The notes under the pieces were generated by a model. The model did no database searches and was not told where the DNA came from. It was given only the letters and a program-made list of their open reading frames with translations. 64,000 bases of DNA from Bacteroides sp. (GTDB lineage: Bacteria > Bacteroidota > Bacteroidia > Bacteroidales > Bacteroidaceae), in NCBI GenBank assembly GCA_015060765.1, contig SUXW01000002.1, positions 124,001-188,000 on the forward strand, read 5' to 3'. A program made the translations under genes and the position numbers. Shown here piece after piece: positions 1 through 64,000 of the stretch; position 1 is the first letter of the stretch; every line of letters starts with the position of its first letter.

Positions 1-1698
1 CGTCCACAAGTGCTTGCCATATTACAATCGTATGAGTTTTTAGCTGAAATAGATTTTATCCGTTCCAAAGCACTGTTCGCCATACAGATACAAGGTATCA
101 AACCTATTTTAGAAAACAAGCAAGTACTCGATTGGACCACAGCCATCCATCCGTTGTTGCAACTTTCATTAGCCAAGCATGGCAAAAAAGTGGTTCCACT
201 TGACATTGAATTGCACCAGGAACAGCGTATACTTATCATATCAGGTCCCAATGCCGGCGGTAAATCTGTCTGCCTCAAGACTGTAGGCCTCCTCCAATAT
301 ATGCTCCAATGTGGTATGATGATACCCATGCATGAACGAAGTCATGCAGGTATCTTCCAAAGCATCTTCATTGACATTGGTGATGAGCAGAGTATGGAAG
401 ACGACCTCAGTACCTACTCTTCACATCTTACCAATATGAAGAACATGATGAAGCATTGTAACGAACGGAGTCTGATTCTGATAGATGAATTTGGTGGGGG
501 TACTGAGCCACAAATAGGTGGCGCCATAGCCGAAGCCGTATTGAAACGCTTCAAAGAAAAACATACATTTGGTGTCATTACTACCCACTACCAAAATTTG
601 AAACATTTTGCCGAAGATCACGAAGGAGTGGTGAACGGTGCCATGCTTTATGACCGACATCTGATGCAAGCCTTGTTCCAATTGCAAATAGGCAATCCTG
701 GAAGCTCCTTTGCAGTAGAAATAGCACGAAAAATAGGATTACCCGAAGAGGTAATTGCCGATGCATCCGCTATTGTAGGAAGTGAATACATCAATGCTGA
801 CAAGTATCTTCAAGACATCGTACGCGACAAGCGTTATTGGGAGACCAAACGTCAGAACATACGTAAACGTGAGAAGCAGATGGAAGAAACCATCGCTAAA
901 TATGAAAAGGAAATACAAGAATTGGAACGGAGCCGTAAGGAAATTCTGAAAAGAGCCAAGTCGGATGCCGAACAACTGATTCAAGAAAGCAATGCATTGA
1001 TAGAAAATACCATCCGTACCATCAAAGAAGCTCAGGCCGACAAGGAACGTACTCGACTTGCCCGACAAGAACTGTCGGACTTCAAAGAACAGATAGACGA
1101 TTTGGGCAAATTGAATGAGGATGACCGAATTGCTCGTAAGATGGAACGACTGCGCGAAAAACAAGAACGCAAGAAAGAAAAGAAAAATAAGAAAGAGATA
1201 AAAGCCCCCACTCCTACCGTCCCCAAGGTTAAGCCCATCGAAGTAGGTACAACCGTCAAGATTAAGGGGCAAACCAGTATAGGTGAAGTGCTAAGCATCA
1301 GTGGGAAAAACGCCATGGTCATGTTCGGTATGATTAAAACCAATGTCAAACTCGACCGATTGGAACGTTCTGATGCTCCCGTACAGAAAACTATTGCAAA
1401 GAGTACATTCGTCAGCAGCGAGACCCAAGACCGAATATACGAAAAGAAACTGGATTTCAAGCAAGATATTGATGTACGCGGCATGAGAGGTGACGAAGCC
1501 ATCCAAGCGGTGACTTATTTCATAGACGACGCCATTCTGTTGGGAATTGGCAGAGTACGTATTCTTCACGGAACCGGAAACGGTATTTTACGTACACTCA
1601 TCCGCCAATACTTGTCAGGAGTACCGGGAGTAGGACATTTTCAAGATGAACATGTACAATTCGGAGGAGCAGGAATTACCGTTGTTGATTTGGAATAA
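1..1698 (+). CDS. mutS2: Endonuclease MutS2, C-terminal part (5' end outside window)
   Basis: The reading frame is open from base 1, so the gene begins upstream and only the last roughly 565 codons are seen. The fragment has the MutS-family ATPase core: Walker A GPNAGGKS, a Walker B segment LILIDEFGGGTEP, and a conserved TTHYQNLK stretch. A long charged coiled coil rich in Lys and Glu follows, and then a C-terminal Smr nuclease domain with the DVRG and LHGTGNG signatures. This order separates MutS2 from mismatch-repair MutS. MutS2 proteins act on branched DNA and suppress homologous recombination; in some bacteria they act on collided ribosomes. The role here is inferred from the family. Confidence 0.95.
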   Translation, partial: RPQVLAILQSYEFLAEIDFIRSKALFAIQIQGIKPILENKQVLDWTTAIHPLLQLSLAKHGKKVVPLDIELHQEQRILIISGPNAGGKSVCLKTVGLLQYMLQCGMMIPMHERSHAGIFQSIFIDIGDEQSMEDDLSTYSSHLTNMKNMMKHCNERSLILIDEFGGGTEPQIGGAIAEAVLKRFKEKHTFGVITTHYQNLKHFAEDHEGVVNGAMLYDRHLMQALFQLQIGNPGSSFAVEIARKIGLPEEVIADASAIVGSEYINADKYLQDIVRDKRYWETKRQNIRKREKQMEETIAKYEKEIQELERSRKEILKRAKSDAEQLIQESNALIENTIRTIKEAQADKERTRLARQELSDFKEQIDDLGKLNEDDRIARKMERLREKQERKKEKKNKKEIKAPTPTVPKVKPIEVGTTVKIKGQTSIGEVLSISGKNAMVMFGMIKTNVKLDRLERSDAPVQKTIAKSTFVSSETQDRIYEKKLDFKQDIDVRGMRGDEAIQAVTYFIDDAILLGIGRVRILHGTGNGILRTLIRQYLSGVPGVGHFQDEHVQFGGAGITVVDLE

Positions 1699-1701
1699 TT
1701 T

Positions 1702-2262
1702 TCATTCATCGATAGGAGTCAGTTCTCCCATATCTTCATCTTTTGACAAGGACATCTTTCCTTCTTGAGATACGACTATAGTGAAGGGTATGTAGAGATC
1801 AGTCATCGGATAACTCACACTGGCGGCCAACGTGATTTGTTTGTTTTCGGCCGTTTTCATATCGTCAAATACCAATCCTTCCAATACAGAATGACGCAAA
1901 AAATCTGTTGTTAGATAAGATGAAAAGTCATTCTTTACAAACGAACGTTCGAACAATGAAGCGCCATTTTCGCGGAGTATCTTTACAACAATACGATTGT
2001 CGACAAACACTCCCATTTCACTTTTTACCGTAGGCAAATCATCAGCCGGAGAGCGATCTATTTTCAAACGGTATTTCTTACCATTACAAGCAATTTCCTG
2101 ATTAATGTGCATAACTTGCATCCGTTGGATACCCGTGTTTGCATCCACGCTATCTATTTGAAATATACGACGTTCCTCTTCTATTGAACTTTTCTTGTTA
2201 CCGCTACATCCTGTCCATAAAAACAAAGACAGACAAGCACAAAGAATATAAAAATGTTTCAT
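1702..2262 (-). CDS. DUF4738-type lipoprotein
   Basis: A 186-residue protein with a lipoprotein signal: a hydrophobic stretch ends in the lipobox LWTGC, so it is probably anchored in the envelope. The remainder is a mixed beta domain that resembles the Bacteroidales DUF4738 family; the function is unknown. The start was placed at the ATG just before the signal sequence. An upstream in-frame ATG (2349) would add 29 residues ahead of the signal and would lie above the predicted promoter. The gene converges on mutS2 with only three bases between the two stop codons. Confidence 0.75.
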   Translation of the reverse strand: MKHFYILCACLSLFLWTGCSGNKKSSIEEERRIFQIDSVDANTGIQRMQVMHINQEIACNGKKYRLKIDRSPADDLPTVKSEMGVFVDNRIVVKILRENGASLFERSFVKNDFSSYLTTDFLRHSVLEGLVFDDMKTAENKQITLAASVSYPMTDLYIPFTIVVSQEGKMSLSKDEDMGELTPIDE

Positions 2263-2287
2263 ATTTTTCTTCTTATTTAAGAGAAGA

Positions 2288-2319
2288 CAAAGTAACAAAA
2301 TCTGATTCATATAGCCAAA
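2288..2319 (-). promoter_or_regulatory. Bacteroidetes-type promoter for the DUF4738 gene
   Basis: On the minus strand TTTG is followed after 20 bases by TTACTTTG, a one-base variant of the TAnnTTTG -7 box. The predicted transcript would start about 20 bases before the chosen ATG at 2262. Confidence 0.6.
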
Positions 2320-2524
2320 AATAGTGGCATAAAAAAAGAAACCGGGCAATATCGCATCGGCCGGCTCCCAGAGAAAACTAAAAACTAAACTAAATTATAC
2401 TTCTATGATTGGCATCTTGACAAAAGGTTTAATGCATGTCAAACATTTTTTATTCATCGATTATAAATTTCCCATCATAAGACATATTTTCGATTAGACA
2501 ATCAAAAAAACAACAAATAATTGG

Positions 2525-2552
2525 TTTGAATGACATATTTTACTTAATTTTG
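2525..2552 (+). promoter_or_regulatory. Probable promoter of trpB
   Basis: A TTTG motif is followed after 16 bases by TAATTTTG, which fits TAnnTTTG exactly. The spacing is shorter than the usual 19-21, so the -7 box is the stronger half of the evidence. The trpB ATG lies 27 bases further on. Confidence 0.5.
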
Positions 2553-2578
2553 CCGTCAAACTAATAATTTGAAAGAAT

Positions 2579-3943
2579 ATGAGCACCAAACAGAAAAGAT
2601 TTATCTTATCAGAAGAAGATATTCCTAAATTCTGGTACAATATACAGGCCGACATGAAAAACAAACCCATGCCGCCATTGAATCCGAAAACCAAAGAACC
2701 CTTAAAGCCTGAAGATTTGTATCCAATCTTTGCCAAGGAGTTGTGTCATCAGGAACTTGACATGGAAAATGCATGGATTGAAATACCCGAGACAGTGCGC
2801 GAATATTATAAATATTGGCGTTCTACTCCATTGGTTCGTGCCTATGGATTGGAAAAAGCACTAGGAACTCCGGCTCACATATATTTCAAGAATGAGAGTG
2901 TCAGTCCTATCGGTTCACACAAACTGAATTCAGCTATAGCTCAAGCCTACTATTGCAAAGAAGAAGGTGTAACCAATATCACTACCGAAACCGGTGCAGG
3001 CCAGTGGGGAGCCGCTCTCTCCTATGCAGCCAAGGTATTCGGACTTGAAGCAGCCGTCTATCAAGTTAAAATCAGTTATAACCAAAAGCCATACCGTCGT
3101 AGCATCATGCAAACTTTTGGTGCACAGGTCACTCCATCACCATCTATGTCCACACGTGCCGGCAAGGATATTCTAACCAAGACACCGAACCATCAAGGTT
3201 CGCTCGGAACAGCTATATCAGAAGCGATTGAATTGGCACGTACTACACCTAATTGTAAGTATACACTTGGGTCTGTATTGAGTCATGTTACCCTTCACCA
3301 AACCGTCATTGGCCTGGAAGCAGAAAAACAGATGGAAATGGCCGGTGAATATCCCGACATTGTAATTGGCTGCTTCGGCGGCGGTTCTAACTTCGGTGGT
3401 ATTTGTTTCCCGTTCATGCGCCATACCATTAAAGAAGGAAGAAAGACACGTTATATTGCTGCCGAACCGGCATCATGTCCCAAACTTACACGCGGACAAT
3501 TCCAGTACGATTATGCTGACGAAGCAGGATATACTCCTTTGCTTCCGATGTACACCTTAGGACACAATTTCGCTCCAGCCAACATTCACGCAGGAGGTTT
3601 GCGATTCCACGGTGCAGGTGTCATCGTATCACAACTGCTGAAAGACGGATTAATGGAAGCAATGGATATCAACCAACTCGAAACATTTGAATGCGGTTGT
3701 CTGTTTGCACAAAGCGAAGGAATCATTCCCGCTCCGGAATCTTGTCATGCCATCGCTGCCGCTGTACGCGAAGCCAAGAAATGCATTGAAACAGGTGAAG
3801 AAAAAGTAATTCTATTCAACCTTTCCGGACACGGTCTGATTGATATGGCCTCATACGACCAATATTTTGCAGGAAACCTGATGAACTACGAATTGAAAGA
3901 TGAAGATATCCAAAAGAATCTGGATGAAATAAAAGATATTTAA
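2579..3943 (+). CDS. trpB: TrpB2-type tryptophan synthase beta chain
   Basis: A 454-residue PLP-dependent enzyme that condenses indole with serine to make tryptophan. The PLP lysine lies in SPIGSHKLN (about K115), and the glycine-rich phosphate-binding loop CFGGGSN is near residue 270. The length and the N-terminal extension match the TrpB2 group rather than the roughly 400-residue TrpB1 that partners TrpA. No trpA or other trp gene is nearby, so this copy is an orphan that may salvage free indole. The gene is monocistronic, with its own promoter and a tRNA promoter directly after its stop. Confidence 0.9.
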   Translation: MSTKQKRFILSEEDIPKFWYNIQADMKNKPMPPLNPKTKEPLKPEDLYPIFAKELCHQELDMENAWIEIPETVREYYKYWRSTPLVRAYGLEKALGTPAHIYFKNESVSPIGSHKLNSAIAQAYYCKEEGVTNITTETGAGQWGAALSYAAKVFGLEAAVYQVKISYNQKPYRRSIMQTFGAQVTPSPSMSTRAGKDILTKTPNHQGSLGTAISEAIELARTTPNCKYTLGSVLSHVTLHQTVIGLEAEKQMEMAGEYPDIVIGCFGGGSNFGGICFPFMRHTIKEGRKTRYIAAEPASCPKLTRGQFQYDYADEAGYTPLLPMYTLGHNFAPANIHAGGLRFHGAGVIVSQLLKDGLMEAMDINQLETFECGCLFAQSEGIIPAPESCHAIAAAVREAKKCIETGEEKVILFNLSGHGLIDMASYDQYFAGNLMNYELKDEDIQKNLDEIKDI

Positions 3944-3952
3944 CTTCGATTC

Positions 3953-3983
3953 TTGCAGGATTCAAATATTTGTTCTACCTTTG
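3953..3983 (+). promoter_or_regulatory. Strong promoter for tRNA-Glu
   Basis: TTGC is followed after 19 bases by TACCTTTG, an excellent Bacteroidetes primary-sigma promoter. It begins only 10 bases after the trpB stop codon and would start transcription about 35 bases before the mature tRNA. Confidence 0.8.
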
Positions 3984-4024
3984 CATCCGCAAACAAGAGG
4001 GAAACCTTTGGATGCAAAGAGGAT

Positions 4025-4096
4025 GGTCCGTTCGTATATCGGTTAGTACTCAAGATTTTCATTCTTGCAAGGGGGGTTCGATTCCCCCACGGACTA
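4025..4096 (+). tRNA. tRNA-Glu (anticodon UUC)
   Basis: The sequence folds into a full cloverleaf. It has a 7-bp acceptor stem (GGTCCGT with ACGGACT, one G-U pair), a short D stem with GG in the loop, the anticodon stem CAAGA/TCTTG around loop TTTTCAT (anticodon TTC), and a 5-bp T stem GGGGG/CCCCC around TTCGATT. The discriminator base is A, and CCA is not encoded. It stands alone between trpB and a terminator. Confidence 0.95.
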
Positions 4097-4099
4097 CAA

Positions 4100-4135
4100 A
4101 AAAGTGGATGTTAACACATCCACTTTTCTTTTTAT
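4100..4135. terminator. Bidirectional hairpin terminator
   Basis: A perfect 12-bp stem (AAAAGTGGATGT with its complement, loop TAAC) is followed by a T-rich tail on the plus strand. The A-run before it gives a T-run on the minus strand. It can therefore end both the tRNA transcript and the convergent Na/Pi transporter gene. Confidence 0.8.
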
Positions 4136-4145
4136 ATACATCCTA

Positions 4146-5876
4146 TCAATTCCGGTGCAATTTATCCAGTGCTTGTGATACATTAATCATGAAGTCACCC
4201 ATTTTTTCAAGTTCAGACACAACATCCATGTAATATACACTGGTCTGATAATTCTTACGATTATCTTCAATTTCTTCTATCGCAGCATCACGCAAGGTAT
4301 TACGGAGGTCATTGATACGGTCTTCCGCTTCATACGCATTACCAATACCTCCAAGTTTTCCTTCAAATGAAGCTGTCAGATTGGTTATCATTACATCGTA
4401 TGCACCATCCACCATATCCACCATTGCATTCAAATTGGCAATAGCTGTTTCATCGAAACTCTTGCTGTGAGCATTCTTTCTGGTGAGTATTCTACTGATG
4501 CTTTCACCCGAATCGCCCAAGGATTCCAATTCACCGATTATCTTATACATCGCTTTGATTTCTTTAGATGTATGTTCACTCACTTCTTCTGCCGACACCG
4601 CATTGAGGAAAGTAGCAATTTCATATTCGATGCGGTCGGAAATCTCTTCATACTTCACCAGTTTCTGACGCAATTCTTCGAACTTTTCCGTATCCGCTTC
4701 GTTGATAGCCTGACGTACATATTGCAAGCCATTCCTGGACACTTGGGCAAAATGTATGGTTTCACTGAAAGCCTGTTCAGTAGACAATTCCGGAGTGGAC
4801 ATCGGTCCTGCTTCGATGTATTTCAAACGAAACACTTCAGATTCCGCATTGGCAGGTGTTTTGATAATGGCAACAACCATTTTTTCAATATAACCCGTAA
4901 ACCAAATCAATATGAAAGTATTGATGGTATTGAATAAGGTATGAAGCATGGAAAGACCATATAGCGCGGCCGTTCCTTGTTCCGAATTAGCATTCTGTAC
5001 CATGAAATCTGGAGCTGCTGGATTAGGAAGACCAAACAATTCAATAATCTTACCTACCAAAGCCAAGAATGGCTGGAAAAGTATGAGTGCCCAAATAACA
5101 CCAAATACATTGAACACTGTATGCGACAAAGCAGCACGCTTAGCTGAAGTGTTTGCAACAGAAGCAGCAATATTGGCTGTAATGGTAGTACCGATATTTT
5201 CACCCAAAACCATCGCACATGCCATGTTGAACGGTATCCATCCCATGCTCAGCATAATAAGCGTAATGGCCATGGTTGCTGAAGACGATTGGAGTACCAA
5301 GGTAAGCACCGTACCAAATGCCAAGAAAATAAGTACGGAACCAAATCCATAGCCCGACCATACCTTAACAAATTCAAGCACCTCGGGAGTTTCGTTCAAA
5401 TCGGGAACGGATTCCTTCATGAAGGAAAGACCCAAGAACAACAATGAGAAGCCGACAATCAGTTCACCAATATTCCGACGTTGATCCTTCTTTGAATTGG
5501 AAAACAAGAAACCAAACAGCATCAACGGAACAGCAAGGATAGAAATATCAGCCTTGAATCCCAACCAAGAAACCAACCAAGCTGTTACCGTAGTACCAAT
5601 GTTGGCACCCATAATGACGCCAATGGCCTGTACCAAAGTCAAAAGACCAGCATTTACAAAGCTCACCACCATTACGGTAGTAGCCGATGAAGATTGAATG
5701 ACTGAAGTAATGCCCAAACCTGTCAAGACACGCTTCAACGGATTGGAAGTCATTGCAGACAAGAGCATACGCATCTTTTCACCAGCAGCTTTCTGAAGAC
5801 CGGAGCTCATTAAATTCATACCATATAGGAACATACCTAATGCCCCTAATAGAGTAAAGATTTGTAAAATACCCAT
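4146..5876 (-). CDS. Na+/phosphate cotransporter with PhoU-like tail
   Basis: A 576-residue inner-membrane protein. The N-terminal half has the inverted-repeat core of type II Na/Pi cotransporters, with two QSSSA motifs (SVIQSSSATT and LVLQSSSATM) and two glycine-rich loops (GANIGTT and GENIGTT). The C-terminal roughly 220 residues are soluble and helical and resemble PhoU, a common fusion in bacterial NptA-like proteins. The predicted role is sodium-driven phosphate uptake or homeostasis. It is a single gene between a shared terminator and a small secreted-protein gene. Confidence 0.92.
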   Translation of the reverse strand: MGILQIFTLLGALGMFLYGMNLMSSGLQKAAGEKMRMLLSAMTSNPLKRVLTGLGITSVIQSSSATTVMVVSFVNAGLLTLVQAIGVIMGANIGTTVTAWLVSWLGFKADISILAVPLMLFGFLFSNSKKDQRRNIGELIVGFSLLFLGLSFMKESVPDLNETPEVLEFVKVWSGYGFGSVLIFLAFGTVLTLVLQSSSATMAITLIMLSMGWIPFNMACAMVLGENIGTTITANIAASVANTSAKRAALSHTVFNVFGVIWALILFQPFLALVGKIIELFGLPNPAAPDFMVQNANSEQGTAALYGLSMLHTLFNTINTFILIWFTGYIEKMVVAIIKTPANAESEVFRLKYIEAGPMSTPELSTEQAFSETIHFAQVSRNGLQYVRQAINEADTEKFEELRQKLVKYEEISDRIEYEIATFLNAVSAEEVSEHTSKEIKAMYKIIGELESLGDSGESISRILTRKNAHSKSFDETAIANLNAMVDMVDGAYDVMITNLTASFEGKLGGIGNAYEAEDRINDLRNTLRDAAIEEIEDNRKNYQTSVYYMDVVSELEKMGDFMINVSQALDKLHRN

Positions 5877-5973
5877 AAGTTTTATTGATTATAGTTCAAC
5901 TAATTCTATAATTATACATAATAAAAGGGACACCTTTCACCAAAGGCATCCAGAACATAAAAGGAGAAATAAA

Positions 5974-6312
5974 CTAAATAAGAAGTTTCCGAAGACTTAT
6001 GAAATGAGCTTTGGTTACATAAACCTTAGGAAAAAAAGTAATTGAATTAAAACGATGTGCGAACAACAGACATTTCCCGTCCATACGCTCACACTTTGGT
6101 ACAATAAAATTATATCGCAGATTACTATTTGCCCGACGAGAAGATAAATCATTGTCTTCTAAATGGAAATAAACATGGGATAAATTGGATTCACTATCTT
6201 CCTGCATACTGAATTCTGTAGAAACAGGAAGAGTGATTGAGCCGCATTCTGAATTATGTGTCAACATCATAAAACAGAAGAATAGAAATATATATACGAC
6301 TCTATTTTTCAT
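5974..6312 (-). CDS. Small secreted protein, unknown
   Basis: A 112-residue protein not recognised from any family. It begins with a typical signal peptide (MKNRVVYIFLFFCFMMLTHN) and the rest is polar with a few cysteines. Support for a real gene is the promoter immediately upstream: TTGC, 19 bases, TAGCTTTG, which would give a leader of about 12 bases. It lies between the Na/Pi transporter and the histidine kinase gene, all on the minus strand. No function is proposed. Confidence 0.6.
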   Translation of the reverse strand: MKNRVVYIFLFFCFMMLTHNSECGSITLPVSTEFSMQEDSESNLSHVYFHLEDNDLSSRRANSNLRYNFIVPKCERMDGKCLLFAHRFNSITFFPKVYVTKAHFISLRKLLI

Positions 6313-6329
6313 AAATATAAATTCAAGAA

Positions 6330-6360
6330 CAAAGCTATGGATTATTCATCGATTTTGCAA
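6330..6360 (-). promoter_or_regulatory. Promoter of the small secreted protein gene
   Basis: On the minus strand TTGC is followed by a 19-base spacer and TAGCTTTG, matching TAnnTTTG. Its good fit argues that the 112-residue reading frame below it is expressed. Confidence 0.7.
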
Positions 6361-6395
6361 CAACGTTAATGTATTTTAAGAATAGACAAAGAATA

Positions 6396-7697
6396 TCATA
6401 AAAAACAAATGCGGAAACGAGTGATGCCATCCTCGTATGTACGGAGTGAGAAGCTGCATCCGTGCTTCATCAGCACTTCGCGGATAAAGATAAGGCCGAT
6501 ACCCTGGCCATTGGGCTTGGTAGAGAAGAAAGGAGTGAACAATTTGGTTTCCACTTCTTTGGAGATGCCCCGACCGGTGTCAGCCACCTCGAGCATGACA
6601 GGAGAAGCAGACGTACGAAGGGTAATGACACCGTTCTTCTCGATACTCTCCACGGAATTCTTCACCATGTTTATCAGCACTTGTTCAAAGAGCGAGGTAT
6701 CCATCTCCACCCACGGATTCTCTTCGCACAAATCCATACGAAGGTCTACTTGATGGTCTTGACAGATGTTTTCCAAGAATCTTTCGCAAGCCGATATACG
6801 GTCGTTCAAGCGCACTTCTTCCAACTGAGGTTCAGGAATCTTTACCACATCGGCAAAACGGGTGATGAACCGACTTAGCCTATATCCCCTTTCTACGCAC
6901 ACCTTCATCACTTCGCGCAGGTCGTCCGTATCGTCCATCGTTTGAAGGGCATCGTCCACGGTATCAAGAGTAGACGTTATGCCCGCCACAGAGTTGTTCA
7001 CCTCATGGGCAATCATGCGGATTACCTTTTCGTAAGCTTTCTTTTCGGCCTTCATCACTTCGGAGGTCAGGCTTTCTATCAAGAAAAACGGATGGGCAAA
7101 GCCACGGTCAACAAACGAGAGGCGGGAACATCGGTATATATGCGAATCGCTCAGACGAATGGTTTCTGTAGTATCCTTGAGCAAACGGCTCATTTCTTCG
7201 GCCAAGGGTGTTTTCAAATCCTCCATTCCTTTATCCAACATATCTTCTTCCGTATCCACTTCCAAAAATTGCAAGGCGGCCTTGTTGGCCATGGAAACCT
7301 TCCCGTCGAAAGTCAGGATAACCACCCCCATAGGCGATACGCTGATCAGCAAATCGAGGAAATGGTTTTGTTCGCGAAGGCGGAGGCGTTCTTCCTTCAG
7401 TTGTTGCATCATGCGATTGAAGATATCCACAATGCGGTCGGCTTCCAGTTGGCCCACCGACTTCAGTCGGCTGCTGAAATCCTGCTCGCGAAGCAAGTCC
7501 ATCCCGTTGGCAATGGTATCGAGCGGTTTTACCACCTTGCGATAGAAATAGGCCAAATAAATGAGGCTGAGGGTAATGACACCTTCCACCAGATAAAACT
7601 TCCACCCCACTTCCTTGATGGGCATGATGAGAAACATCAGCCCCCATGCAACCATCAGGAGCAATGCCAACAACAAGAAGAAGATTCTCAGTTTCAT
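6396..7697 (-). CDS. Sensor histidine kinase, NtrB/AtoS-like
   Basis: A 433-residue membrane kinase paired with the sigma-54 activator just upstream, from which it is separated by six bases. Two transmembrane helices (about residues 5-25 and 34-52) enclose a very short periplasmic loop, followed by a HAMP-like region, a PAS domain (about 110-210), the H box HEVNNSVAG (H231), the N box (N347), the G1 box DTGRG (373) and the G2 box GQGIG (398). With almost no periplasmic domain, it probably senses the membrane itself or a cytoplasmic cue through PAS. It should phosphorylate D50 of the partner regulator. Confidence 0.92.
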   Translation of the reverse strand: MKLRIFFLLLALLLMVAWGLMFLIMPIKEVGWKFYLVEGVITLSLIYLAYFYRKVVKPLDTIANGMDLLREQDFSSRLKSVGQLEADRIVDIFNRMMQQLKEERLRLREQNHFLDLLISVSPMGVVILTFDGKVSMANKAALQFLEVDTEEDMLDKGMEDLKTPLAEEMSRLLKDTTETIRLSDSHIYRCSRLSFVDRGFAHPFFLIESLTSEVMKAEKKAYEKVIRMIAHEVNNSVAGITSTLDTVDDALQTMDDTDDLREVMKVCVERGYRLSRFITRFADVVKIPEPQLEEVRLNDRISACERFLENICQDHQVDLRMDLCEENPWVEMDTSLFEQVLINMVKNSVESIEKNGVITLRTSASPVMLEVADTGRGISKEVETKLFTPFFSTKPNGQGIGLIFIREVLMKHGCSFSLRTYEDGITRFRICFL

Positions 7698-7703
7698 ATC
7701 CTA

Positions 7704-9056
7704 TCAAGATTTGGGCGTAACAATATTGTATTTCTCCAGCCTCCGATAGAGGGCACCCCGACTAAGTCCCAACGATAGAGCCACCTTCGACATGTTTCCG
7801 TTGTATTGCTCGATGGCCTGAAGAATGCGTTGCTTGTCCACCTCCTCCAACGTAAGTCCGTTCATATTTCCTATCGTCGACACCTCCATGGCCGATGTAT
7901 TCTGCGCCTTGAAGTCGTCCACATCGAGTAGTTCCTTCCCGCTGACCAGCAAGGTCCTTTCCACCAGATTCTTCAACTCGCGGATATTGCCCGGGAAAGG
8001 CAATCGTTGCAAGTAATCCATGGCCGCTTGTGTAAAGTCCACCGTCTGAAGACCGTTCGCTTGACAAAGTTTGTCGGCAAAGTGGCGCACCAGCAACGGG
8101 ATGTCTTCTTTACGTTCGCGCAAGGCAGGCAAATGTACGGTAATCAAATTGATACGATAGAACAAATCCTCGCGGAAGGTACGTTCCTGCACCCGTTGGG
8201 CAAGGTCTACATTCGTGGCACTCACCACACGGATATCCACCTTCCGGGGACGACTATCGCCCAATACTTCGAAAGTCTGTTCCTGTAATACCCGGAGGAG
8301 CTTTACCTGACAACTCAAATCCAAGTCGCCTATTTCGTCAAGGAAGATAGTTCCTTTATCCGCCATTTCAAAACGTCCTACTCTATCGGCCGACGCATCG
8401 GTAAAGGCTCCCTTCTTATGCCCGAACATCTCGCTTTCGAACAAAGTTTGCGAAATACCGCCCAAATTCACCTTCACGAAAGGTTTCTTGGCTCTGGGGC
8501 TGTTCTTATGAAGGGCTTCGGCTATCAGCTCCTTGCCCGTACCGCTTTCGCCCGTCACAAGTACCGAAGCATTGGTTTTCGATATGCGCTTGATGGTTTC
8601 CAACACATCCATCAACGCCTTGCTTTTCCCGATGATGTGACTACGGTCGAATCCTTCTTCGTCTACCTCTTTCGGTCCTTCCTTCTTGGCATTCAGTTCG
8701 AGGGCCGTTTCAATGCGTTGCATCAAGGCAGCATTGTTCCAGGGTTTGGTCACAAAGTCGAAAGCACCGGCCTGCATCCCCTTTACGGCCAAATCGATGC
8801 TTCCCCAAGCGGTCATCAGGATAACGGGCGCATCGGGTTGGAAGAGCTTGACTTGCTTCAAAAGGGTGATGCCTTCGTCTCCACTCGTAGTGAGGGAGAA
8901 GTTCATGTCCATCAGGATAAGTTCAGGACACACGGAGCGCACTACGGCCATTGCCTCCTTAGGGGTGGCAACCGCCTGAACCTCATACTTGGCCCGTTTC
9001 AGCATAAAGCTAAGGGAAGTACGGATAGCGCTATCGTCGTCTATAATCAGAATCAT
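7704..9056 (-). CDS. Sigma-54-dependent response regulator, NtrC family
   Basis: A 450-residue activator with three domains. The receiver has phospho-acceptor D50 in LILMDMN. The AAA+ domain has Walker A GESGTGKE (169-176), the sigma-54 contact loop GAFTDA (216-221) and Walker B GTIFLDEIG (235-243). A Fis-type helix-turn-helix lies at about 420-445. The intact GAFTDA loop means it should activate sigma-54 promoters. Two such promoters occur in this window, before tolC and before the ABC-exporter operon, with a shared palindrome upstream, so these are its likely targets. The gene lies between tolC and its kinase. Confidence 0.95.
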   Translation of the reverse strand: MILIIDDDSAIRTSLSFMLKRAKYEVQAVATPKEAMAVVRSVCPELILMDMNFSLTTSGDEGITLLKQVKLFQPDAPVILMTAWGSIDLAVKGMQAGAFDFVTKPWNNAALMQRIETALELNAKKEGPKEVDEEGFDRSHIIGKSKALMDVLETIKRISKTNASVLVTGESGTGKELIAEALHKNSPRAKKPFVKVNLGGISQTLFESEMFGHKKGAFTDASADRVGRFEMADKGTIFLDEIGDLDLSCQVKLLRVLQEQTFEVLGDSRPRKVDIRVVSATNVDLAQRVQERTFREDLFYRINLITVHLPALRERKEDIPLLVRHFADKLCQANGLQTVDFTQAAMDYLQRLPFPGNIRELKNLVERTLLVSGKELLDVDDFKAQNTSAMEVSTIGNMNGLTLEEVDKQRILQAIEQYNGNMSKVALSLGLSRGALYRRLEKYNIVTPKS

Positions 9057-9063
9057 AATGTTG

Positions 9064-9097
9064 CAAAGATAGTATTATTTTTTCACGATTTCCTCAA
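9064..9097 (-). promoter_or_regulatory. Possible internal promoter before the regulator gene
   Basis: On the minus strand a TTTG and a perfect -7 box TATCTTTG (9071-9064) lie at the end of tolC and in the gap to the regulator gene; the spacer is 22 bases. Transcription would start within a base or two of the ATG at 9056, giving an almost leaderless message. It would supply a basal level of regulator and kinase independent of sigma-54. Confidence 0.4.
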
Positions 9098-10562
9098 AAT
9101 CCGCATCAATGTTGGTGTTCTTCTCAAAGTCCCAAAGGGTGAGGCTACGGAGTTGGTAATAATAATACCAGTAATAGAACAACTCGCTGATGTGCTTCTG
9201 GCGGGCCTCGTCCTTGCTCACTTGTGCATCGTTCAAGTCGAGGGTACTGATTTTTCCTATCATGAAAGTCTCTACATTGGTGTGATAACGCTTTTGGGCA
9301 ATGGCATCGGCCTCGTTGGCTATGTCGAGCTGCGCCCGTTGGTTATTGAATTGCTCCACCAGGATGAAGAGGTTCTGGTTAAAGTTCATCGTTTCCTGGC
9401 GGAGGCGGCTCTCGGTCACTTCCCGATTGCTTTGCGCCACCTTCACCTGTCCGCGACGCTTGCCCCAATCCAGGATGGGAATCTTGAATCCCACTTCCAC
9501 CACCTGATTGTCCTTCAGCGGATGATAGGCACCCTCGAACGTGCGGTCGGTTCCCGTGAATCCCACTTGGGCAAAGAGCGTAATCTGTCGCATGTTCCCC
9601 TTTGCCTTGGCCACCTGATAGTCGGCTTCCAATTGCCGGCGACGGATGTTGTGCGCAAAGGAATTGTTGGCAAGCGCCTTATCGAGCACATCCTGATAGT
9701 TGAGCAGCATCTTAGGAAGCATATCGGGCAATACCGGTTCCAGTTCTTCGTTCTCGCCCAAGGCCAGGAACGAACGCAGTTGGAACATGTTGCTCTTCAG
9801 TGCGCTTTCGTTGTCGGTAAGCGACGATTGGGCATTCAGCATGTTCAGCTTCAGTTGCAGCACATCGTTCTCGCTTATCTGCCCCATCTTCCGTTTGGCT
9901 TTGGCCACCTCGTACAGCTTCCTGGCATTCTCCAGGTTCTGTTTGGCTATCCCCACATTCTCCTTGGCCAGCAAGAGGTTGAAGAAGTAGTTGATGGTGG
10001 TCATGGTCACCTCCTCGGTGGCACTGAGGAAAGCCGCCTTAGCCTCGGCATAACGCACCGGCTCGATACGTCGGTTCCACTTGATGTTGTTCACTCCGAA
10101 GATGGGTTGGTTCAAGGTCAGTGCGATGGGTACCGACATGAACCGTTCGTCCTTGTCTCCATTCAACTGCCTCATAAAGTCGAGCGAGGTATTGAGAGAG
10201 AGTGTACCGCCCGTGAGCCAGATGTTCTGGTCGATGGAGAGCTGGCCGTTCATCTGCATGTAGTTGTTGCGCACAAAGGTATAGGCGCCGTTCTCCTGCT
10301 GATAGGAGTTGTATGCCTTGTTATAGCTGGGCGCGATGGCCGAGAGGTTCACCTCGGGCAACAAGTCGGCCTTATAGGTGCGATACTCCCAATAGGCTGT
10401 TTTCAATTCGTTCAACGCCACGGCGGCATCCACGCTCTGGGTACGGGCAAGGAGGATAGCCTCGTCCAGCGTAATCTGACGCACCTGTGCTGTATTTCCG
10501 GCGGCTGCGCTCAATGCGAATCCCAATGCTACCGCCCAAGTCATTATTCTTTTTCTGTCCAT
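9075..10562 (-). CDS. TolC-family outer-membrane efflux protein
   Basis: A 495-residue outer-membrane channel protein. It has a signal peptide (MDRKRIMTWAVALGFALSAAA), then the duplicated helical and beta-strand pattern of the OEP family, with long amphipathic coiled-coil helices. The start was placed at the ATG before the signal; upstream in-frame ATGs fall at or before the sigma-54 promoter. It is the first gene of a tolC-regulator-kinase operon. The next operon supplies a periplasmic adaptor and ABC permeases but no outer-membrane channel, so this TolC is very likely its exit duct. Confidence 0.92.
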   Translation of the reverse strand: MDRKRIMTWAVALGFALSAAAGNTAQVRQITLDEAILLARTQSVDAAVALNELKTAYWEYRTYKADLLPEVNLSAIAPSYNKAYNSYQQENGAYTFVRNNYMQMNGQLSIDQNIWLTGGTLSLNTSLDFMRQLNGDKDERFMSVPIALTLNQPIFGVNNIKWNRRIEPVRYAEAKAAFLSATEEVTMTTINYFFNLLLAKENVGIAKQNLENARKLYEVAKAKRKMGQISENDVLQLKLNMLNAQSSLTDNESALKSNMFQLRSFLALGENEELEPVLPDMLPKMLLNYQDVLDKALANNSFAHNIRRRQLEADYQVAKAKGNMRQITLFAQVGFTGTDRTFEGAYHPLKDNQVVEVGFKIPILDWGKRRGQVKVAQSNREVTESRLRQETMNFNQNLFILVEQFNNQRAQLDIANEADAIAQKRYHTNVETFMIGKISTLDLNDAQVSKDEARQKHISELFYYWYYYYQLRSLTLWDFEKNTNIDADFEEIVKK

Positions 10563-10585
10563 AATTGTTCTTTTTATTTTTATAC

Positions 10586-10603
10586 GTGCAAAAGTCATGC
10601 CAA
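10586..10603 (-). promoter_or_regulatory. Sigma-54 (-24/-12) promoter of tolC operon
   Basis: On the minus strand TTGGCAT-GACTT-TTGCAC has the invariant GG and GC separated by 10 bases and fits the TGGCAY-N5-TTGCW consensus. The predicted start of transcription is near 10576, about 14 bases before the tolC ATG. A matching promoter precedes the exporter operon at 18231-18250. Confidence 0.88.
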
Positions 10604-10645
10604 GGATCATCAACTCTGAATATCAAATAGTTACAAAATCAATAA

Positions 10646-10674
10646 GTGTCCAATAATGGACATCACTGTTCGGT
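10646..10674. promoter_or_regulatory. Probable activator binding site upstream of tolC
   Basis: The palindrome TGTCC-N6-GGACA (10647-10662) is followed by CTGTTCGGT (10666-10674). Its centre lies 66 bases above the -12 element, as expected of an NtrC-type enhancer. The same two elements stand 67 bases above the -12 element of the exporter promoter. Confidence 0.75.
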
Positions 10675-10711
10675 TATGGAGTATTAATTAAGATAATGCT
10701 TCATTTCAGCA

Positions 10712-10896
10712 CTTACAATCTTACAATCTTACAATTACAAAAGGGTAAGGTCGTTTTGCTTGGGGAACAAAGAATTTGTAAAGAAATTTTATATATTATT
10801 ATATATATTAATATATATAATAATATATGATTTTTGTGTAAGTTTTTCTGAATCCTCTTTCAGTTAATTGTAATTGTAAGATTGTAAGACTGTAAG
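10712..10896. repeat. Nested inverted repeats around an AT palindrome
   Basis: The arms 10712-10740 and 10868-10896 are 29-bp inverted copies with one mismatch. Each arm is itself built from short CTTACAATC-like direct repeats. Between them a 38-bp stretch of pure A and T (10791-10828) is a perfect palindrome, nearly centred within the outer repeat. The structure could form a cruciform or a long RNA hairpin; no protein is encoded. Confidence 0.85.
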
Positions 10897-10932
10897 AAGG
10901 AATATGTCTCCAACCTTCCCAAAATCCGATTA

Positions 10933-10971
10933 GTAAAGTGCCACTTTCTTATTACTAAAGTGGCACTTTAC
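10933..10971. terminator. 15-bp hairpin after the exporter operon
   Basis: A perfect 15-bp stem GTAAAGTGCCACTTT with a 9-base loop lies 39 bases beyond the stop codon of the last permease gene. It may end that operon, but there is no clear T-run directly after it on the minus strand, so termination is uncertain. Each arm is also almost self-complementary (AAAGTG-C-CACTTT). Confidence 0.5.
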
Positions 10972-11010
10972 GATGCAGAAAATGGCATGTTAAATATAGT
11001 TTGTTTCCAA

Positions 11011-12258
11011 TCATTCATCATGCAAGGCCTCGGCCGGATGTACCTTCATGGCCTTACGGGCCGGAATGCTTACACCAATGGTTATCATCAAACCAATGAG
11101 CAGGAAGCTGATGAGGGCACAAAGCAGCAAGCGGTCGACTTCGAGGGTAGTACCGTTCCGTAGGGCATTCAACTCGGCATAAGCCAGATTGAAGTCGATG
11201 AGCAATGCAAGAGGTGTCACCAAAAGCAAGATTCCCCACCCTTCACTGAGCAGACGGTTGAACATCATGCGATTAGTAGCACCATGTGCCTTGTGCAAGG
11301 CTATTTCACTCTTGCGTTGTTGGGTACGGAACCAGAAGGTACCAAGCAAGCCAAGGAATACATTGAGCATCAAGAATGTCATGCCCGTTACCTTATTACG
11401 GATGTCGTTGGTTTGTTGTTGCTGATAAGCACGTCGCTTGTCCTTAAACGAATAGATGTTGCTGATAAAGATGTTCCCTATGCGGTATTGGCTTTCGCTA
11501 TCAGCCTTGATGTGGGCAATGAAATCCTTGTCGTGTTCGGGGCGGACACGCACGCAAAGCTCTTGCGTGCGGCTGACATGTTCCATCGGGAACTTATCCA
11601 CAATTGAAAAGCTATAATCGGCCTGTTCATAATCCGAGTAACGGACAGAGTTCAATACCGCGTCCAAGATGTGTGTACGGGTAGTGTCGCCATACAGATA
11701 AAATGACTTGCCTATCAGTTCGCTTGGCTTGCCATCCAAGTACTTGCAAAGGCTTTCGGAAAGCAGGAACTTGCCATCTTCCACCATCTGCGCCAATTGT
11801 TCGGGTGTTTCACCATTCACACCCGTGTAGCGGAACACACGAAGGAAATCGGGTGTCACGATACGTTGGATAATGTTGCCTCCCAATTGATTACCACCTA
11901 CCGGCTGGATGGTAGTAACCGAATTACTGATATTATAAGGGTAGGCATTATTGGAAAGGCTCACCGCCTCTATGTCGGGGCGATGCTGAAGACGGTCAAT
12001 CAGTTCGAGTACATCGCGTTGAAGTTCTTCAACCGATTGGTAAGTCACAAAGTCGGGACTCTTATCGTTGAGCAATCCCATCTCGATGTGATAAGTATGA
12101 CTAATGTCGAAACCTCGCGGTTCTATGTAGGTGGCGGTGGTGCAATAGAGGCTATCCACAATGTACCACATCACTACGCTGACCAGCAACAGCTCAATGC
12201 TCAGCCACAAGTTGCTTCGCCATTCGTTCTTTATTTGCGTAAATAGTTTTTTGTTCAT
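11011..12258 (-). CDS. ABC permease, FtsX/MacB-like (second pair, partner B)
   Basis: A 415-residue inner-membrane permease and the last gene of the exporter operon. It has one N-terminal transmembrane helix (about 18-36), a periplasmic domain of about 230 residues, and three C-terminal helices with the FtsX pattern, including the FRTQQRKSEIALHKAHGA coupling segment and the ending IPARKAMKVHPAEALHDE. The layout and start resemble the permease at 14292-15605. It follows its neighbour by seven bases and probably pairs with it as a heterodimer. Confidence 0.9.
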   Translation of the reverse strand: MNKKLFTQIKNEWRSNLWLSIELLLVSVVMWYIVDSLYCTTATYIEPRGFDISHTYHIEMGLLNDKSPDFVTYQSVEELQRDVLELIDRLQHRPDIEAVSLSNNAYPYNISNSVTTIQPVGGNQLGGNIIQRIVTPDFLRVFRYTGVNGETPEQLAQMVEDGKFLLSESLCKYLDGKPSELIGKSFYLYGDTTRTHILDAVLNSVRYSDYEQADYSFSIVDKFPMEHVSRTQELCVRVRPEHDKDFIAHIKADSESQYRIGNIFISNIYSFKDKRRAYQQQQTNDIRNKVTGMTFLMLNVFLGLLGTFWFRTQQRKSEIALHKAHGATNRMMFNRLLSEGWGILLLVTPLALLIDFNLAYAELNALRNGTTLEVDRLLLCALISFLLIGLMITIGVSIPARKAMKVHPAEALHDE

Positions 12259-12265
12259 AATGCAA

Positions 12266-13567
12266 TCAATTCAATCTTCCACTCAAAGCATTCACAATGC
12301 CGATGCGCGATGCACGCCATGCAGGGATGCCCGAAGAGAGTAGGTTCAATACAAAACAGAAGAAAAGTGCCCAGAGGAATGTGTCGGTCTGTAACAGGAT
12401 GGAAGCATCCACTTCGGGCAGATTGAGCGTTTGGCTATAGGGTTGTGCAAAGAGGAAATGATTGCCGGTATAAGCAAACACCACACTTAACAGCAATCCC
12501 AATACACCGGCTATCAGCGTAATGATGAAGTTCTCGGCTATAATTTGCATCATCAATTCTGATCGGGTACTACCGAAAGCCCGACGCACTCCAATCTCAC
12601 TGACACGTTGCCGCAAACGACTTTGCGTCATGCTGCTAATATTGATAGCGGGTACAAGGAGCAGAATCAAATAGATGATGAACTGCTGCCTGCGATGAGC
12701 CGCTACATCCGGCTCCCAGTTGGCAGCCATGCCAAGGGTGTTCTTCTCTTGGTCCCAGGGGCGGTTGCGTGAAATGATTTTCCACCCGTTTTCGCTAATG
12801 ATGTTGTTGTATTCCTCCAATCGGCGATCGCATTCTTGGCGAATGGTAGGAAAGTCATCACGTTCTTTGGCAAGGAGGGTACAACTCATCATACCCATGT
12901 GTCCGTCGTTCCATCGATCGTTATCCAATCCACCTGCCGAGTAAGGAATCCATACTTGTCCGTAGGCCGAATCAGCAAGAGTAGATACATCTTTCACCAC
13001 GCCACACACCTTGTAGGGTGCATGGTTCAGTAAGAATTCCTTCCCTACCACTCCTTCGGTCGTACCGAAAAGGGTATGCGCCACCGTTTCACATACGACA
13101 GCAACGGGAATAGCGGCATCGAACGTTGCTTTATCGAAGGGTTTCCCATCCATAAAACGGAAGTCGAACACTTGCCAAAACACATCATCCGTCTGTCGAA
13201 GATCGAATGTAGTAGTGGGTTGCCCCGGGAGGTTGAAAGGTGTGGCAAATGTACAAATGCCATAAATGGTCACCGCCTCAGGGGTTCTTAATGATTGATA
13301 GAGTTCTTTAGCCGTCAGGGCACTCATCGGGCCGTTACTGCTACCATCGCCCCATCCGCTGTTTGTAATACTTGCAAAACGTACATGCAGGAAACGGTCC
13401 CGATTACTTTCCGGAGCAAACGGGGCAGTTTTCACTTGTTGCATCATTACTACCAGCATAATGAGGAAGATGGCAAGGGCCGTTCCCACCACATTGATGG
13501 CACTTATAAGCGGTGACTGCTTTAATTGAGCAAAAGCCTGTTGTATAGTTTTCTGAATCATGATCAT
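12266..13567 (-). CDS. ABC permease, FtsX/MacB-like (second pair, partner A)
   Basis: A 433-residue permease with an N-terminal helix, a large periplasmic domain of MacB type, and three C-terminal helices; the coupling segment reads RLRQRVSEIGVRRAFGSTRS. It is the same length as the permease at 15612-16913 and its start is similar (MIQKTIQQAFAQLKQS against MIKTSFKQAWAMMKQN), which points to duplication. It directly follows the ATPase gene. The ATG at 13567 or the one two codons later could be the start. Confidence 0.9.
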   Translation of the reverse strand: MIMIQKTIQQAFAQLKQSPLISAINVVGTALAIFLIMLVVMMQQVKTAPFAPESNRDRFLHVRFASITNSGWGDGSSNGPMSALTAKELYQSLRTPEAVTIYGICTFATPFNLPGQPTTTFDLRQTDDVFWQVFDFRFMDGKPFDKATFDAAIPVAVVCETVAHTLFGTTEGVVGKEFLLNHAPYKVCGVVKDVSTLADSAYGQVWIPYSAGGLDNDRWNDGHMGMMSCTLLAKERDDFPTIRQECDRRLEEYNNIISENGWKIISRNRPWDQEKNTLGMAANWEPDVAAHRRQQFIIYLILLLVPAINISSMTQSRLRQRVSEIGVRRAFGSTRSELMMQIIAENFIITLIAGVLGLLLSVVFAYTGNHFLFAQPYSQTLNLPEVDASILLQTDTFLWALFFCFVLNLLSSGIPAWRASRIGIVNALSGRLN

Positions 13568-13579
13568 ATTGTTATATTA

Positions 13580-14254
13580 TCACTGTACCTGTCTACCATC
13601 AAAGAAGCGGACGGTTCTTGATGTCTGCTTGGCCTGGTCTTCGTTGTGAGTTACCATCACGATGGTGCGTCCGTCTTCCTTGTTGAGCTTATGGAGGAGT
13701 TCCATCACTTCGGCTCCCATCTTCGAGTCGAGGTTACCGGTAGGTTCGTCGGCCAGGATGATATCGGGATTGCCCACAATGGCGCGAGCGATGGCTACAC
13801 GCTGGCATTGTCCGCCCGAAAGTTGGGTAGGCATGTGGCGCATACGGTGGCTGAGGCCTACTCTTTCCAGCACGTTCTTGGCCAAGGCGGTACGTTCCGA
13901 GGCCGACATCTTGCGATAGAGCAACGGAAGTTCTACATTATCGAGTACATTAAGTGAGTTGATGAGGTGGAAACTTTGGAAAACAAAGCCGAGTGTCTTG
14001 TTACGGAAAGCAGCCAGTTCCTTGTCGCCCATCCCCTCGGTAGTGGTTCCGTTGATGGTGATGGTACCCGAAGTAGGTGTATCGAGCAGCCCCATAATGT
14101 TGAGTAGCGTGGATTTTCCACATCCCGAAGGCCCCATAATGCTGAGGAATTCGCCTTTTTGTACTTCCAAGTTCACGTTTTCGAGGGCTTGGGTTTCAAT
14201 TTCGTCTGTACGGTAAATCTTGTTGATACCTTTTAATTCAATCATTGTAGTCAT
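13580..14254 (-). CDS. ABC transporter ATPase, MacB/LolD type
   Basis: A 224-residue ATPase, the only one in the operon. Walker A is GPSGCGKST (about 41-49), the signature is LSGGQ (145-149), and Walker B with the next motif is [11 protein letters not shown] (166-176). This matches the MacB/LolD/FtsE subgroup, which powers periplasm-facing mechanotransmission. The start was set at MTTMIELKG; a longer frame adds 19 low-confidence residues. It sits between the two permease pairs and presumably serves both. Confidence 0.93.
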
Positions 14255-14291
14255 ACTATTCTTTATTTTTATTGTTATTATTCTTTTTTGT

Positions 14292-15605
14292 TTATTCATC
14301 GCGCAAAGCATCGGCCGGAAGGATTTTCGTGGCTCTTATTACAGGGATAAGGGTACCCACCCATGCAATGACAAGCAAGGCCAGATAAGTAATGACGCTC
14401 ACCATAAGGAAATGAGGGTTCTCTTCCATAAACCAGTTGACAGACATAAACTCCATATCGCCCGTACATTGAAACTTGGCCATATTGTCCTGCATGGCAT
14501 AATGAACCAAGATGATAAGCGATACCACAAAAGCAGCCGTTATCAGAAGGGTGGCTTCGGTCAAGAAACGAGAGGTGATGCCCTTTTTGGTGGATCCCAA
14601 ACTACGCATCAGCCCTATTTCCTGCCGACGGGCATTGCATCGAATCCAGAAAGTGCCCACCATGCCCAAGAAGATGCACAATAGGGCAAAAGATGCCAAA
14701 GCAAGCTTCAGACGGATAACATTGTATGTACCACTCTGCTTGGCCCAAGTGGTGCGTTGTTTCTCGAAAGACAACAAACGGTCAAAGAAGAAGTTGGCCA
14801 TGGCCATATTAGGTGCCACTTCTTTTTCGAAGCGTTCTACAAAGGCGTCTTCGTCCACCCCTTCCTTCAAGTTGAAGGCAATCATGTATGTCCAGTGCAT
14901 ATAGGGGCTTATACCCACCTTATTGTTTACACGTATTATCAATGGATAGATAGGTTCAAAATCGCGATGCTTGTAGTCCTTGAATACAGCAGCTATTTCA
15001 TGCGCTCTATCTCTATAATCATACACCTTCTTCCCTACTGCATCCGTAGTACCGAACATGTGGCGGGCAAAATTTTCGGATACATAGATCAAATTCCGTC
15101 CACCGGCATCTTGAGGCACTTCTATATCACCTCCCGTCAAGGCATTTTTCATGCCATACGTCTTGAAAAGGTTTCCACCACCCGCATTATTGAAGGTATA
15201 TTCTTGTGTATCTACGTATTTTCTTTCTTCTGATTTGAGGGTATCGGCATAATAGGTAGTACCGTTCCAGATTCCTCCATTGGGGAACGAACTGTTTTGT
15301 ACCAATAAGGCACTTTCCACCTCAGGGCAATCGCGCACCAGGCGAAGCATGTTGTCTATAGCCGTTCTTTGTTGTTCTTTGGTTACGGTCGTATCGCGCA
15401 TGCCATGTTTCTCTCCATAGGCTCCAAAGCGAAGTACATATCGGCCATCTTCTTCGTATCCCTCGGGGGTAAAGTGGTTGACGGTGAGTACATATACGGG
15501 GTCAATAACCGTCCACAGGAAAAATCCTGCAATGATGAGTTCCAATAGAATCCAGCCATTCTGTCGGCGCTGGTTCCATACTTGTTTGATGATATTCTTT
15601 AGCAT
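14292..15605 (-). CDS. ABC permease, FtsX/MacB-like (first pair, partner B)
   Basis: A 437-residue permease with one N-terminal helix (about 18-36), a periplasmic domain and three C-terminal helices. The coupling segment is CNARRQEIGLMRSLGSTKKG and the C terminus is RATKILPADALRDE. The N terminus (MLKNIIKQVWNQRRQNGWIL) resembles that of the permease at 11011-12258. Six bases separate it from its partner upstream. Confidence 0.9.
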   Translation of the reverse strand: MLKNIIKQVWNQRRQNGWILLELIIAGFFLWTVIDPVYVLTVNHFTPEGYEEDGRYVLRFGAYGEKHGMRDTTVTKEQQRTAIDNMLRLVRDCPEVESALLVQNSSFPNGGIWNGTTYYADTLKSEERKYVDTQEYTFNNAGGGNLFKTYGMKNALTGGDIEVPQDAGGRNLIYVSENFARHMFGTTDAVGKKVYDYRDRAHEIAAVFKDYKHRDFEPIYPLIIRVNNKVGISPYMHWTYMIAFNLKEGVDEDAFVERFEKEVAPNMAMANFFFDRLLSFEKQRTTWAKQSGTYNVIRLKLALASFALLCIFLGMVGTFWIRCNARRQEIGLMRSLGSTKKGITSRFLTEATLLITAAFVVSLIILVHYAMQDNMAKFQCTGDMEFMSVNWFMEENPHFLMVSVITYLALLVIAWVGTLIPVIRATKILPADALRDE

Positions 15606-15611
15606 AATAGT

Positions 15612-16913
15612 TTACCTCTTTGAATGAATGGAATAAATAATGGGGTGACGAAGCGCTACAATAGTAGGTACCAAGGCCGAGATAAGATTCAGCAATACGC
15701 ATACACCAAGCACCGTAAGGAACAAAGGCAGGTTGATGAGCATTTCCAAATGAATGGCCATAGGATAATCGCGATCAAAATACATATCTTCATTGAATAT
15801 GCTCAAGACCAACTCACCACCCATACAAACAAGGGTGTAAGCCAAGGCCAAGCCCAACAAGCCTCCCACCAGAGTAAGCAAAAGGTTTTCGGTAAGGACT
15901 TGATGAATAATACTACGATTGGTGGCTCCGTAGGCCTTGCGCACACCCAATTCGCTCATGCGTTCGTCCATCCGCGAGGATATCATGCCACACAAGTTCA
16001 AGGCAGGGATAAACAGGAAAGCCAACAACATGTAAAGAATACCTCGAACGGCCGAAGCAATATCGGGTTCGCCGGCACAAGAGGTACGGAAATAACTCTC
16101 CCACCACGTATCGGGCTGACCGAACATTTTATTGTCATACTTATCTTGCAAGCTGTGTTGCTTGACCACTTCCTGCACTTCGGCACGAAGGGCTTCCATA
16201 TCGTCATCCTTGGACAGGAGGTAAAGCTGGATGTTTCCGGTCAGGCCAGTATCATGAGCTTCCGGGCTCAACAATCCTCCCCAATACAGGGGCAGATAGA
16301 CTTCGCCCATGGTGACACCGGTAGCGGTAGAAGCATCCTTCACCACCCCGCACACCTGTACATCCTTTCCATCAAGGCTGATGTACCGGCCTGCCACATC
16401 GGTCTGAGCAAAGATACGTCTGGCCATACTTTCGGAAAGTACTGCTTTGGGAAGAGTTGACTCCACATCGGCATCGGTAAACGGGTGTCCGCTGACAAAA
16501 CGAAAGGCAAACACCTCCCAAAAATCCTGGTTTACCAATTGTACGATAGGCGAATATTGTTCGTTGGTTTCGGGAATAACTATCGTTACGCCCAAAAAAT
16601 CGCCTATATTGGAAGCTGCGGCCATCTTGTCCAAATGTGGCAGATTCTTCAATAAATCAAAGATACGGGCATTCACTCCACTATTGCAAGAATAATTGTT
16701 GTCATTTTCCTTGTTCACCGCACTCATGCTATTGACAACGAGCGTCCGGTTACGGTTATACTCCGGATAGATGGGGGCAAACTTTACATAATAAATAATG
16801 AACAGAATCAGTGTAAAGGCCACGGACAACCCCGTACCCGCCACATAAATGGTGGTAAAGAGGCGATTCTGTTTCATCATGGCCCAAGCTTGTTTGAAAG
16901 ATGTCTTTATCAT
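15612..16913 (-). CDS. ABC permease, FtsX/MacB-like (first pair, partner A)
   Basis: A 433-residue permease with the N-terminal helix, MacB-like periplasmic domain and three C-terminal helices of the family. The coupling segment is RMDERMSELGVRKAYGATNR. It follows the adaptor gene by 29 bases. It is most like the permease at 12266-13567, so the operon carries two A/B pairs. It probably exports, or extracts from the membrane, a substrate that passes through the adaptor and TolC. Confidence 0.9.
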   Translation of the reverse strand: MIKTSFKQAWAMMKQNRLFTTIYVAGTGLSVAFTLILFIIYYVKFAPIYPEYNRNRTLVVNSMSAVNKENDNNYSCNSGVNARIFDLLKNLPHLDKMAAASNIGDFLGVTIVIPETNEQYSPIVQLVNQDFWEVFAFRFVSGHPFTDADVESTLPKAVLSESMARRIFAQTDVAGRYISLDGKDVQVCGVVKDASTATGVTMGEVYLPLYWGGLLSPEAHDTGLTGNIQLYLLSKDDDMEALRAEVQEVVKQHSLQDKYDNKMFGQPDTWWESYFRTSCAGEPDIASAVRGILYMLLAFLFIPALNLCGMISSRMDERMSELGVRKAYGATNRSIIHQVLTENLLLTLVGGLLGLALAYTLVCMGGELVLSIFNEDMYFDRDYPMAIHLEMLINLPLFLTVLGVCVLLNLISALVPTIVALRHPIIYSIHSKR

Positions 16914-16942
16914 AATTGAGAACGAATAATGTGGAAATTTCT

Positions 16943-18190
16943 TTATTTCACTTTTAGTTTCTTCTTGTTACGGAACTCGCTCATGTCGCTCACCACTACC
17001 TGGTCACCCGATTGGAGGCCACTCACCACTTCCACGTATTCAAAATTGGAGTCGCCCAACTTCACTTTACGCTTCACCAGTTCGTTGTCGCCATTGAGCA
17101 CAAAGAGTTCGTAATCGCCACGGCCCACATAATACGAGGCATTGGCAATGCGCATCACATCCTCCTTTACGGCATTCATTACATAAACATCGGTTTTGAG
17201 TCCTGAACGAAGGCGCTTGTGGTTATCTTCGGCCAACTGAACGCTGAAGCTGATAACTCCATTCTTCGACAAAGGAGTTACACTACTCACCGTTCCTTCC
17301 AATTTTTCGCTGCCAATCTTCACGATAACCTTTCCGCCGGCCATCACTCTATCGCCATAAGTATCGGCAATTTCGCCTTCTACCTTGAAGTGGCTCAAAT
17401 CGGACACGATGGCCACTTGCGAACCTTGCGAGACTTGTGCACCCACCTGATTGTTGATATAGGTAAGGATAGCCTTACGGGGCGAACGGATTTGTGCATC
17501 TTCGAGGGTACGCTTCATTTCGGCCAATCCTTTGGAGAAGATATTGAATTCCAATTCCTTCACCTTCATATCGGCAGCCTTCACTTGTTTCTCGTTTTCG
17601 TATTGTTGGCGAAGTTGTTCCAGTTCCAATTTTCCGGTGTTAAAGGCCAGTTCGGCTTGGCGCACCTTGTCGGTAGTTCCGCTTCCCAAACTGTCGAGGT
17701 ACCGTTCGTTACGCAGTTCCACCTCCATCCGGTTGAGCTTCATGGCACTCACCTTGACATTCATTTCAAGGTTGCTCAAATAGGTGTGGTTATTGAGGCG
17801 CAATTGTTCCAACTGGTAACGACGCATCTGCTCCTCGTCGAGCAATTTCTTGTACTCGGTTTCTGTACTCTGAAGGTCGAGCTTCAACAAAGGGGTACCT
17901 ACATCCACGCTATCGCCTCCTTTGCCATAAACTTCCACAATACGGGTACTGACGGGTGAGTTGATGATTTCTTCGAAAGCCGGCACCACTTCGCCCGAGG
18001 CACTCACGCTAACCTCTATCGTCCCCTTATCGACGGTAGAAAGGACGAGGTCCTTTTTCTTCACACTACTTTGCATCCACGAGATCAGTACGGCCATGCA
18101 CACCACCGATACAATTCCGATGGCTCCATACTTCATTAATTTCTTGTTGCGCTCCTTTTGGCGCACTTCTTTTGGTATTTCTCTGTCCAT
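16943..18190 (-). CDS. Periplasmic adaptor subunit, HlyD/MacA-like
   Basis: A 415-residue membrane-fusion protein and the first gene of the exporter operon. It has a short basic cytoplasmic N terminus, one transmembrane helix (about 21-39), the first lipoyl half-motif, a long helical hairpin (about 110-215), the second lipoyl half (IRSPRKAILTYINNQVGAQV) and beta-barrel domains. MacA-type adaptors link an inner-membrane ABC permease to TolC. The transmembrane anchor rather than a lipobox fits MacA. Transcription is predicted from the sigma-54 promoter 40 bases upstream. Confidence 0.93.
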   Translation of the reverse strand: MDREIPKEVRQKERNKKLMKYGAIGIVSVVCMAVLISWMQSSVKKKDLVLSTVDKGTIEVSVSASGEVVPAFEEIINSPVSTRIVEVYGKGGDSVDVGTPLLKLDLQSTETEYKKLLDEEQMRRYQLEQLRLNNHTYLSNLEMNVKVSAMKLNRMEVELRNERYLDSLGSGTTDKVRQAELAFNTGKLELEQLRQQYENEKQVKAADMKVKELEFNIFSKGLAEMKRTLEDAQIRSPRKAILTYINNQVGAQVSQGSQVAIVSDLSHFKVEGEIADTYGDRVMAGGKVIVKIGSEKLEGTVSSVTPLSKNGVISFSVQLAEDNHKRLRSGLKTDVYVMNAVKEDVMRIANASYYVGRGDYELFVLNGDNELVKRKVKLGDSNFEYVEVVSGLQSGDQVVVSDMSEFRNKKKLKVK

Positions 18191-18230
18191 ATATGATTAT
18201 TTTTGTTGCTAAATGAAATCTATATTATCT

Positions 18231-18250
18231 ATAGCAAAGACCGTGCCAAA
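18231..18250 (-). promoter_or_regulatory. Sigma-54 (-24/-12) promoter of exporter operon
   Basis: On the minus strand TTGGCACG-GTCT-TTGCTA matches the sigma-54 consensus almost perfectly, with GG and GC 10 bases apart. The predicted start is near 18222, leaving a leader of about 32 bases before the adaptor gene. No competing TAnnTTTG box was seen between it and the ATG. Confidence 0.92.
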
Positions 18251-18290
18251 CCATTAACTCACTGAAAACCAACAGAAAGACAAAAAGAAA

Positions 18291-18320
18291 GGGTGTCCAT
18301 TTTCGGACACCCTGTTCGGT
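18291..18320. promoter_or_regulatory. Probable activator binding site upstream of exporter operon
   Basis: The perfect 8-bp palindrome GGGTGTCC-N6-GGACACCC contains the TGTCC-N6-GGACA core seen before tolC and is followed by the same CTGTTCGGT element. Its centre is 67 bases above the -12 element. Because T-rich sequence follows on the minus strand, it could also act as the queH terminator; the two roles are compatible. Confidence 0.75.
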
Positions 18321-18342
18321 CTTATCAGTACTTTGATGGACA

Positions 18343-18933
18343 TTATTCAACATCAGTTTCTTTCCGCATACTAAATTCGCACCCGCAATACTGTTGGTTA
18401 TAGAAATTATATTCCTTGATAATGGCTATCCGGCGCTCACTCAATCCCCCTTTTCGCCAATTTTGATCCCACCAAGTTACATCTGGATAATGAGAAACGG
18501 CATAAAGACCGGCTTCGTTGATTTGCTCCAGACTCTTCCAACGGCTGGAGGCCAACGTAGTGGTAATAACTTTATATCCATGTTCGTGGGCATAACGGGC
18601 AGTGTCCATCAATCGCATCTTAAAGCAACGAAGACAACGTCCTCCCCTTTCGGGTTCCAGCTCCATCCCTTTCATCTGACAAAGCCATTCATCATGGTTG
18701 TAATCAGCATCGACAATCTCCAAGCCTAACGAAAGCGCATAGCGGGTACATTCCTCTTTGCGGATAAGATACTCCTCCAACGGATAGATATTGGGATTGC
18801 AATAATAGATTACGGGGGTAATACCCTCTTTCATCAGACATTCAATGATGGCCGATGAACAAGGGGCACAACAAGTATGCAACAATACTTGATCCGCTCC
18901 TCCGGGTACTTGTATCTGGAATTTCTTCTTCAT
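18343..18933 (-). CDS. queH: Epoxyqueuosine reductase QueH
   Basis: A 196-residue protein of the DUF208/QueH family, which reduces epoxyqueuosine to queuosine in tRNA and stands in for the cobalamin-dependent QueG. The diagnostic cysteines are present: LLHTCCAPCSS (C21, C22, C25), RCLRC (C100, C103) and YCGC (C183, C185). They are expected to bind metal clusters. Its ATG directly abuts the stop codon of the SLC13 transporter upstream, so the two are cotranscribed and probably translationally coupled. Confidence 0.92.
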   Translation of the reverse strand: MKKKFQIQVPGGADQVLLHTCCAPCSSAIIECLMKEGITPVIYYCNPNIYPLEEYLIRKEECTRYALSLGLEIVDADYNHDEWLCQMKGMELEPERGGRCLRCFKMRLMDTARYAHEHGYKVITTTLASSRWKSLEQINEAGLYAVSHYPDVTWWDQNWRKGGLSERRIAIIKEYNFYNQQYCGCEFSMRKETDVE

Positions 18934-20793
18934 TTAAAACGGAAAGAGCAAGGGCAATACCAATACCATCACGATACCCATAATGATTTGCAACGGCAAG
19001 CCCACCTTTACATAATCCATGAACGTATATTGACCGGCCGGCATGACCAACGCATTGGGCGGCGTAGAGAAAGGCGAAGCAAAACACATACTAGCCGCAA
19101 CGGCTACCGCAAACAAAAAAGGTGTAGGATTTGCATCGATCTGTATGGCACTGCTCATGGCTATAGGAGCCAGAAGTACCGCCGTTGCCGTATTGCTGAT
19201 AAACATGGTCATCAATGATGTAGTGAAGTAAATACCCGCCATCAAAGCCAAAGGTCCGTAGGAGCCCAATCCGCTTACCAATGTATTTGAGATATATTCG
19301 GAAGCGCCTGTCTTCTCCAAAGCTTGCGACATAGGCATCATGGCAGCAATAAGGACAACACTTTCCCAATTGATGGTCTTATAGGCCGCTTCCACATTGC
19401 GGAAACAACCGGTGAGAACCATCAAGAGACCAGCTATCATCACGGCTGTTACAGGAGCAACGGGAATAAAGTCAAACACCATCATGCACACCATCAAAAT
19501 CATGATAATGGCTGCTACAGGGGCTTTATAATCGAGTGTAACCTTAGCAGCTTCGGCAAGAGGCTGACCTAAAACCACCCATTCGGTATCTTCCTGACTA
19601 AGACGGGCTATATTGGTCCAAGTACCTTGTACCAACAATACATCGCCACTATGTACCTTTTCACTACCCAAATCCTTCAATATGTACTCGTTCTTGCGAC
19701 GGATACCCAAAACATTCACATTATACTTATCACGGAAACCGGTTTCTTTAATGTTCTGATGAATCAGTTTGGAAGATGGCATCAACACAATCTCAGCAAT
19801 ACCTATGTCATAAAAGTCAAGGGATTTGTCAGTCTTACCTGCTTCTTCAGTCACTCGCCCATCCAACATTTCAAGTTGGAAATCGATGGCAAATTGATTT
19901 ACTTTTTCTGCATCGCCGGTAATATAAAGGATATCGTCAATCTGCATACGAGTATTCGGATCGGCCAATTGCTGGGTTACCGTCTTCAAGAAACGATGAT
20001 GGGAAACATCGCTACGGCGTACTTCCAGGATATTCAATCCATAGTTACGACGGACATCAAGTTGGATAATAGTCTTCCCCTTAAGCAACGAAGTAGGCAC
20101 CACCTTCAGTCGGAAGAGGTTTGTTGATATGCCATATTCGGCCACCAGTTCCTTCAACGACTTGTTGTTATGCTTTCCCTTATCCTTTTCATTGTCTTTC
20201 CCCGAAAGGAACCACTTGCTCAAAGGCATCAATACGATAGTACCTACCACCACGCAGATAAGACCTACTGGAAAGAAAGAGAAAAATGAAAGGCCCTCAA
20301 ATCCTCCCGATACCAACTGCTCGTGGATTACCAAGTTGGGCGGAGTGGCAATTAAAGTAAACAAGCCCATGCTACTGGCAAAAGCCAAAGGCATAAGCAA
20401 GCGACTGGCATTCATTTTGGCACTGGCAGCCAGACTCACCACAATAGGAAGCATCAAGGCTACCGTACCAGTATTGCTCACAAATCCACCAATGCCTGCG
20501 GTTACAAGCATCACCAAAAGGAAAAGACGGTTTTCACTTTGTCCAGCCAATTTCAAGATTCGCGAACTGATCATTTTGGCCAAGCCTGTCTGAAAAATAG
20601 CCCCACCTACAACAAACAAGCCCACCATCATGATGACTACCGAATTCGAAAAGCCCGACAAGGCTTCGGCCGGAGTCAATATTTGAAAGACGAGCAAGGC
20701 TACCAAAGCACACAAGGCTACGATATCCGAACGAAGACGACCGTGCATAAATCCAATGGCTGACAAAAGTAATATTGCAAGGGTTACCCACAT
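18934..20793 (-). CDS. SLC13/DASS-type anion transporter with RCK_C domains
   Basis: A 619-residue membrane protein. Groups of hydrophobic helices at both ends contain the CitMHS/DASS pattern (SNTGTVALMLPI, ATPPNLVIHEQL, FISNTATAVLLAP, FSTPPNALVMPAG). Two soluble TrkA-C (RCK_C) segments sit in the middle, about residues 200-380. Relatives move sodium with sulfate, dicarboxylates or similar anions; the substrate cannot be read from the sequence. It heads a two-gene unit with queH and is divergent from the menaquinone operon. Confidence 0.88.
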   Translation of the reverse strand: MWVTLAILLLSAIGFMHGRLRSDIVALCALVALLVFQILTPAEALSGFSNSVVIMMVGLFVVGGAIFQTGLAKMISSRILKLAGQSENRLFLLVMLVTAGIGGFVSNTGTVALMLPIVVSLAASAKMNASRLLMPLAFASSMGLFTLIATPPNLVIHEQLVSGGFEGLSFFSFFPVGLICVVVGTIVLMPLSKWFLSGKDNEKDKGKHNNKSLKELVAEYGISTNLFRLKVVPTSLLKGKTIIQLDVRRNYGLNILEVRRSDVSHHRFLKTVTQQLADPNTRMQIDDILYITGDAEKVNQFAIDFQLEMLDGRVTEEAGKTDKSLDFYDIGIAEIVLMPSSKLIHQNIKETGFRDKYNVNVLGIRRKNEYILKDLGSEKVHSGDVLLVQGTWTNIARLSQEDTEWVVLGQPLAEAAKVTLDYKAPVAAIIMILMVCMMVFDFIPVAPVTAVMIAGLLMVLTGCFRNVEAAYKTINWESVVLIAAMMPMSQALEKTGASEYISNTLVSGLGSYGPLALMAGIYFTTSLMTMFISNTATAVLLAPIAMSSAIQIDANPTPFLFAVAVAASMCFASPFSTPPNALVMPAGQYTFMDYVKVGLPLQIIMGIVMVLVLPLLFPF

Positions 20794-20821
20794 AATATTC
20801 CACTATTTTTTTAATAGACGA

Positions 20822-20829
20822 CAAAATTA
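20822..20829 (-). promoter_or_regulatory. -7 box of the SLC13-queH unit
   Basis: TAATTTTG on the minus strand matches TAnnTTTG and lies about 30 bases before the ATG at 20793. No clear -33 element was seen. Confidence 0.45.
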
Positions 20830-20864
20830 GTGTTTTTTTAGTTCATAGCACACCGAAAAAAGAC

Positions 20865-20872
20865 TAATTTTG
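20865..20872 (+). promoter_or_regulatory. -7 box of the menaquinone operon
   Basis: TAATTTTG on the plus strand lies 27 bases before the ATG of the first men gene. It is back to back with the same motif on the minus strand for the SLC13 gene. Confidence 0.5.
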
Positions 20873-20899
20873 TGGTCTATTTCACTAATCGGAAACAAT

Positions 20900-21310
20900 A
20901 TGAACAATGATATAGCCCAATTGCCACATTTAGGAAACTCGTTGGAAGACCATTTGGGTATCGTTTTCCTCCCGACGGATGGAGACGGAACCACCCATGC
21001 CGAGATGCCGGTAGACCATCGTACCTGCCAACCTTATGGCACCTTGCATGGCGGTGCTTCGCTTGCATTGGCGGAATCTTTGGCTGGACATGGCTCTTTG
21101 GAAATCTGTGAGCCGAACGAAGTAGCCTTCGGTATGCAAGTGAGCGGCAATCACATTGCACCGGTAAAGGTAGGCAACAAAGTATTGGCAAGCGGGAAAT
21201 TGATGCACAAAGGAGGTCAGACCCATATTTGGGATGTTACAATTACTACTCCAGAAGGAAGACTGGTAGCAAGCATCCGTGTGGTAAACTATATCAAAAG
21301 AAGAAAATGA
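20900..21310 (+). CDS. menI: Hotdog-fold thioesterase, probable DHNA-CoA hydrolase
   Basis: A 136-residue PaaI/YdiI-type hotdog thioesterase, with the core HGGASLALAESLAGHGSL. Such enzymes hydrolyse aromatic acyl-CoA esters; as the first gene of a menaquinone operon, the likely substrate is 1,4-dihydroxy-2-naphthoyl-CoA, the product of MenB. The start was set at MNNDIAQ; a frame 10 codons longer begins at the promoter. Its stop overlaps the menF start in ATGA. The MenI assignment rests on context as much as on sequence. Confidence 0.82.
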   Translation: MNNDIAQLPHLGNSLEDHLGIVFLPTDGDGTTHAEMPVDHRTCQPYGTLHGGASLALAESLAGHGSLEICEPNEVAFGMQVSGNHIAPVKVGNKVLASGKLMHKGGQTHIWDVTITTPEGRLVASIRVVNYIKRRK

Positions 21311-22416
21311 ATTTGCCCGACAAAAATATCATCCAATGGATTCACGCCCTGACGCATAGCACGTATAGCTTTGCGCTCTACCGCCTTCCGTGGACGGATG
21401 AATGTATTTTCATCCTCCAGACCAACGGTAAAGTGAAGAAATTGGACGACATAAGCGGACTGAACGGGAAAAGAGGGTTTGTCATCGCCCCTTTCCGGTT
21501 ATCGGACAACTGTCCGTTGGTCATTATCCAACCGGATGTGCTGGTAACCGGATGGGAGGAAATACAAAAAGTGACATTCCCGTTGGAAGGTAGTACCGTT
21601 TCATCAACCGCAACATGTCACTTAATGGATAACCAATCGGCTGGTAATCTGGAGGAATACCAAGAAACGTTCCAACAGTTCATTCATCCGCTGAAAGACG
21701 GGACTTTCCAGAAGTTGGTGCTATCGCGGACGGAGAGTCAGACATTGGACGAACATTTCTCACCCTTGAAAGCATTTGTCAATGCATGCAACAGTTATCC
21801 GCGCATGATGATATATCTGTGCCACACCCCTGCTACCGGCACGTGGATAGGAAGCACTCCCGAAATTCTGTTGAGCGGACACGAAAAGGAATGGCACACG
21901 GTGGCCTTGGCAGGCACCATGCCTATGCAAGGGATTACCATACCCGACACCTGGAGTGAAAAGAACAAGGAAGAGCAAGCCATGGTAGCCGACTATATCC
22001 GAAACATTATAAAGAAGTATGGAGGAAAGATGGAAGAGAAAGGTCCTTATACCGCCCGTGCGGGACAACTGGTACATTTGAAAACCGATTTCCATTTCCA
22101 ACTGAAAGAAACCCGTGCTTTGGGAGCTCTGCTGAAAGAGCTACATCCCACACCGGCGGTATGCGGTCTTCCGAAAGCGGAAGCCTATACATTCATTCAC
22201 CGACACGAAAAGCACGAGCGGAAATACTACTCAGGCTTTATCGGATGGTTGGACCCCGACGGACAAACGGACCTGTATGTCAACCTCCGTTGCATGGAAA
22301 TTCATCCCGGGAAAGCAGTTCTATATGCCGGTGGTGGTATCCTTCCTTCTTCGGAAACGGCATCGGAATGGGATGAGACAAACGAAAAGATGAAAACCAT
22401 GAAGAATATTATATAA
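21307..22416 (+). CDS. menF: Isochorismate synthase
   Basis: A 369-residue chorismate-binding enzyme that makes isochorismate, the first committed step of menaquinone synthesis. The C-terminal motifs are clear: TPEILLSG, the AGT loop ([10 protein letters not shown]), [16 protein letters not shown] and LYAGGGI. It is shorter at the N terminus than the roughly 430-residue E. coli enzyme. The start is the ATG overlapping the previous stop; an upstream ATG would place 26 residues inside the thioesterase gene. The stop is two bases from menD. Confidence 0.92.
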
Positions 22417-22418
22417 GT

Positions 22419-24086
22419 ATGTATTCAGACAAAAAAAGTATACTCCAACTGGCGGCTCTACTGAAAGCGCATGGCGTGAAGAAGGTAGTATTATGCCCTG
22501 GAAGCCGGAACGCAGCCATCGTACACACATTGGCCAACATCGAAGAATTTACCTGCTACTCCGTAACCGATGAACGGAGCGCCGGTTTCTTCGCTATCGG
22601 TCTGTCGCTCCAAGGAGGAGGACCTGTTGTGATTTGTTGTACATCGGGATCGGCATTACTCAATCTGCATCCAGCCATAGCGGAAGCCTATTACCAACAG
22701 ATTCCACTGATTGTGATATCGGCCGACCGACCAGCCGCATGGATTGGACAGATGGATGGACAGACACTTCCCCAACCCAATGCATTCGGTAAACTAGTAA
22801 AGATGTCGGTCAACCTACCCGAAGTACAAACACAAGAAGACGAATGGTATTGTAACCGACTCATCAATGAAGCCATACTCGAAACGGCCCATCATGGCAA
22901 AGGTCCCGTACACATTAATGTGCCCATATCGGAACCAATCTACCGGTTTACCGCCAAGGAACTTCCCGAAGTACGTGTCATCACCCGTTACCAAGGGTTG
23001 AACGTATACGACCGCAATTATAACGACCTGATAGAAAAACTGAACAAGGCCAACAAGCGAATGATCATTGTGGGACAGATGAATCTGATTTACTATTTTG
23101 AAAAGAAATACGTAAAGCCTCTCTACAAGAACTTTGTATGGCTCTGTGAACATTTGGGCAACCAAACCATACCAGGAATCCCCATCAAGAACTTTGATGT
23201 AGCCGTATCGGCTATGGATGAAGTGCGACAGGAACAGATGGCACCCGACCTGCTCATCACCTACGGAGGACACATGGTATCCAAGCAGATGAAGAAATAC
23301 TTGCGGAATCATCCCCCCCGCGAACATTGGCACATCGCAGCCGATGGCAAGATAGCCGACCTCTTCGGATGCCTCACGACGGTCATCGAAATGGACCCTT
23401 TCGAGTTTCTGGAGAAGATAGCGTTCCTGTTGGACAACAAGCCTACCAACTATCCGCTAACGTGGGAGAATTGGTGTAAGACCATTCCCGAACCGGCATT
23501 GCCTTATTCACAAATATCCGTAACGGGCGACTTACTCAAAGCACTGCCCGCCCCTTGTGCCTTACATCTGGCTAACAGTTCTACGGTACGCTATGCGCAA
23601 TTGTTCAACCTACCGCCTCATGTGGAAGTATGTTGCAACCGGGGAGTAAACGGTATAGAAGGTTCGTTGTCGAGCGCCATCGGTTATGCCACCGCTTCGG
23701 ACAAACTGAATTTCGTTATCATAGGCGACTTGAGTTTTTTCATTGACATGAATGCGTTATGGATGACTCACTATCATCACAACCTCCGCATCCTGCTTCT
23801 GAACAACGAAGGAGGGGAAATATTCCACACCCTACCGGGCATGGACAAGAATAGCAAGTCACGCCCCTTCATCACCGCCGAGCACCAGACATCCGCCAAA
23901 GGATGGGCAGAAGAACGGGGCTTTGAATATCTGAAAGCGTCCAACGAAGAAGAGTGGAAAGAGGCATTGGTTGTCTTTGCTTCCTCCGAAGATCATCCGC
24001 AACCCATCTTATTGGAAGTATACACCGATAAGGGAGAAGACACCCGTCTGCTAAGAGAATATTACAAAAGTTTGAAGAACAAATAA
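22419..24086 (+). CDS. menD: SEPHCHC synthase MenD
   Basis: A 555-residue thiamine-diphosphate enzyme that joins isochorismate and 2-oxoglutarate. It has the N-terminal [12 protein letters not shown] motif, [10 protein letters not shown] with the catalytic-site glutamate, a central FAD-fold-like domain, and a C-terminal cofactor site with [12 protein letters not shown] and NNEGGEIF. The full length matches the family. It sits in the operon between menF and menB with very short spacers. Confidence 0.95.
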
Positions 24087-24094
24087 AATGAGAT

Positions 24095-24916
24095 ATGGAA
24101 AAAAGAGAATGGAAACCCCTCAAGAAATATCAGGACATCTTGTTTGAATTCTACAACGGAATTGCCAAGATAACCATCAACCGTCCGCGCTACCGCAATG
24201 CATTCACTCCTACTACCACTACCGAAATCAGTGATGCACTTTATTATTGCCGCGAATGTCAGGACATCAACGTAGTGGTACTTACCGGTGCTGGCGACAA
24301 GGCTTTTTGTAGCGGTGGGGACATGAACGTGAAAGGTCGTGGAGGCTATGTAGGGACCGACGGGGTACCCCGACTCAATGTACTCGATGTTCAGAAACAG
24401 ATCCGTTCCCTACCCAAGCCTGTTATCGCTATGGTCAACGGCTATGCCATCGGTGGCGGTCACGTGCTTCATGTGGTATGCGACCTGAGCATTGCTTCAG
24501 AGAATGCCATCTTCGGTCAGACAGGTCCCAAGGTAGGTAGTTTCGATGCCGGCTTCGGTTCTTCTTACTTGGCACGATGCGTAGGTCAGAAGAAAGCACG
24601 CGAAATATGGTTCCTCTGTCGTCAGTACAATGCACAAGAAGCATTGGAAATGGGATTAGTTAATAAAGTGGTACCTTTCGACCAATTGGAAGACGAGGTA
24701 GTGGCATGGGCCGAACAGATGATGCTTCATAGTCCGTTAGCCTTGCGTATGATCAAGGCCGGTCTCAATGCAGAACTCGACGGTCAAGCAGGTATTCAGG
24801 AACTGGCCGGCGATGCGACCATGCTCTACTACATGACCGATGAAGCCCAGGAAGGCGGCAAAGCTTTCCTTGAAAAGCGCAAGCCTCGTTTTGAAGATTA
24901 TCCCAAGTTCCCATAA
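24095..24916 (+). CDS. menB: 1,4-dihydroxy-2-naphthoyl-CoA synthase
   Basis: A 273-residue crotonase-fold enzyme that closes the second ring of the naphthoquinone. Recognisable features are [10 protein letters not shown] near the N terminus, the oxyanion segment [25 protein letters not shown], and [19 protein letters not shown], typical of MenB rather than other crotonases. The C-terminal residues [20 protein letters not shown] match the MenB ending. It lies eight bases after menD. Confidence 0.95.
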
Positions 24917-24929
24917 TCAATTGAAACGT

Positions 24930-25985
24930 ATGAAAGCGGCCATCATCCGAAAAATCTTGCACTTCAAGCAACCGGCTGGAACTTCACGCGGTGTATATAC
25001 CACTCGGAAAGTGTGGTATATCCTTCTAACCAACAACGAAGATCCGCAACACATCGGTGTAGGCGAATGTGCCCCGTTGCCAGCCTTGAGCTGCGACGAT
25101 GTTCCCGAATACGAGGATATCCTTCGGATGGCTTGCCAATACATCGAGGATAACGGCAAGATAAATTACGAACCGTTACGTTCTTTCCCTTCCATCCGTT
25201 TCGGATTGGAAACAGCCTTGATGCATTACCAGACAAGGAGCCTGCAATTAGCTCAAACTCCTTTCAGTCGGGGAAAAGAAGGAATCCCCATCAACGGGTT
25301 AATATGGATGGGCAACTTCGATGAGATGTACCAACGAATCGAAGAGAAAATGAAATTGGGATTCCGATGCATCAAGCTGAAAATTGGAGCCATTGAATTC
25401 GAAAAGGAATTGGAGTTATTGGCACATATCCGTCGGCATTTCACTCCCGAGGAAATAGAACTTCGGGTAGATGCCAACGGTGCCTTTTCACCTGCCGACT
25501 CATTGGAGAAATTGAAACAATTGTCCGAATACCAGCTTCATAGCATCGAACAACCCATCCGGGCAGGTCAGTGGGAAGATATGGCAAGACTTTGCGAATG
25601 CACTCCGCTACCCATTGCATTGGATGAAGAACTTATCGGAATCAACGAACGGGAAGAAAAAATTCAGTTGCTCGACACCATCCGTCCGCAATACATCATC
25701 CTCAAACCATCACTCCATGGAGGTATCAGCGGCTCGGAAGAATGGATCCGACTGGCTACCGAAAGAAACATCGGATGGTGGATCACCTCCGCTTTGGAAT
25801 CGAACATCGGACTCAATGCCATCGCCCAATGGACAGCTACCCTCCACCCCACTCTTCCACAAGGACTAGGCACAGGATTACTCTTTACGGACAACATAGA
25901 CTATCCGCTTCATATTGAAGGAGATTGTTTATGGTATGATGCAAAAGCCCAAGAACCAGACATTATCAAATGGTTAAAAGCATGA
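24930..25985 (+). CDS. menC: o-Succinylbenzoate synthase
   Basis: A 351-residue enolase-superfamily enzyme that dehydrates SHCHC to o-succinylbenzoate. The barrel motifs are visible: the KLKIGA lysine motif, LRVDANGAF, SIEQPI, ALDEELIG and ILKPSLHGG, which provide the metal ligands and catalytic lysines. The start was taken at MKAAIIRK; a longer frame from 24840 would overlap menB by 77 bases. The stop overlaps the menE start in ATGA. Confidence 0.92.
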   Translation: MKAAIIRKILHFKQPAGTSRGVYTTRKVWYILLTNNEDPQHIGVGECAPLPALSCDDVPEYEDILRMACQYIEDNGKINYEPLRSFPSIRFGLETALMHYQTRSLQLAQTPFSRGKEGIPINGLIWMGNFDEMYQRIEEKMKLGFRCIKLKIGAIEFEKELELLAHIRRHFTPEEIELRVDANGAFSPADSLEKLKQLSEYQLHSIEQPIRAGQWEDMARLCECTPLPIALDEELIGINEREEKIQLLDTIRPQYIILKPSLHGGISGSEEWIRLATERNIGWWITSALESNIGLNAIAQWTATLHPTLPQGLGTGLLFTDNIDYPLHIEGDCLWYDAKAQEPDIIKWLKA

Positions 25986-26962
25986 CGCAACAAGGATTCC
26001 TTCAAGACCTCGAAGCCTTTTTAGAAGAATGGCATAACGATTCACCGATGCTAGAAGTCCACACCTCGGGATCTACCGGTACACCCAAAGCCCTACAAGT
26101 GGAAAAGGAACGGATGAAAGCCAGTGCACGTCTCACCTGTTCGTTCCTGGGGTTACAAGAAGGAGATACGGCTCTGCTTTGCATGCCCTTACAATACATT
26201 GCCGGGAAAATGGTAGTGGTACGTTCGTTGGTGGCCAGCTTAAAACTCATACCCATTGCTCCCTGCGGTCATCCGTTAGCAGGATTAAAGGAAGCGCCTA
26301 CCTTTGCCGCCATGATACCCATGCAAGTATACAATTCCTTGCAAGTACCCGAAGAGAAAGCATTGCTGAAAGAAATCAAGCAACTGATTATCGGTGGAGG
26401 AGCCATTGATGAACAATTAGGAAAAGAACTAAAGGACTTTCCCAATGCGATATGGAGCACGTATGGCATGACGGAAACCCTTTCGCACATCGCATTAAGA
26501 CGACTCAACGGAGAAAATGCCTCCGAATGGTATACTCCCTTCGACACGGTCAACATTCGTTTAAGTCATGAAGGTACCCTTATCATCCAAGCACCACAAG
26601 TTTGCGAAAGTGAATTGACAACCAACGATATAGCAGAAATGAACCCAATCGGACAATTCCGTATTCTAGGAAGAAAGGACAATATCATCAACAGCGGAGG
26701 AGTCAAGATTCAAATAGAACAAGTGGAAGCCTTGTTAAGGCCTCATCTCAATACCCCTTTCCAAATAACTTCCGCCCCTCATACCAAATTCGGCGAGGAA
26801 GTTGTTCTACTATACGAAAAAGGGGAAACGGAAGGTATCAGGACAGTCTGCGAACGCATCCTCCCTACTTACTGGATACCCAAACGGTACATACATGTAT
26901 CCTCAGTCCCTCTGACAGAAACAGGGAAACCCGACAGAGCCACCGCCCGACGCATGGTATAA
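25982..26962 (+). CDS. menE: o-Succinylbenzoate-CoA ligase
   Basis: A 326-residue AMP-forming ligase of the ANL family. It has the P-loop VHTSGSTGTPKAL, STYGMTETLSHIA, FRILGRKDNIINSGGVKI and the C-terminal lysine motif TETGKPDRA. It is much shorter than the roughly 450-residue E. coli MenE, as is usual in Bacteroidetes. The start at 25982 overlaps menC by four bases; an ATG 12 bases earlier is also possible. It is the last gene of the operon and ends directly against the convergent DUF4250 gene. Confidence 0.9.
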   Translation: MTQQGFLQDLEAFLEEWHNDSPMLEVHTSGSTGTPKALQVEKERMKASARLTCSFLGLQEGDTALLCMPLQYIAGKMVVVRSLVASLKLIPIAPCGHPLAGLKEAPTFAAMIPMQVYNSLQVPEEKALLKEIKQLIIGGGAIDEQLGKELKDFPNAIWSTYGMTETLSHIALRRLNGENASEWYTPFDTVNIRLSHEGTLIIQAPQVCESELTTNDIAEMNPIGQFRILGRKDNIINSGGVKIQIEQVEALLRPHLNTPFQITSAPHTKFGEEVVLLYEKGETEGIRTVCERILPTYWIPKRYIHVSSVPLTETGKPDRATARRMV

Positions 26963-27157
26963 TTACCAGAACCTGTTACTCTCCGGATTGTATTCAAATC
27001 CGAAAGATGCCAATTTCTTGATAAGTTCATCCTTATCGGCATTCATATCATCACATAGTTCATCCAACGATGAATAGCAATCACGCAATTTCATATTCAC
27101 GAAACTGAAAAGAATCATCGGATCCTTGGGTAATTCATTCATATCTACATCATTCAT
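26963..27157 (-). CDS. Small DUF4250 protein
   Basis: A 64-residue protein that fits the DUF4250 family: a PKDPMILFSFVNMKLRD-like core followed by helical segments. The family is widespread in gut Bacteroidetes and Firmicutes and has no known function. Its stop codon lies directly against that of menE. Either the first ATG (27157) or the one five codons later may be used; the second leaves a more normal leader after the predicted promoter. Confidence 0.8.
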   Translation of the reverse strand: MNDVDMNELPKDPMILFSFVNMKLRDCYSSLDELCDDMNADKDELIKKLASFGFEYNPESNRFW

Positions 27158-27165
27158 TTATTGCA

Positions 27166-27173
27166 CAAAAATA
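27166..27173 (-). promoter_or_regulatory. -7 box of the DUF4250 gene
   Basis: TATTTTTG on the minus strand matches TAnnTTTG and ends only eight bases before the first possible ATG, so the transcript would be nearly leaderless unless the second ATG is used. Confidence 0.4.
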
Positions 27174-27300
27174 CGTAAAATCCATATATATTCTAATTAA
27201 AAGACACGAAAACAAGGGTTCATCCTGTCAATTTTCAACGTTTTTTCACTTTCCGAATAAAAAAGATTCAGAATAGAGCGCTCCTTTCTATTATATTTAT

Positions 27301-27308
27301 TAATTTTG
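27301..27308 (+). promoter_or_regulatory. -7 box before the DUF4468 gene
   Basis: TAATTTTG matches TAnnTTTG and lies 30 bases before the ATG at 27339. It may drive the whole DUF4468-TPR-oxidoreductase run. Confidence 0.45.
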
Positions 27309-27338
27309 CACCTTACTAAACAATATAAACAATCTATC

Positions 27339-28388
27339 ATGAAAAAGATTATCATACTATTGTTCTTGTGCTTCCCTATTCTTGCCAAGGCGCAGACCGA
27401 CTCCAAGTATTTGGAAGGTGCCGTATCCTTATCAGACGGTAAAGTGGTATTCTCTACAGAAATGCAAGTTCCGGCCATGACCAAGGAACAAATATTCGAA
27501 ACACTCCTTGAGTGGGCCAACAAGCGTTTCCAGCCCACAGAAAAGTTCAAAGCCCGTGTATTGTATTCCGACAAGGAACATGGAGGAATAGCCATCAACG
27601 GTGAAGAATATATGGTATTCAACTCTTCTGCCTTATCATTGGACAGAACCCGTATTTACTATATGCTATCCATCAATTGCGAAGACAACCAATGCAAGAT
27701 TTCGATGAACCGTCTCCGTTATTGGTACGATGAAAACCGTAACGGGGGACAGAAATACACAGCCGAAGAATGGATTACAGACGACATGGCATTGAACAAG
27801 GCCAAGACCAAGTTGATGCCCATCGTAGGAAAGTTCAGAAGAAAGACCATCGACCTGAAGGATGAGCTGTTCAATGAAATACGTTCCACATTGGGCAACC
27901 AGATGATTGCTTTGGGACTGAAACCGGCTCCTACTACACCGGAATCGCAAGTAGCCATCGTACAACAACCGGTTGCACCCGCAGTTCCTGCCGTGACCGA
28001 AACGGTGCAAGCGCCTGCTACCACCGAAAAGCCTCAACCCAAAACAGAAGCGGATCTCACCCTACAGGCTACACGCATCACATTGACTGCAGGTGGAGAG
28101 ACTTTGGAAATAGGAAAGGAATGCTGGGGCGGTAAGAACCAACTTTTTGGAAAGGATGTCACTTACTGTATCATCGATACACAGAAGGCTATGGCCAACA
28201 TGCTATTGGTACAGAACGATACTTACAGCATTTCATTCTACCTGCCGCAAAGCAGTACTCCTTGCATGGTTATCAATTGCAAGAAGATGATGCTACAGAA
28301 CGTCAAGGGAGAAGAAGCCAAGAAGATGAATCCTGCTTGCGATGCCAACAAGGCATACAACGTATATGTGGGTGAAATCGTAAAGTAA
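27339..28388 (+). CDS. Secreted DUF4468-domain protein
   Basis: A 349-residue exported protein with signal peptide MKKIIILLFLCFPILAKAQ. The first roughly 170 residues match the DUF4468 pattern (periplasmic, TBP-like fold); a Pro/Ala/Thr/Val-rich linker (about 205-235) precedes a second domain with no clear match. The function is unknown. The start was placed at the signal peptide; an ATG 11 codons earlier overlaps the predicted -7 box. The gene is six bases from the TPR gene. Confidence 0.82.
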   Translation: MKKIIILLFLCFPILAKAQTDSKYLEGAVSLSDGKVVFSTEMQVPAMTKEQIFETLLEWANKRFQPTEKFKARVLYSDKEHGGIAINGEEYMVFNSSALSLDRTRIYYMLSINCEDNQCKISMNRLRYWYDENRNGGQKYTAEEWITDDMALNKAKTKLMPIVGKFRRKTIDLKDELFNEIRSTLGNQMIALGLKPAPTTPESQVAIVQQPVAPAVPAVTETVQAPATTEKPQPKTEADLTLQATRITLTAGGETLEIGKECWGGKNQLFGKDVTYCIIDTQKAMANMLLVQNDTYSISFYLPQSSTPCMVINCKKMMLQNVKGEEAKKMNPACDANKAYNVYVGEIVK

Positions 28389-28394
28389 ACATCA

Positions 28395-28673
28395 ATGGAT
28401 AAAAGTCTTCCAGATATCAAGGAACTCATCCGTAAGGATGAATTGGAGAAAGCCATCAATCTGCTAACCGAGTACATTTCCACTCATCCGGCATGCAGCG
28501 ACGAGCCCTATTATCTATTGGGTAACGCCTACCGGAAACAAGGCAATTGGCAATTGGCACTCAACCATTATCTGGAAGCAATAGAACGGAATCCTGACAG
28601 TCCGGCCACCACAGCCAAGAAGATGGTGATGGACATTCTGGAATTCTATAATAAAGACATGTATAATCAATAA
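28395..28673 (+). CDS. Small TPR-repeat protein
   Basis: A 92-residue helical protein with tetratricopeptide-like repeats, clearest in PYYLLGNAYRKQGNWQLALNHYLEAIERNP. There is no signal peptide, so it is probably cytoplasmic. It is squeezed between the DUF4468 gene (six bases) and the ferredoxin subunit (15 bases), which suggests cotranscription with the oxidoreductase. An adaptor or assembly role is possible but not shown. Confidence 0.8.
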   Translation: MDKSLPDIKELIRKDELEKAINLLTEYISTHPACSDEPYYLLGNAYRKQGNWQLALNHYLEAIERNPDSPATTAKKMVMDILEFYNKDMYNQ

Positions 28674-28688
28674 CTAACGTATAGAGAT

Positions 28689-28919
28689 ATGGCTAAGATT
28701 AAAGGAGCTGTTGTTGTGGATACCGAACGGTGCAAGGGATGCAACCTGTGTGTGGTTGCCTGTCCGTTCAAGGTATTGTCACTCACAGCCAAGGAAGTGA
28801 ACAAAAGAGGATATACATTTGCACAGATGGTAGCGGAAGATGCCTGTACCGGTTGTGCATCGTGTGCCACAGTGTGCCCCGATGGATGTATTTCCGTCTA
28901 TAAAGTAAAAATTCAATAA
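28689..28919 (+). CDS. 2-oxoacid:ferredoxin oxidoreductase, delta (ferredoxin) subunit
   Basis: A 76-residue protein with two [4Fe-4S] motifs, CKGCNLCVVACP and CTGCASCATVCP. It is the electron-carrying subunit of a four-subunit 2-oxoacid:ferredoxin oxidoreductase (KOR/VOR type), which oxidises a 2-oxoacid to acyl-CoA and reduces ferredoxin. The alpha, beta and gamma subunits follow in the same operon. Confidence 0.92.
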   Translation: MAKIKGAVVVDTERCKGCNLCVVACPFKVLSLTAKEVNKRGYTFAQMVAEDACTGCASCATVCPDGCISVYKVKIQ

Positions 28920-28929
28920 AGAGAAAGAA

Positions 28930-30012
28930 ATGGCAGAAGAAGTATTGTTAATGAAGGGGAATGAGGCTATTGCCCATGCCGCCATCCGTTTTGGTGTAGA
29001 CGGCTATTTTGGTTACCCCATCACTCCTCAATCTGAAGTTTTGGAGACTCTCGCTGAACAGAAGCCTTGGGAAACAACCGGTATGGTTGTCGTTCAGGCC
29101 GAAAGTGAAGTGGCAGCAATCAATATGGTATATGGTGGTGCCGGCACAGGAAAGATGGTTATGACATCATCATCAAGCCCCGGTGTCAGTTTGAAGCAGG
29201 AAGGTATCTCCTATCTGGCAGGTGCCGAACTTCCTTGTTTGATTGTCAACGTAATGCGTGGAGGTCCCGGTTTGGGAACCATCCAACCCAGTCAAGCCGA
29301 TTATTTCCAGACTGTAAAAGGTGGTGGCCACGGCGACTACAAACTGATTGCATTGGCTCCGGCATCCGTACAGGAAATGGCCGACTTTGTAGGTTTGGCG
29401 TTCGATTTGGCTTTCAAGTACCGCAACCCGGCTATTATCCTTGCCGACGGTGTAATCGGTCAGATGATGGAAAAGGTGGTATTGCCTGAACAACGCAAGC
29501 GCCTCACCGACGAAGAAGTGATTGCCCGTTGCCCATGGGCTGCCCATGGCAAGCAGGAAGGACGCAAGATCAACGTCATCACTTCGCTGGAATTGGACCC
29601 GTCCATCATGGAAAAGCGTAACATCCACCTGCAACAGAAGTATGCAGAGATTGAAGCCAATGAAGTACGCTATGAAGAAATAGATTGTGAAGATGCAGAA
29701 TACCTGATTGTAGCCTTCGGATCGTGTGCTCGTATCGCACAGAAAGCCATGGAACTGGCTCGTGCCGAAGGAATCAAGGTAGGTCTGTTGCGTCCCATCA
29801 CCTTGTGGCCGTTCCCATCGAAAGCCATTGCAGAACGCGCCAAGCAAGTGAAAGGCATCCTGACAGTCGAACTGAATGCCGGACAGATGGTGGAAGACGT
29901 ACAGTTGGCCGTAGAATGCAGCATACCGGTAGAACACTTCGGTCGCTTGGGCGGTATCGTACCCGATCCGGATGAAGTGGTAGCAGCCCTGAAAGAGAAA
30001 CTGATTAAATAA
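28930..30012 (+). CDS. 2-oxoacid:ferredoxin oxidoreductase, alpha subunit (VorB/KorA-like)
   Basis: A 360-residue subunit with the pyrimidine-binding half of the thiamine-diphosphate site. It has GNEAIAHAAIRFGVDGYFGYPITPQSEV at the start, the TSSSSPGVSLKQEG segment, and a transketolase C-terminal domain near the end. Sequences of this type are annotated either as branched-chain (VOR) or 2-oxoglutarate (KOR) oxidoreductases; the substrate is not decided by sequence alone. Confidence 0.88.
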   Translation: MAEEVLLMKGNEAIAHAAIRFGVDGYFGYPITPQSEVLETLAEQKPWETTGMVVVQAESEVAAINMVYGGAGTGKMVMTSSSSPGVSLKQEGISYLAGAELPCLIVNVMRGGPGLGTIQPSQADYFQTVKGGGHGDYKLIALAPASVQEMADFVGLAFDLAFKYRNPAIILADGVIGQMMEKVVLPEQRKRLTDEEVIARCPWAAHGKQEGRKINVITSLELDPSIMEKRNIHLQQKYAEIEANEVRYEEIDCEDAEYLIVAFGSCARIAQKAMELARAEGIKVGLLRPITLWPFPSKAIAERAKQVKGILTVELNAGQMVEDVQLAVECSIPVEHFGRLGGIVPDPDEVVAALKEKLIK

Positions 30013-30017
30013 AGCGT

Positions 30018-30185
30018 ATGAACATCGACTCGATTAGAAGCATCTTGAACATCGTGTTCATCGTATTGGCTATAGTTTCCGTCATCACCTATTTCGTTGC
30101 GGAAGACTTCATCACATTTGTATATGTGTGTGCAGCAGCCATATTCGTCAAACTCGTGGAGTTCTTTTTACGCTTCATGTTTTAA
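30018..30185 (+). CDS. Tiny two-helix membrane protein inside the oxidoreductase operon
   Basis: A 55-residue open frame, MNIDSIRSILNIVFIVLAIV onward to FLRFMF. It has two hydrophobic segments (about 10-27 and 31-47) that could form a helical hairpin in the membrane. It starts five bases after the alpha-subunit stop and ends 15 bases before the beta-subunit start, which has a strong AGGAGG site. The position and clean membrane pattern suggest a real gene. The function is unknown; membrane docking of the oxidoreductase is a guess. Confidence 0.65.
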   Translation: MNIDSIRSILNIVFIVLAIVSVITYFVAEDFITFVYVCAAAIFVKLVEFFLRFMF

Positions 30186-30200
30186 CAGGAGGAGAAACTT

Positions 30201-30965
30201 ATGACAAAAGAAGAAATAATCAAACCTGAAAATCTGGTTTACAAGAAACCGACATTGATGAATGACAATCCGATGCACTATTGTCCGGGCTGTAGCCACG
30301 GAGTAGTACACAAACTGATTGCCGAAGTCATCGAAGAAATGGGCATGGAAAACAAGACCGTAGGTGTATCGCCTGTAGGTTGCGCCGTATTTGCCTATAA
30401 CTATTTGGACATCGACTGGGAAGAAGCAGCCCATGGTCGTGCACCGGCATTGGCAACAGCCATCAAGCGCTTGTGGCCGAGCCGATTGGTATTTACTTAT
30501 CAGGGAGACGGCGACTTAGCCTGTATCGGTACTGCCGAAACCATCCACGCCTTGAACCGCGGTGAAAACATCACCATCATCTTCATCAACAATGCCATTT
30601 ATGGTATGACCGGTGGACAGATGGCTCCTACTACCCTCGTAGGCATGAAGACAGCCACTTGTCCTTACGGACGCGACGTAACCATCCACGGCTACCCACT
30701 GAAGATGACAGAAATTGCCGCTACCTTGGAAGGTACTGCATACGTTACCCGCCAATCGGTACATAGCGTACCTGCCATCCGAAAAGCTAAGAAAGCCATT
30801 CGGAAAGCATTCGAAAATTCGATGAACGGCAAGGGATCCAACTTGGTTGAAATTGTATCAACCTGTAATTCGGGTTGGAAGATGACACCGGAAGCATCCA
30901 ACAAGTGGATGGAAGAAAACATGTTCCCATTCTACCCTATAGGCGATTTGAAGGACAAAGAATAA
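30201..30965 (+). CDS. 2-oxoacid:ferredoxin oxidoreductase, beta subunit
   Basis: A 254-residue subunit carrying the pyrophosphate half of the thiamine-diphosphate site: YCPGCSHGVVHK, VGCAVFAYNYLD, and YQGDGDLACIGTAETIHALNRG with the metal-binding GDGD and NNAIYGMTGGQ. It is preceded by AGGAGG, the strongest ribosome-binding site noted in this window, perhaps to set subunit ratio after the short membrane-protein gene. Confidence 0.92.
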   Translation: MTKEEIIKPENLVYKKPTLMNDNPMHYCPGCSHGVVHKLIAEVIEEMGMENKTVGVSPVGCAVFAYNYLDIDWEEAAHGRAPALATAIKRLWPSRLVFTYQGDGDLACIGTAETIHALNRGENITIIFINNAIYGMTGGQMAPTTLVGMKTATCPYGRDVTIHGYPLKMTEIAATLEGTAYVTRQSVHSVPAIRKAKKAIRKAFENSMNGKGSNLVEIVSTCNSGWKMTPEASNKWMEENMFPFYPIGDLKDKE

Positions 30966-30974
30966 AGGAAAATT

Positions 30975-31517
30975 ATGAAACAGGAAATCATTATAGCAGG
31001 ATTCGGCGGTCAGGGCGTTCTTTCCATGGGAAAGATTTTGGCCTACTCCGGACTGATGGAAAACAAGGAAGTGACATGGATGCCGGCTTATGGTCCGGAA
31101 CAACGAGGAGGTACAGCCAACGTAACCGTCATTGTAAGCGATGAACGCATCTCCTCTCCCATCCTCAGTCAATACGACACCGCCATCATATTGAACCAAC
31201 CTTCGTTGGAAAAGTTTGAAAACAAGGTAAAGCCCGGTGGTATCTTGATATACGACGGATACGGCATCATCGAGCCACCTACCCGCAAGGACATCAAAGT
31301 GTATCGCATCGACGCCATGGACGAAGCGACCGAACGAGGCATGGCCAAGACATTCAATATGATTGTATTGGGAGGATTGTTGAAACTCCGTCCCGTTGTA
31401 GAGATTGAGAGTGTATTGAAGGCATTGAGAAAGACACTGCCCGAACGTCACCACAAGCTCATTCCGATGAATGAAGAAGCCATCCGCATCGGTATGGAAA
31501 TCATCAAGGAAGTATAA
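30975..31517 (+). CDS. 2-oxoacid:ferredoxin oxidoreductase, gamma subunit
   Basis: A 180-residue subunit of the pyruvate ferredoxin/flavodoxin oxidoreductase gamma type, starting IIAGFGGQGVLSMGKILAYSG and containing WMPAYGPEQRGGTANVTVIVS. It closes the operon nine bases after the beta subunit and is followed by a strong hairpin terminator. Confidence 0.92.
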   Translation: MKQEIIIAGFGGQGVLSMGKILAYSGLMENKEVTWMPAYGPEQRGGTANVTVIVSDERISSPILSQYDTAIILNQPSLEKFENKVKPGGILIYDGYGIIEPPTRKDIKVYRIDAMDEATERGMAKTFNMIVLGGLLKLRPVVEIESVLKALRKTLPERHHKLIPMNEEAIRIGMEIIKEV

Positions 31518-31540
31518 GAAGAAGACGAGTTCCCTACATA

Positions 31541-31590
31541 AGTGTCATTCTGTGCAAAATAACATCGCACAGAATGACACTTTTTATTGT
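31541..31590 (+). terminator. Hairpin terminator; copy 1 of an AAGTGTCATTCTG palindrome
   Basis: A perfect 16-bp stem (31541-31556 with 31568-31583) and an 11-base loop are followed by a T-run. The outer 12 bases AAGTGTCATTCT recur in a second hairpin at 42322-42356. Confidence 0.85.
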
Positions 31591-31631
31591 TAATTGTAAA
31601 TACTAAATGATAGATTGTAATTTGGATTTCG

Positions 31632-31639
31632 TATCTTTG
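31632..31639 (+). promoter_or_regulatory. -7 box of the porin operon
   Basis: TATCTTTG matches TAnnTTTG and lies eight bases before the ATG at 31648. This gives a very short leader, so an upstream alternative promoter cannot be excluded. Confidence 0.45.
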
Positions 31640-31647
31640 TCCACATT

Positions 31648-33891
31648 ATGAAAAGAAAATACATATACATCCTGATAGCCCTCCTATGTTGGCAATTGCC
31701 TTCATGGGCACAACAACGGATAGCCAATGGAATGGGTACGTCGGCCAGTGGAAGAAACTTGGGAACACACGACCGCAACGGAAACCCCATCGATACAACG
31801 GCTGTAACCGATGCTAGCACCATTCCCATCGGATTGTTTTCATGGAAGATAGACCATCGGTTTGGAAATGTAACACCCGTCCCGGTCGATACCATCCAAA
31901 CCGGTTTCCAGAATTCCAACGACATGGGCGGACCAACCGGACAATACAATTACCTGGGAAATTTAGGTTCTCCACGCATCAACCGCATCTTCTTCGACCG
32001 ACGCGAAGAGAGTCAGTTTATCTTTACCGACCCTTATGATTTCTGCGTACTCCGTCCGCAGGATGTCATCTTTACCAATACCCTGTCTCCATTCACCAAC
32101 CTGACTTATTATAAGAGTCTGAACAGCCGTAATGGAGAAGAAAGATTCAAATCCTATTTTGCCGTCAATGCTAACAAGCGGTTGGGCTTCGGATTCAACA
32201 TCGACTATCTGTACGGTAGAGGAATGTATGCCGACCAGTCGACCGCCTTCTTCAACGGCAATCTGTTTGCCTACTACAGAGGAGACAAATACGACATGCA
32301 TTTCATTTTCAGCAACGACAACCTGAAGATGAAAGAAAACGGTGGGATTACGGACGACCGTTACATCACCGACCCGTTGGATATGGCGGAAGGAAAGAAG
32401 CAGTATGCATCAACAGACATCCCTACGGTATTGAACAAAGTATGGAACCACAATACCAGCTACCATGTATTCCTGACCCACCGTTACAATTTAGGATTCT
32501 ATAAAGGAAAAAAGGAAGAACCAATTGTAGCGACTGACAGTCTGACCAACGAAATGCTGAAAGACAGTCTGATTAGCAACGGTATTTTGAGTGATAGTCT
32601 CGTTACCAAGAGCCAGCCTATCCCGTTGGATGTGGCAAACGCATCGAAGGCTGTTACTCCGGAAGTGAACGACACCACGGAAAAAGCGCCCGAATTTGTG
32701 CCGGTAACCAGCTTTATCCATACCATGGAACTCGATTTCAATTCCCGGAAATACATCACACAGGACAATGCCCAGGCGCAAAACCTGTATGAGTACAACT
32801 ACTTCGGAACCGATTCGATCGACCATACCAAGCGGACCTCCATCAAGAATACGTTGGGTATCTCCCTACGCGAAGGATTCAACAAATGGGCAAAAGCGGG
32901 ACTAACCGCCTTCATTACCCACGAATACCGCGATTTCACTTTAAGCGATACTACCGGTGTGGACGACCGTCGTATCCTGAAGCACTACAAGGAAAACAAC
33001 CTATCAATCGGTGGGGAACTGCTGAAAGAGCAAGGCAAGCTATTGCACTATCGTGTCTTGGGTGAAGTCGGTGTAGCCGGAGAAGATGCCGGACAATTCC
33101 GCGTGGAAGGAAAAGGCGACCTAAACTTCCGTTTCTTGGGAGATACCGTCCGATTGGAAGCCAAAGCGTATGTCAAGAATCTGAATCCCGTATTCTTTTA
33201 TCGGCATTTCCATTCCAAGCACTATTGGTGGGACAACGACGAATTGTCGAAGATTATGCGTACCCGTATCGAGGGAACCCTTCACATAGGCAAGTTGGGA
33301 ACTACCCTTCGTGCCGGAGTGGAAAACATCAAGAACTATACCTACTTGGACAATACCAGCGTAGCGGTAACCAACGACCAAGGCAATGTAACATCCTACA
33401 AGAACAATGCCTCCGTCAAGCAATATGGTGACAACCTGCAAGTATTCACAGCCATGTGGCAACAGAAACTGAAAGCAGGCATCTTCCATCTGGATACCGA
33501 AGTGGCCTACCAAAAATCCAGCAACCAGGATGTATTGCCGTTGCCGGACATCTCGGCATACGCCAACCTGTACCTGAAGACAGCCTTGGTAAAGAATGTA
33601 TTCAACGTGGAATTAGGAGCCGATGCCCGCTACTTCACCAAATATGCTGCGCCCGACTATTCTCCGGTAATGGGACAATTCTACCTGCAGAATCCCAACC
33701 AGAAGATAGAGATTGGCGGTTATCCGATGATCAATGTATACGCCAACCTGCAATGGAAACGTACCCGCATCTTCATCATGATGTACCACATTAACCAAGG
33801 ATCAGGTGATTCCAACTACTTCCTGGCACCGCATTATCCCATCAACCCGAAGATGCTGAAATTGGGTATCTCCTGGAATTTCTTTGACTAA
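31648..33891 (+). CDS. Putative outer-membrane porin (Porin_10 type)
   Basis: A 747-residue outer-membrane beta-barrel candidate with a signal peptide (MKRKYIYILIALLCWQLPSWA). The body alternates short polar turns and aromatic-rich strands and ends in a phenylalanine-containing strand (KLGISWNFFD), as barrels do. It resembles the Bacteroidetes Porin_10 family. The substrate is unknown. It leads a four-gene run; its TAA overlaps the next ATG by one base. Confidence 0.82.
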   Translation: MKRKYIYILIALLCWQLPSWAQQRIANGMGTSASGRNLGTHDRNGNPIDTTAVTDASTIPIGLFSWKIDHRFGNVTPVPVDTIQTGFQNSNDMGGPTGQYNYLGNLGSPRINRIFFDRREESQFIFTDPYDFCVLRPQDVIFTNTLSPFTNLTYYKSLNSRNGEERFKSYFAVNANKRLGFGFNIDYLYGRGMYADQSTAFFNGNLFAYYRGDKYDMHFIFSNDNLKMKENGGITDDRYITDPLDMAEGKKQYASTDIPTVLNKVWNHNTSYHVFLTHRYNLGFYKGKKEEPIVATDSLTNEMLKDSLISNGILSDSLVTKSQPIPLDVANASKAVTPEVNDTTEKAPEFVPVTSFIHTMELDFNSRKYITQDNAQAQNLYEYNYFGTDSIDHTKRTSIKNTLGISLREGFNKWAKAGLTAFITHEYRDFTLSDTTGVDDRRILKHYKENNLSIGGELLKEQGKLLHYRVLGEVGVAGEDAGQFRVEGKGDLNFRFLGDTVRLEAKAYVKNLNPVFFYRHFHSKHYWWDNDELSKIMRTRIEGTLHIGKLGTTLRAGVENIKNYTYLDNTSVAVTNDQGNVTSYKNNASVKQYGDNLQVFTAMWQQKLKAGIFHLDTEVAYQKSSNQDVLPLPDISAYANLYLKTALVKNVFNVELGADARYFTKYAAPDYSPVMGQFYLQNPNQKIEIGGYPMINVYANLQWKRTRIFIMMYHINQGSGDSNYFLAPHYPINPKMLKLGISWNFFD

Positions 33892-34706
33892 TGAAAAAAT
33901 ACGTCAAATATATCGTCATGGGAACTATAGCAGCCGTCCTGTCGGCACTGCTGCTCAAACCATCCAAGGTTCAGGATCCTGCCCCACGAAGTTACGAGGA
34001 AATCATCCGGTCGGGTGTCCTCCGGGCGGTAACCGAATACAATTCCATCAGTTTCCATGCATCGGGCGATTCCATCGAAGGGTTTCATTACGAACTGTTG
34101 CAAGCCTTTGCCAAAGACAAAGGGCTGGAAGTGGAAATCACTCCCCGAATGAGTTTCGAAGAACGTATCCAAGGCATCCATCGGGGTGACTACGACGTAC
34201 TGGCCAATCATGTGATGGTCACCACCGAGCTGAAAGACACCCTACTTTTCACCTCGCCCATCGTTCAGAACCGATTGGTGCTGGTGCAACGGAAAGCCCA
34301 AGGAGAAGAAGACAGCTGCTACATCAAGAGCGCACTCGAACTGGCCAACAAGACATTGCATGTGGCCAAAGGTTCACCGGCCATCCTCCGCATCCACAAC
34401 CTCAGCAATGAGATTGGCGATACCATCTACGTAAAGGAAATAGAAAAATACGGACAAGAGCATTTGTTGGCTCTAGTAGCCAGCGGCGACATCGACTATG
34501 CCGTTTGCAATGAAAACATAGCCAAGGCATCCATCGAAAGCATGCCGGAACTGGATATCCAGACCGTCATCAGCTTCAACCAATTCTATTCATGGGGAGT
34601 GAACAAGAAGAATACCGCCCTTCGCGATACGCTGGACCAATGGCTGGACAGTTTCAAACAGACAAAGGCCTTCAAGCAGATTATGAAGAAATACTATAAG
34701 AACTAA
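33891..34706 (+). CDS. Periplasmic solute-binding-type protein (SBP_bac_3, MltF-like N domain)
   Basis: A 271-residue protein with an N-terminal membrane/signal helix and a type 3 solute-binding fold (IIRSGVLRAVTEYNSISFH, then RIQGIHRGDYDVLANHVMVT). It resembles the sensor half of MltF-type lytic transglycosylases but lacks the catalytic transglycosylase domain. No ABC permease is adjacent, so it may sense or bind a ligand rather than feed a transporter. It overlaps the porin gene by one base. Confidence 0.8.
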   Translation: MKKYVKYIVMGTIAAVLSALLLKPSKVQDPAPRSYEEIIRSGVLRAVTEYNSISFHASGDSIEGFHYELLQAFAKDKGLEVEITPRMSFEERIQGIHRGDYDVLANHVMVTTELKDTLLFTSPIVQNRLVLVQRKAQGEEDSCYIKSALELANKTLHVAKGSPAILRIHNLSNEIGDTIYVKEIEKYGQEHLLALVASGDIDYAVCNENIAKASIESMPELDIQTVISFNQFYSWGVNKKNTALRDTLDQWLDSFKQTKAFKQIMKKYYKN

Positions 34707-34729
34707 TTCCATATAAAAACGACAGGAAG

Positions 34730-35719
34730 ATGATTCAATTGGACAAAGTGAGATGGGGATTCATCGGTTGCGGAGAAGTCACCGAGAAGAAAAGCGGTCC
34801 CGCCTTCAGCATGATTCCCGGTTCCAAGGTCGTTGCCGTGATGAGCCGCGACAAGGAAAAAGCCGCATCGTATGCCAAGCGTAACAATATCCCCCGATGG
34901 TATACCGACCCCCAACTGCTCATTGGGGACGAAGATGTGAATGCCATCTACATCGCAACCCCTCCTTCCTCGCATGCCACCTTTGCCATCATGGCCATGA
35001 AAGCCGGCAAGCCCGTATACATCGAGAAACCCATGGCGGCCAGTTACGAAGACTGTGCCCGCATCAACCGCATATCCCAGGAAACAGGCATTCCCTGTTT
35101 TGTAGCCTACTACCGCCGTTACCTGCCCTATTTCCAGAAGGTGAAAGAGTTGGTTTATAGCGGCGAGATAGGTAAGGTCATCAATGTCCAAATCCGCTTT
35201 GCCCAACCACCGCGCAACCTGGATTACAACAACAACACCTTGCCGTGGCGTGTACAGGCCGATATAGCCGGAGGCGGATACTTCTACGACCTGGCCCCTC
35301 ATCAGCTCGATATCCTACAAGAGATATTCGGTTGCATCCTCGAAGCGGAAGGCTACAAGAACAACATCGGCAAGCTGTATGATGCGGAAGATACGGTAAG
35401 CGCCTGCTTCAAGTTCGAATCGGGTATACCCGGTTCCGGTTCTTGGTGCTTCGTGGCACACGAATCGGCCAAGGAAGACCGCATCGAAATCATCGGCGAC
35501 AAAGGGATGATTTGTTTTTCGGTCTACACCTACGACCCGATAGCCCTGCATACGGAAAACGGAAGAGAAGAGATTCTTCCTGAAAATCCGCCCTATGTAC
35601 AATTGCCCATCATCCGCTCGGTAGTGGAACATCTGCAAGGTAAGAGCATCTGCACTTGCGACGGCATCAGCGCCACTCCCACCAATTGGGTGATGGACCG
35701 CATACTAAACAAGCTATAA
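34730..35719 (+). CDS. Gfo/Idh/MocA-family oxidoreductase
   Basis: A 329-residue NAD(P)-dependent oxidoreductase. It has the Rossmann motif GFIGCGEVTEKK at the N terminus, and IATPPSSHATFAIMAMKAGKPVYIEKPMA with the conserved EKP lysine. A C-terminal substrate domain follows, with DLAPHQLDIL in place of the usual G-x-x-x-D-x-x-x-H helix. The likely substrate is a sugar or inositol derivative. It lies 23 bases after the binding-protein gene in a same-strand run. Confidence 0.88.
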   Translation: MIQLDKVRWGFIGCGEVTEKKSGPAFSMIPGSKVVAVMSRDKEKAASYAKRNNIPRWYTDPQLLIGDEDVNAIYIATPPSSHATFAIMAMKAGKPVYIEKPMAASYEDCARINRISQETGIPCFVAYYRRYLPYFQKVKELVYSGEIGKVINVQIRFAQPPRNLDYNNNTLPWRVQADIAGGGYFYDLAPHQLDILQEIFGCILEAEGYKNNIGKLYDAEDTVSACFKFESGIPGSGSWCFVAHESAKEDRIEIIGDKGMICFSVYTYDPIALHTENGREEILPENPPYVQLPIIRSVVEHLQGKSICTCDGISATPTNWVMDRILNKL

Positions 35720-35729
35720 TCCTCCATAC

Positions 35730-36866
35730 ATGCCACGTATCTCAAGGTTACCCATCTTGTTGCTACTGCTCCTCCTGTCGTTGGGCACACAAGCCCAAGA
35801 AGAGCAGCGAGAAACGTTGCAACCCAACCGCAACCTCTTCTCCGCATTGGCCGGAGGGATTGAGGATGTGGGCGAAGGCATGGCACGTACCATCCGACAC
35901 ACCGGACGAAGAATACGCAAGGTGGTGAACAATGTGGATACCAACTACATCTCTCCCAACCGTTATAATTTAGCCTTCATGCTGGAGCACAGTACCTGGT
36001 ACGAACACTACCGCTTGGGCAGCAAGGCCAACGAGCGCCGACAGAGTTTGAACTTTGCGCCCAACATGGGTATGAAACTCGGAGTATACTTCGGTTGGCG
36101 ATGGATATTCTTAGGATATACCTTCGATGTGGAAGACCTCTTCGGAGGCAACAAGAACAAAGCGGACAAGACCGAGATGTCGCTCAACATCTACAGTTCC
36201 AAGTTTGGTGTGGACCTGTACTACCGAAAAACCGGAAGCGACTTCAAAATACGCTCCTGCAACGGTTTCAATTTAAGTTCCCCTTTCAGGGAACAAGATT
36301 TCGGGGGACTCCAAAGCAAGATCAAGGGACTGAATGCCTACTGGATATTCAACCACCGCAAGTTCTCCTACCCTGCCGTGTATAGCCAGTCTACCAACCA
36401 ACGGAAGAGCGCCGGTTCCCTAATGGCCGGTTTCTCCTACTCGCAACACTCCATCTATTTCGACTATACACAACTCCCGTCCGAAATGCAAAACGACCTC
36501 AATCCCAACCTCCGTTTCAGCAAGGTGAAATACTCGGACTATAGCTTGGGATTCGGGTACGGGTACAACTGGGTATTCCGAAAGAACTGGGTAGCCAATC
36601 TATCCCTGCTGCCCGGCATCGGCTTCAAGAAAGCCAAGATAGACGATGCGGAATACGACGACCGCCATTGGATAAAGGACATCAATTTCGACCTCATTAC
36701 CCGTGCGGGCGTAACCTACAACAACAGCAAATATTTTGTAGGAGCCTCGTTGGTGATGCACACCTACGACTACCGCAAGACCAACCTTTCCGTTACCAAT
36801 TCCTTTGGTACCCTCCGCGTTTATGCCGGATTCAATTTCTGGAAGAAGCGAGAATATCGGGAATAA
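35730..36866 (+). CDS. DUF4421 outer-membrane protein
   Basis: A 378-residue protein with a signal peptide (ISRLPILLLLLLLSLGTQAQ) and a body of aromatic, strand-like segments consistent with a beta-barrel; it matches the DUF4421 pattern of Bacteroidetes (NYISPNRYNLAFMLEHSTWYE). The function is unknown. It follows the oxidoreductase by 10 bases and ends the run before a hairpin terminator. Confidence 0.8.
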   Translation: MPRISRLPILLLLLLLSLGTQAQEEQRETLQPNRNLFSALAGGIEDVGEGMARTIRHTGRRIRKVVNNVDTNYISPNRYNLAFMLEHSTWYEHYRLGSKANERRQSLNFAPNMGMKLGVYFGWRWIFLGYTFDVEDLFGGNKNKADKTEMSLNIYSSKFGVDLYYRKTGSDFKIRSCNGFNLSSPFREQDFGGLQSKIKGLNAYWIFNHRKFSYPAVYSQSTNQRKSAGSLMAGFSYSQHSIYFDYTQLPSEMQNDLNPNLRFSKVKYSDYSLGFGYGYNWVFRKNWVANLSLLPGIGFKKAKIDDAEYDDRHWIKDINFDLITRAGVTYNNSKYFVGASLVMHTYDYRKTNLSVTNSFGTLRVYAGFNFWKKREYRE

Positions 36867-37017
36867 TGGGTTCGAAATGTGAATGATATTTTCGAAAGTT
36901 TATCGCACGCTTCGACTTGTTTGAACGGTTTGTCGCATTTTTCGGGAGTACGAGCCGGGCATTGTTACATGATGCAATATGCATTTCTTCGGAGGCTTAC
37001 ATTATTGTATAAAAAAT

Positions 37018-37056
37018 CGTTCCGCATCTTTTGGAGAAGATACGGAACGTTTTTTT
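37018..37056. terminator. Bidirectional terminator
   Basis: The arms CGTTCCG and CGGAACG extend inward with ATCTT/AAGAT around one mismatch. A seven-T run follows on the plus strand and an A-run precedes it. It can end both the DUF4421 transcript and the convergent FadL-like gene. Confidence 0.8.
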
Positions 37057-37075
37057 GTTTTATGGGTAATTCCTA

Positions 37076-38647
37076 TTAGAAGCGAGCACCCAAAGTAAAC
37101 ACCAATTGATGGCGAGAATTATCTACCGATGCGGCAGGGAGCAAGTCGTAGTCGCCCGTAGCGAAGTTATAGTTGCTATCGAATGCACAGAACTCGGACT
37201 TGTACATATCGTACTTGTAAGCCAAGTCGGCATAGAGCACACTACTTCTATAGCCCAAACCGAATGTTACGGTGTTCTTGGACTGGGTATTGTTGAACTC
37301 GGTGCTGGTGCTGTAGAGCGACAAGGCATTGTATGCATAGTCCTGGAATGCAGCTGTGGAGTAATTGTAACCGGCACGCAAACTAAATTGCGGAGCAAGG
37401 CGGGCTTCCATACCTACTTTCAAGGTATGTACCCCTTTTAAGAATTCGTCCACATCTGCCTGGCCGCCCAGTTCATAACCGTCCATATCTTCCAACTTGG
37501 CGGCAGAATAGTCCTGATATTCATATTCGGCACCAATAGCCACCACATTACTCAATGTAGTACCCATGCTTACATTGAACTTCCATGGAGTAGCCATGCG
37601 ATAATCGTAGATCAGATAATCGGGATTCATCTTTTCGCTCAATGTCTGGGTATAGGATTCTCCGAAATAAGAGATGTCCGACTCCAATGTGGCGTTGTAG
37701 GCTTCCGACAAGTCGTACCAAGTCGGTGTATGTACGGCCAGACCGAAACGGAAAGGAGATTCCTCGAACGGACGGAAGATGGCACCTAACTTCAAATTAA
37801 TGCCCGAACCATCCAATTCGTATACATTATTCAAGGTATATCCTCCATTGGGGGCACCTTCATCATCGTTCAGATATTCTTTATACGATGAATAACGGTT
37901 GTAGTCCAAATCGTGTACTCCCAAAGTGGCACCGATGTAGAAACGGTCTTCAATATTGAAAGCAACACTGAAATCGTACTGACGGATACCACCGGTTTCG
38001 CGACTGAAGTAGTTGTTGCTATCGCCCGGCCAACCGATAACGGCATCATCTGGATAGTCCACCAAACCGGTCATCACTCCCATGATACCCAATACCGGAT
38101 ACTGGTTCCAATACTTGGTATAAGGATTGTTGGTTTCCAGCATATCATCGAAATCGGTCGGAGTAGTCATGCCCCATGCATTCATTTCATCGGCCAGATA
38201 ATTGCTCTGCGACAATCCGTCCAAGGCACCACCTGCCGAGAACAAACGGTTGAAGTTCTTGCTCTTGTGGTAATTGAAACCGAAGTTCACGAAACGGAGC
38301 GAGGTATTGTTGCCTATCTTGTTGCTATACACAAAACCAATCTGATCGAGCGAGAAACGTGTACGGTCTTCTTTCATAGAAGTGCCATTGAACGTACTTT
38401 CGGTAGCGGTATTGTTGACTCCAACTGTTACCGCCAAGTCGTTACTACGATAGATTCCCAAACCGGCCGGATTGGTCGACATCACAGACATGTCACCACC
38501 CAATGCACCCATAGCACCTCCCATACCGATGTAACGCGCGGTACCGTTCAATTCACTGCCCAACACCCGTTCGGCATCGTATGCATTCTGCGCTATAGCG
38601 GTCGTCATGAACAAGCAACCGCATGCAACCAATAAATTCTTTTTCAT
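37076..38647 (-). CDS. OmpP1/FadL-like outer-membrane transport protein
   Basis: A 523-residue outer-membrane protein with a signal peptide (MKKNLLVACGCLFMTTAIAQ) and the N-terminal GTARYIGMGGAMGALGGDMSVMSTNPAGLG segment typical of FadL/OmpP1 proteins that plug the barrel. The rest is beta-barrel-like and ends in phenylalanine (LGARF). Relatives take up hydrophobic compounds; Bacteroidetes versions are sometimes annotated as hemin receptors. It lies downstream of the His/Trp/Ser-rich protein gene on the same strand. Confidence 0.85.
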   Translation of the reverse strand: MKKNLLVACGCLFMTTAIAQNAYDAERVLGSELNGTARYIGMGGAMGALGGDMSVMSTNPAGLGIYRSNDLAVTVGVNNTATESTFNGTSMKEDRTRFSLDQIGFVYSNKIGNNTSLRFVNFGFNYHKSKNFNRLFSAGGALDGLSQSNYLADEMNAWGMTTPTDFDDMLETNNPYTKYWNQYPVLGIMGVMTGLVDYPDDAVIGWPGDSNNYFSRETGGIRQYDFSVAFNIEDRFYIGATLGVHDLDYNRYSSYKEYLNDDEGAPNGGYTLNNVYELDGSGINLKLGAIFRPFEESPFRFGLAVHTPTWYDLSEAYNATLESDISYFGESYTQTLSEKMNPDYLIYDYRMATPWKFNVSMGTTLSNVVAIGAEYEYQDYSAAKLEDMDGYELGGQADVDEFLKGVHTLKVGMEARLAPQFSLRAGYNYSTAAFQDYAYNALSLYSTSTEFNNTQSKNTVTFGLGYRSSVLYADLAYKYDMYKSEFCAFDSNYNFATGDYDLLPAASVDNSRHQLVFTLGARF

Positions 38648-38680
38648 ATATCGATAGTTTTTGTTTGTACTACATATTTA

Positions 38681-40087
38681 TTATCTTCTGCCACTACGGG
38701 AACCACCACCGCCACCGGAACGGGAACTGCCGCCACCGGAAGAAGAACGTGAAGAACCGCCTCCTGAAGAGAATGAGCTACCCGATGAACGACTGCTACT
38801 ACTGCTGCTACGATAGGACGAGTTGTCGCGTGAGCTTCTGGAAGAAGAACTGCTGCGATAGCTTCCATTACCCGAAGAGTTACCCGAACTTCTGCGTTGG
38901 TAGGTAGACTCTGAACGGTTGTTCACACTGCTTCGTGTACTGCTCGGACGATTGTAGGATGAACCTCTACTTTCTGTAGAGCGTACATAAGTATTGTTGT
39001 TGGAACGACGTACACCGGCTGCATCGCGAACACTGGTTGCTTCTCCGTTGCGGTTGCGTACAGCAGAAGTACGCGGACGTACTGAATTCGGATTATCGCT
39101 GGCAGAACGCACTACACGACCGGTAGTTGTTCTACGCACACGCTGTTGGTTGGCATCGCCTCGGCTTACGTTAGTACCGTTGGCTCTTCTACTCTGACGG
39201 ACTGCCGTATTCGAGTCACGTCCCGAACGGGAAGCCGTTGACACCTGACGACGACTGCTGGAAGAAGCCAAGTTGTTGCGGTTGATGCTGCTTTGGTATC
39301 GGCCTGCATGGATGCCCGGACGAACGGCACTGGAACCGTAACGGCCATGACCGCCTCCCCAATAACCGCCTACACCTGCATACCACGGACCATGGTGATG
39401 GTGATGATGCCAATGCGGATACCAATGGTGATGATGATGTCCCCAATAGCCGCCCCAATAACCGGCTCCCCAATAACCGGGACCGTACCAACTGTCCCAC
39501 CAAGGAGAATACCAGCTATACGACCAACTGCTACCCCAAGGATAGTTCCATCGCCAATCCCACCACAAACGGTTGCTGTAAGTAGGGAAAACATAAGCAT
39601 ACAATCCATTGTCGAACACGTTCCATTCCCAGGAAGGAAGTGTATAGACTACATCCCAATACAACGGACTGCTTACCGGAATAGCAAAGTACGGGTTACG
39701 GAAACGGATGATACGCATGGCGTATTCATAATCATCTTGCGAACCTTCAAAACCATTCACCCATTCTCCTCTTTCGCTATAAGGCTTTTCTTCGATATAG
39801 AGTGTATCGTTCTCGTATTCGAACGTATTGTCGCGAGAAGTGTACCGACGGTTGTATTCGTCCACATCGCGTACATTACCTTGTACATCCTTTACCACTA
39901 CTGTAGCACCCGGAGCTGCATATACCGTAGTCGGAGCTTTTTCTTTCTCTACCACGACCTTGGCTGGAGTACCCGTAGTCACCTTCTTTTCCGTCTTTTT
40001 CTTGGGAACGAAATACAGGTCGTCTTGAGCCATAGAGAGAAGAGGCAAGCTCATCATCACTATCCATGCAAATACCATCTTTTTCAT
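38681..40087 (-). CDS. Secreted low-complexity protein rich in His, Trp, Gly, then Ser and Arg
   Basis: A 468-residue exported protein with signal peptide MKKMVFAWIVMMSLPLLSMA. After a normal N-terminal region of about 190 residues come a Trp/Tyr/Gly segment (WWDSWYGPGYWGAGYWGGYW), two histidine runs (HHHHHWYPHWHHHHHH), and a C-terminal half made mostly of Ser, Arg and Gly. The composition suggests a disordered, metal- or surface-binding envelope protein. The family and function are not recognised. The start was set at the signal peptide; a longer frame passes through the promoter. Confidence 0.75.
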   Translation of the reverse strand: MKKMVFAWIVMMSLPLLSMAQDDLYFVPKKKTEKKVTTGTPAKVVVEKEKAPTTVYAAPGATVVVKDVQGNVRDVDEYNRRYTSRDNTFEYENDTLYIEEKPYSERGEWVNGFEGSQDDYEYAMRIIRFRNPYFAIPVSSPLYWDVVYTLPSWEWNVFDNGLYAYVFPTYSNRLWWDWRWNYPWGSSWSYSWYSPWWDSWYGPGYWGAGYWGGYWGHHHHHWYPHWHHHHHHGPWYAGVGGYWGGGHGRYGSSAVRPGIHAGRYQSSINRNNLASSSSRRQVSTASRSGRDSNTAVRQSRRANGTNVSRGDANQQRVRRTTTGRVVRSASDNPNSVRPRTSAVRNRNGEATSVRDAAGVRRSNNNTYVRSTESRGSSYNRPSSTRSSVNNRSESTYQRRSSGNSSGNGSYRSSSSSRSSRDNSSYRSSSSSSRSSGSSFSSGGGSSRSSSGGGSSRSGGGGGSRSGRR

Positions 40088-40128
40088 ATTCTTATCCTTT
40101 ATGTGGTTATTATCTATTTTTCTCGATA

Positions 40129-40136
40129 CAAAAATA
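40129..40136 (-). promoter_or_regulatory. -7 box of the His/Trp/Ser-rich protein gene
   Basis: TATTTTTG on the minus strand matches TAnnTTTG, 41 bases before the ATG at 40087. Upstream of it lies a direct repeat of ATTTCCCTATT, about 20 bases apart, in the region shared with prmA. Confidence 0.45.
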
Positions 40137-40224
40137 AGGAGGTATTTCCATCCAAAATAGAGAATTTCCCTATTCCTTGGTAGGGATTTCCCTATTTCTT
40201 GTCTTATCATAACAAATAAACCTT

Positions 40225-40232
40225 TATCTTTG
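40225..40232 (+). promoter_or_regulatory. -7 box of prmA
   Basis: TATCTTTG matches TAnnTTTG and lies 23 bases before the prmA ATG. A TTG-type -33 element is present at a slightly long spacing. Confidence 0.5.
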
Positions 40233-40255
40233 TCGAGAAATCAGTATGTAAAGAT

Positions 40256-41101
40256 ATGAAATATTTTGAAGTGACATTTACCACAGAGCCATGCAACGAG
40301 ATTGTAACCGATGTAATCTCGGCTATGGCGGGCGAAATAGGTTTCGAGAGTTTTGTTGAATGGGAAAAGGGTGTACAGGCTTACATCCAACAATCGTTGT
40401 TCAATGAAGAGGCACTGAAGGGAATGGTAGCCGATTTCCCATTGCCCGACACATCCATTACCTATACCATCCAGGAAGCGGAAGACAAGGACTGGAACGA
40501 GGAATGGGAAAAGAATTTCTTCCAACCCATCGTGATAGGCGACCGTTGTTGCATCCACAGTACTTTCCATAAAGATACTCCGAAAACGGAATACGAAATC
40601 CTGATCAATCCGCAGATGGCTTTCGGTACCGGTCACCACGAAACAACCAGTTCCATTATCTGCGAACTGCTTGATGCCGACTTGCAAGGCAAATCCGTAC
40701 TCGACATGGGATGCGGCACTTCCATCTTAGCCATTCTGGCATCTATGCGGGGAGCCAATCCTGTTACCGCCATCGACATAGACGACTGGTGCGTAAACAA
40801 TTCACGCGACAACATCGCCTTGAACGGCATAAGCAACATTACCGTGGAACTGGGTGATGCCAACCTTTTAGAAGGACGTGCTCCTTTCGATGTGATTATA
40901 GCCAACATCAACCGCAACATCCTCCTGGCCGACATGCCCCAATATGCTGCCTGCATGCATTCCGGGTCCGAACTTTACATGAGTGGATTTTATCTGGAAG
41001 ATATTCCGGCCATCCGCGAGAAAGCCGAAAGCCTGGGCATGACCTTTGTGCATCACCGTGAGAAAAACAATTGGGTTGCAGTGAAGTTTGTGATGGAATA
41101 G
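40256..41101 (+). CDS. prmA: Ribosomal protein L11 methyltransferase
   Basis: A 281-residue S-adenosylmethionine-dependent methyltransferase that modifies ribosomal protein L11. It has the N-terminal L11-recognition region, a linker with EDKDWNEEWEKNFFQP, the INPQMAFGTGHHETT motif, SAM motif I VLDMGCGTSILAILA, and the catalytic-loop motif VIIANINRNIL. The length and motifs fit PrmA well. It is monocistronic, with its own promoter. Confidence 0.95.
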   Translation: MKYFEVTFTTEPCNEIVTDVISAMAGEIGFESFVEWEKGVQAYIQQSLFNEEALKGMVADFPLPDTSITYTIQEAEDKDWNEEWEKNFFQPIVIGDRCCIHSTFHKDTPKTEYEILINPQMAFGTGHHETTSSIICELLDADLQGKSVLDMGCGTSILAILASMRGANPVTAIDIDDWCVNNSRDNIALNGISNITVELGDANLLEGRAPFDVIIANINRNILLADMPQYAACMHSGSELYMSGFYLEDIPAIREKAESLGMTFVHHREKNNWVAVKFVME

Positions 41102-41418
41102 TCTATTTGCTTTGTATTCTTTATAATACTTTTTCACAAGAAACACCTATTACAGAGAAAAAAAACGCATTTTTACCTACATCCCTACAGCGGCTTTGTG
41201 TATCAAGATGTTAACCCTTACGGGAGGTTGATTTTCCCTACATGAATAGGCTTTTTTCCCTACATTAATAGGTGTTTTACCTACATTTTTTGAATAATAA
41301 CAGTAGTTCTAAAACCTAATCAGCGACGGCGACCGACGAATCAGCGTCGGCGATTACAGAAACGGCGACGCGGATTACAGAAACGGCGATGCTGATTTGG
41401 TTTTTCGTACACATAAAA
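41102..41418. repeat. Noncoding repeat cluster
   Basis: This 317-base gap has no credible gene but contains two kinds of repeats. In 41171-41290 the string (C/A)CCTACA occurs five times, twice within a 22-base unit (41232 and 41254). The 12-bp arms 41141-41152 and 41266-41277 are exact inverted copies. In 41319-41397 a G+C-rich block has roughly 21-base tandem units (ATCAGCG-A/T-CGGCGA twice; GATTACAGAAACGGCGA at 41352 and 41373). The purpose is unknown. Confidence 0.75.
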
Positions 41419-42315
41419 CTACTTTATCAATAGGCTATCCAACTGTTTTAAAGTACCGTTGAATACATTCAAGTCCACCCGTTTGTCGATACCCGGAAGT
41501 GTTCCTGCATCGTGATGTTGCCAGAATTGCCACTCGCCTTTGTACTCCACCGAGTCTACATAGTAATGGGCAATCCAATAAGGATAACTGTTGAACACTG
41601 AATCGTTCAGATAACTGGTCTTGAATCGATAAGATGTATAAATGATGGGCTTTACACCGTAATGTCTTTCCACCTTCTGCAACCATATCTTCAAGTCTTT
41701 CCGAAGTTTGTCCATATCCCTGCTTTTCTTTTCGATATCGAGAACAGGTGGTAAATCACCAGCTTGCAGGTCGACAGAGCGGATGAAGAAGTCGGCCTGA
41801 CGGACGGCATCGGTCTTGGGATTATAGAAATGATAGGCTCCCCGAATAAAACCGTTGGCACGGGCTGAATCGAAATTAGCGGTGAAATGATTATCTGCAA
41901 AATCCCCTCCTTCTGTAGCTTTCATAAACAGGAAACGGATGGGGAACTGGGAAGTCCGTGTCTGCGAAAGCATCTTCCAGTCTATCGTACCCTGATGATG
42001 AGAAATGTCTATCCCGTGTACATAGTATCCGGATGGCATACAGACACCGTAGCCTTTCAAACCGTAGCACGGTTTCCAACGATAGGCATACGGACGGATA
42101 AAGAAATAATAGAATAAGGCTATGAAAGCAACCGCAATCACTCCCATCAGTATGTAATACAACCATTGGGGTACTTCCCACTTCTTGGCTATCTTCTTCT
42201 TTTTGGGTACACCCTTCCGCTGCGTCCTACGGGACGTAGTAGAAGTTGTCTTGCGAGAAACGGTTCCTTTGCCCGACTTCTTCGGAGGGGTGGTTTTGGA
42301 TTGCTTGTTCTTCAT
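41419..42315 (-). CDS. Membrane-anchored GH25 lysozyme-like protein
   Basis: A 298-residue protein with a highly basic cytoplasmic N terminus (about 45 residues of Lys, Arg, Ser, Thr), one transmembrane helix (about 51-72), and a periplasmic GH25 muramidase domain. The catalytic acids of GH25 are visible: GIDISHHQG (D103) and VLDIEKK (D193, E195). It should cut the glycan chains of peptidoglycan. The start was set at MKNKQSK; the longer frame runs back into the palindromic repeat at 42322-42356. Confidence 0.9.
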   Translation of the reverse strand: MKNKQSKTTPPKKSGKGTVSRKTTSTTSRRTQRKGVPKKKKIAKKWEVPQWLYYILMGVIAVAFIALFYYFFIRPYAYRWKPCYGLKGYGVCMPSGYYVHGIDISHHQGTIDWKMLSQTRTSQFPIRFLFMKATEGGDFADNHFTANFDSARANGFIRGAYHFYNPKTDAVRQADFFIRSVDLQAGDLPPVLDIEKKSRDMDKLRKDLKIWLQKVERHYGVKPIIYTSYRFKTSYLNDSVFNSYPYWIAHYYVDSVEYKGEWQFWQHHDAGTLPGIDKRVDLNVFNGTLKQLDSLLIK

Positions 42316-42321
42316 ACATAA

Positions 42322-42356
42322 AAGTGTCATTCTGAACCTTGTCCAGAATGACACTT
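42322..42356 (-). terminator. Hairpin after PPi-PFK; copy 2 of an AAGTGTCATTCTG palindrome
   Basis: A perfect 13-bp stem AAGTGTCATTCTG with its complement and a 9-base loop is followed by TTTTATG on the minus strand. It lies between the PFK stop and the GH25 start. The arm is the same as in the terminator at 31541. Confidence 0.75.
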
Positions 42357-42383
42357 ATCTTATAATCGGATGATAATCATCAA

Positions 42384-44027
42384 TTACTTAGCTTGTTCCA
42401 ACTGCAATGTCTTGGTCGGTTCATCGCATACTTCTGTCGGTCCGAAGTATTGGATTGGACCCGGATATACATAGCATGTTTCCTTAGCCCATTCTTCACG
42501 GCAAGCGGCAAACTTCTTGAATGGAGCACCATCCAACTTCACCAAAGCCTTTTGGATAACCGGCTTCATTTCTCCGTGACGACGTTCCATATTCATCATC
42601 ATGGTAATGGGCACACCACCTGCAATCCATTCTTCGGCAGGAGCAGTAGTGTTGCGTACAGAAGACATATAACCTGTCTTACCGTTGGCAATCAACATAG
42701 ATGCTGTATAACCCAATGAGTAGCAATAGTCTGCATCGAAGTTAGAAGGAGCAGCACAACGGCCTTCGTAACCGAAGAAGTGATGCTGAGCAGCAAACTT
42801 GCCTACATACTTGCCTTCTTCCTTCCATTGAGCCAACTTAACGGCTACCATATCAGAAAGCAACTTTTCTGTTTCAATCAAAGAAACCTGTACGTTACCG
42901 TGCGGGTCACGGTCGAGTGTAAGCTGACGAGCTACACCTTCCGGCAAAGAAGCATAGATATCAGCATTTTCCTTTGACAACTTGCTGATGATGTATTCAC
43001 GTTGTTGTGACTTCTTCACCATAGCAAATTCAGCAGCGTTGTGAGCCAAGAAGTCGTTCAATTCAGCGATCAACTTCTTCATGGCAGGAATGAATTCAAT
43101 CAAGCCTTCCGGAATCAATACTGTACCGAAGTTGTTTCCTTCAGCAGCACGAGTAGCAACAGCCTGTGCAATGTAAGTCACTACATCGTCCAAAGACATG
43201 TTGTTGGCTTCTACTTCTTCTGATACAATACACAAGTTAGGCTGAACCTGCAAAGCACATTCCAAAGCAATGTGAGAAGCAGAACGACCCATCAACTTGA
43301 TGAAGTGCCAGTACTTACGTGATGAGTTACAGTCACGTTGGATGTTACCAATCATTTCAGAGTAAGTCTTACAAGCTGTATCGAAACCGAATGAAGTTTC
43401 AATCATTTCGTTCTTCAAGTCACCGTCGATAGTCTTCGGACAACCGATTACCTGTACGCCATACTTCTTGGCTGCATAATATTCGGCCAATACACAAGCA
43501 TTGGTATTGGAGTCGTCACCACCGATGATAACCAAGGCATTGATGCCCAACTCCTTGATAATTTCGTAACCCTTTTCAAACTGGTCTTCCTTTTCCAATT
43601 TGGTACGTCCCGAGCCAATGATATCGAAACCACCGGTATTGCGGTATTCTTCCACGATTTCAGCAGTCAGTTCCATGTACTTATGGTCAACCAATCCACC
43701 AGGACCCAAAATGAAACCATACAATTTGCTGTCCTTGTTCAATTTCTTGATACCATCGAACAGACCTGAAATAACGTTGTGACCACCAGGAGCCTGTCCA
43801 CCCGACAAGATAACACCTACATTGATAGCAGGGTATTCTACAGCTTCGCCTTCAACGAATTGAATCAACGGCATGCCGTATGTGTTAGGGAACAAAGCCT
43901 TGATGGCTTCCTGGTCAGCAACCGATTGGGTTGCTTCGCCTTCCTTTGCTATAACAGCGCCTTTCAACGCTTTAGGAAGTTTGGGCTGATAAGCAGCTCT
44001 GGCAATTTGCAATGCACTTTTTGTCAT
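42384..44027 (-). CDS. pfp: Diphosphate-fructose-6-phosphate 1-phosphotransferase
   Basis: A 547-residue PPi-dependent phosphofructokinase of the long, plant-like type. It has [14 protein letters not shown] (about 71-84), the PPi-specific GGDDS motif (169-173, where ATP enzymes carry GGDGS), and PKTIDGDL (197-204) with the catalytic aspartates. It catalyses reversible phosphorylation of fructose 6-phosphate in glycolysis and gluconeogenesis, saving ATP in fermentation. It is a single gene. Confidence 0.95.
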
Positions 44028-44089
44028 ATATTTCTTTATTTAAAGGTGTACTTTTTTAAATTTAGAGCGCAAATTTCGTTCTTTTTTTG

Positions 44090-44097
44090 CAAATATA
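44090..44097 (-). promoter_or_regulatory. -7 box of pfp
   Basis: TATATTTG on the minus strand matches TAnnTTTG, about 60 bases before the pfp ATG. No convincing -33 element was seen. Confidence 0.35.
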
Positions 44098-44120
44098 AAA
44101 ACGTAACCAAATAAAAATGC

Positions 44121-44128
44121 TATCTTTG
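44121..44128 (+). promoter_or_regulatory. -7 box of the 79-residue protein gene
   Basis: TATCTTTG matches TAnnTTTG, 40 bases before the ATG at 44169. It is divergent from the pfp promoter with 23 bases between the two boxes. Confidence 0.45.
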
Positions 44129-44168
44129 AACCGAAATTAAGTATCAATTCATTAAAACTTCATTAATT

Positions 44169-44408
44169 ATGGCAAGTAGAAAAGATTTAAAGAAAAACAT
44201 TCAGTATATAGCAAACGATTTGTTCCTCGCAAGTCTGATAGAAGGTGTAAACCGTGAAGCTGTCATTGAATCCGTACAAAACGTATTGGCTTTGATACCA
44301 CGCATCAGCCACACACAACCGGGTAATGTAAAAGGATATTACAAGAAGTTGTACGAAGACCTAAACAAGGAAGTGGAAAAGGTAGCAGCCGAATTGGATA
44401 AAGCATAA
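44169..44408 (+). CDS. Small helical protein, unknown
   Basis: A 79-residue, mostly helical and charged protein (MASRKDLKKNIQYIANDLFL) without signal peptide or recognised motif. Despite its basic start it is not ribosomal protein S20. It has its own promoter and lies four bases before the acyltransferase gene, so the two are probably cotranscribed. No function is proposed. Confidence 0.75.
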   Translation: MASRKDLKKNIQYIANDLFLASLIEGVNREAVIESVQNVLALIPRISHTQPGNVKGYYKKLYEDLNKEVEKVAAELDKA

Positions 44409-44412
44409 GCCT

Positions 44413-44970
44413 ATGAAGAAAGCGATTTGTGGCTTTATTTATTATAAGTTGCTGGGATGGAAAACCAATGTAACTGTTCCCGACCCTGACAAATATATAA
44501 TCTGCGCTGCACCACACACCAGTAATTGGGATTTGTTTATCGGCAAATTATTCTACGGGGCCATCGGACGTGAAACCGGTTTCATGATGAAGAAAGAATG
44601 GTTCTTCTGGCCATTGGGTCCCATCTTCCGATGGATGGGAGGTATTGCCGTAGACCGTAGCAAACGTACTTCGTTGGTAGACCAAGTTATCCAAATAGCC
44701 AAAGAAAGCAAGGTATTCCATCTAGCCATCACTCCTGAAGGTACCCGCAAGGCTAACCCCAACTGGAAAAAAGGATTCTATCACATCGCTGTAGGAGCAG
44801 GCATTCCCATCATGTTGATTGGCATTGATTATACTAAAAAATGCATCTCTGCCACCAAGATGTTCGAACCAACCGGCGACATCAATAAAGACATGAAGGA
44901 AATCAAACGGTATTACAAGGATTTCAAAGGAAAGATTCCGGCGAACTTTAGTTTAGGGGATATTGATTAG
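44413..44970 (+). CDS. PlsC-like 1-acylglycerol-3-phosphate acyltransferase
   Basis: A 185-residue acyltransferase with the HX4D motif (H35 to D40 in PHTSNWD) and the substrate motif PEGTR (108-112). It is short for the family and lacks strong transmembrane helices. It may acylate lysophosphatidate or another lipid acceptor; small Bacteroidetes members of this family have not all been assigned a substrate. It ends in a strong terminator. Confidence 0.85.
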   Translation: MKKAICGFIYYKLLGWKTNVTVPDPDKYIICAAPHTSNWDLFIGKLFYGAIGRETGFMMKKEWFFWPLGPIFRWMGGIAVDRSKRTSLVDQVIQIAKESKVFHLAITPEGTRKANPNWKKGFYHIAVGAGIPIMLIGIDYTKKCISATKMFEPTGDINKDMKEIKRYYKDFKGKIPANFSLGDID

Positions 44971-44974
44971 ACAT

Positions 44975-45013
44975 ATAAAGGAAAAGTATTTTACACTTTT
45001 CCTTTATTTTTTT
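44975..45013 (+). terminator. Terminator after the acyltransferase gene
   Basis: A perfect 13-bp stem (44975-44987 with 44995-45007) with a seven-base loop is followed by a T-run. It ends the 79-residue protein/acyltransferase transcript. Confidence 0.85.
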
Positions 45014-45046
45014 CACTAATTCCATCGTAATTCTAAATATTTGTTA

Positions 45047-45054
45047 TAAATTTG
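45047..45054 (+). promoter_or_regulatory. -7 box of the XRE-cupin gene
   Basis: TAAATTTG matches TAnnTTTG, 38 bases before the ATG at 45093. Confidence 0.45.
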
Positions 45055-45092
45055 CGGCTTTAAAATAACAAATTAACAACAATACAATTATA

Positions 45093-45671
45093 ATGGACCA
45101 TACTAAGATTGTCGGAGAAAAGATTAAAGCTCTCCGCGAAACCAAGGAAATCAGTATAGCCGAACTGGCAGAACGTACCGGTCTTGCCGAAGAGCAGATC
45201 AACCGTATAGAAAATAATGTGGACATACCTTCTTTGGCTCCACTCATCAAGATAGCCCGCGCCTTGGGCGTACGATTGGGTACTTTTCTGGACGATCAAG
45301 ACGAAATGGGTGCCGTAGTATGCCGCAAACAGGAAACTGTTGATAACACCATCAGTTTCTCGAACAACGCCATGGATGCTCGTACACACATGCATTATCA
45401 GTCTTTAGCCAAATCAAAATCGGACCGTCACATGGAACCGTTCATCGTAGACATTGAAGCGACTAATGATACCCAATATACGTTGTCCTCACACGAAGGT
45501 GAAGAATTCATCTATGTCATGGAAGGTGTGATTGAAATATGCCACGGAAAGAAAAACCACATCATCAAGGCAGGCGATACCATTTATTATGATTCCATTG
45601 TACCGCACCATGTACACGGTTACGAAGGACAAGCCGCCAAGATATTGGCCGTAGTATATACTCCCATCTAA
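45093..45671 (+). CDS. XRE-family regulator with C-terminal cupin domain
   Basis: A 192-residue regulator with an N-terminal helix-turn-helix (about 8-60, [20 protein letters not shown]) and a cupin barrel (about 115-190, [16 protein letters not shown] and [10 protein letters not shown]). Such proteins usually bind a small metabolite in the cupin and control a neighbouring gene. The acyl-CoA synthetase gene begins 11 bases after its stop, so it may be cotranscribed with and control that gene. Confidence 0.9.
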
Positions 45672-45682
45672 TTGTTGTCAAT

Positions 45683-47335
45683 ATGGAATTATCAAACAGA
45701 ACACTTGGCGATTGGTTGGAGCATTGGGCTGCTACCACGCCCGATAAGGAATATATTGTCTACTCCGACCGTAATCTGCGTTTCACTTGGAGCAAGTTCA
45801 ACGAACGGGTGGACAACATGGCCAAGGGCCTGCTCTCCATTGGAGTGGAAAAAGGTACACACGTCGGAATTTGGGCTGGCAATGTACCCGACTGGCTGAC
45901 TTTCCTCTATGCTTGTGCTAAAATTGGTGCAGTGGCTGTGACCGTAAACACCAACTACAAACAAGCGGAGCTGGAATATCTCTGCCAAAACTCGGACATG
46001 CATACTTTGTGTATTGTGAACGGCGACCGTGGTAGCGATGATTATGTCAACATGGTCTACACCATGTTGCCCGAACTGAAGACATGTCAACGTGGATATT
46101 TGAAGAGCAAGCGTTTCCCGGAGATGAAGAATGTTATCTACATCGGACAGGAAAAATACAGAGGTATGTACAATACTTCAGAAATTCTGTTGCTCGGTAA
46201 CAACATCGACGACGACAATCTGATTGAAGCCAAGAAGAAGGTAAATTGCCACGATGTGGTGAACATGCAATATACATCGGGTACCACCGGTTTCCCCAAG
46301 GGAGTTATGCTTACCCACCACAACATTGCCAACAACGGTTTCCTGACTGGTGAGCACATGAAATTTACCAGTGATGACAAACTTTGTGTATGCGTTCCCC
46401 TGTTCCACTGCTTCGGTGTAGTATTGGCTACCATGAACTGTCTTACTCACGGATGTACCCAAGTGATGGTAGAACGATTCGACCCGTTGGTAGTGCTGGC
46501 CTCCATCCACAAGGAAAGATGTACTTCTGTTTATGGTGTACCTACCATGTTCATTGCTGAATTGAACCACCCCATGTTCGAGATGTTCGACATGTCTAGT
46601 CTCCGCGTAGGTATCATGGCCGGTTCGCTTTGTCCTATCGAACTGATGCGCCAGGTGGAAGAAAAGATGTTCATGAAGGTAACCAGTGTATACGGACTGA
46701 CAGAAGCCTCACCGGGTATGACACACACTCGTATAGACGATCCGTTCGAAGTACGCTGTACGACAGTAGGACGCGACTTTGAATTTACCGAAGTGAAGGT
46801 GCTCGACCCTGAGACCGGAGAAGAATGCCCGGTAGGTGTACAGGGTGAGATGTGCAACCGCGGTTACAACACCATGAAGGGCTATTACAAGAATCCGGAA
46901 GCTACTGCCGAAGTAATCGACGAGAACGGATTCCTCCATTCGGGCGACTTGGGAGTAAAGGACGAAAACGGAAACTACCGCATCACCGGACGTATCAAAG
47001 ATATGATTATCCGTGGCGGTGAGAATATATACCCACGAGAAATTGAAGAATTCCTCTACCAATTGGAAGGTATCAAAGATGTACAGGTAGCAGGCATCCC
47101 TTCGAAACGCTACGGTGAAGCAGTAGGTGCATTCATCATCCTGCACGAAGGAGTGGAAATGAACGAGTTCGATGTACGTGAATTCTGCGAAGGTAAGATA
47201 GCACGCTACAAAATTCCGAAATACATCTTCTTCATCAAAGAATTCCCAATGACCGGTAGCGGAAAGATTCAGAAGTTCAAGTTGAAAGATTTAGGTCTGG
47301 AACTCTGTAAGCAACAAGGTATAGAAATCATTTGA
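45683..47335 (+). CDS. AMP-binding acyl-CoA synthetase
   Basis: A 550-residue ANL-superfamily ligase with P-loop [45 protein letters not shown], and the C-terminal hinge and lysine region ending in [13 protein letters not shown]. It activates a carboxylic acid, probably a medium- or long-chain fatty acid, to its CoA ester. It is adjacent to the XRE-cupin regulator and followed by a terminator. Confidence 0.92.
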
Positions 47336-47353
47336 TTTTACATAGCCGATGAT

Positions 47354-47397
47354 AATCCCACAGATTGTATAAAAAATATAAATCTGTGGGATTCTTT
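47354..47397 (+). terminator. Terminator after the acyl-CoA synthetase gene
   Basis: A perfect 13-bp stem AATCCCACAGATT with its complement and a 14-base A/T-rich loop lies 18 bases after the stop codon, followed by a T-rich stretch. Confidence 0.8.
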
Positions 47398-47419
47398 ATG
47401 GTCTGTGATGAAAAATATA

Positions 47420-47427
47420 TACCTTCG
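47420..47427 (+). promoter_or_regulatory. Weak -7 box before the 949-residue protein gene
   Basis: TACCTTCG differs from TAnnTTTG at one base and lies 22 bases before the ATG at 47450. It is the best candidate in this gap. Confidence 0.3.
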
Positions 47428-47449
47428 CATTACTTATTAGTCATAAATC

Positions 47450-50299
47450 ATGAAACGAATCCTATCCATCATACTGATTTGCATTATCACCTCTCACCTA
47501 TCCGCCCAAGGACTTGATGCTACCGTCCGCGAACGTCTGGAAGCATTCTTCAACCATTACCAGACAACAACAGCCGATATAGGTCATTGCAAACTCGACT
47601 CCTTTCAGATAGATCATAGGAAGAAAGAATTATACGTCTACCCTTCCGTACAATTCGGTTACCAGCCCTTTACTCCAGAGACTTGTACTCATATCTACCG
47701 ATTGCTGAAACAAAGTCTTCCAGGACCGGTGAATTACTACGATATTACCATCGTAGCCGACGGAAAGCCCATCGACAAACTTGTTCCCAATTTTCTGAGA
47801 AAAGACAAGGACAAATCTCGGTTATGGAAAAACACCGACAAAGAAACACCTTGGGTAAAGAACATCAGCCGTCCCTATACAATTGGGAAAGGACTGGAAG
47901 GGAGGCATATAGCTGTATGGCAAAGTCATGGCAGATTTTACAAACACGAAAAGGATAGTTGGGAATGGCAACGACCACGCTTGTTCTGTACCACCGAAGA
48001 CCTGTTTACCCAATCGTTCGTAATACCCTATCTTATCCCCATGCTCGAAAAGGCAGGTGCTGTGGTATTCACTCCCCGCGAACGCGACTGGCAACGCCAC
48101 GAAGTAATTGTAGACAATGACGGAAACGGTACCTATCAGGAAGTGAAGAGCCGGAAAAATAAGTGGCAAACATCATCCATTCCCGGATTTGCATGGAAAA
48201 GAAAAACTTATACCGACGGACAGAATCCATTCAAGGAAGGAACTGCCCGATTCATCTCTACCGAGAAAAAAGCAGAACGAGCCTTTGCCCAATGGATTCC
48301 CCATATTCCAGAAACCGATTCGTATGCCGTATACGTATCATATCAATCATTGCCCAAAAGTATAGACGATGCCAAATACTTAGTGTTCCACAAAGGAGGA
48401 GTCACGGAATTTACAGTAAACCAACGGATGGGAGGCGGTACGTGGGTCTATTTAGGAACCTTTGAATTTGATAAAGGAACCAACGAACATGGTATGGTAG
48501 TCTTGAGCAACCAAAGCAAACAAAAGGGAATTGTATGTGCCGATGCAGTGCGATTTGGAGGTGGTATGGGCAATATAGCCCGAGCCGGAAAGACCAGCGG
48601 AATGCCCCGATACTTGGAAGGAGCGCGTTATAATGCCCAGTGGAACGGTATGCCCACAGAAGTATATACACCCTCGAAAGGGACAAACGATTACAATGAC
48701 GATATCAATACCCGCAGCCGGATGACCAACTATCTGAATGGAGGTTCGGTATATAATCCTACGGAGGAAGGACTCCGTGTACCCATCGAAATGACTTTGG
48801 GATTCCACAGCGATGCCGGATTCTCCAAAGAAGACGCACTGATAGGTTCGTTGGGAATCTATACGACCCATTTCAATGACGGGAAGTTGAGTGCTGGCAC
48901 TTCCCGATATACTTCGCGCGATTTGGCAGACATGGTACTCACCGGACTTCAACGCGACATCAACTCTCGTTTCGGTATCCAATGGAAAAGACGGAGTATG
49001 TGGAATCGCAATTATAGCGAAACTCGTTTACCATCTGTACCCAGCATGATTCTGGAGCTACTTTCGCATCAGAATTTCGCCGACATGCAATGGGGACACG
49101 AACCGGAATTCAAGTTTACCGTAGCACGTTCGATATACAAATCGGTCTTGAAATATCTCGCAACCATGCACCAGGATGAGTATGTAGTTCAACCCCTACC
49201 CATCCAGAATTTTGCCATCCACGAAGGCGAAAAGAATACGTTCCACTTAACGTGGCAAGGTACCTCCGACCCGACAGAGGCTACTGCACTTCCAGAAGGC
49301 TACATTGTCTACACCCGATTGGGATATGGAGGATGGGACAACGGTACATGGGTAAAGGACAACCATTATACCTTCCAGGCAGAGCCAGGATTGGTCTACA
49401 GTTTCCGTGTTACTGCCGTGAACAAAGGGGGAGAAAGTTTTCCATCTGAAATCTTATCCGCACTCCATGCCTATGAAAACAAAGGGACCGTACTGATTGT
49501 CAATGCATTCGATCGTACCAGCGGTCCTGCAGCATTCAGCACACCTACCCATCAGGGATTTCATATGAACCTCGATCCGGGTATTCCCTACCTCCATACA
49601 CCTGTCTATTGCGGTGCCCAACAGAATTTCAATCGCAACGGTATAGGCCGTGAAACAGAAGACGGATTAGGATATAGTGGTAGCGAACTAGAAGGTATGC
49701 TTATGGCTGGAAATACATTCGACTACCCGTTTGTACACGGTAAGGCTATTCAAGCGGCTGGAGGACATTCTTTCGTATCGTGCAGCAACGAAGCCATCGA
49801 ACGTGGGTTTGTCAGTATGACGGCATTTCCTATCGTCGATGTGATATATGGAGCACAGAAACAAGGATTCAGCCAGTCGTTCCGCCAATACCTTACAGAT
49901 TATACCCGCAACGGAGGTAATCTGTTAATGAGCGGTTCCTATATAGGTAGTCGTATGAACAGCCCCACCGATATGCAGTTTACGGAAAACATTCTAAAAT
50001 ACACCTTTGGAGGAAGTTTGCAAGGCATTGCTACCGGAGAAGTACAAGGAATAGGGACTACATTCACCTTCCCCACCTACCCTAACGAACGGACGTATGC
50101 TGTTCCTGCATCCGACTGTCTGATGCCTGTAGGTGGAGCTTATTCTACCTTAGTCTATACACCTGGTAACTACAGTGCCGCCATTGCCTATAAAGGAACG
50201 GACTACCGCACTTTTGTCTTAGGTTTTCCGTTCGAAAGCATCGAATCGGTAGACCGACGGATACACCTCATGAAAGCCATATTGGGGTTCTTCAAGTAA
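47450..50299 (+). CDS. Large secreted amidase-like protein with golvesin-type domain
   Basis: A 949-residue exported protein (signal peptide MKRILSIILICIITSHLSAQ). Residues about 150-600 look like a zinc amidase fold of the N-acetylmuramoyl-L-alanine amidase type (GRHIAVWQSHGR, then TLGFHSDAG with a histidine and acidic residue, then MILELLSHQNFADM with a conserved glutamate). A golvesin-like beta insert lies around 260-370. A fibronectin type III-like module (about 580-680) precedes a C-terminal alpha/beta domain. Relatives are often misnamed xanthan lyase. A cell-wall role is plausible but unproved. Confidence 0.75.
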   Translation: MKRILSIILICIITSHLSAQGLDATVRERLEAFFNHYQTTTADIGHCKLDSFQIDHRKKELYVYPSVQFGYQPFTPETCTHIYRLLKQSLPGPVNYYDITIVADGKPIDKLVPNFLRKDKDKSRLWKNTDKETPWVKNISRPYTIGKGLEGRHIAVWQSHGRFYKHEKDSWEWQRPRLFCTTEDLFTQSFVIPYLIPMLEKAGAVVFTPRERDWQRHEVIVDNDGNGTYQEVKSRKNKWQTSSIPGFAWKRKTYTDGQNPFKEGTARFISTEKKAERAFAQWIPHIPETDSYAVYVSYQSLPKSIDDAKYLVFHKGGVTEFTVNQRMGGGTWVYLGTFEFDKGTNEHGMVVLSNQSKQKGIVCADAVRFGGGMGNIARAGKTSGMPRYLEGARYNAQWNGMPTEVYTPSKGTNDYNDDINTRSRMTNYLNGGSVYNPTEEGLRVPIEMTLGFHSDAGFSKEDALIGSLGIYTTHFNDGKLSAGTSRYTSRDLADMVLTGLQRDINSRFGIQWKRRSMWNRNYSETRLPSVPSMILELLSHQNFADMQWGHEPEFKFTVARSIYKSVLKYLATMHQDEYVVQPLPIQNFAIHEGEKNTFHLTWQGTSDPTEATALPEGYIVYTRLGYGGWDNGTWVKDNHYTFQAEPGLVYSFRVTAVNKGGESFPSEILSALHAYENKGTVLIVNAFDRTSGPAAFSTPTHQGFHMNLDPGIPYLHTPVYCGAQQNFNRNGIGRETEDGLGYSGSELEGMLMAGNTFDYPFVHGKAIQAAGGHSFVSCSNEAIERGFVSMTAFPIVDVIYGAQKQGFSQSFRQYLTDYTRNGGNLLMSGSYIGSRMNSPTDMQFTENILKYTFGGSLQGIATGEVQGIGTTFTFPTYPNERTYAVPASDCLMPVGGAYSTLVYTPGNYSAAIAYKGTDYRTFVLGFPFESIESVDRRIHLMKAILGFFK

Positions 50300-50370
50300 T
50301 CTTGTTAATGATTTGACATTTTTGTTTGATTTACCTTCCATATCTGCGAGGAAGTTTCATGTTTTATTCC

Positions 50371-50378
50371 TACATTTG
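50371..50378 (+). promoter_or_regulatory. -7 box before the 104-residue protein gene
   Basis: TACATTTG matches TAnnTTTG, 26 bases before the ATG at 50405. Confidence 0.45.
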
Positions 50379-50404
50379 TCGGAGTATTAATCAAAACAAG
50401 ACTT

Positions 50405-50719
50405 ATGTATACCATACAGACTAATGCTTCGGCTACTCGTAGTCTGGATATTTCGGAAGAAAATCTACAGACTATACAGAAATATGCACTCTTTCAACAC
50501 CTGATAGACAGCAACGGAATTGTGGATGAATCGGTGCTCGACAAACTGAAACTGAACATCCGTTCGCTCATCGCATCGGCCGAAGGTAATTGCAAAGACT
50601 TGCTCGACCTATGTATCGATGTAATTTACCATAACAATATGAAGTCCTTCGGACTACATCAATTGGTGCTACTTTATATCCGATGGGAAAAGGAACAGGA
50701 AGAGAAGACTGAAGAATGA
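50405..50719 (+). CDS. Small conserved-looking protein, unknown
   Basis: A 104-residue acidic, helical protein with no signal peptide or recognised motif. It has its own predicted promoter, and its stop overlaps the start of the YgiQ gene in ATGA, so the two are translationally coupled. A role with the radical SAM protein is possible by position only. Confidence 0.75.
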   Translation: MYTIQTNASATRSLDISEENLQTIQKYALFQHLIDSNGIVDESVLDKLKLNIRSLIASAEGNCKDLLDLCIDVIYHNNMKSFGLHQLVLLYIRWEKEQEEKTEE

Positions 50720-52548
50720 AAGAATACCGACTGACCGACTGGCTGCCCACCACCAAAAAGGAAATGGAACTGAAGGGATGGGACGAACTGGACGTAATCC
50801 TGTTCAGTGGTGATGCGTATGTAGACCATCCATCCTTTGGAGCAGCTGTTATCGGACGGTTGTTAGAAGCACAGGGATTGCGAGTGGCCATCGTACCACA
50901 ACCCAATTGGCGGGATGATTTACGCGATTTCAAGAAAATGGGTCGCCCACGTCTGTTCTTCGGTGTAAGCGCCGGATGTATGGACAGTATGGTAAACAAA
51001 TACACAGCCAACAAACGATTGAGAAGTGAAGATGCCTACACACCCGACGGACGACATGACATGCGGCCGGAATATCCCAGTATTGTCTATACACAGATAT
51101 TGAAACAGTTGTATCCCGACGTACCGGTAGTACTCGGAGGCATAGAAGCTTCCCTACGCAGACTCACTCATTACGATTATTGGCAAGACAAGGTACAACG
51201 AAGTATTCTGATGGACTCGGGAGCCGACTTATTAGTATATGGCATGGGCGAAAAACCCATTACTGAATTATGCCGACGGATGAAAGAGAGTCCTGAAATC
51301 CCCACCGACATTCCTCAGACTGTATACTTGGTCAGAGGCAGACAAGCCATTCCGCCCAGCATCAGCATGAAGGAAGACATCTGGTTACATTCTCACGAAG
51401 ATTGTCTGACCGACAAAAAGAAGGAAGCAGAAAACTTCCGGTTCATAGAAGAAGAATCAAACAAATACGAAGCGGCACGCATCCTGCAAACCTCGGGTAT
51501 GTGTACAGTTGTTGTGAATCCGCCTTACCCACCCATGACGCAAGGAGAATTGGATATGTCGTTCGATTTACCTTATACCCGCCTGCCTCATCCCAAATAC
51601 AAGAACAAGCGCATACCAGCTTTCGATATGATTAAATTTTCGGTAAACTTACATCGTGGATGTTTTGGAGGGTGTTCATTCTGCACCATCAGTGCACACC
51701 AAGGAAAGTTTATTGTAAGCCGAAGCAAGGAAAGCATCTTACGCGAAGTGAAAGCTATTACCGAAATGCCCGATTTCAAAGGATACTTAAGCGACCTCGG
51801 AGGCCCTAGTGCCAATATGTATGCCATGCGAGGAATGGATGAAGAGAAATGTCATAAGTGCAAACGCCCTTCGTGTATCCATCCCAAAGTTTGTCCGAAC
51901 CTGAATACCGATCATCGGCCATTGCTCGACATCTATCATGCCGTAGATGCTATACCAGGCATCAAAAAAAGTTTCATCGGAAGTGGAGTACGCTATGATC
52001 TGTTACTTCACGAGAGCAAAGATGCCACCATCAACAAAACTGCTAAAGAATACACTCGCGAATTGATTGTAAAGCATGTGAGCGGACGTCTGAAAGTAGC
52101 ACCCGAACATACCAGTGACCGAGTGTTGCACATGATGCGCAAACCATCATTCGCTCAATTTCAAGAATTCAAAAGAATATTTGATAAGATAAACAAGGAA
52201 ATGAATCTACGTCAACAGATTATTCCTTACTTCATCAGCAGTCATCCGGGATGTACGGAAGAAGATATGGCGGAATTGGCAGTCATCACCAAACGGTTGG
52301 ATTTTCATTTGGAGCAAGTACAGGATTTTACCCCTACCCCCATGACTGTAGCCACTGAAACCTGGTATACCGGATACCACCCCTATACATTAGAACCAGT
52401 CTTCTCTGCCAAGACACAGAAGGAGAAACTAGCACAACGCATGTTCTTCTTCTGGTACAAGGCTGAAGAACGACGGGCTATTATTCAAGAATTGAAACGC
52501 ATAGGCCGGAACGACTTGATAGATAAGTTGTATGGTCGTCAAACCTAA
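50716..52548 (+). CDS. YgiQ-family radical SAM protein
   Basis: A 610-residue protein with an N-terminal domain of about 300 residues and the radical SAM cluster motif CFGGCSFC (C316, C320, C323), followed by further cysteines (CHKCKRPSCIHPKVC, about 378-392). This is the UPF0313/YgiQ architecture, whose substrate is unknown. The last 68 bases overlap the convergent S41 protease gene on the other strand. Confidence 0.92.
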   Translation: MKEYRLTDWLPTTKKEMELKGWDELDVILFSGDAYVDHPSFGAAVIGRLLEAQGLRVAIVPQPNWRDDLRDFKKMGRPRLFFGVSAGCMDSMVNKYTANKRLRSEDAYTPDGRHDMRPEYPSIVYTQILKQLYPDVPVVLGGIEASLRRLTHYDYWQDKVQRSILMDSGADLLVYGMGEKPITELCRRMKESPEIPTDIPQTVYLVRGRQAIPPSISMKEDIWLHSHEDCLTDKKKEAENFRFIEEESNKYEAARILQTSGMCTVVVNPPYPPMTQGELDMSFDLPYTRLPHPKYKNKRIPAFDMIKFSVNLHRGCFGGCSFCTISAHQGKFIVSRSKESILREVKAITEMPDFKGYLSDLGGPSANMYAMRGMDEEKCHKCKRPSCIHPKVCPNLNTDHRPLLDIYHAVDAIPGIKKSFIGSGVRYDLLLHESKDATINKTAKEYTRELIVKHVSGRLKVAPEHTSDRVLHMMRKPSFAQFQEFKRIFDKINKEMNLRQQIIPYFISSHPGCTEEDMAELAVITKRLDFHLEQVQDFTPTPMTVATETWYTGYHPYTLEPVFSAKTQKEKLAQRMFFFWYKAEERRAIIQELKRIGRNDLIDKLYGRQT

Positions 52549-54088
52549 TACGCATACCATCCAACGGATGGAGAGATACATGTTTGTATAATTCGTATGA
52601 TGAATCATTCCATGTACGAGATGATTTAGGCAAAGGAGTCAAATCTGTGATTCCCGCCTCGGTCAATGCCTGACGAAGCAATATTTCGCGGTCGTCACCC
52701 AACTCATAAGGTTGCTGAGGATTTTCCTTGAGTTCTACATCGGGCAACATACCATCCGGCATACAAGGGTTATATCCATCCCTATCGGCATAACGACTAA
52801 TCATGACGTAAATCCCCCAATTCTTGGCATAAGTTTCCCATTTGGCATATTCGGGATACTCCTTGGCAATACTTGTGTTTTCTTTTTTGAGATTGTCATT
52901 GATTTCATTAAACCATTGGGTAGCCTCCTTCATCCAACCGGTACAATACTTACCATGAGTTTGCTCACCGACAACTTGAATGTTCATATACGGTTTCAAT
53001 CCTACCAATACCGATTCGGATGCAGATGCGGTATTGCGAGTAACCAAGGCTATGATTCTATCCAAGCCAATATTAGCATCGGCTGTAGAATAATCATGTT
53101 TCTTTCCCTCCAAATCGATAAATTTGAATGTTGTTTGGAAACGAGTTTTCAAATCTTTACCCTGTTTGGCATAATAATCCATGTAATCCTTGTTCCATAT
53201 TTCCGTTTCAAATACTTCTTTGTTTTTGACAACTTCGGCAGGAGCCAGCATGGATGCAAGAAGATTTTCGGTAATAACATAACCGCCTCCATTGTAACGA
53301 AGATCGAGTATCAGTTCCTTTACTCCTTCCTTTTTGAAATTCTTACAGACTTCGATCAATTCGGCACACGATTCCAAAGTAAAGCTGGTATACACCAAAT
53401 AGCCAACTTTCTTTCCGTCTGATTCAAAAATTTTGCTGACCAGCACCGGATTCAGATACATATTTACAGCAGTCATAGATAACTTATCGAATCCATCTCT
53501 CTTATCATTCAATACTTCAAAATCGGCAGCCGATGAATACAAAAGCAAATCAGCATAATTGTCAACCGTAATTTCTTTACCATTTACCGTAAAGATAGCA
53601 TCGCCACGTTTCAAGCCAGCATTACGGGCCGGACTATCAGGATAGGTATAAGTAATGACAGCTACAAGAGCTTTCTTTGTATCATCCTTGTAATACAATT
53701 GAAAATCGTAGCCATAGGTAGTTGTCACTCCCGATACGCTATTGGTGAAACTTTCATAATCATTGGTCAGCATTGTCCATTTGTCCACTTCCTTTCCCGA
53801 AGCATCCTTATAGCGAAGCTGATTCACTTTTTCTATCGGATCTTCATTCACTTTCCATGTTTTCAGAGATGCAGATATTTCCTCCTTCCACAAATAGACA
53901 TCGTTCATGACGTTATAAGCAAAGAAGCCCGCATAAAAATTCGGGTCTGTATAACAATCGTCAGTGTCATCCCCATCCGGTCTGTCTATCACTATATCTT
54001 TGATATCATCCTTTTTGGAGCAAGAGAACAAAGCCATCGATATGACGGCCATCATACAACAAATACCAATCTTACAAAGTTTCTTCAT
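52481..54088 (-). CDS. S41-family C-terminal processing protease (lipoprotein)
   Basis: A 535-residue envelope protease. A lipobox (ALFSC) follows the signal sequence. A PDZ domain (about 150-220, ending ARNAGLKRGDAIFTVNGKEI) precedes the tail-specific protease core: LILDLRYNGGGYV, the serine motif RNTASASESVL, and VVGEQTHGKY with the candidate lysine. It is the last gene of the 2-oxoacid/aminotransferase run. The final 22 codons run over the end of the YgiQ gene, so the exact C terminus should be treated with care. Confidence 0.88.
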   Translation of the reverse strand: MKKLCKIGICCMMAVISMALFSCSKKDDIKDIVIDRPDGDDTDDCYTDPNFYAGFFAYNVMNDVYLWKEEISASLKTWKVNEDPIEKVNQLRYKDASGKEVDKWTMLTNDYESFTNSVSGVTTTYGYDFQLYYKDDTKKALVAVITYTYPDSPARNAGLKRGDAIFTVNGKEITVDNYADLLLYSSAADFEVLNDKRDGFDKLSMTAVNMYLNPVLVSKIFESDGKKVGYLVYTSFTLESCAELIEVCKNFKKEGVKELILDLRYNGGGYVITENLLASMLAPAEVVKNKEVFETEIWNKDYMDYYAKQGKDLKTRFQTTFKFIDLEGKKHDYSTADANIGLDRIIALVTRNTASASESVLVGLKPYMNIQVVGEQTHGKYCTGWMKEATQWFNEINDNLKKENTSIAKEYPEYAKWETYAKNWGIYVMISRYADRDGYNPCMPDGMLPDVELKENPQQPYELGDDREILLRQALTEAGITDLTPLPKSSRTWNDSSYELYKHVSLHPLDGMRIRFDDHTTYLSSRSGLCVSILE

Positions 54089-54106
54089 AATTTTCCATTC
54101 ATATTA

Positions 54107-54517
54107 TCAGAATTTACTTGTAATGTTACAAGTACATTCCTTCAATATCTGTACGCACTTTTCTATTTCATTCGGACGAATCACCACATTGGCCTTATCG
54201 CCTTCAGCAAAAGCATACATGTATTCTATAAAAATTTCCTTTTCAGCCAATTTGTCGAGAATAACAGAGAGTGAACCTGCTACATTCGGACAACTGATGC
54301 AAACTACATCAGTCAGCATCACGGCAAAGTTTTCATCACGAAGGATCTCCACTGCTTTATCCACTTCGGATACTATCAGACGGAGAATACCGAAATCGGT
54401 GGTTTCTGCCATACTGAACGCATGCATGTTAATACCATGCTTACCCAAAATCTTGGTCACTTCATTGATTCTTCCTGTCTTGTTTTCGAGGAAAACTGAT
54501 AATTGTTTGATTGTCAT
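54107..54517 (-). CDS. Tandem ACT-domain protein
   Basis: A 136-residue protein made of two ACT domains (SVFLENKTGRINEVTKILGK and GSLSVILDKLAEKEIFIEY). ACT domains bind amino acids. This small form is commonly next to phenylacetate-CoA ligase genes, as here, and may report amino-acid or aryl-acid levels. It lies 17 bases after paaK. Confidence 0.88.
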   Translation of the reverse strand: MTIKQLSVFLENKTGRINEVTKILGKHGINMHAFSMAETTDFGILRLIVSEVDKAVEILRDENFAVMLTDVVCISCPNVAGSLSVILDKLAEKEIFIEYMYAFAEGDKANVVIRPNEIEKCVQILKECTCNITSKF

Positions 54518-54534
54518 ATCGTATCAGATTTTAA

Positions 54535-55836
54535 TTATTTCAAAATTCGTTTGTCTATCACATGCTTGCTCTTACCTTGACTACGTTCAATACTGTTCGG
54601 TTCCATTAATTTCACATCGGCACTAATGGAAAGAACACTCTTCAACTTGTCGGCCAAAGCTTTCTTTATGGCAAGCATACGACCAAGATCGTCACTGAAG
54701 AAGTCGCGACGTACTTCTACCTGAACTTGCAAAGTATCGAGATTGTTTACACGGTCTACTACCAACAGATATTGCGGTTCGAATTCCGGCATAGTAAGAA
54801 TAACGCTTTCCACTTGCGATGGGAATACGTTGATACCACGAATAATGAGCATATCATCACTTCTACCCATAATACGTCCCATCTTAACTGCTGTACGGCC
54901 ACACGGACACGGATCGTTATATAGAGTACAAAGGTCTTTCGTACGATACCGAAGTACCGGCATTCCTTCTTTTGTCAAAGTAGTGAACACCAATTCACCT
55001 TGTGTACCATAAGGTAATTGTTCAAGTGTATCAGGATTGATGATTTCAGGATAGAAATGGTCTTCGCAGATGTGTGAACCGTTCTGTTCCTGACATTCAT
55101 ACGACACACCCGGTCCCATAATTTCACTCAACCCATAAATATTGTATCCTTTCAAACCAAGCCGTTCTTCAATTTCTTTGCGCATATTGTCCGTCCAAGG
55201 CTCTGCACCGAATGCACCGATACGCAAACCAATATCCTCCTTGGTCAACCCCATCTTTTCAAGAGTTTCCGCCAAATAGAGTGCATACGAAGGAGTACAA
55301 GCTATACCACTAATTTTCAAGTCGCGAATAAGACGGATATGCTTTTCCGTATTACCCGTAGAAGTAGGAATAACTGTTGCTCCTAAGTTTTCAACTCCAT
55401 AATGAGCACCCAAGCCTCCGGTAAACAAGCCATAACCATAAGCAACCGAAAAAGTATCATCACGAGTTACTCCGTATGCTGTCAAGCACCGGGCCATCAC
55501 TTCCGACCATACGGCCAAATCTTTGCGAGTATAACCTACAATCGTCGGATTACCGGTGGTACCCGATGAAGCATGAACACGTACAATTTCCGAAGGAGGA
55601 GCAGCCTGCAAACCATACGGATAATTGTCACGCAGGTCCTGCTTGGTAGTAAAAGGCAGTTTTACTATATCATCTATACTACGGATATCCTCCGGAGAAA
55701 GATCCATTGTCTGCATTTTGTTTCTATAAAAAGGCACATTATGGTACACGTATGTCACCAATTTCTGAAGTCGTTTGCTTTGCAATGCATGCATTTCATC
55801 ACGACTCATGCATTCTTTGTTAGGATTCCAAATCAT
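54535..55836 (-). CDS. paaK: Phenylacetate-CoA ligase family protein
   Basis: A 433-residue AMP-forming ligase of the PaaK type, with RVHASSGTTGNPTIVGYT as the P-loop region, YGLSEIMGPGVSYEC, and a C-terminal domain ending QGKSKHVIDKRIL. It interconverts an arylacetate and its CoA ester. In an operon with IorAB it may act on the aryl-acetyl-CoA made by that enzyme; the direction in the cell is not decided by sequence. Confidence 0.9.
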   Translation of the reverse strand: MIWNPNKECMSRDEMHALQSKRLQKLVTYVYHNVPFYRNKMQTMDLSPEDIRSIDDIVKLPFTTKQDLRDNYPYGLQAAPPSEIVRVHASSGTTGNPTIVGYTRKDLAVWSEVMARCLTAYGVTRDDTFSVAYGYGLFTGGLGAHYGVENLGATVIPTSTGNTEKHIRLIRDLKISGIACTPSYALYLAETLEKMGLTKEDIGLRIGAFGAEPWTDNMRKEIEERLGLKGYNIYGLSEIMGPGVSYECQEQNGSHICEDHFYPEIINPDTLEQLPYGTQGELVFTTLTKEGMPVLRYRTKDLCTLYNDPCPCGRTAVKMGRIMGRSDDMLIIRGINVFPSQVESVILTMPEFEPQYLLVVDRVNNLDTLQVQVEVRRDFFSDDLGRMLAIKKALADKLKSVLSISADVKLMEPNSIERSQGKSKHVIDKRILK

Positions 55837-55859
55837 ATTCTATTTATTTTATTTAATTC

Positions 55860-57173
55860 TTAACTGATAGGATGGTCTTCATGAAAAGCTTTCATACGCT
55901 CTTCCATCACTTCATATAATTCATCTCTCATTCGCGAAGTACATGCACGTACTCCCTGTTGGTCACTTCCTGTAGTAGAAAGTGAAATACTGCTCACACC
56001 ATAATAAAGCAGTTCCTTCAGCAAATCACCTCCACTCATATTCCCGTAACCGATTGTAAAAAAGAAACCATCACCCACTACTTGGGTCGCATCGTAATCA
56101 TATACGATATGAAAGCCATTATCGGTAAAGATCTTCTTCATTTTTTCTGCACGGCGAGCATATTCACGGGTATCTTCCACAAAGTTGATTTTTCCTTCAG
56201 TGGAAAGACGTAGCATTTCGGCATACGCATATTGAGTGGATGCCGTACATCCTGAAGTAATCATATAAAGAATAGATGCAATGAGTGTCTGACCGAACAC
56301 GCCTGCATCCTTATACCGTTCCGCTAAAGCAGGGAAATGACGGTCGAACAATTTATCACTGATACATGTCAACGCCATACGTTGGCCGGCATAGCTGAAG
56401 ATCTTCGAGGATGAAAGCATTAAGATATAGTTATCGGTATAATGAGCAACCGTAGGTGGATAAGGAGGTTCAAACGGATGACCCATATCGCGACGGAAAT
56501 CCATACAGAAATAAGCCAAATCTTCCATCACGATCACATCGTATTTCGTAGCTAATTCACCAATAACAGCCAATTCCTCTTCTTCCAGACATATCCAAGC
56601 AGGATTGTTCGGATTAGAATAAATAATAGCAGCAATGTCTCCTTTTTCCAAAAAACTTTCCAGTTTTTCACGAAGGGCAGTTCCTCGATGATGATATATA
56701 TCAAATTCTTCCCACTCGGCACCAATGACACGAAGCTGGGACTTCTGGATAGGAAAACCCGGATCAATAAACAACACCTTATTTTTTCCCGGTTGTCGAT
56801 GGGTACATGCTATAAATGAACCGAATGAACCAGCTACACTTCCTACTGTAGGAACACACGAACGCGGAGAGATATCCACATTAAGAAAAGCTTTCACAAA
56901 ACGGGACGCTTCATGCTTCAGTTCAGGTACACCAGCAGCTGCCGGATATTGTGAACCTACTCCTCTATCGAGTGCCGCCTTTTCGGCCTCCACTCCCAAC
57001 CAATTCACCGGCAAACCAGGAGACCCTTGATCCATACGGATAAATGGAATTCCTGTTTCCTTTTCCAAATATTGCGCCACCAACAACACTTCACCAATGG
57101 TAGCTCTCGACAAATCGGCTACCTTACAGGTATCCGCCGCCTTTTTCACTAATTCTTCACTGAAAATTTTCAT
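55860..57173 (-). CDS. PLP-dependent aminotransferase (class I/II fold)
   Basis: A 437-residue aminotransferase. It has YSNPNNPAWICLEEEELAVI, the aspartate in VMEDLAYFCMD, and the PLP lysine in MLSSSKIFSYAGQRMA. It lies between iorB and paaK. With an omega-amidase at the head of the operon, it may be a glutamine- or aromatic-type transaminase that supplies arylpyruvate to IorAB. That specificity is inferred from context. Confidence 0.88.
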   Translation of the reverse strand: MKIFSEELVKKAADTCKVADLSRATIGEVLLVAQYLEKETGIPFIRMDQGSPGLPVNWLGVEAEKAALDRGVGSQYPAAAGVPELKHEASRFVKAFLNVDISPRSCVPTVGSVAGSFGSFIACTHRQPGKNKVLFIDPGFPIQKSQLRVIGAEWEEFDIYHHRGTALREKLESFLEKGDIAAIIYSNPNNPAWICLEEEELAVIGELATKYDVIVMEDLAYFCMDFRRDMGHPFEPPYPPTVAHYTDNYILMLSSSKIFSYAGQRMALTCISDKLFDRHFPALAERYKDAGVFGQTLIASILYMITSGCTASTQYAYAEMLRLSTEGKINFVEDTREYARRAEKMKKIFTDNGFHIVYDYDATQVVGDGFFFTIGYGNMSGGDLLKELLYYGVSSISLSTTGSDQQGVRACTSRMRDELYEVMEERMKAFHEDHPIS

Positions 57174-57182
57174 GATTTATCT

Positions 57183-57758
57183 TTACTTCACCGCATTCCA
57201 TCCCAAATCGAATGCTTGTTGGTTAGCTTCCACTATCTTTTCCCCTTTCGATGCAAATACACGGGCTATGCTTTCACGAAGTTGTTCGGGAGTAAGGATA
57301 TCGATGTACTTAGCTGCCATACCCAACAGAATGACATTGGCACTTTTAGGTAGATTATTCTCTTTAGCTACATCTTCTATCGGAAGGGTAGCCACATAAG
57401 GCAATGCATTCAGTTCCTGCATCAAAGCATCTTCATCAGGATAGTTCGGAATATTCTTGAATGAATGAGAGGAAGTTACTATCCACCCTTCCCGATTCAA
57501 ATAAGGAAGATAACGAAGCGCTTCCATCGGCTCCATTGATATAATTAAATCGGCGGCTCCTTGTTTAATCAAATCCGAATGAATGAGGTCGGTTGAGAGA
57601 CGAAGATTGGACTGTACATCCCCTCCACGTTGGCTCATACCATGTACTTCAGCCTGTTTTAGATTCAAGCCTGCGGTTGTTGCCGCTTCACCTATAATAG
57701 TAGCAATGGTGAGGATACCTTGTCCTCCCACACCAGCTAAAATGATATCCTTTTTCAT
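57183..57758 (-). CDS. iorB: Indolepyruvate:ferredoxin oxidoreductase, beta subunit
   Basis: A 191-residue gamma-domain-type subunit (DIILAGVGGQGILTIATIIG, HGMSQRGGDVQSNLR). With IorA it oxidises aryl pyruvates to aryl-acetyl-CoA. Its start overlaps the iorA stop in ATGA (57755-57758). Confidence 0.92.
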   Translation of the reverse strand: MKKDIILAGVGGQGILTIATIIGEAATTAGLNLKQAEVHGMSQRGGDVQSNLRLSTDLIHSDLIKQGAADLIISMEPMEALRYLPYLNREGWIVTSSHSFKNIPNYPDEDALMQELNALPYVATLPIEDVAKENNLPKSANVILLGMAAKYIDILTPEQLRESIARVFASKGEKIVEANQQAFDLGWNAVK

Positions 57759-59344
57759 TTTTTCTTGTTTCTGAGTTTACGTTGAAGTGTCTGCATGCAT
57801 TCCCGACGAGGAATGATGACAGATACACCTTTGTATTCTATTTCTTCACGGATGGTACGAGTTATCTCTTCCATGTTCTTGGGCAACGGAACAACCACCC
57901 GTACATGCTTAGGATCCATACCCAAGCCAAGACAGATTGCTTCAAATTTATTGGTACCGGCTGAATCCTGACCACCCGTCATCGCCGTAGTCAAGTTATC
58001 AGATATAATCACGGTAATATTGGCATTGTCGTTGATAGCATCGAGCAAACCTGTCATACCTGAATGTGTAAACGTAGAATCACCTATTACGGCTATGGAA
58101 GGAAAAACACCGGCATCGGCTGCACCCTTTGCCATGGTGATGGAAGCTCCCATATCGACACAACTATCGATGGCACGGAAAGGAGGCAAGGCACCAAGCG
58201 TATAGCATCCGATATCTCCAAAAATACGTGCTCCCTGATATTCAGCTGCTACCTTGTTAAGAGCATCATACACGTCACGATGCCCGCATCCCTGACAAAG
58301 TGCAGGTGGTCGAGGCATTACATGCTGAGCAGCAACATACGGTTGTTCTATATTTACACCCAAAGCAGCACCTACACTATCGGGAGTCAGTTCGCCCATT
58401 CGGGGCAAATCGCCCGTCAACCGTCCTTTTACCAGATAATCGGCACCCAAAAGAGACTTCACTTGTTCTTCTACCAATGGCTGACCGTCTTCGGCTATGA
58501 GTAATGCTTCACATTGATTAGCCATCATTTTAATGGCTGATTCAGGCAACGGATATTGAGAAACCTTCAATACGGGAATATCAAGTTTCTGCGGTTCATT
58601 CTCCATTACATAATTATATGCTATGCCACAAGCAATAACCCCGATTGCTGATTTCTTACTGATACTATGGGATACATTGTAAGGTGAAGTTTCAGAAGAA
58701 ACAAGAAGTTCGCCTTGCTTACTTACTAAACTTGCATATTGTTTACGGGCATTTCCTGGGAGTAACACCCAATGTGTACGTTCAGTTTCAGGATTCAACG
58801 CATTTTGTACCATCGGTTCACGTACTACCACTCCAGCACGAGAATGAGCCAAACGAGTTACAACCCGCATCAATACTGGAAGTTTCTTTTCTTCCGACAA
58901 AGCATAAGCATAAGGCATCATGTCGTAGGCTTCCTGTTGGGTAGAAGGTTCCAATATAGGGATCATCGCAAATTTACCATAGAAACGGGAATCCTGTTCA
59001 TTTTGTGAAGAATGCATCGAAGGGTCATCGGCCGCCAAAACAACCAGACCACCATTTACACCCGTAATGGCAGAGTTAACGAATGCATCTGCCGCTACAT
59101 TCATACCTACATGTTTCATGCAAACCAAAGCACGTTTGCCTGCATACGACATACCCAACGCAGCTTCCATTGCCGTTTTCTCATTGGTACACCATCGGCT
59201 ACGCACATCAGAAGCGTGTCCTTGAATAAATTCCGTTATTTCTGTTGAAGGCGTTCCAGGGTATGCATATACACCACTGATACCAGCATGAATCGCTCCC
59301 AAAGCAATCGCTTCATCGCCTAAAAGTAGTTTTCTTTCTATCAT
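57755..59344 (-). CDS. iorA: Indolepyruvate:ferredoxin oxidoreductase, alpha subunit without ferredoxin domain
   Basis: A 529-residue thiamine-diphosphate enzyme. The first half has the pyrimidine domain (GDEAIALGAIHAGISGVYAYPGTP), and the second half the cofactor domain (CQGCGHRDVYDAL, GDIGCYTLGALPPF, GDSTFTHSGMTGL, and TTAMTGGQDSAG). The chain stops after RRECMQTLQRKLRNKKK, where archaeal IorA (over 600 residues) continues into a two-cluster ferredoxin domain. Electrons therefore need a separate acceptor. Confidence 0.92.
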   Translation of the reverse strand: MIERKLLLGDEAIALGAIHAGISGVYAYPGTPSTEITEFIQGHASDVRSRWCTNEKTAMEAALGMSYAGKRALVCMKHVGMNVAADAFVNSAITGVNGGLVVLAADDPSMHSSQNEQDSRFYGKFAMIPILEPSTQQEAYDMMPYAYALSEEKKLPVLMRVVTRLAHSRAGVVVREPMVQNALNPETERTHWVLLPGNARKQYASLVSKQGELLVSSETSPYNVSHSISKKSAIGVIACGIAYNYVMENEPQKLDIPVLKVSQYPLPESAIKMMANQCEALLIAEDGQPLVEEQVKSLLGADYLVKGRLTGDLPRMGELTPDSVGAALGVNIEQPYVAAQHVMPRPPALCQGCGHRDVYDALNKVAAEYQGARIFGDIGCYTLGALPPFRAIDSCVDMGASITMAKGAADAGVFPSIAVIGDSTFTHSGMTGLLDAINDNANITVIISDNLTTAMTGGQDSAGTNKFEAICLGLGMDPKHVRVVVPLPKNMEEITRTIREEIEYKGVSVIIPRRECMQTLQRKLRNKKK

Positions 59345-59352
59345 AGTTATTC

Positions 59353-60114
59353 TTATTTTCGTTCAAAACCATCGGCATCATCCAATACCGGAAACTTTTC
59401 TCTAAAAGCATTAAGTTTTTCCAAATCGACATTGGATGTAGCTTCACATTCTTCATTCATCATACATGCAGCCAAAACCTTTCCATACGGATCGACAATG
59501 ACACTACCTCCACAATATTCACAAGATGGATCGACCCCCACCCGATTCACTCCTACCACATAACATTGGTTTTCAATAGCACGAGCAATCAACAAAGCGC
59601 TCCAAGCAGAGACTCTCGGAGTAGGCCAACTGGCTACATATAGAATCATATCATAATCTCCACGATTGCGTGCCCATACCGGAAAGCGAAGATCGTAACA
59701 GATTTCCAAAAGAATTCGGAATCCCTTCCATTCTACCACAACACGCTCTTCGCCTGCCGTAAAACGTTTATGTTCTCCACCATAAGTAAAAAGATGCTTC
59801 TTGTCATATTGAGCCACACTTCCATCCGGCTTCACGAAATAAAAGCGGTTATAATACTTGCCTTCCTGCGTTACGGCAACACTACCGGCAATGGCGGCAC
59901 CGGTTTCGGAAGCTTTACACTTCATCCATCGAAGTGTATCACTATCTGCACTTTCGGCAATACCTTCAGGATTAGTACAAAATCCTGTAGAAAACATTTC
60001 AGGTAAAACATAAAGTTCTGCACCTGGATTACGATCTATGGCTTCATTGGCTTTCTGTACGTTTAAAACGGGATTTGCCCACTCAATATCACGTTGTAAT
60101 ATCGTAATTTTCAT
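59353..60114 (-). CDS. Nitrilase-superfamily amidohydrolase, probable omega-amidase
   Basis: A 253-residue carbon-nitrogen hydrolase with the full catalytic triad: E39 (LPEMFSTGF), K105 (YDKKHLFT) and C139 (EICYDLRFP). It is close to the YafV/Nit2 type that hydrolyses 2-oxoglutaramate or 2-oxosuccinamate, products of glutamine or asparagine transaminases. Its place as first gene of an operon with an aminotransferase supports omega-amidase. iorA follows by eight bases. Confidence 0.88.
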   Translation of the reverse strand: MKITILQRDIEWANPVLNVQKANEAIDRNPGAELYVLPEMFSTGFCTNPEGIAESADSDTLRWMKCKASETGAAIAGSVAVTQEGKYYNRFYFVKPDGSVAQYDKKHLFTYGGEHKRFTAGEERVVVEWKGFRILLEICYDLRFPVWARNRGDYDMILYVASWPTPRVSAWSALLIARAIENQCYVVGVNRVGVDPSCEYCGGSVIVDPYGKVLAACMMNEECEATSNVDLEKLNAFREKFPVLDDADGFERK

Positions 60115-60135
60115 AATTTATCCATTTATATTTCG

Positions 60136-60143
60136 CAAAGATA
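60136..60143 (-). promoter_or_regulatory. -7 box of the omega-amidase/iorAB operon
   Basis: TATCTTTG on the minus strand matches TAnnTTTG, 21 bases before the ATG at 60114. Confidence 0.5.
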
Positions 60144-60272
60144 CAAAAATAGTATATTAAAAGAAATAATGTTGCAAAAAAACGCACCATGGTTTACTTT
60201 TTTATACTACAAAAGATATATAATCGATAAAAACAAGGTTTTCTTTCATTTTACAAATAATCGCTTCATATA

Positions 60273-60304
60273 TTTGAATGTTTCACTAATTATCCGTTAC
60301 TTTG
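60273..60304 (+). promoter_or_regulatory. Promoter of the DUF362 gene
   Basis: TTTG (60273-60276) is followed after 20 bases by TTACTTTG, a one-base variant of the -7 consensus, with the ATG 19 bases further. Confidence 0.6.
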
Positions 60305-60323
60305 TAAAAAACAATAACAGATT

Positions 60324-61451
60324 ATGGAAAAAGCAAAAGTATATTTTACAGACTTCCGTACACAGATGAACGGTGATAGTCTGCCTATCAAGCTAAAAAA
60401 ATTGATGAAAAAAGCCGGTATCGGAAACATCAATATGGAAGGGAAATTTGTAGCCATCAAAATGCATTTCGGTGAATTGGGAAACTTGAGTTACCTCCGT
60501 CCCAATTATGCCCGTGCCGTAGTAGATGTCATCAAGGAATTGGGTGGAAAACCTTATCTGACGGATTGCAACACACTCTACCCGGGACATCGTAAAAATG
60601 CACTCGACCACCTCTATTGTGCTTGGGAGAATGGATTTACTCCACTCACGGTAGGATGTCCCATTCTTATTGGCGACGGTCTGAAAGGCACCGATGATGT
60701 AGAAGTACCTGTAATAGGAGGAGAATACGTAGAAAAAGCCAAGATAGGTCGAGCCATTATGGATGCCGACATATTCATCAGTCTCACCCATTTCAAAGGA
60801 CATGAAATGACTGGTTTCGGAGGAACCATCAAGAACATAGGCATGGGATGCGGATCAAGAGCCGGGAAAAATGACCAGCACAATAGCGGGCAACCGGTGA
60901 TTGACGCCAATTTGTGTCGTGGATGCAAAGCTTGTATGAAGCAATGTGCTAACGAAGGACTGATTTTCAATGCACAAACCCGCAAGATGGAAGTGGACAA
61001 AAATCATTGTTTGGGATGCGGACGATGCATTGGTGCCTGCAATTTTGATGCAATCAGTTTTGAAAACGGCAATGCCGTAAAACTCCTCAATTGCAAAATG
61101 GCCGAATATACTAAAGCGGTAGTAGATGGTCGCCCACAATTCCACATCTCACTGATTGTTGACGTATCACCCAATTGTGATTGTCACGGAGAGAACGATG
61201 CCCCTATCCTACCCAATATCGGTATGTTTGTCTCTACCGACCCGCTTGCATTGGATCAAGCCTGCGCCGATGCATGCCTTTCGGCCACGCCATTACCTAA
61301 TAGTCAATTGCACGACCACATCCATGCTCCTGGATTCCACGACCATCACGATCACTTCGTGAACTCCACTCCCGAAACCGATTGGCGTTCTTGCTTGGAA
61401 CATGCAGAAAAGATTGGTTTGGGTACAAGAGCATATGAACTGATTAAATAA
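60324..61451 (+). CDS. DUF362 protein with two [4Fe-4S] clusters
   Basis: A 375-residue protein. The N-terminal DUF362 domain has YFTDFRTQM, KMHFGELGN, a conserved GCGSRAGK region, and later DPLALDQACADAC. A dicluster ferredoxin insert lies at about 198-245, CRGCKACMKQC and CLGCGRCIGACNF. Histidines near the C terminus (HDHIHAPGFHDHHDHF) could bind metal. The function of the family is unknown. It is divergent from the omega-amidase operon and followed by a membrane acyltransferase gene. Confidence 0.88.
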   Translation: MEKAKVYFTDFRTQMNGDSLPIKLKKLMKKAGIGNINMEGKFVAIKMHFGELGNLSYLRPNYARAVVDVIKELGGKPYLTDCNTLYPGHRKNALDHLYCAWENGFTPLTVGCPILIGDGLKGTDDVEVPVIGGEYVEKAKIGRAIMDADIFISLTHFKGHEMTGFGGTIKNIGMGCGSRAGKNDQHNSGQPVIDANLCRGCKACMKQCANEGLIFNAQTRKMEVDKNHCLGCGRCIGACNFDAISFENGNAVKLLNCKMAEYTKAVVDGRPQFHISLIVDVSPNCDCHGENDAPILPNIGMFVSTDPLALDQACADACLSATPLPNSQLHDHIHAPGFHDHHDHFVNSTPETDWRSCLEHAEKIGLGTRAYELIK

Positions 61452-61460
61452 AAAAGAACG

Positions 61461-62552
61461 ATGAAACGAATTGCATTTATCGACTACATCCGTGTATTCG
61501 CCTGTTTTTTAGTGATTTTGGTTCATGCCAGCGAAAACTATTATTCAGGTGAAGGAGCTACCGATATGGCTGGTCCACAATCTTTTCTAGCCAATGAAAC
61601 CAACCGCTTATGGGTATCTATATACGATGGTTTCTCACGAATGTCCGTACCTTTGTTTATGATTGTATCAGCCTTTTTATTGGCACCCATGAAGAAAGGA
61701 ATAACATCGTGGCAATTCTATACCCATCGATTCGCCCGTATCCTTCCACCGTTCATTCTATTCATGATTCTATATAGTACCCTCCCTTTGCTATGGGGAC
61801 AAATAGACGGAAATACTTCATTAAAGGATTTGTCGCGCCTATTGCTTAATTTCCCAACTATAGGAGGACATTTGTGGTTTATGTTTCCACTCATCAGCCT
61901 TTACCTATTCATTCCCATTATATCCCCTTGGTTGGAAAAGGCCACCCCACGCGAAGAGCGTTTCTTTATTGGATTATTCCTATTATCAACCTGCATACCT
62001 TACCTGAATCGTTTCTGTGGCGAAGTATGGGGACAATGTTTCTGGAATGAATACCACATGTTGTGGTACTTTTCGGGATATTTAGGATATCTGGTATTGG
62101 CACACTACATCCGTACGCACCTCACCTGGAATCGTTCAAAACGATTCTGGACAGGTTTTGTCCTAATGATAGTGGGTGCCGTATGGACCATCTATTCTTT
62201 CTATATCCAAGCCATTCCAGGTATAACACTTTCTACTCCCGAAATAGAGTTGGGATGGACATTCTGCACCATTAATTGTGTGATACTTACAACCGGTACT
62301 TTCTTGATGTTCAGTTGCATACAGGCACCTCAATCTCCTCGTTTCGTTTCAGACATCTCGAAACTAACTTATGGTATGTATCTCATACATATTTTCTGGT
62401 TGGGTATGTGGGTAGATGTATTCAAAAACGACATGCAATTGGATACAGTCTTCGCTATACCAATCATTTCCATTGCTACTTATATTACCTGTTACATAAG
62501 TTGCAAACTCCTCTCTTATCTTCCTGGAAGCAAATGGATAATTGGAGCATAA
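61461..62552 (+). CDS. Membrane acyltransferase (acyltransferase 3 family)
   Basis: A 363-residue integral membrane protein with about ten hydrophobic helices and the N-terminal RIAFIDYIRVFACFLVILVH pattern of OafA/WecH-type acyltransferases; the histidine after VILV is the expected catalytic residue. Such enzymes O-acetylate surface sugars or peptidoglycan. It follows the DUF362 gene by nine bases, but no sugar-synthesis genes are nearby. Confidence 0.88.
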   Translation: MKRIAFIDYIRVFACFLVILVHASENYYSGEGATDMAGPQSFLANETNRLWVSIYDGFSRMSVPLFMIVSAFLLAPMKKGITSWQFYTHRFARILPPFILFMILYSTLPLLWGQIDGNTSLKDLSRLLLNFPTIGGHLWFMFPLISLYLFIPIISPWLEKATPREERFFIGLFLLSTCIPYLNRFCGEVWGQCFWNEYHMLWYFSGYLGYLVLAHYIRTHLTWNRSKRFWTGFVLMIVGAVWTIYSFYIQAIPGITLSTPEIELGWTFCTINCVILTTGTFLMFSCIQAPQSPRFVSDISKLTYGMYLIHIFWLGMWVDVFKNDMQLDTVFAIPIISIATYITCYISCKLLSYLPGSKWIIGA

Positions 62553-62553
62553 T

Positions 62554-62590
62554 AAATGAAAGGGCGACCGATAGGGTCGCCCTTTCATTT
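62554..62590. terminator. Bidirectional terminator overlapping the mfd stop
   Basis: A perfect 16-bp stem (62554-62569 with 62575-62590; core GGGCGACC) and a five-base loop sits between the convergent acyltransferase and mfd genes. Its last bases are part of the mfd stop codon. The A/T-rich outer arms give short U-runs in both directions. Confidence 0.75.
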
Positions 62591-64000
62591 ATCCTTCCAT
62601 ACTCACAATTTCTTGCAGAATGCTTACGGCCATTTCCACGTTCTCTACATTCTTCACCACCATGCTCCGCTTACCGTTTTGCTCACGGAGATTACAATAA
62701 CGAGGATTACGCCCCATGTAACCTATAATCTTTCCGAAAGCCGTACTTTGATAATATGGGCTATCGGGATTACTTACAAAGAAGAGCGTCATACGTCCAG
62801 CTTTCAAAAATATTTTTTCAGCTCCGAGCCGTTTGGCCAATCTACGTAAAGGTACGATGCGGAGCAATTCCTGTCCCTCGGGAGGTACTTTTCCAAACCG
62901 ATCTTCCAAGCGTTCTTTAAAAGCCAACAAATCCTTGTCAAGTTCCAAACCATCCAGTTCCCGATACAGAAGCATACGTTCACTACTGCTGGGGATATAT
63001 TCATTAGGGAAAAGAAGTTCCAAGTCGCTTTCCACCTGACAATCTGTAACAAAATCTTCACCACTGATTTTCTCTTCACCCGAGGCCTTCAGTTCTTCGG
63101 CATACAACTCACTGAACTCATCCTCTTTCAGTTCTTTCACCGCTTCAGCCAAAATCTTTTGATAGGTTTCATATCCCAAATCGGCAATGAATCCACTTTG
63201 CTCGGCACCAAGCATATTACCGGCACCACGAATATCCAAATCCTGCATCGCAATATGAATACCACTACCCAAATCGCTGAAGTTTTCAATAGCCTGCAAG
63301 CGGCGTTTAGCTTCGGGAGTCAGTACATGAAGCGGTGGAGCCAACAAATAACAAAATGCCTTCCGATTGCTTCTTCCCACACGTCCCCGCATCTGATGCA
63401 AATCACTCAAGCCGAAATTCTGTGCCGCATTGATGATGATGGTATTGGCGTTGGGAATGTCAATACCGCTTTCGATGATGGTTGTAGCCAAAAGTACATC
63501 GTAATCGTAATTCACAAAATCGAAGATAATTTTCTCCAATTCTTCCGGTTGCATCTGTCCATGTCCTATAGCCACTCGACAATCCGGAATATTTCGTAGA
63601 ATCAATGCCTTCAGCTCCATCAAATTCTGAATGCGGTTATTCACAAAGAACACCTGTCCGTTACGACTCATTTCAAAATTGATGGCTTCGGTTATGATGG
63701 CTTCATTGAAAGTATGCACCTCTGTTTGAATAGGATAACGGTTGGGTGGAGGAGTTTGGATAACCGACAAGTCGCGCGCTCCCATCAATGAAAATTGCAA
63801 CGTCCTCGGAATGGGAGTAGCCGTCATAGTCAGTGTATCCACATTTACTTTCAATTGGCGGAGTTTCTCCTTGACACTCACCCCGAACTTTTGTTCTTCA
63901 TCAATGATTAGCAATCCTAGATCCTTGAACTTCACATTCTTACCAATCAACTTGTGTGTACCTATCAAGATGTTCACTTTTCCTTCGGCCAATTCCTTGA
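62589..64000 (-). CDS. mfd: Transcription-repair coupling factor Mfd, C-terminal part (5' end outside window)
   Basis: The last roughly 470 codons of mfd; the frame is open to the window edge. The part visible starts within the RecG-like helicase region: NILIGTHKLIG, LLIIDEEQKFGV (DEEQ box), MTATPIPRTLQFSLMGARDLSVI, then TTIIESGIDIPNANTIII and HQMRGRVGRSNRKAFCYLL. These are hallmark motifs of Mfd. The TRCF C-terminal domain follows. Mfd removes stalled RNA polymerase and recruits UvrA. Confidence 0.95.
   Translation of the reverse strand, partial: KELAEGKVNILIGTHKLIGKNVKFKDLGLLIIDEEQKFGVSVKEKLRQLKVNVDTLTMTATPIPRTLQFSLMGARDLSVIQTPPPNRYPIQTEVHTFNEAIITEAINFEMSRNGQVFFVNNRIQNLMELKALILRNIPDCRVAIGHGQMQPEELEKIIFDFVNYDYDVLLATTIIESGIDIPNANTIIINAAQNFGLSDLHQMRGRVGRSNRKAFCYLLAPPLHVLTPEAKRRLQAIENFSDLGSGIHIAMQDLDIRGAGNMLGAEQSGFIADLGYETYQKILAEAVKELKEDEFSELYAEELKASGEEKISGEDFVTDCQVESDLELLFPNEYIPSSSERMLLYRELDGLELDKDLLAFKERLEDRFGKVPPEGQELLRIVPLRRLAKRLGAEKIFLKAGRMTLFFVSNPDSPYYQSTAFGKIIGYMGRNPRYCNLREQNGKRSMVVKNVENVEMAVSILQEIVSMEG

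Follow-up and report, generated by a model that had tools for sequence, protein, structure and literature searches.

Tandem palindromes before -24/-12 elements as putative enhancers of a sigma-54 exporter regulon in Bacteroides and its relatives

Related systems and how the locus compares

In the psp operon of Escherichia coli, which is controlled by PspF, an IHF site lies between the enhancer and the sigma-54 promoter; like PspF, the regulator encoded at the locus analyzed here is an EBP. In Bce-type kinases, fewer than about 25 residues separate the two helices, and the kinase genes adjoin FtsX-type ABC genes; here, too, a two-helix kinase with a short loop is encoded near FtsX-type ABC genes. 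To our knowledge, few details of sigma-54 regulons seem to have been established for the Bacteroidota, a phylum of major human gut bacteria. The orp operons of Desulfovibrio vulgaris, as presented in the promoter descriptions of PMC3897727, share with our locus upstream palindromic EBP sites, a WATCARxxxxTTR site before the -24/-12 element and an AAA+ EBP, and the potential IHF site of orp2, at -43, is close to the position found here. The EBP site of orp1, on the other hand, is at -131, whereas the enhancer here is near the promoter, and the present system differs further in belonging to the Bacteroidota, in being a regulon of exporter operons and in having, in some tolC promoters, a second geometry that lacks an IHF site.

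In Bacteroidia, sigma-54 promoters have been predicted before FtsX-like ABC permeases (COG0577), which was called first evidence (Carrera-Reyna et al. 2025, PMC12316311). The passages of that survey on the COG0577 permease genes name no EBP or enhancer, and its main text contains no occurrence of TolC, IHF or integration host factor. The preliminary description did not recognise the arrangement as a described system. This view is largely correct, except that this survey (PMC12316311) had already predicted that FtsX-type ABC permeases of Bacteroidia are under sigma-54 control. A literature search, outside which most subscription journals lay, found no description of this regulon; term searches of papers on bile fitness and PFAS gave no passage on this system, and for the Bacteroides host factor BHFa nothing useful was obtained. 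We considered PM2 of B. thetaiotaomicron as this motif and rejected it, PM2 being given in its source text as a -10/-30 motif.

With MacAB-TolC, the locus shares a HlyD/MacA-type adaptor, MacB_PCD/FtsX permeases, an ATPase and a TolC-type (OEP) channel. MacB, however, is a single ATPase-permease polypeptide, whereas here the operon encodes a separate 243-aa ATPase and four permeases. The exporter is therefore best called MacAB-TolC-like rather than MacAB. None of the exporter proteins reached an NCBIfam cut-off among the matches listed, at most 25 for each protein. The models of DarD and DarC, from the darobactin exporter DarCDE, are among the best listed NCBIfam matches of the ATPase and the adaptor, with scores far below their equivalog cut-offs (254.9 against 375 and 69.1 against 450, respectively). 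Finally, the Lia/PSP systems, as presented in PMC11237479, include toastrack proteins, as does the regulon described here, in which toastrack (DUF2807/DUF4097) is the PSP/Lia-type component seen. LiaR is presented there as a winged-HTH protein, in contrast to the NtrC-type regulator and sigma-54 output found here, and toastrack domains are predicted there to be intracellular, whereas those of the present regulon have signal-peptide or lipoprotein-like starts, as judged by eye.

Layout and conservation of the two predicted promoters

The window, i.e. the whole stretch of 64,000 nucleotides of Bacteroides DNA that was analyzed, contains two operons that are both transcribed from the minus strand (Table 1). 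Each is headed by a near-consensus -24/-12 element, as the preliminary description had stated, and TGTCC-N6-GGACA, accompanied by CTGTTCGGT, is present exactly as claimed above both. The palindrome lies 44 or 45 bases upstream of the -24/-12 element and, measured from the palindrome's centre, the -12 element ends about 66 and 67 bases away, as had been stated. The gap between the palindrome and CTGTTCGGT is 3 bases in the tolC operon and 2 in the exporter operon. CTGTTCGGT is half of a second, putative tandem palindrome, which was absent from the first reading. The first reading also missed a match to the IHF consensus that lies between enhancer and promoter at one fixed offset.

Table 1. Positions of genes and predicted control elements in the window
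Feature	Positions	Strand	Remarks
Sensor histidine kinase	6396..7697	-	HAMP, HATPase; PAS just below cut-off, HisKA below cut-off
NtrC-type response regulator, proposed palindrome binder	7704..9056	-	receiver PF00072, sigma-54 AAA+ PF00158, Fis-type HTH PF02954
TolC-family outer membrane channel, first gene of tolC-regulator-kinase operon	9075..10562	-	OEP domains; start chosen by the analyst
-24/-12 element TGGCATGACTTTTGC, tolC operon	10588..10602	-	1 mismatch to TGGCAC-N5-TTGC
IHF-type position, tolC promoter, degenerate	10609..10621	-	4 mismatches to WATCARNNNNTTR
Proximal enhancer palindrome TGTCC-N6-GGACA (putative), tolC operon	10647..10662	.	exact
CTGTTCGGT, tolC operon (conserved half of distal palindrome)	10666..10674	.	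20-base period
FtsX-type permease	11011..12258	-	domain match
MacB_PCD/FtsX permease	12266..13567	-	domain match
ABC ATPase, separate protein	13580..14311	-	243 aa; best listed NCBIfam matches DarD, LolD, MacB, all below cut-off
FtsX-type permease	14292..15605	-	domain match
MacB_PCD/FtsX permease	15612..16913	-	domain match
HlyD/MacA-type periplasmic adaptor, first gene of exporter operon	16943..18190	-	domain match
-24/-12 element TGGCACGGTCTTTGC, adaptor-ABC operon	18234..18248	-	0 mismatches to TGGCAC-N5-TTGC
IHF-type site (putative), exporter promoter	18255..18267	-	1 mismatch to WATCARNNNNTTR; 19 bases from TGG
Terminator-like hairpin GGG-palindrome-CCC, then T-rich run	18278..18312	-	33 bases past stop of co-directional upstream gene (18933-18343)
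Proximal enhancer palindrome TGTCC-N6-GGACA (putative), exporter operon	18294..18309	.	exact
CTGTTCGGT, exporter operon (conserved half of distal palindrome)	18312..18320	.	19-base period

When mismatches are allowed, neither motif is striking on its own in the window: with up to two mismatches there are 71 -24/-12 matches where 52 are expected, a count equalled or exceeded in 1 of 100 shuffles, and with up to one mismatch there are four palindromes where 1.7 are expected, which 11 of 100 shuffles equal or exceed. It is the combination that is decisive. Exact TGTCC-N6-GGACA occurs at three places in the whole 2.9 Mb assembly, and the palindrome followed within 25-60 bases by a -24/-12 element occurs only at the two places described, while the reversed control pattern is absent from the assembly. 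The third exact palindrome, located within a long reading frame that looks peptidase-like by eye, was taken as chance.

The search for the pair above orthologous operons of relatives, which had been suggested as a check, was favourable. The palindrome and the -24/-12 element, itself kept across relatives, were found together above tolC in 45 of 64 orthologous loci, the gap of the best pair being 43-45 bases (30 loci) or 31 bases (15 loci) where 25-100 were allowed; 40 rounds of shuffling the tolC upstream regions, with up to one mismatch, never gave the pair. Most of the 19 tolC genes lacking the pair lie within a longer operon, and in B. fragilis the palindrome and promoter of tolC are about 190 bases apart. 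The real pattern was present in 16 of 23 and in 28 of 151 genomes, and the reversed control in none of either set. The exporter character of the proposed regulon holds in relatives as well: tolC, HlyD, ABC or MacB genes follow in 50 of the 55 loci retrieved for 58 pattern matches, where the next gene was called from the longest nearby reading frame, some of the 55 loci are one place reached twice, and three of the 58 matches gave no locus and are unclassified. One match (L147) has a gap of 55 bases; two others with gaps of 36 and 33 (L126 and L140) were taken as chance and are excluded from the counts of IHF offsets and hairpins given below.

The genome encodes sigma-54 (PF04552, E 1.3e-47) and four clear sigma-54 EBPs. 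The sigma-54 contact loop of the regulator reads GAFTDA, a close variant of GAFTGA. At least 583 loci were confirmed, of which the best 80 form our locus sample; among the 80 orthologues of the regulator, the loop is GAFTDA in 76, GAFTGA in two and GSFTDA in two; GAFTDA is also present in another EBP of this genome. The kinase has two TM helices separated by a very short loop. Hydropathy windows of 77 such kinases gave a helix spacing of 3-19 residues in 70 and of 37 or 59 in seven, at least one of the latter being explained by the choice of start site.

A proposed regulon and the alternatives to it

We consider it very probable that both sites are enhancers of one sigma-54 regulon run by the NtrC-type regulator of the operon. 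The claim that this regulator drives both operons gains support from co-occurrence: among 151 genomes of the family, the motif is present in all 40 that have the regulator, the window's own genome included, and in five of the 111 without it, where presence was drawn at 58% identity, a line set after inspection of the list, and where the Fisher values ignore relatedness. Much of this co-occurrence would be seen in any case, since one of the sites usually precedes the regulator gene. Of eight genomes in which the regulator has no tolC nearby (at least 5 kb above the regulator, with no tolC there; a locus with 221 bases above the regulator and one with a permease there were excluded), five have strong sites, one has a weak site and two have no site. 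Two of the genomes with the motif and without a regulator at the cut-off (G109 and G125) encode a 56% identical AAA+-HTH homologue; in two others (G149 and G158), which are near-complete, the motif is kept and no such homologue was found.

Our proposal takes the sequence elements, their spacing and conservation, the target genes and the co-occurrence as observed, and is conditional as regards binding, activation, bending, termination, signal and substrate. With hardly any periplasmic domain, the kinase would sense a condition of the membrane or envelope, perhaps via the exporter, and, as the adjacency of the genes suggests, would phosphorylate the regulator. The regulator would then bind paired TGTCCG-N4-CGGACA palindromes in tandem, whose centres lie some 40-75 bases upstream of the -24 element. 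In promoters of the usual geometry, an HU/IHF-family protein would bend the DNA at WATCAR-N4-TTR, which starts 19 bases above -24; judging from the motif and from known sigma-54 promoters, the bend would let the activator contact sigma-54 RNA polymerase, so that the promoter opens. The output would be more TolC channel, more adaptor-ATPase-permease exporter and more regulator and kinase, a positive loop; as the regulator gene lies within the tolC operon, autoregulation follows if the regulator binds there. If a neighbouring gene is oriented towards the site, the palindrome often also resembles a terminator hairpin, which would insulate the operon.

This resemblance raises the question whether the palindromes serve solely as intrinsic terminators of the genes upstream and lie close to sigma-54 promoters by coincidence. 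Of 45 promoters with a co-directional upstream gene (the direction being that of the longest nearby reading frame), 23 have a palindrome that is extended by at least three pairs and leads into a T-rich run, and both sites in the window are predicted to fold (-19.3 kcal/mol, z -3.2, for the exporter; -13.5 kcal/mol, z -3.7, for tolC). However, this appearance is shared by just 3 of the 21 promoters whose neighbour is divergent and by none of the 17 of the 31-gap class, and yet the core letters are kept in these classes. Terminators require pairing and no fixed sequence, whereas conservation here extends to the letters of the core, to the second palindrome and to the distance from -24. We therefore rejected termination as the sole function, which is highly improbable, and retained it as a second one; a hairpin serving as terminator of one gene and enhancer of the next would, if confirmed, be an unusual economy. 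It is also unlikely, if somewhat less so, that the palindromes are operators of another protein, i.e. another EBP of the genome or a repressor. The other EBPs are available for such a role, G149 and G158 retain sites without a close regulator, and the EBP module L013 of this genome has a rather similar palindrome (TGTCTAATTATTGGACA) with a 7-base spacer, so that cross-talk is possible. Against this, the sites co-occur with the operon's regulator, one stands above that regulator's own operon, strong sites persist where the regulator has no nearby tolC, and the modules L013 and L014, which have the same layout, carry their own palindromes above their own exporters. A chance likeness of two short motifs in one window, for which one might cite how common each is alone once mismatches are allowed, has a negligible probability and is refuted by the fixed spacing in relatives, the shuffles and the reversed-pattern controls.

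At the fixed offset between enhancer and promoter, the IHF consensus is matched exactly in 24 of 69 non-redundant promoters and with at most one mismatch in 51, the other 18 exceeding one mismatch; no IHF-type match was found in the 31-gap geometry. It is rather doubtful, yet a reading of some weight, that WATCAR-N4-TTR is not an IHF-type bending site and instead binds a different factor or belongs to an extended promoter. A TGAT half to the left of the core gives it a palindromic look (CTGATTATCAG), the opposite strand likewise carries an exact consensus match at one position in five of the 69 promoters, and the tolC promoter of the window is without the site. Moreover, the three good HU/IHF-family matches in the genome, whose best models are IHF, score below the NCBI IHF cut-offs. 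The IHF-type reading, which we prefer, is favoured by the fit to the published E. coli consensus, with both conserved blocks and the correct 4-base gap, and by the recurrence of the element, with its offset unchanged, in 3 of 13 sigma-54-like sites that lack the window's palindrome (two other offsets have one match each). Its position is that in which IHF sites lie between enhancer and sigma-54 promoter in the cases presented in PMC7962754 and PMC3897727.

Predicted extent of the regulon in related species

In related species, the predicted regulon is larger than two operons. A search of 24 genomes with a promoter model (R1) gave 69 matches at E<1e-7, of which, counted by hand, 50 lie before exporter genes, eight before DUF2807 genes and eight before DUF3836 genes, with two before stretches of N left unclassified. 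The model draws on 52 of 55 non-redundant promoters, many of them from genomes later searched, and leaves out L100 and two DUF promoters of P. vulgatus. The DUF2807 (toastrack) and DUF3836 proteins are predicted to be secreted. Since the same sites precede further exporter operons and DUF2807/DUF3836 genes, the regulon most likely serves export and the response to envelope stress. Uncharacterised exporters are thereby linked with two families of secreted proteins that have no assigned role, and an envelope-stress function is suggested.

A broader possibility, which we put forward tentatively, is that sigma-54 in Bacteroidales is largely a dedicated exporter and envelope-stress factor. Each genome might have several insulated modules, each with a short-loop kinase and an EBP with its own palindrome, on a shared promoter chassis of tandem palindromes, a fixed-place IHF-type site and a -24/-12 element; an FtsX-type transporter would feed the kinase, and the enhancer would be able to double as terminator of the preceding gene. 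The analysis yields a regulator, its likely binding site, a list of targets and a promoter layout that are testable in, for example, Phocaeicola vulgatus, and a single regulon with and without a bending site offers a natural comparison for enhancer looping.

The copy of the locus in B. thetaiotaomicron may be BT_0855-0858, a tentative assignment on which no result given here relies. BT0857 of this species is listed as a TolC protein in the table of one paper. In a further set of 30 loci, 15 could be classified by pattern, and exporter or DUF genes lie downstream in 14 of these, the next gene again being called from the longest nearby reading frame.

The two promoters in the source genome and their conservation

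The assembly containing the window (2.9 Mb in 42 contigs, 84% complete) carries the two operons listed in the table. The positions claimed in the preliminary description for both -24/-12 elements, the exact palindromes (TGTCC-N6-GGACA) and CTGTTCGGT were confirmed in the window sequence. With mismatches allowed, matches in the window are near chance for the -24/-12 element (71 versus 52 expected) and for the palindrome (4 versus 1.7 expected). The exact palindrome is present at three places in the whole genome, the third within a reading frame, and a palindrome 25-60 bases from a -24/-12 element is found genome-wide only at the window's two promoters, the reversed control pattern giving zero at that distance. 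By eye, the interval that separates the exporter operon from the tolC enhancer (10700-10975) contains inverted GTAAGATTGTAAG-type units on either side of a long AT-only stretch, and also a hairpin, AAAGTGCCACTTT..AAAGTGGCACTTT, that is a likely terminator.

Features of the window and of two Parabacteroides gordonii loci (L240, L241)
Feature	Position	Strand	Remark
tolC	9075-10562	minus	first operon
NtrC-type response regulator	7704-9056	minus	tolC operon
Histidine kinase	6396-7697	minus	tolC operon
Adaptor	16943-18190	minus	second operon
Two MacB_PCD/FtsX permeases, two FtsX permeases, ATPase	11011-16913	minus	adaptor operon
IHF-type site, exporter promoter	18255-18267		one mismatch
Sigma-54-type promoters, L240	1410, 3939, 8871	minus	
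Sigma-54-type promoters, L241	2557, 9691		

The regulator scan detected at least 583 loci, of which the best 80 were kept; their records are titled Bacteroides, Phocaeicola, Parabacteroides, Tannerella and Segatella, among others (one, labelled Roseburia, is probably mislabelled), and the nearest match, at 99% identity, comes from a record titled Bacteroidaceae bacterium. The motif pair (TGTYC-N6-GRACA plus TGGYAY-N5-TTGC, at most one mismatch in total, gap of 25-100 allowed) recurs above orthologous operons in relatives, as the initial proposal of a regulon implied: of the 80 loci, 64 include tolC with 230 or more bases of upstream sequence, and 45 of these 64 have the pair. Its best-matching copies are separated by 45 bases in 15 loci, 44 in 13, 43 in two and 31 in 15. 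Forty rounds of shuffling the upstream regions yielded zero pairs at one mismatch or fewer and a mean of 0.1 at two. In 11 of the 19 pair-less loci tolC lies within a longer operon and the site is instead upstream of that locus's adaptor gene (L044, L047, L052, L059, L062, L063, L069, L077, L082, L086, L092); for L067, L084 and L091 a site upstream of an adaptor gene was detected only by the model search. The tolC gene of L040 (B. fragilis) has a perfect -24/-12 element with palindromes about 190 bases away, a third spacing compared with 31-45. The remaining loci (L017, L028, L030, L056) start within the exporter operon, and a search of the genomes of L017, L028 and L056 found a site upstream of an adaptor gene in each (L298, L296, L302). 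The exporter operon itself varies across L015-L094, an ATPase being flanked by anything from two to six FtsX-type permease matches, and L018 has three sites within a single locus. At three Bacteroides HlyD promoters (L190, L191, L208) the -12 element reads TTTCG, not TTTGC, the remaining layout being intact.

Two enhancer geometries, a mid element and an overlap with terminator-like hairpins

Alignment of 52 promoters with gaps of 42-46 bases (the longer class) gave TGTCCG-N4-CGGACA plus a second palindrome upstream, which agrees at 8 or more of 12 positions in 45 of the 52, versus 2.9 expected in shuffles, and lies at a period of 19 bases in 41; CTGTTCGGT is, by this alignment, the well-conserved half of this distal copy. 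Several promoters of the 31-gap class have two fuller palindromes 23 bases apart, and those obtained by pattern searches are located before tolC. Both geometries can occur in one species: in B. cellulosilyticus the gap is 31 at the tolC promoter (L095) and longer at the HlyD promoter (L200).

For the mid element, promoters were gathered by palindrome and -24/-12 element alone and right-aligned on TGG. WATCARNNNNTTR, published as the E. coli IHF consensus (PMC3897727, PMC7962754), starts 19 bases above TGG as an exact match in 24 of 69 non-redundant longer-class promoters and with at most one mismatch in 51, against a mean of 4.2 (maximum 11) for such matches anywhere in shuffled spacers. All 13 non-redundant 30/31-gap promoters differ from it by three mismatches or more, and the element is absent from the window's tolC promoter (four mismatches). 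IHF is described as commonly located between enhancer and sigma-54 promoter (PMC7962754). Three proteins encoded by the genome, two of them by adjacent genes, match the HU/IHF family well; their best NCBIfam models are IHF models, with scores below cut-off. An IHF-type bend at the mid element is therefore likely, the identity of the protein responsible being uncertain.

Some palindromes are terminator-like, meaning that pairing continues for three or more base pairs beyond the palindrome and a T-rich run comes next. This holds in the longer class for 23 of 45 with a co-directional upstream gene versus 3 of 21 with a divergent one (Fisher p 0.006, kinship ignored) and for 2 of 11 where no gene was called, and for 0 of 17 in the 31-gap class. 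The exporter site of the window, located 33 bases beyond the upstream gene's stop codon, belongs to this type (GGG-palindrome-CCC plus a T-rich run) and has a predicted fold of -19.3 kcal/mol. The predicted fold of the window's tolC hairpin is likewise more stable than that of shuffles (-13.5, z -3.7), but this hairpin lacks flanking pairs immediately beside the core.

Predicted regulon members and co-occurrence with the regulator

A promoter model trained without any DUF2807 or DUF3836 promoter gave matches at E 0.01 in all 24 genomes searched, and below 1e-7 in 23. The 69 matches below 1e-7 precede genes for adaptor (23), tolC (12), ATPase (10), MacB-type permease (5), DUF2807 (8), DUF3836 (8) and a transglutaminase-like protein (1), two being unreadable. 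DUF2807 is placed within the toastrack domain, a recurrent partner of the PSP and Lia membrane-stress systems (PMC11237479).

Among 151 family genomes, a motif match at E 1e-7 or better is present in all 40 with a regulator orthologue (at least 58% identity; three aligned over residues 136-445 only) and in 5 of 111 without one (Fisher p 2e-31, kinship ignored), an association that is partly built in, given that one of the sites usually stands in front of the regulator gene itself. Two of those five have a 56% homologue and G088 is 81% complete; G149 and G158 lack such a homologue, and their sites precede DUF3836 and DUF2807 genes. A fairer test is offered by the 10 of 80 loci in which no tolC was found. 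In L094 the sequence upstream of the regulator is limited to 221 bases, and in L068 a permease lies there; both genomes have strong motif matches. In the other eight, the fetched DNA extends at least 5 kb above the regulator; their genomes contain the motif at 8.6e-16 or better in five cases, a weak match (3.2e-6) in one and no match in two. Nine classifiable sites in four of the five strong-match genomes precede ATPase (4), DUF2807 (3) and DUF3836 (2) genes.

The GAFTDA loop is retained in 76 of the 80 regulators. The match to the homologues of G037, G086, G104, G109 and G125 (two genera) begins only at the AAA+ domain, at residue 136 or later; these homologues may thus have a different receiver part, the site nonetheless being kept.

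Possible signal, novelty and parallel modules

Only a very short loop separates the two helices of the kinase (3-19 residues in 70 of the 77 kinases measured), so its input probably comes from the membrane or from a partner located there. The likewise short-looped kinases of Bce-type systems receive their signal from an FtsX-type transporter; by this analogy, our preferred guess is that such a transporter would signal to the present kinase.

The preliminary description did not recognize the arrangement as a described system. This stands for the regulon itself, of which searches of the literature accessible to us listed no description; however, sigma-54 promoters had already been predicted before FtsX-like permeases in Bacteroidia by a 2025 survey, which termed this first evidence (PMC12316311). 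The part of that survey available to us gives no activator, enhancer or IHF site for these permease genes. The general kind of control, combining a sigma-54 activator (EBP), enhancer, IHF and sigma-54, is already known; what appears to be new is the regulon with its predicted binding site, the existence of two geometries, and the overlap of enhancer and predicted terminator.

The genome encodes four clear EBPs, and a kinase lies beside three of them, including that of the window. Those of L013 and L014 are divergent from an ATPase-FtsX and a tolC-HlyD operon, respectively, and each module has its own -24/-12 element, its own palindromes (TGTCTAATTATTGGACA in L013; TGTGCG-N4-CGCACA, twice, in L014) and a different recognition helix. 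By eye, IHF-type matches are exact at offset 19 in L013, and exact at offset 31 with a one-mismatch copy at 19 in L014. The fourth EBP (L012, about 4641-5342) has no exporter or kinase match nearby. Several sigma-54-type promoters of P. gordonii (L240, L241) have other palindromes and lie ahead of genes for large FtsX permeases and a TolC-like protein; they probably represent a further EBP regulon. One of these palindromes is TGTCTAATATTTAGACA, and the mid element is similar.
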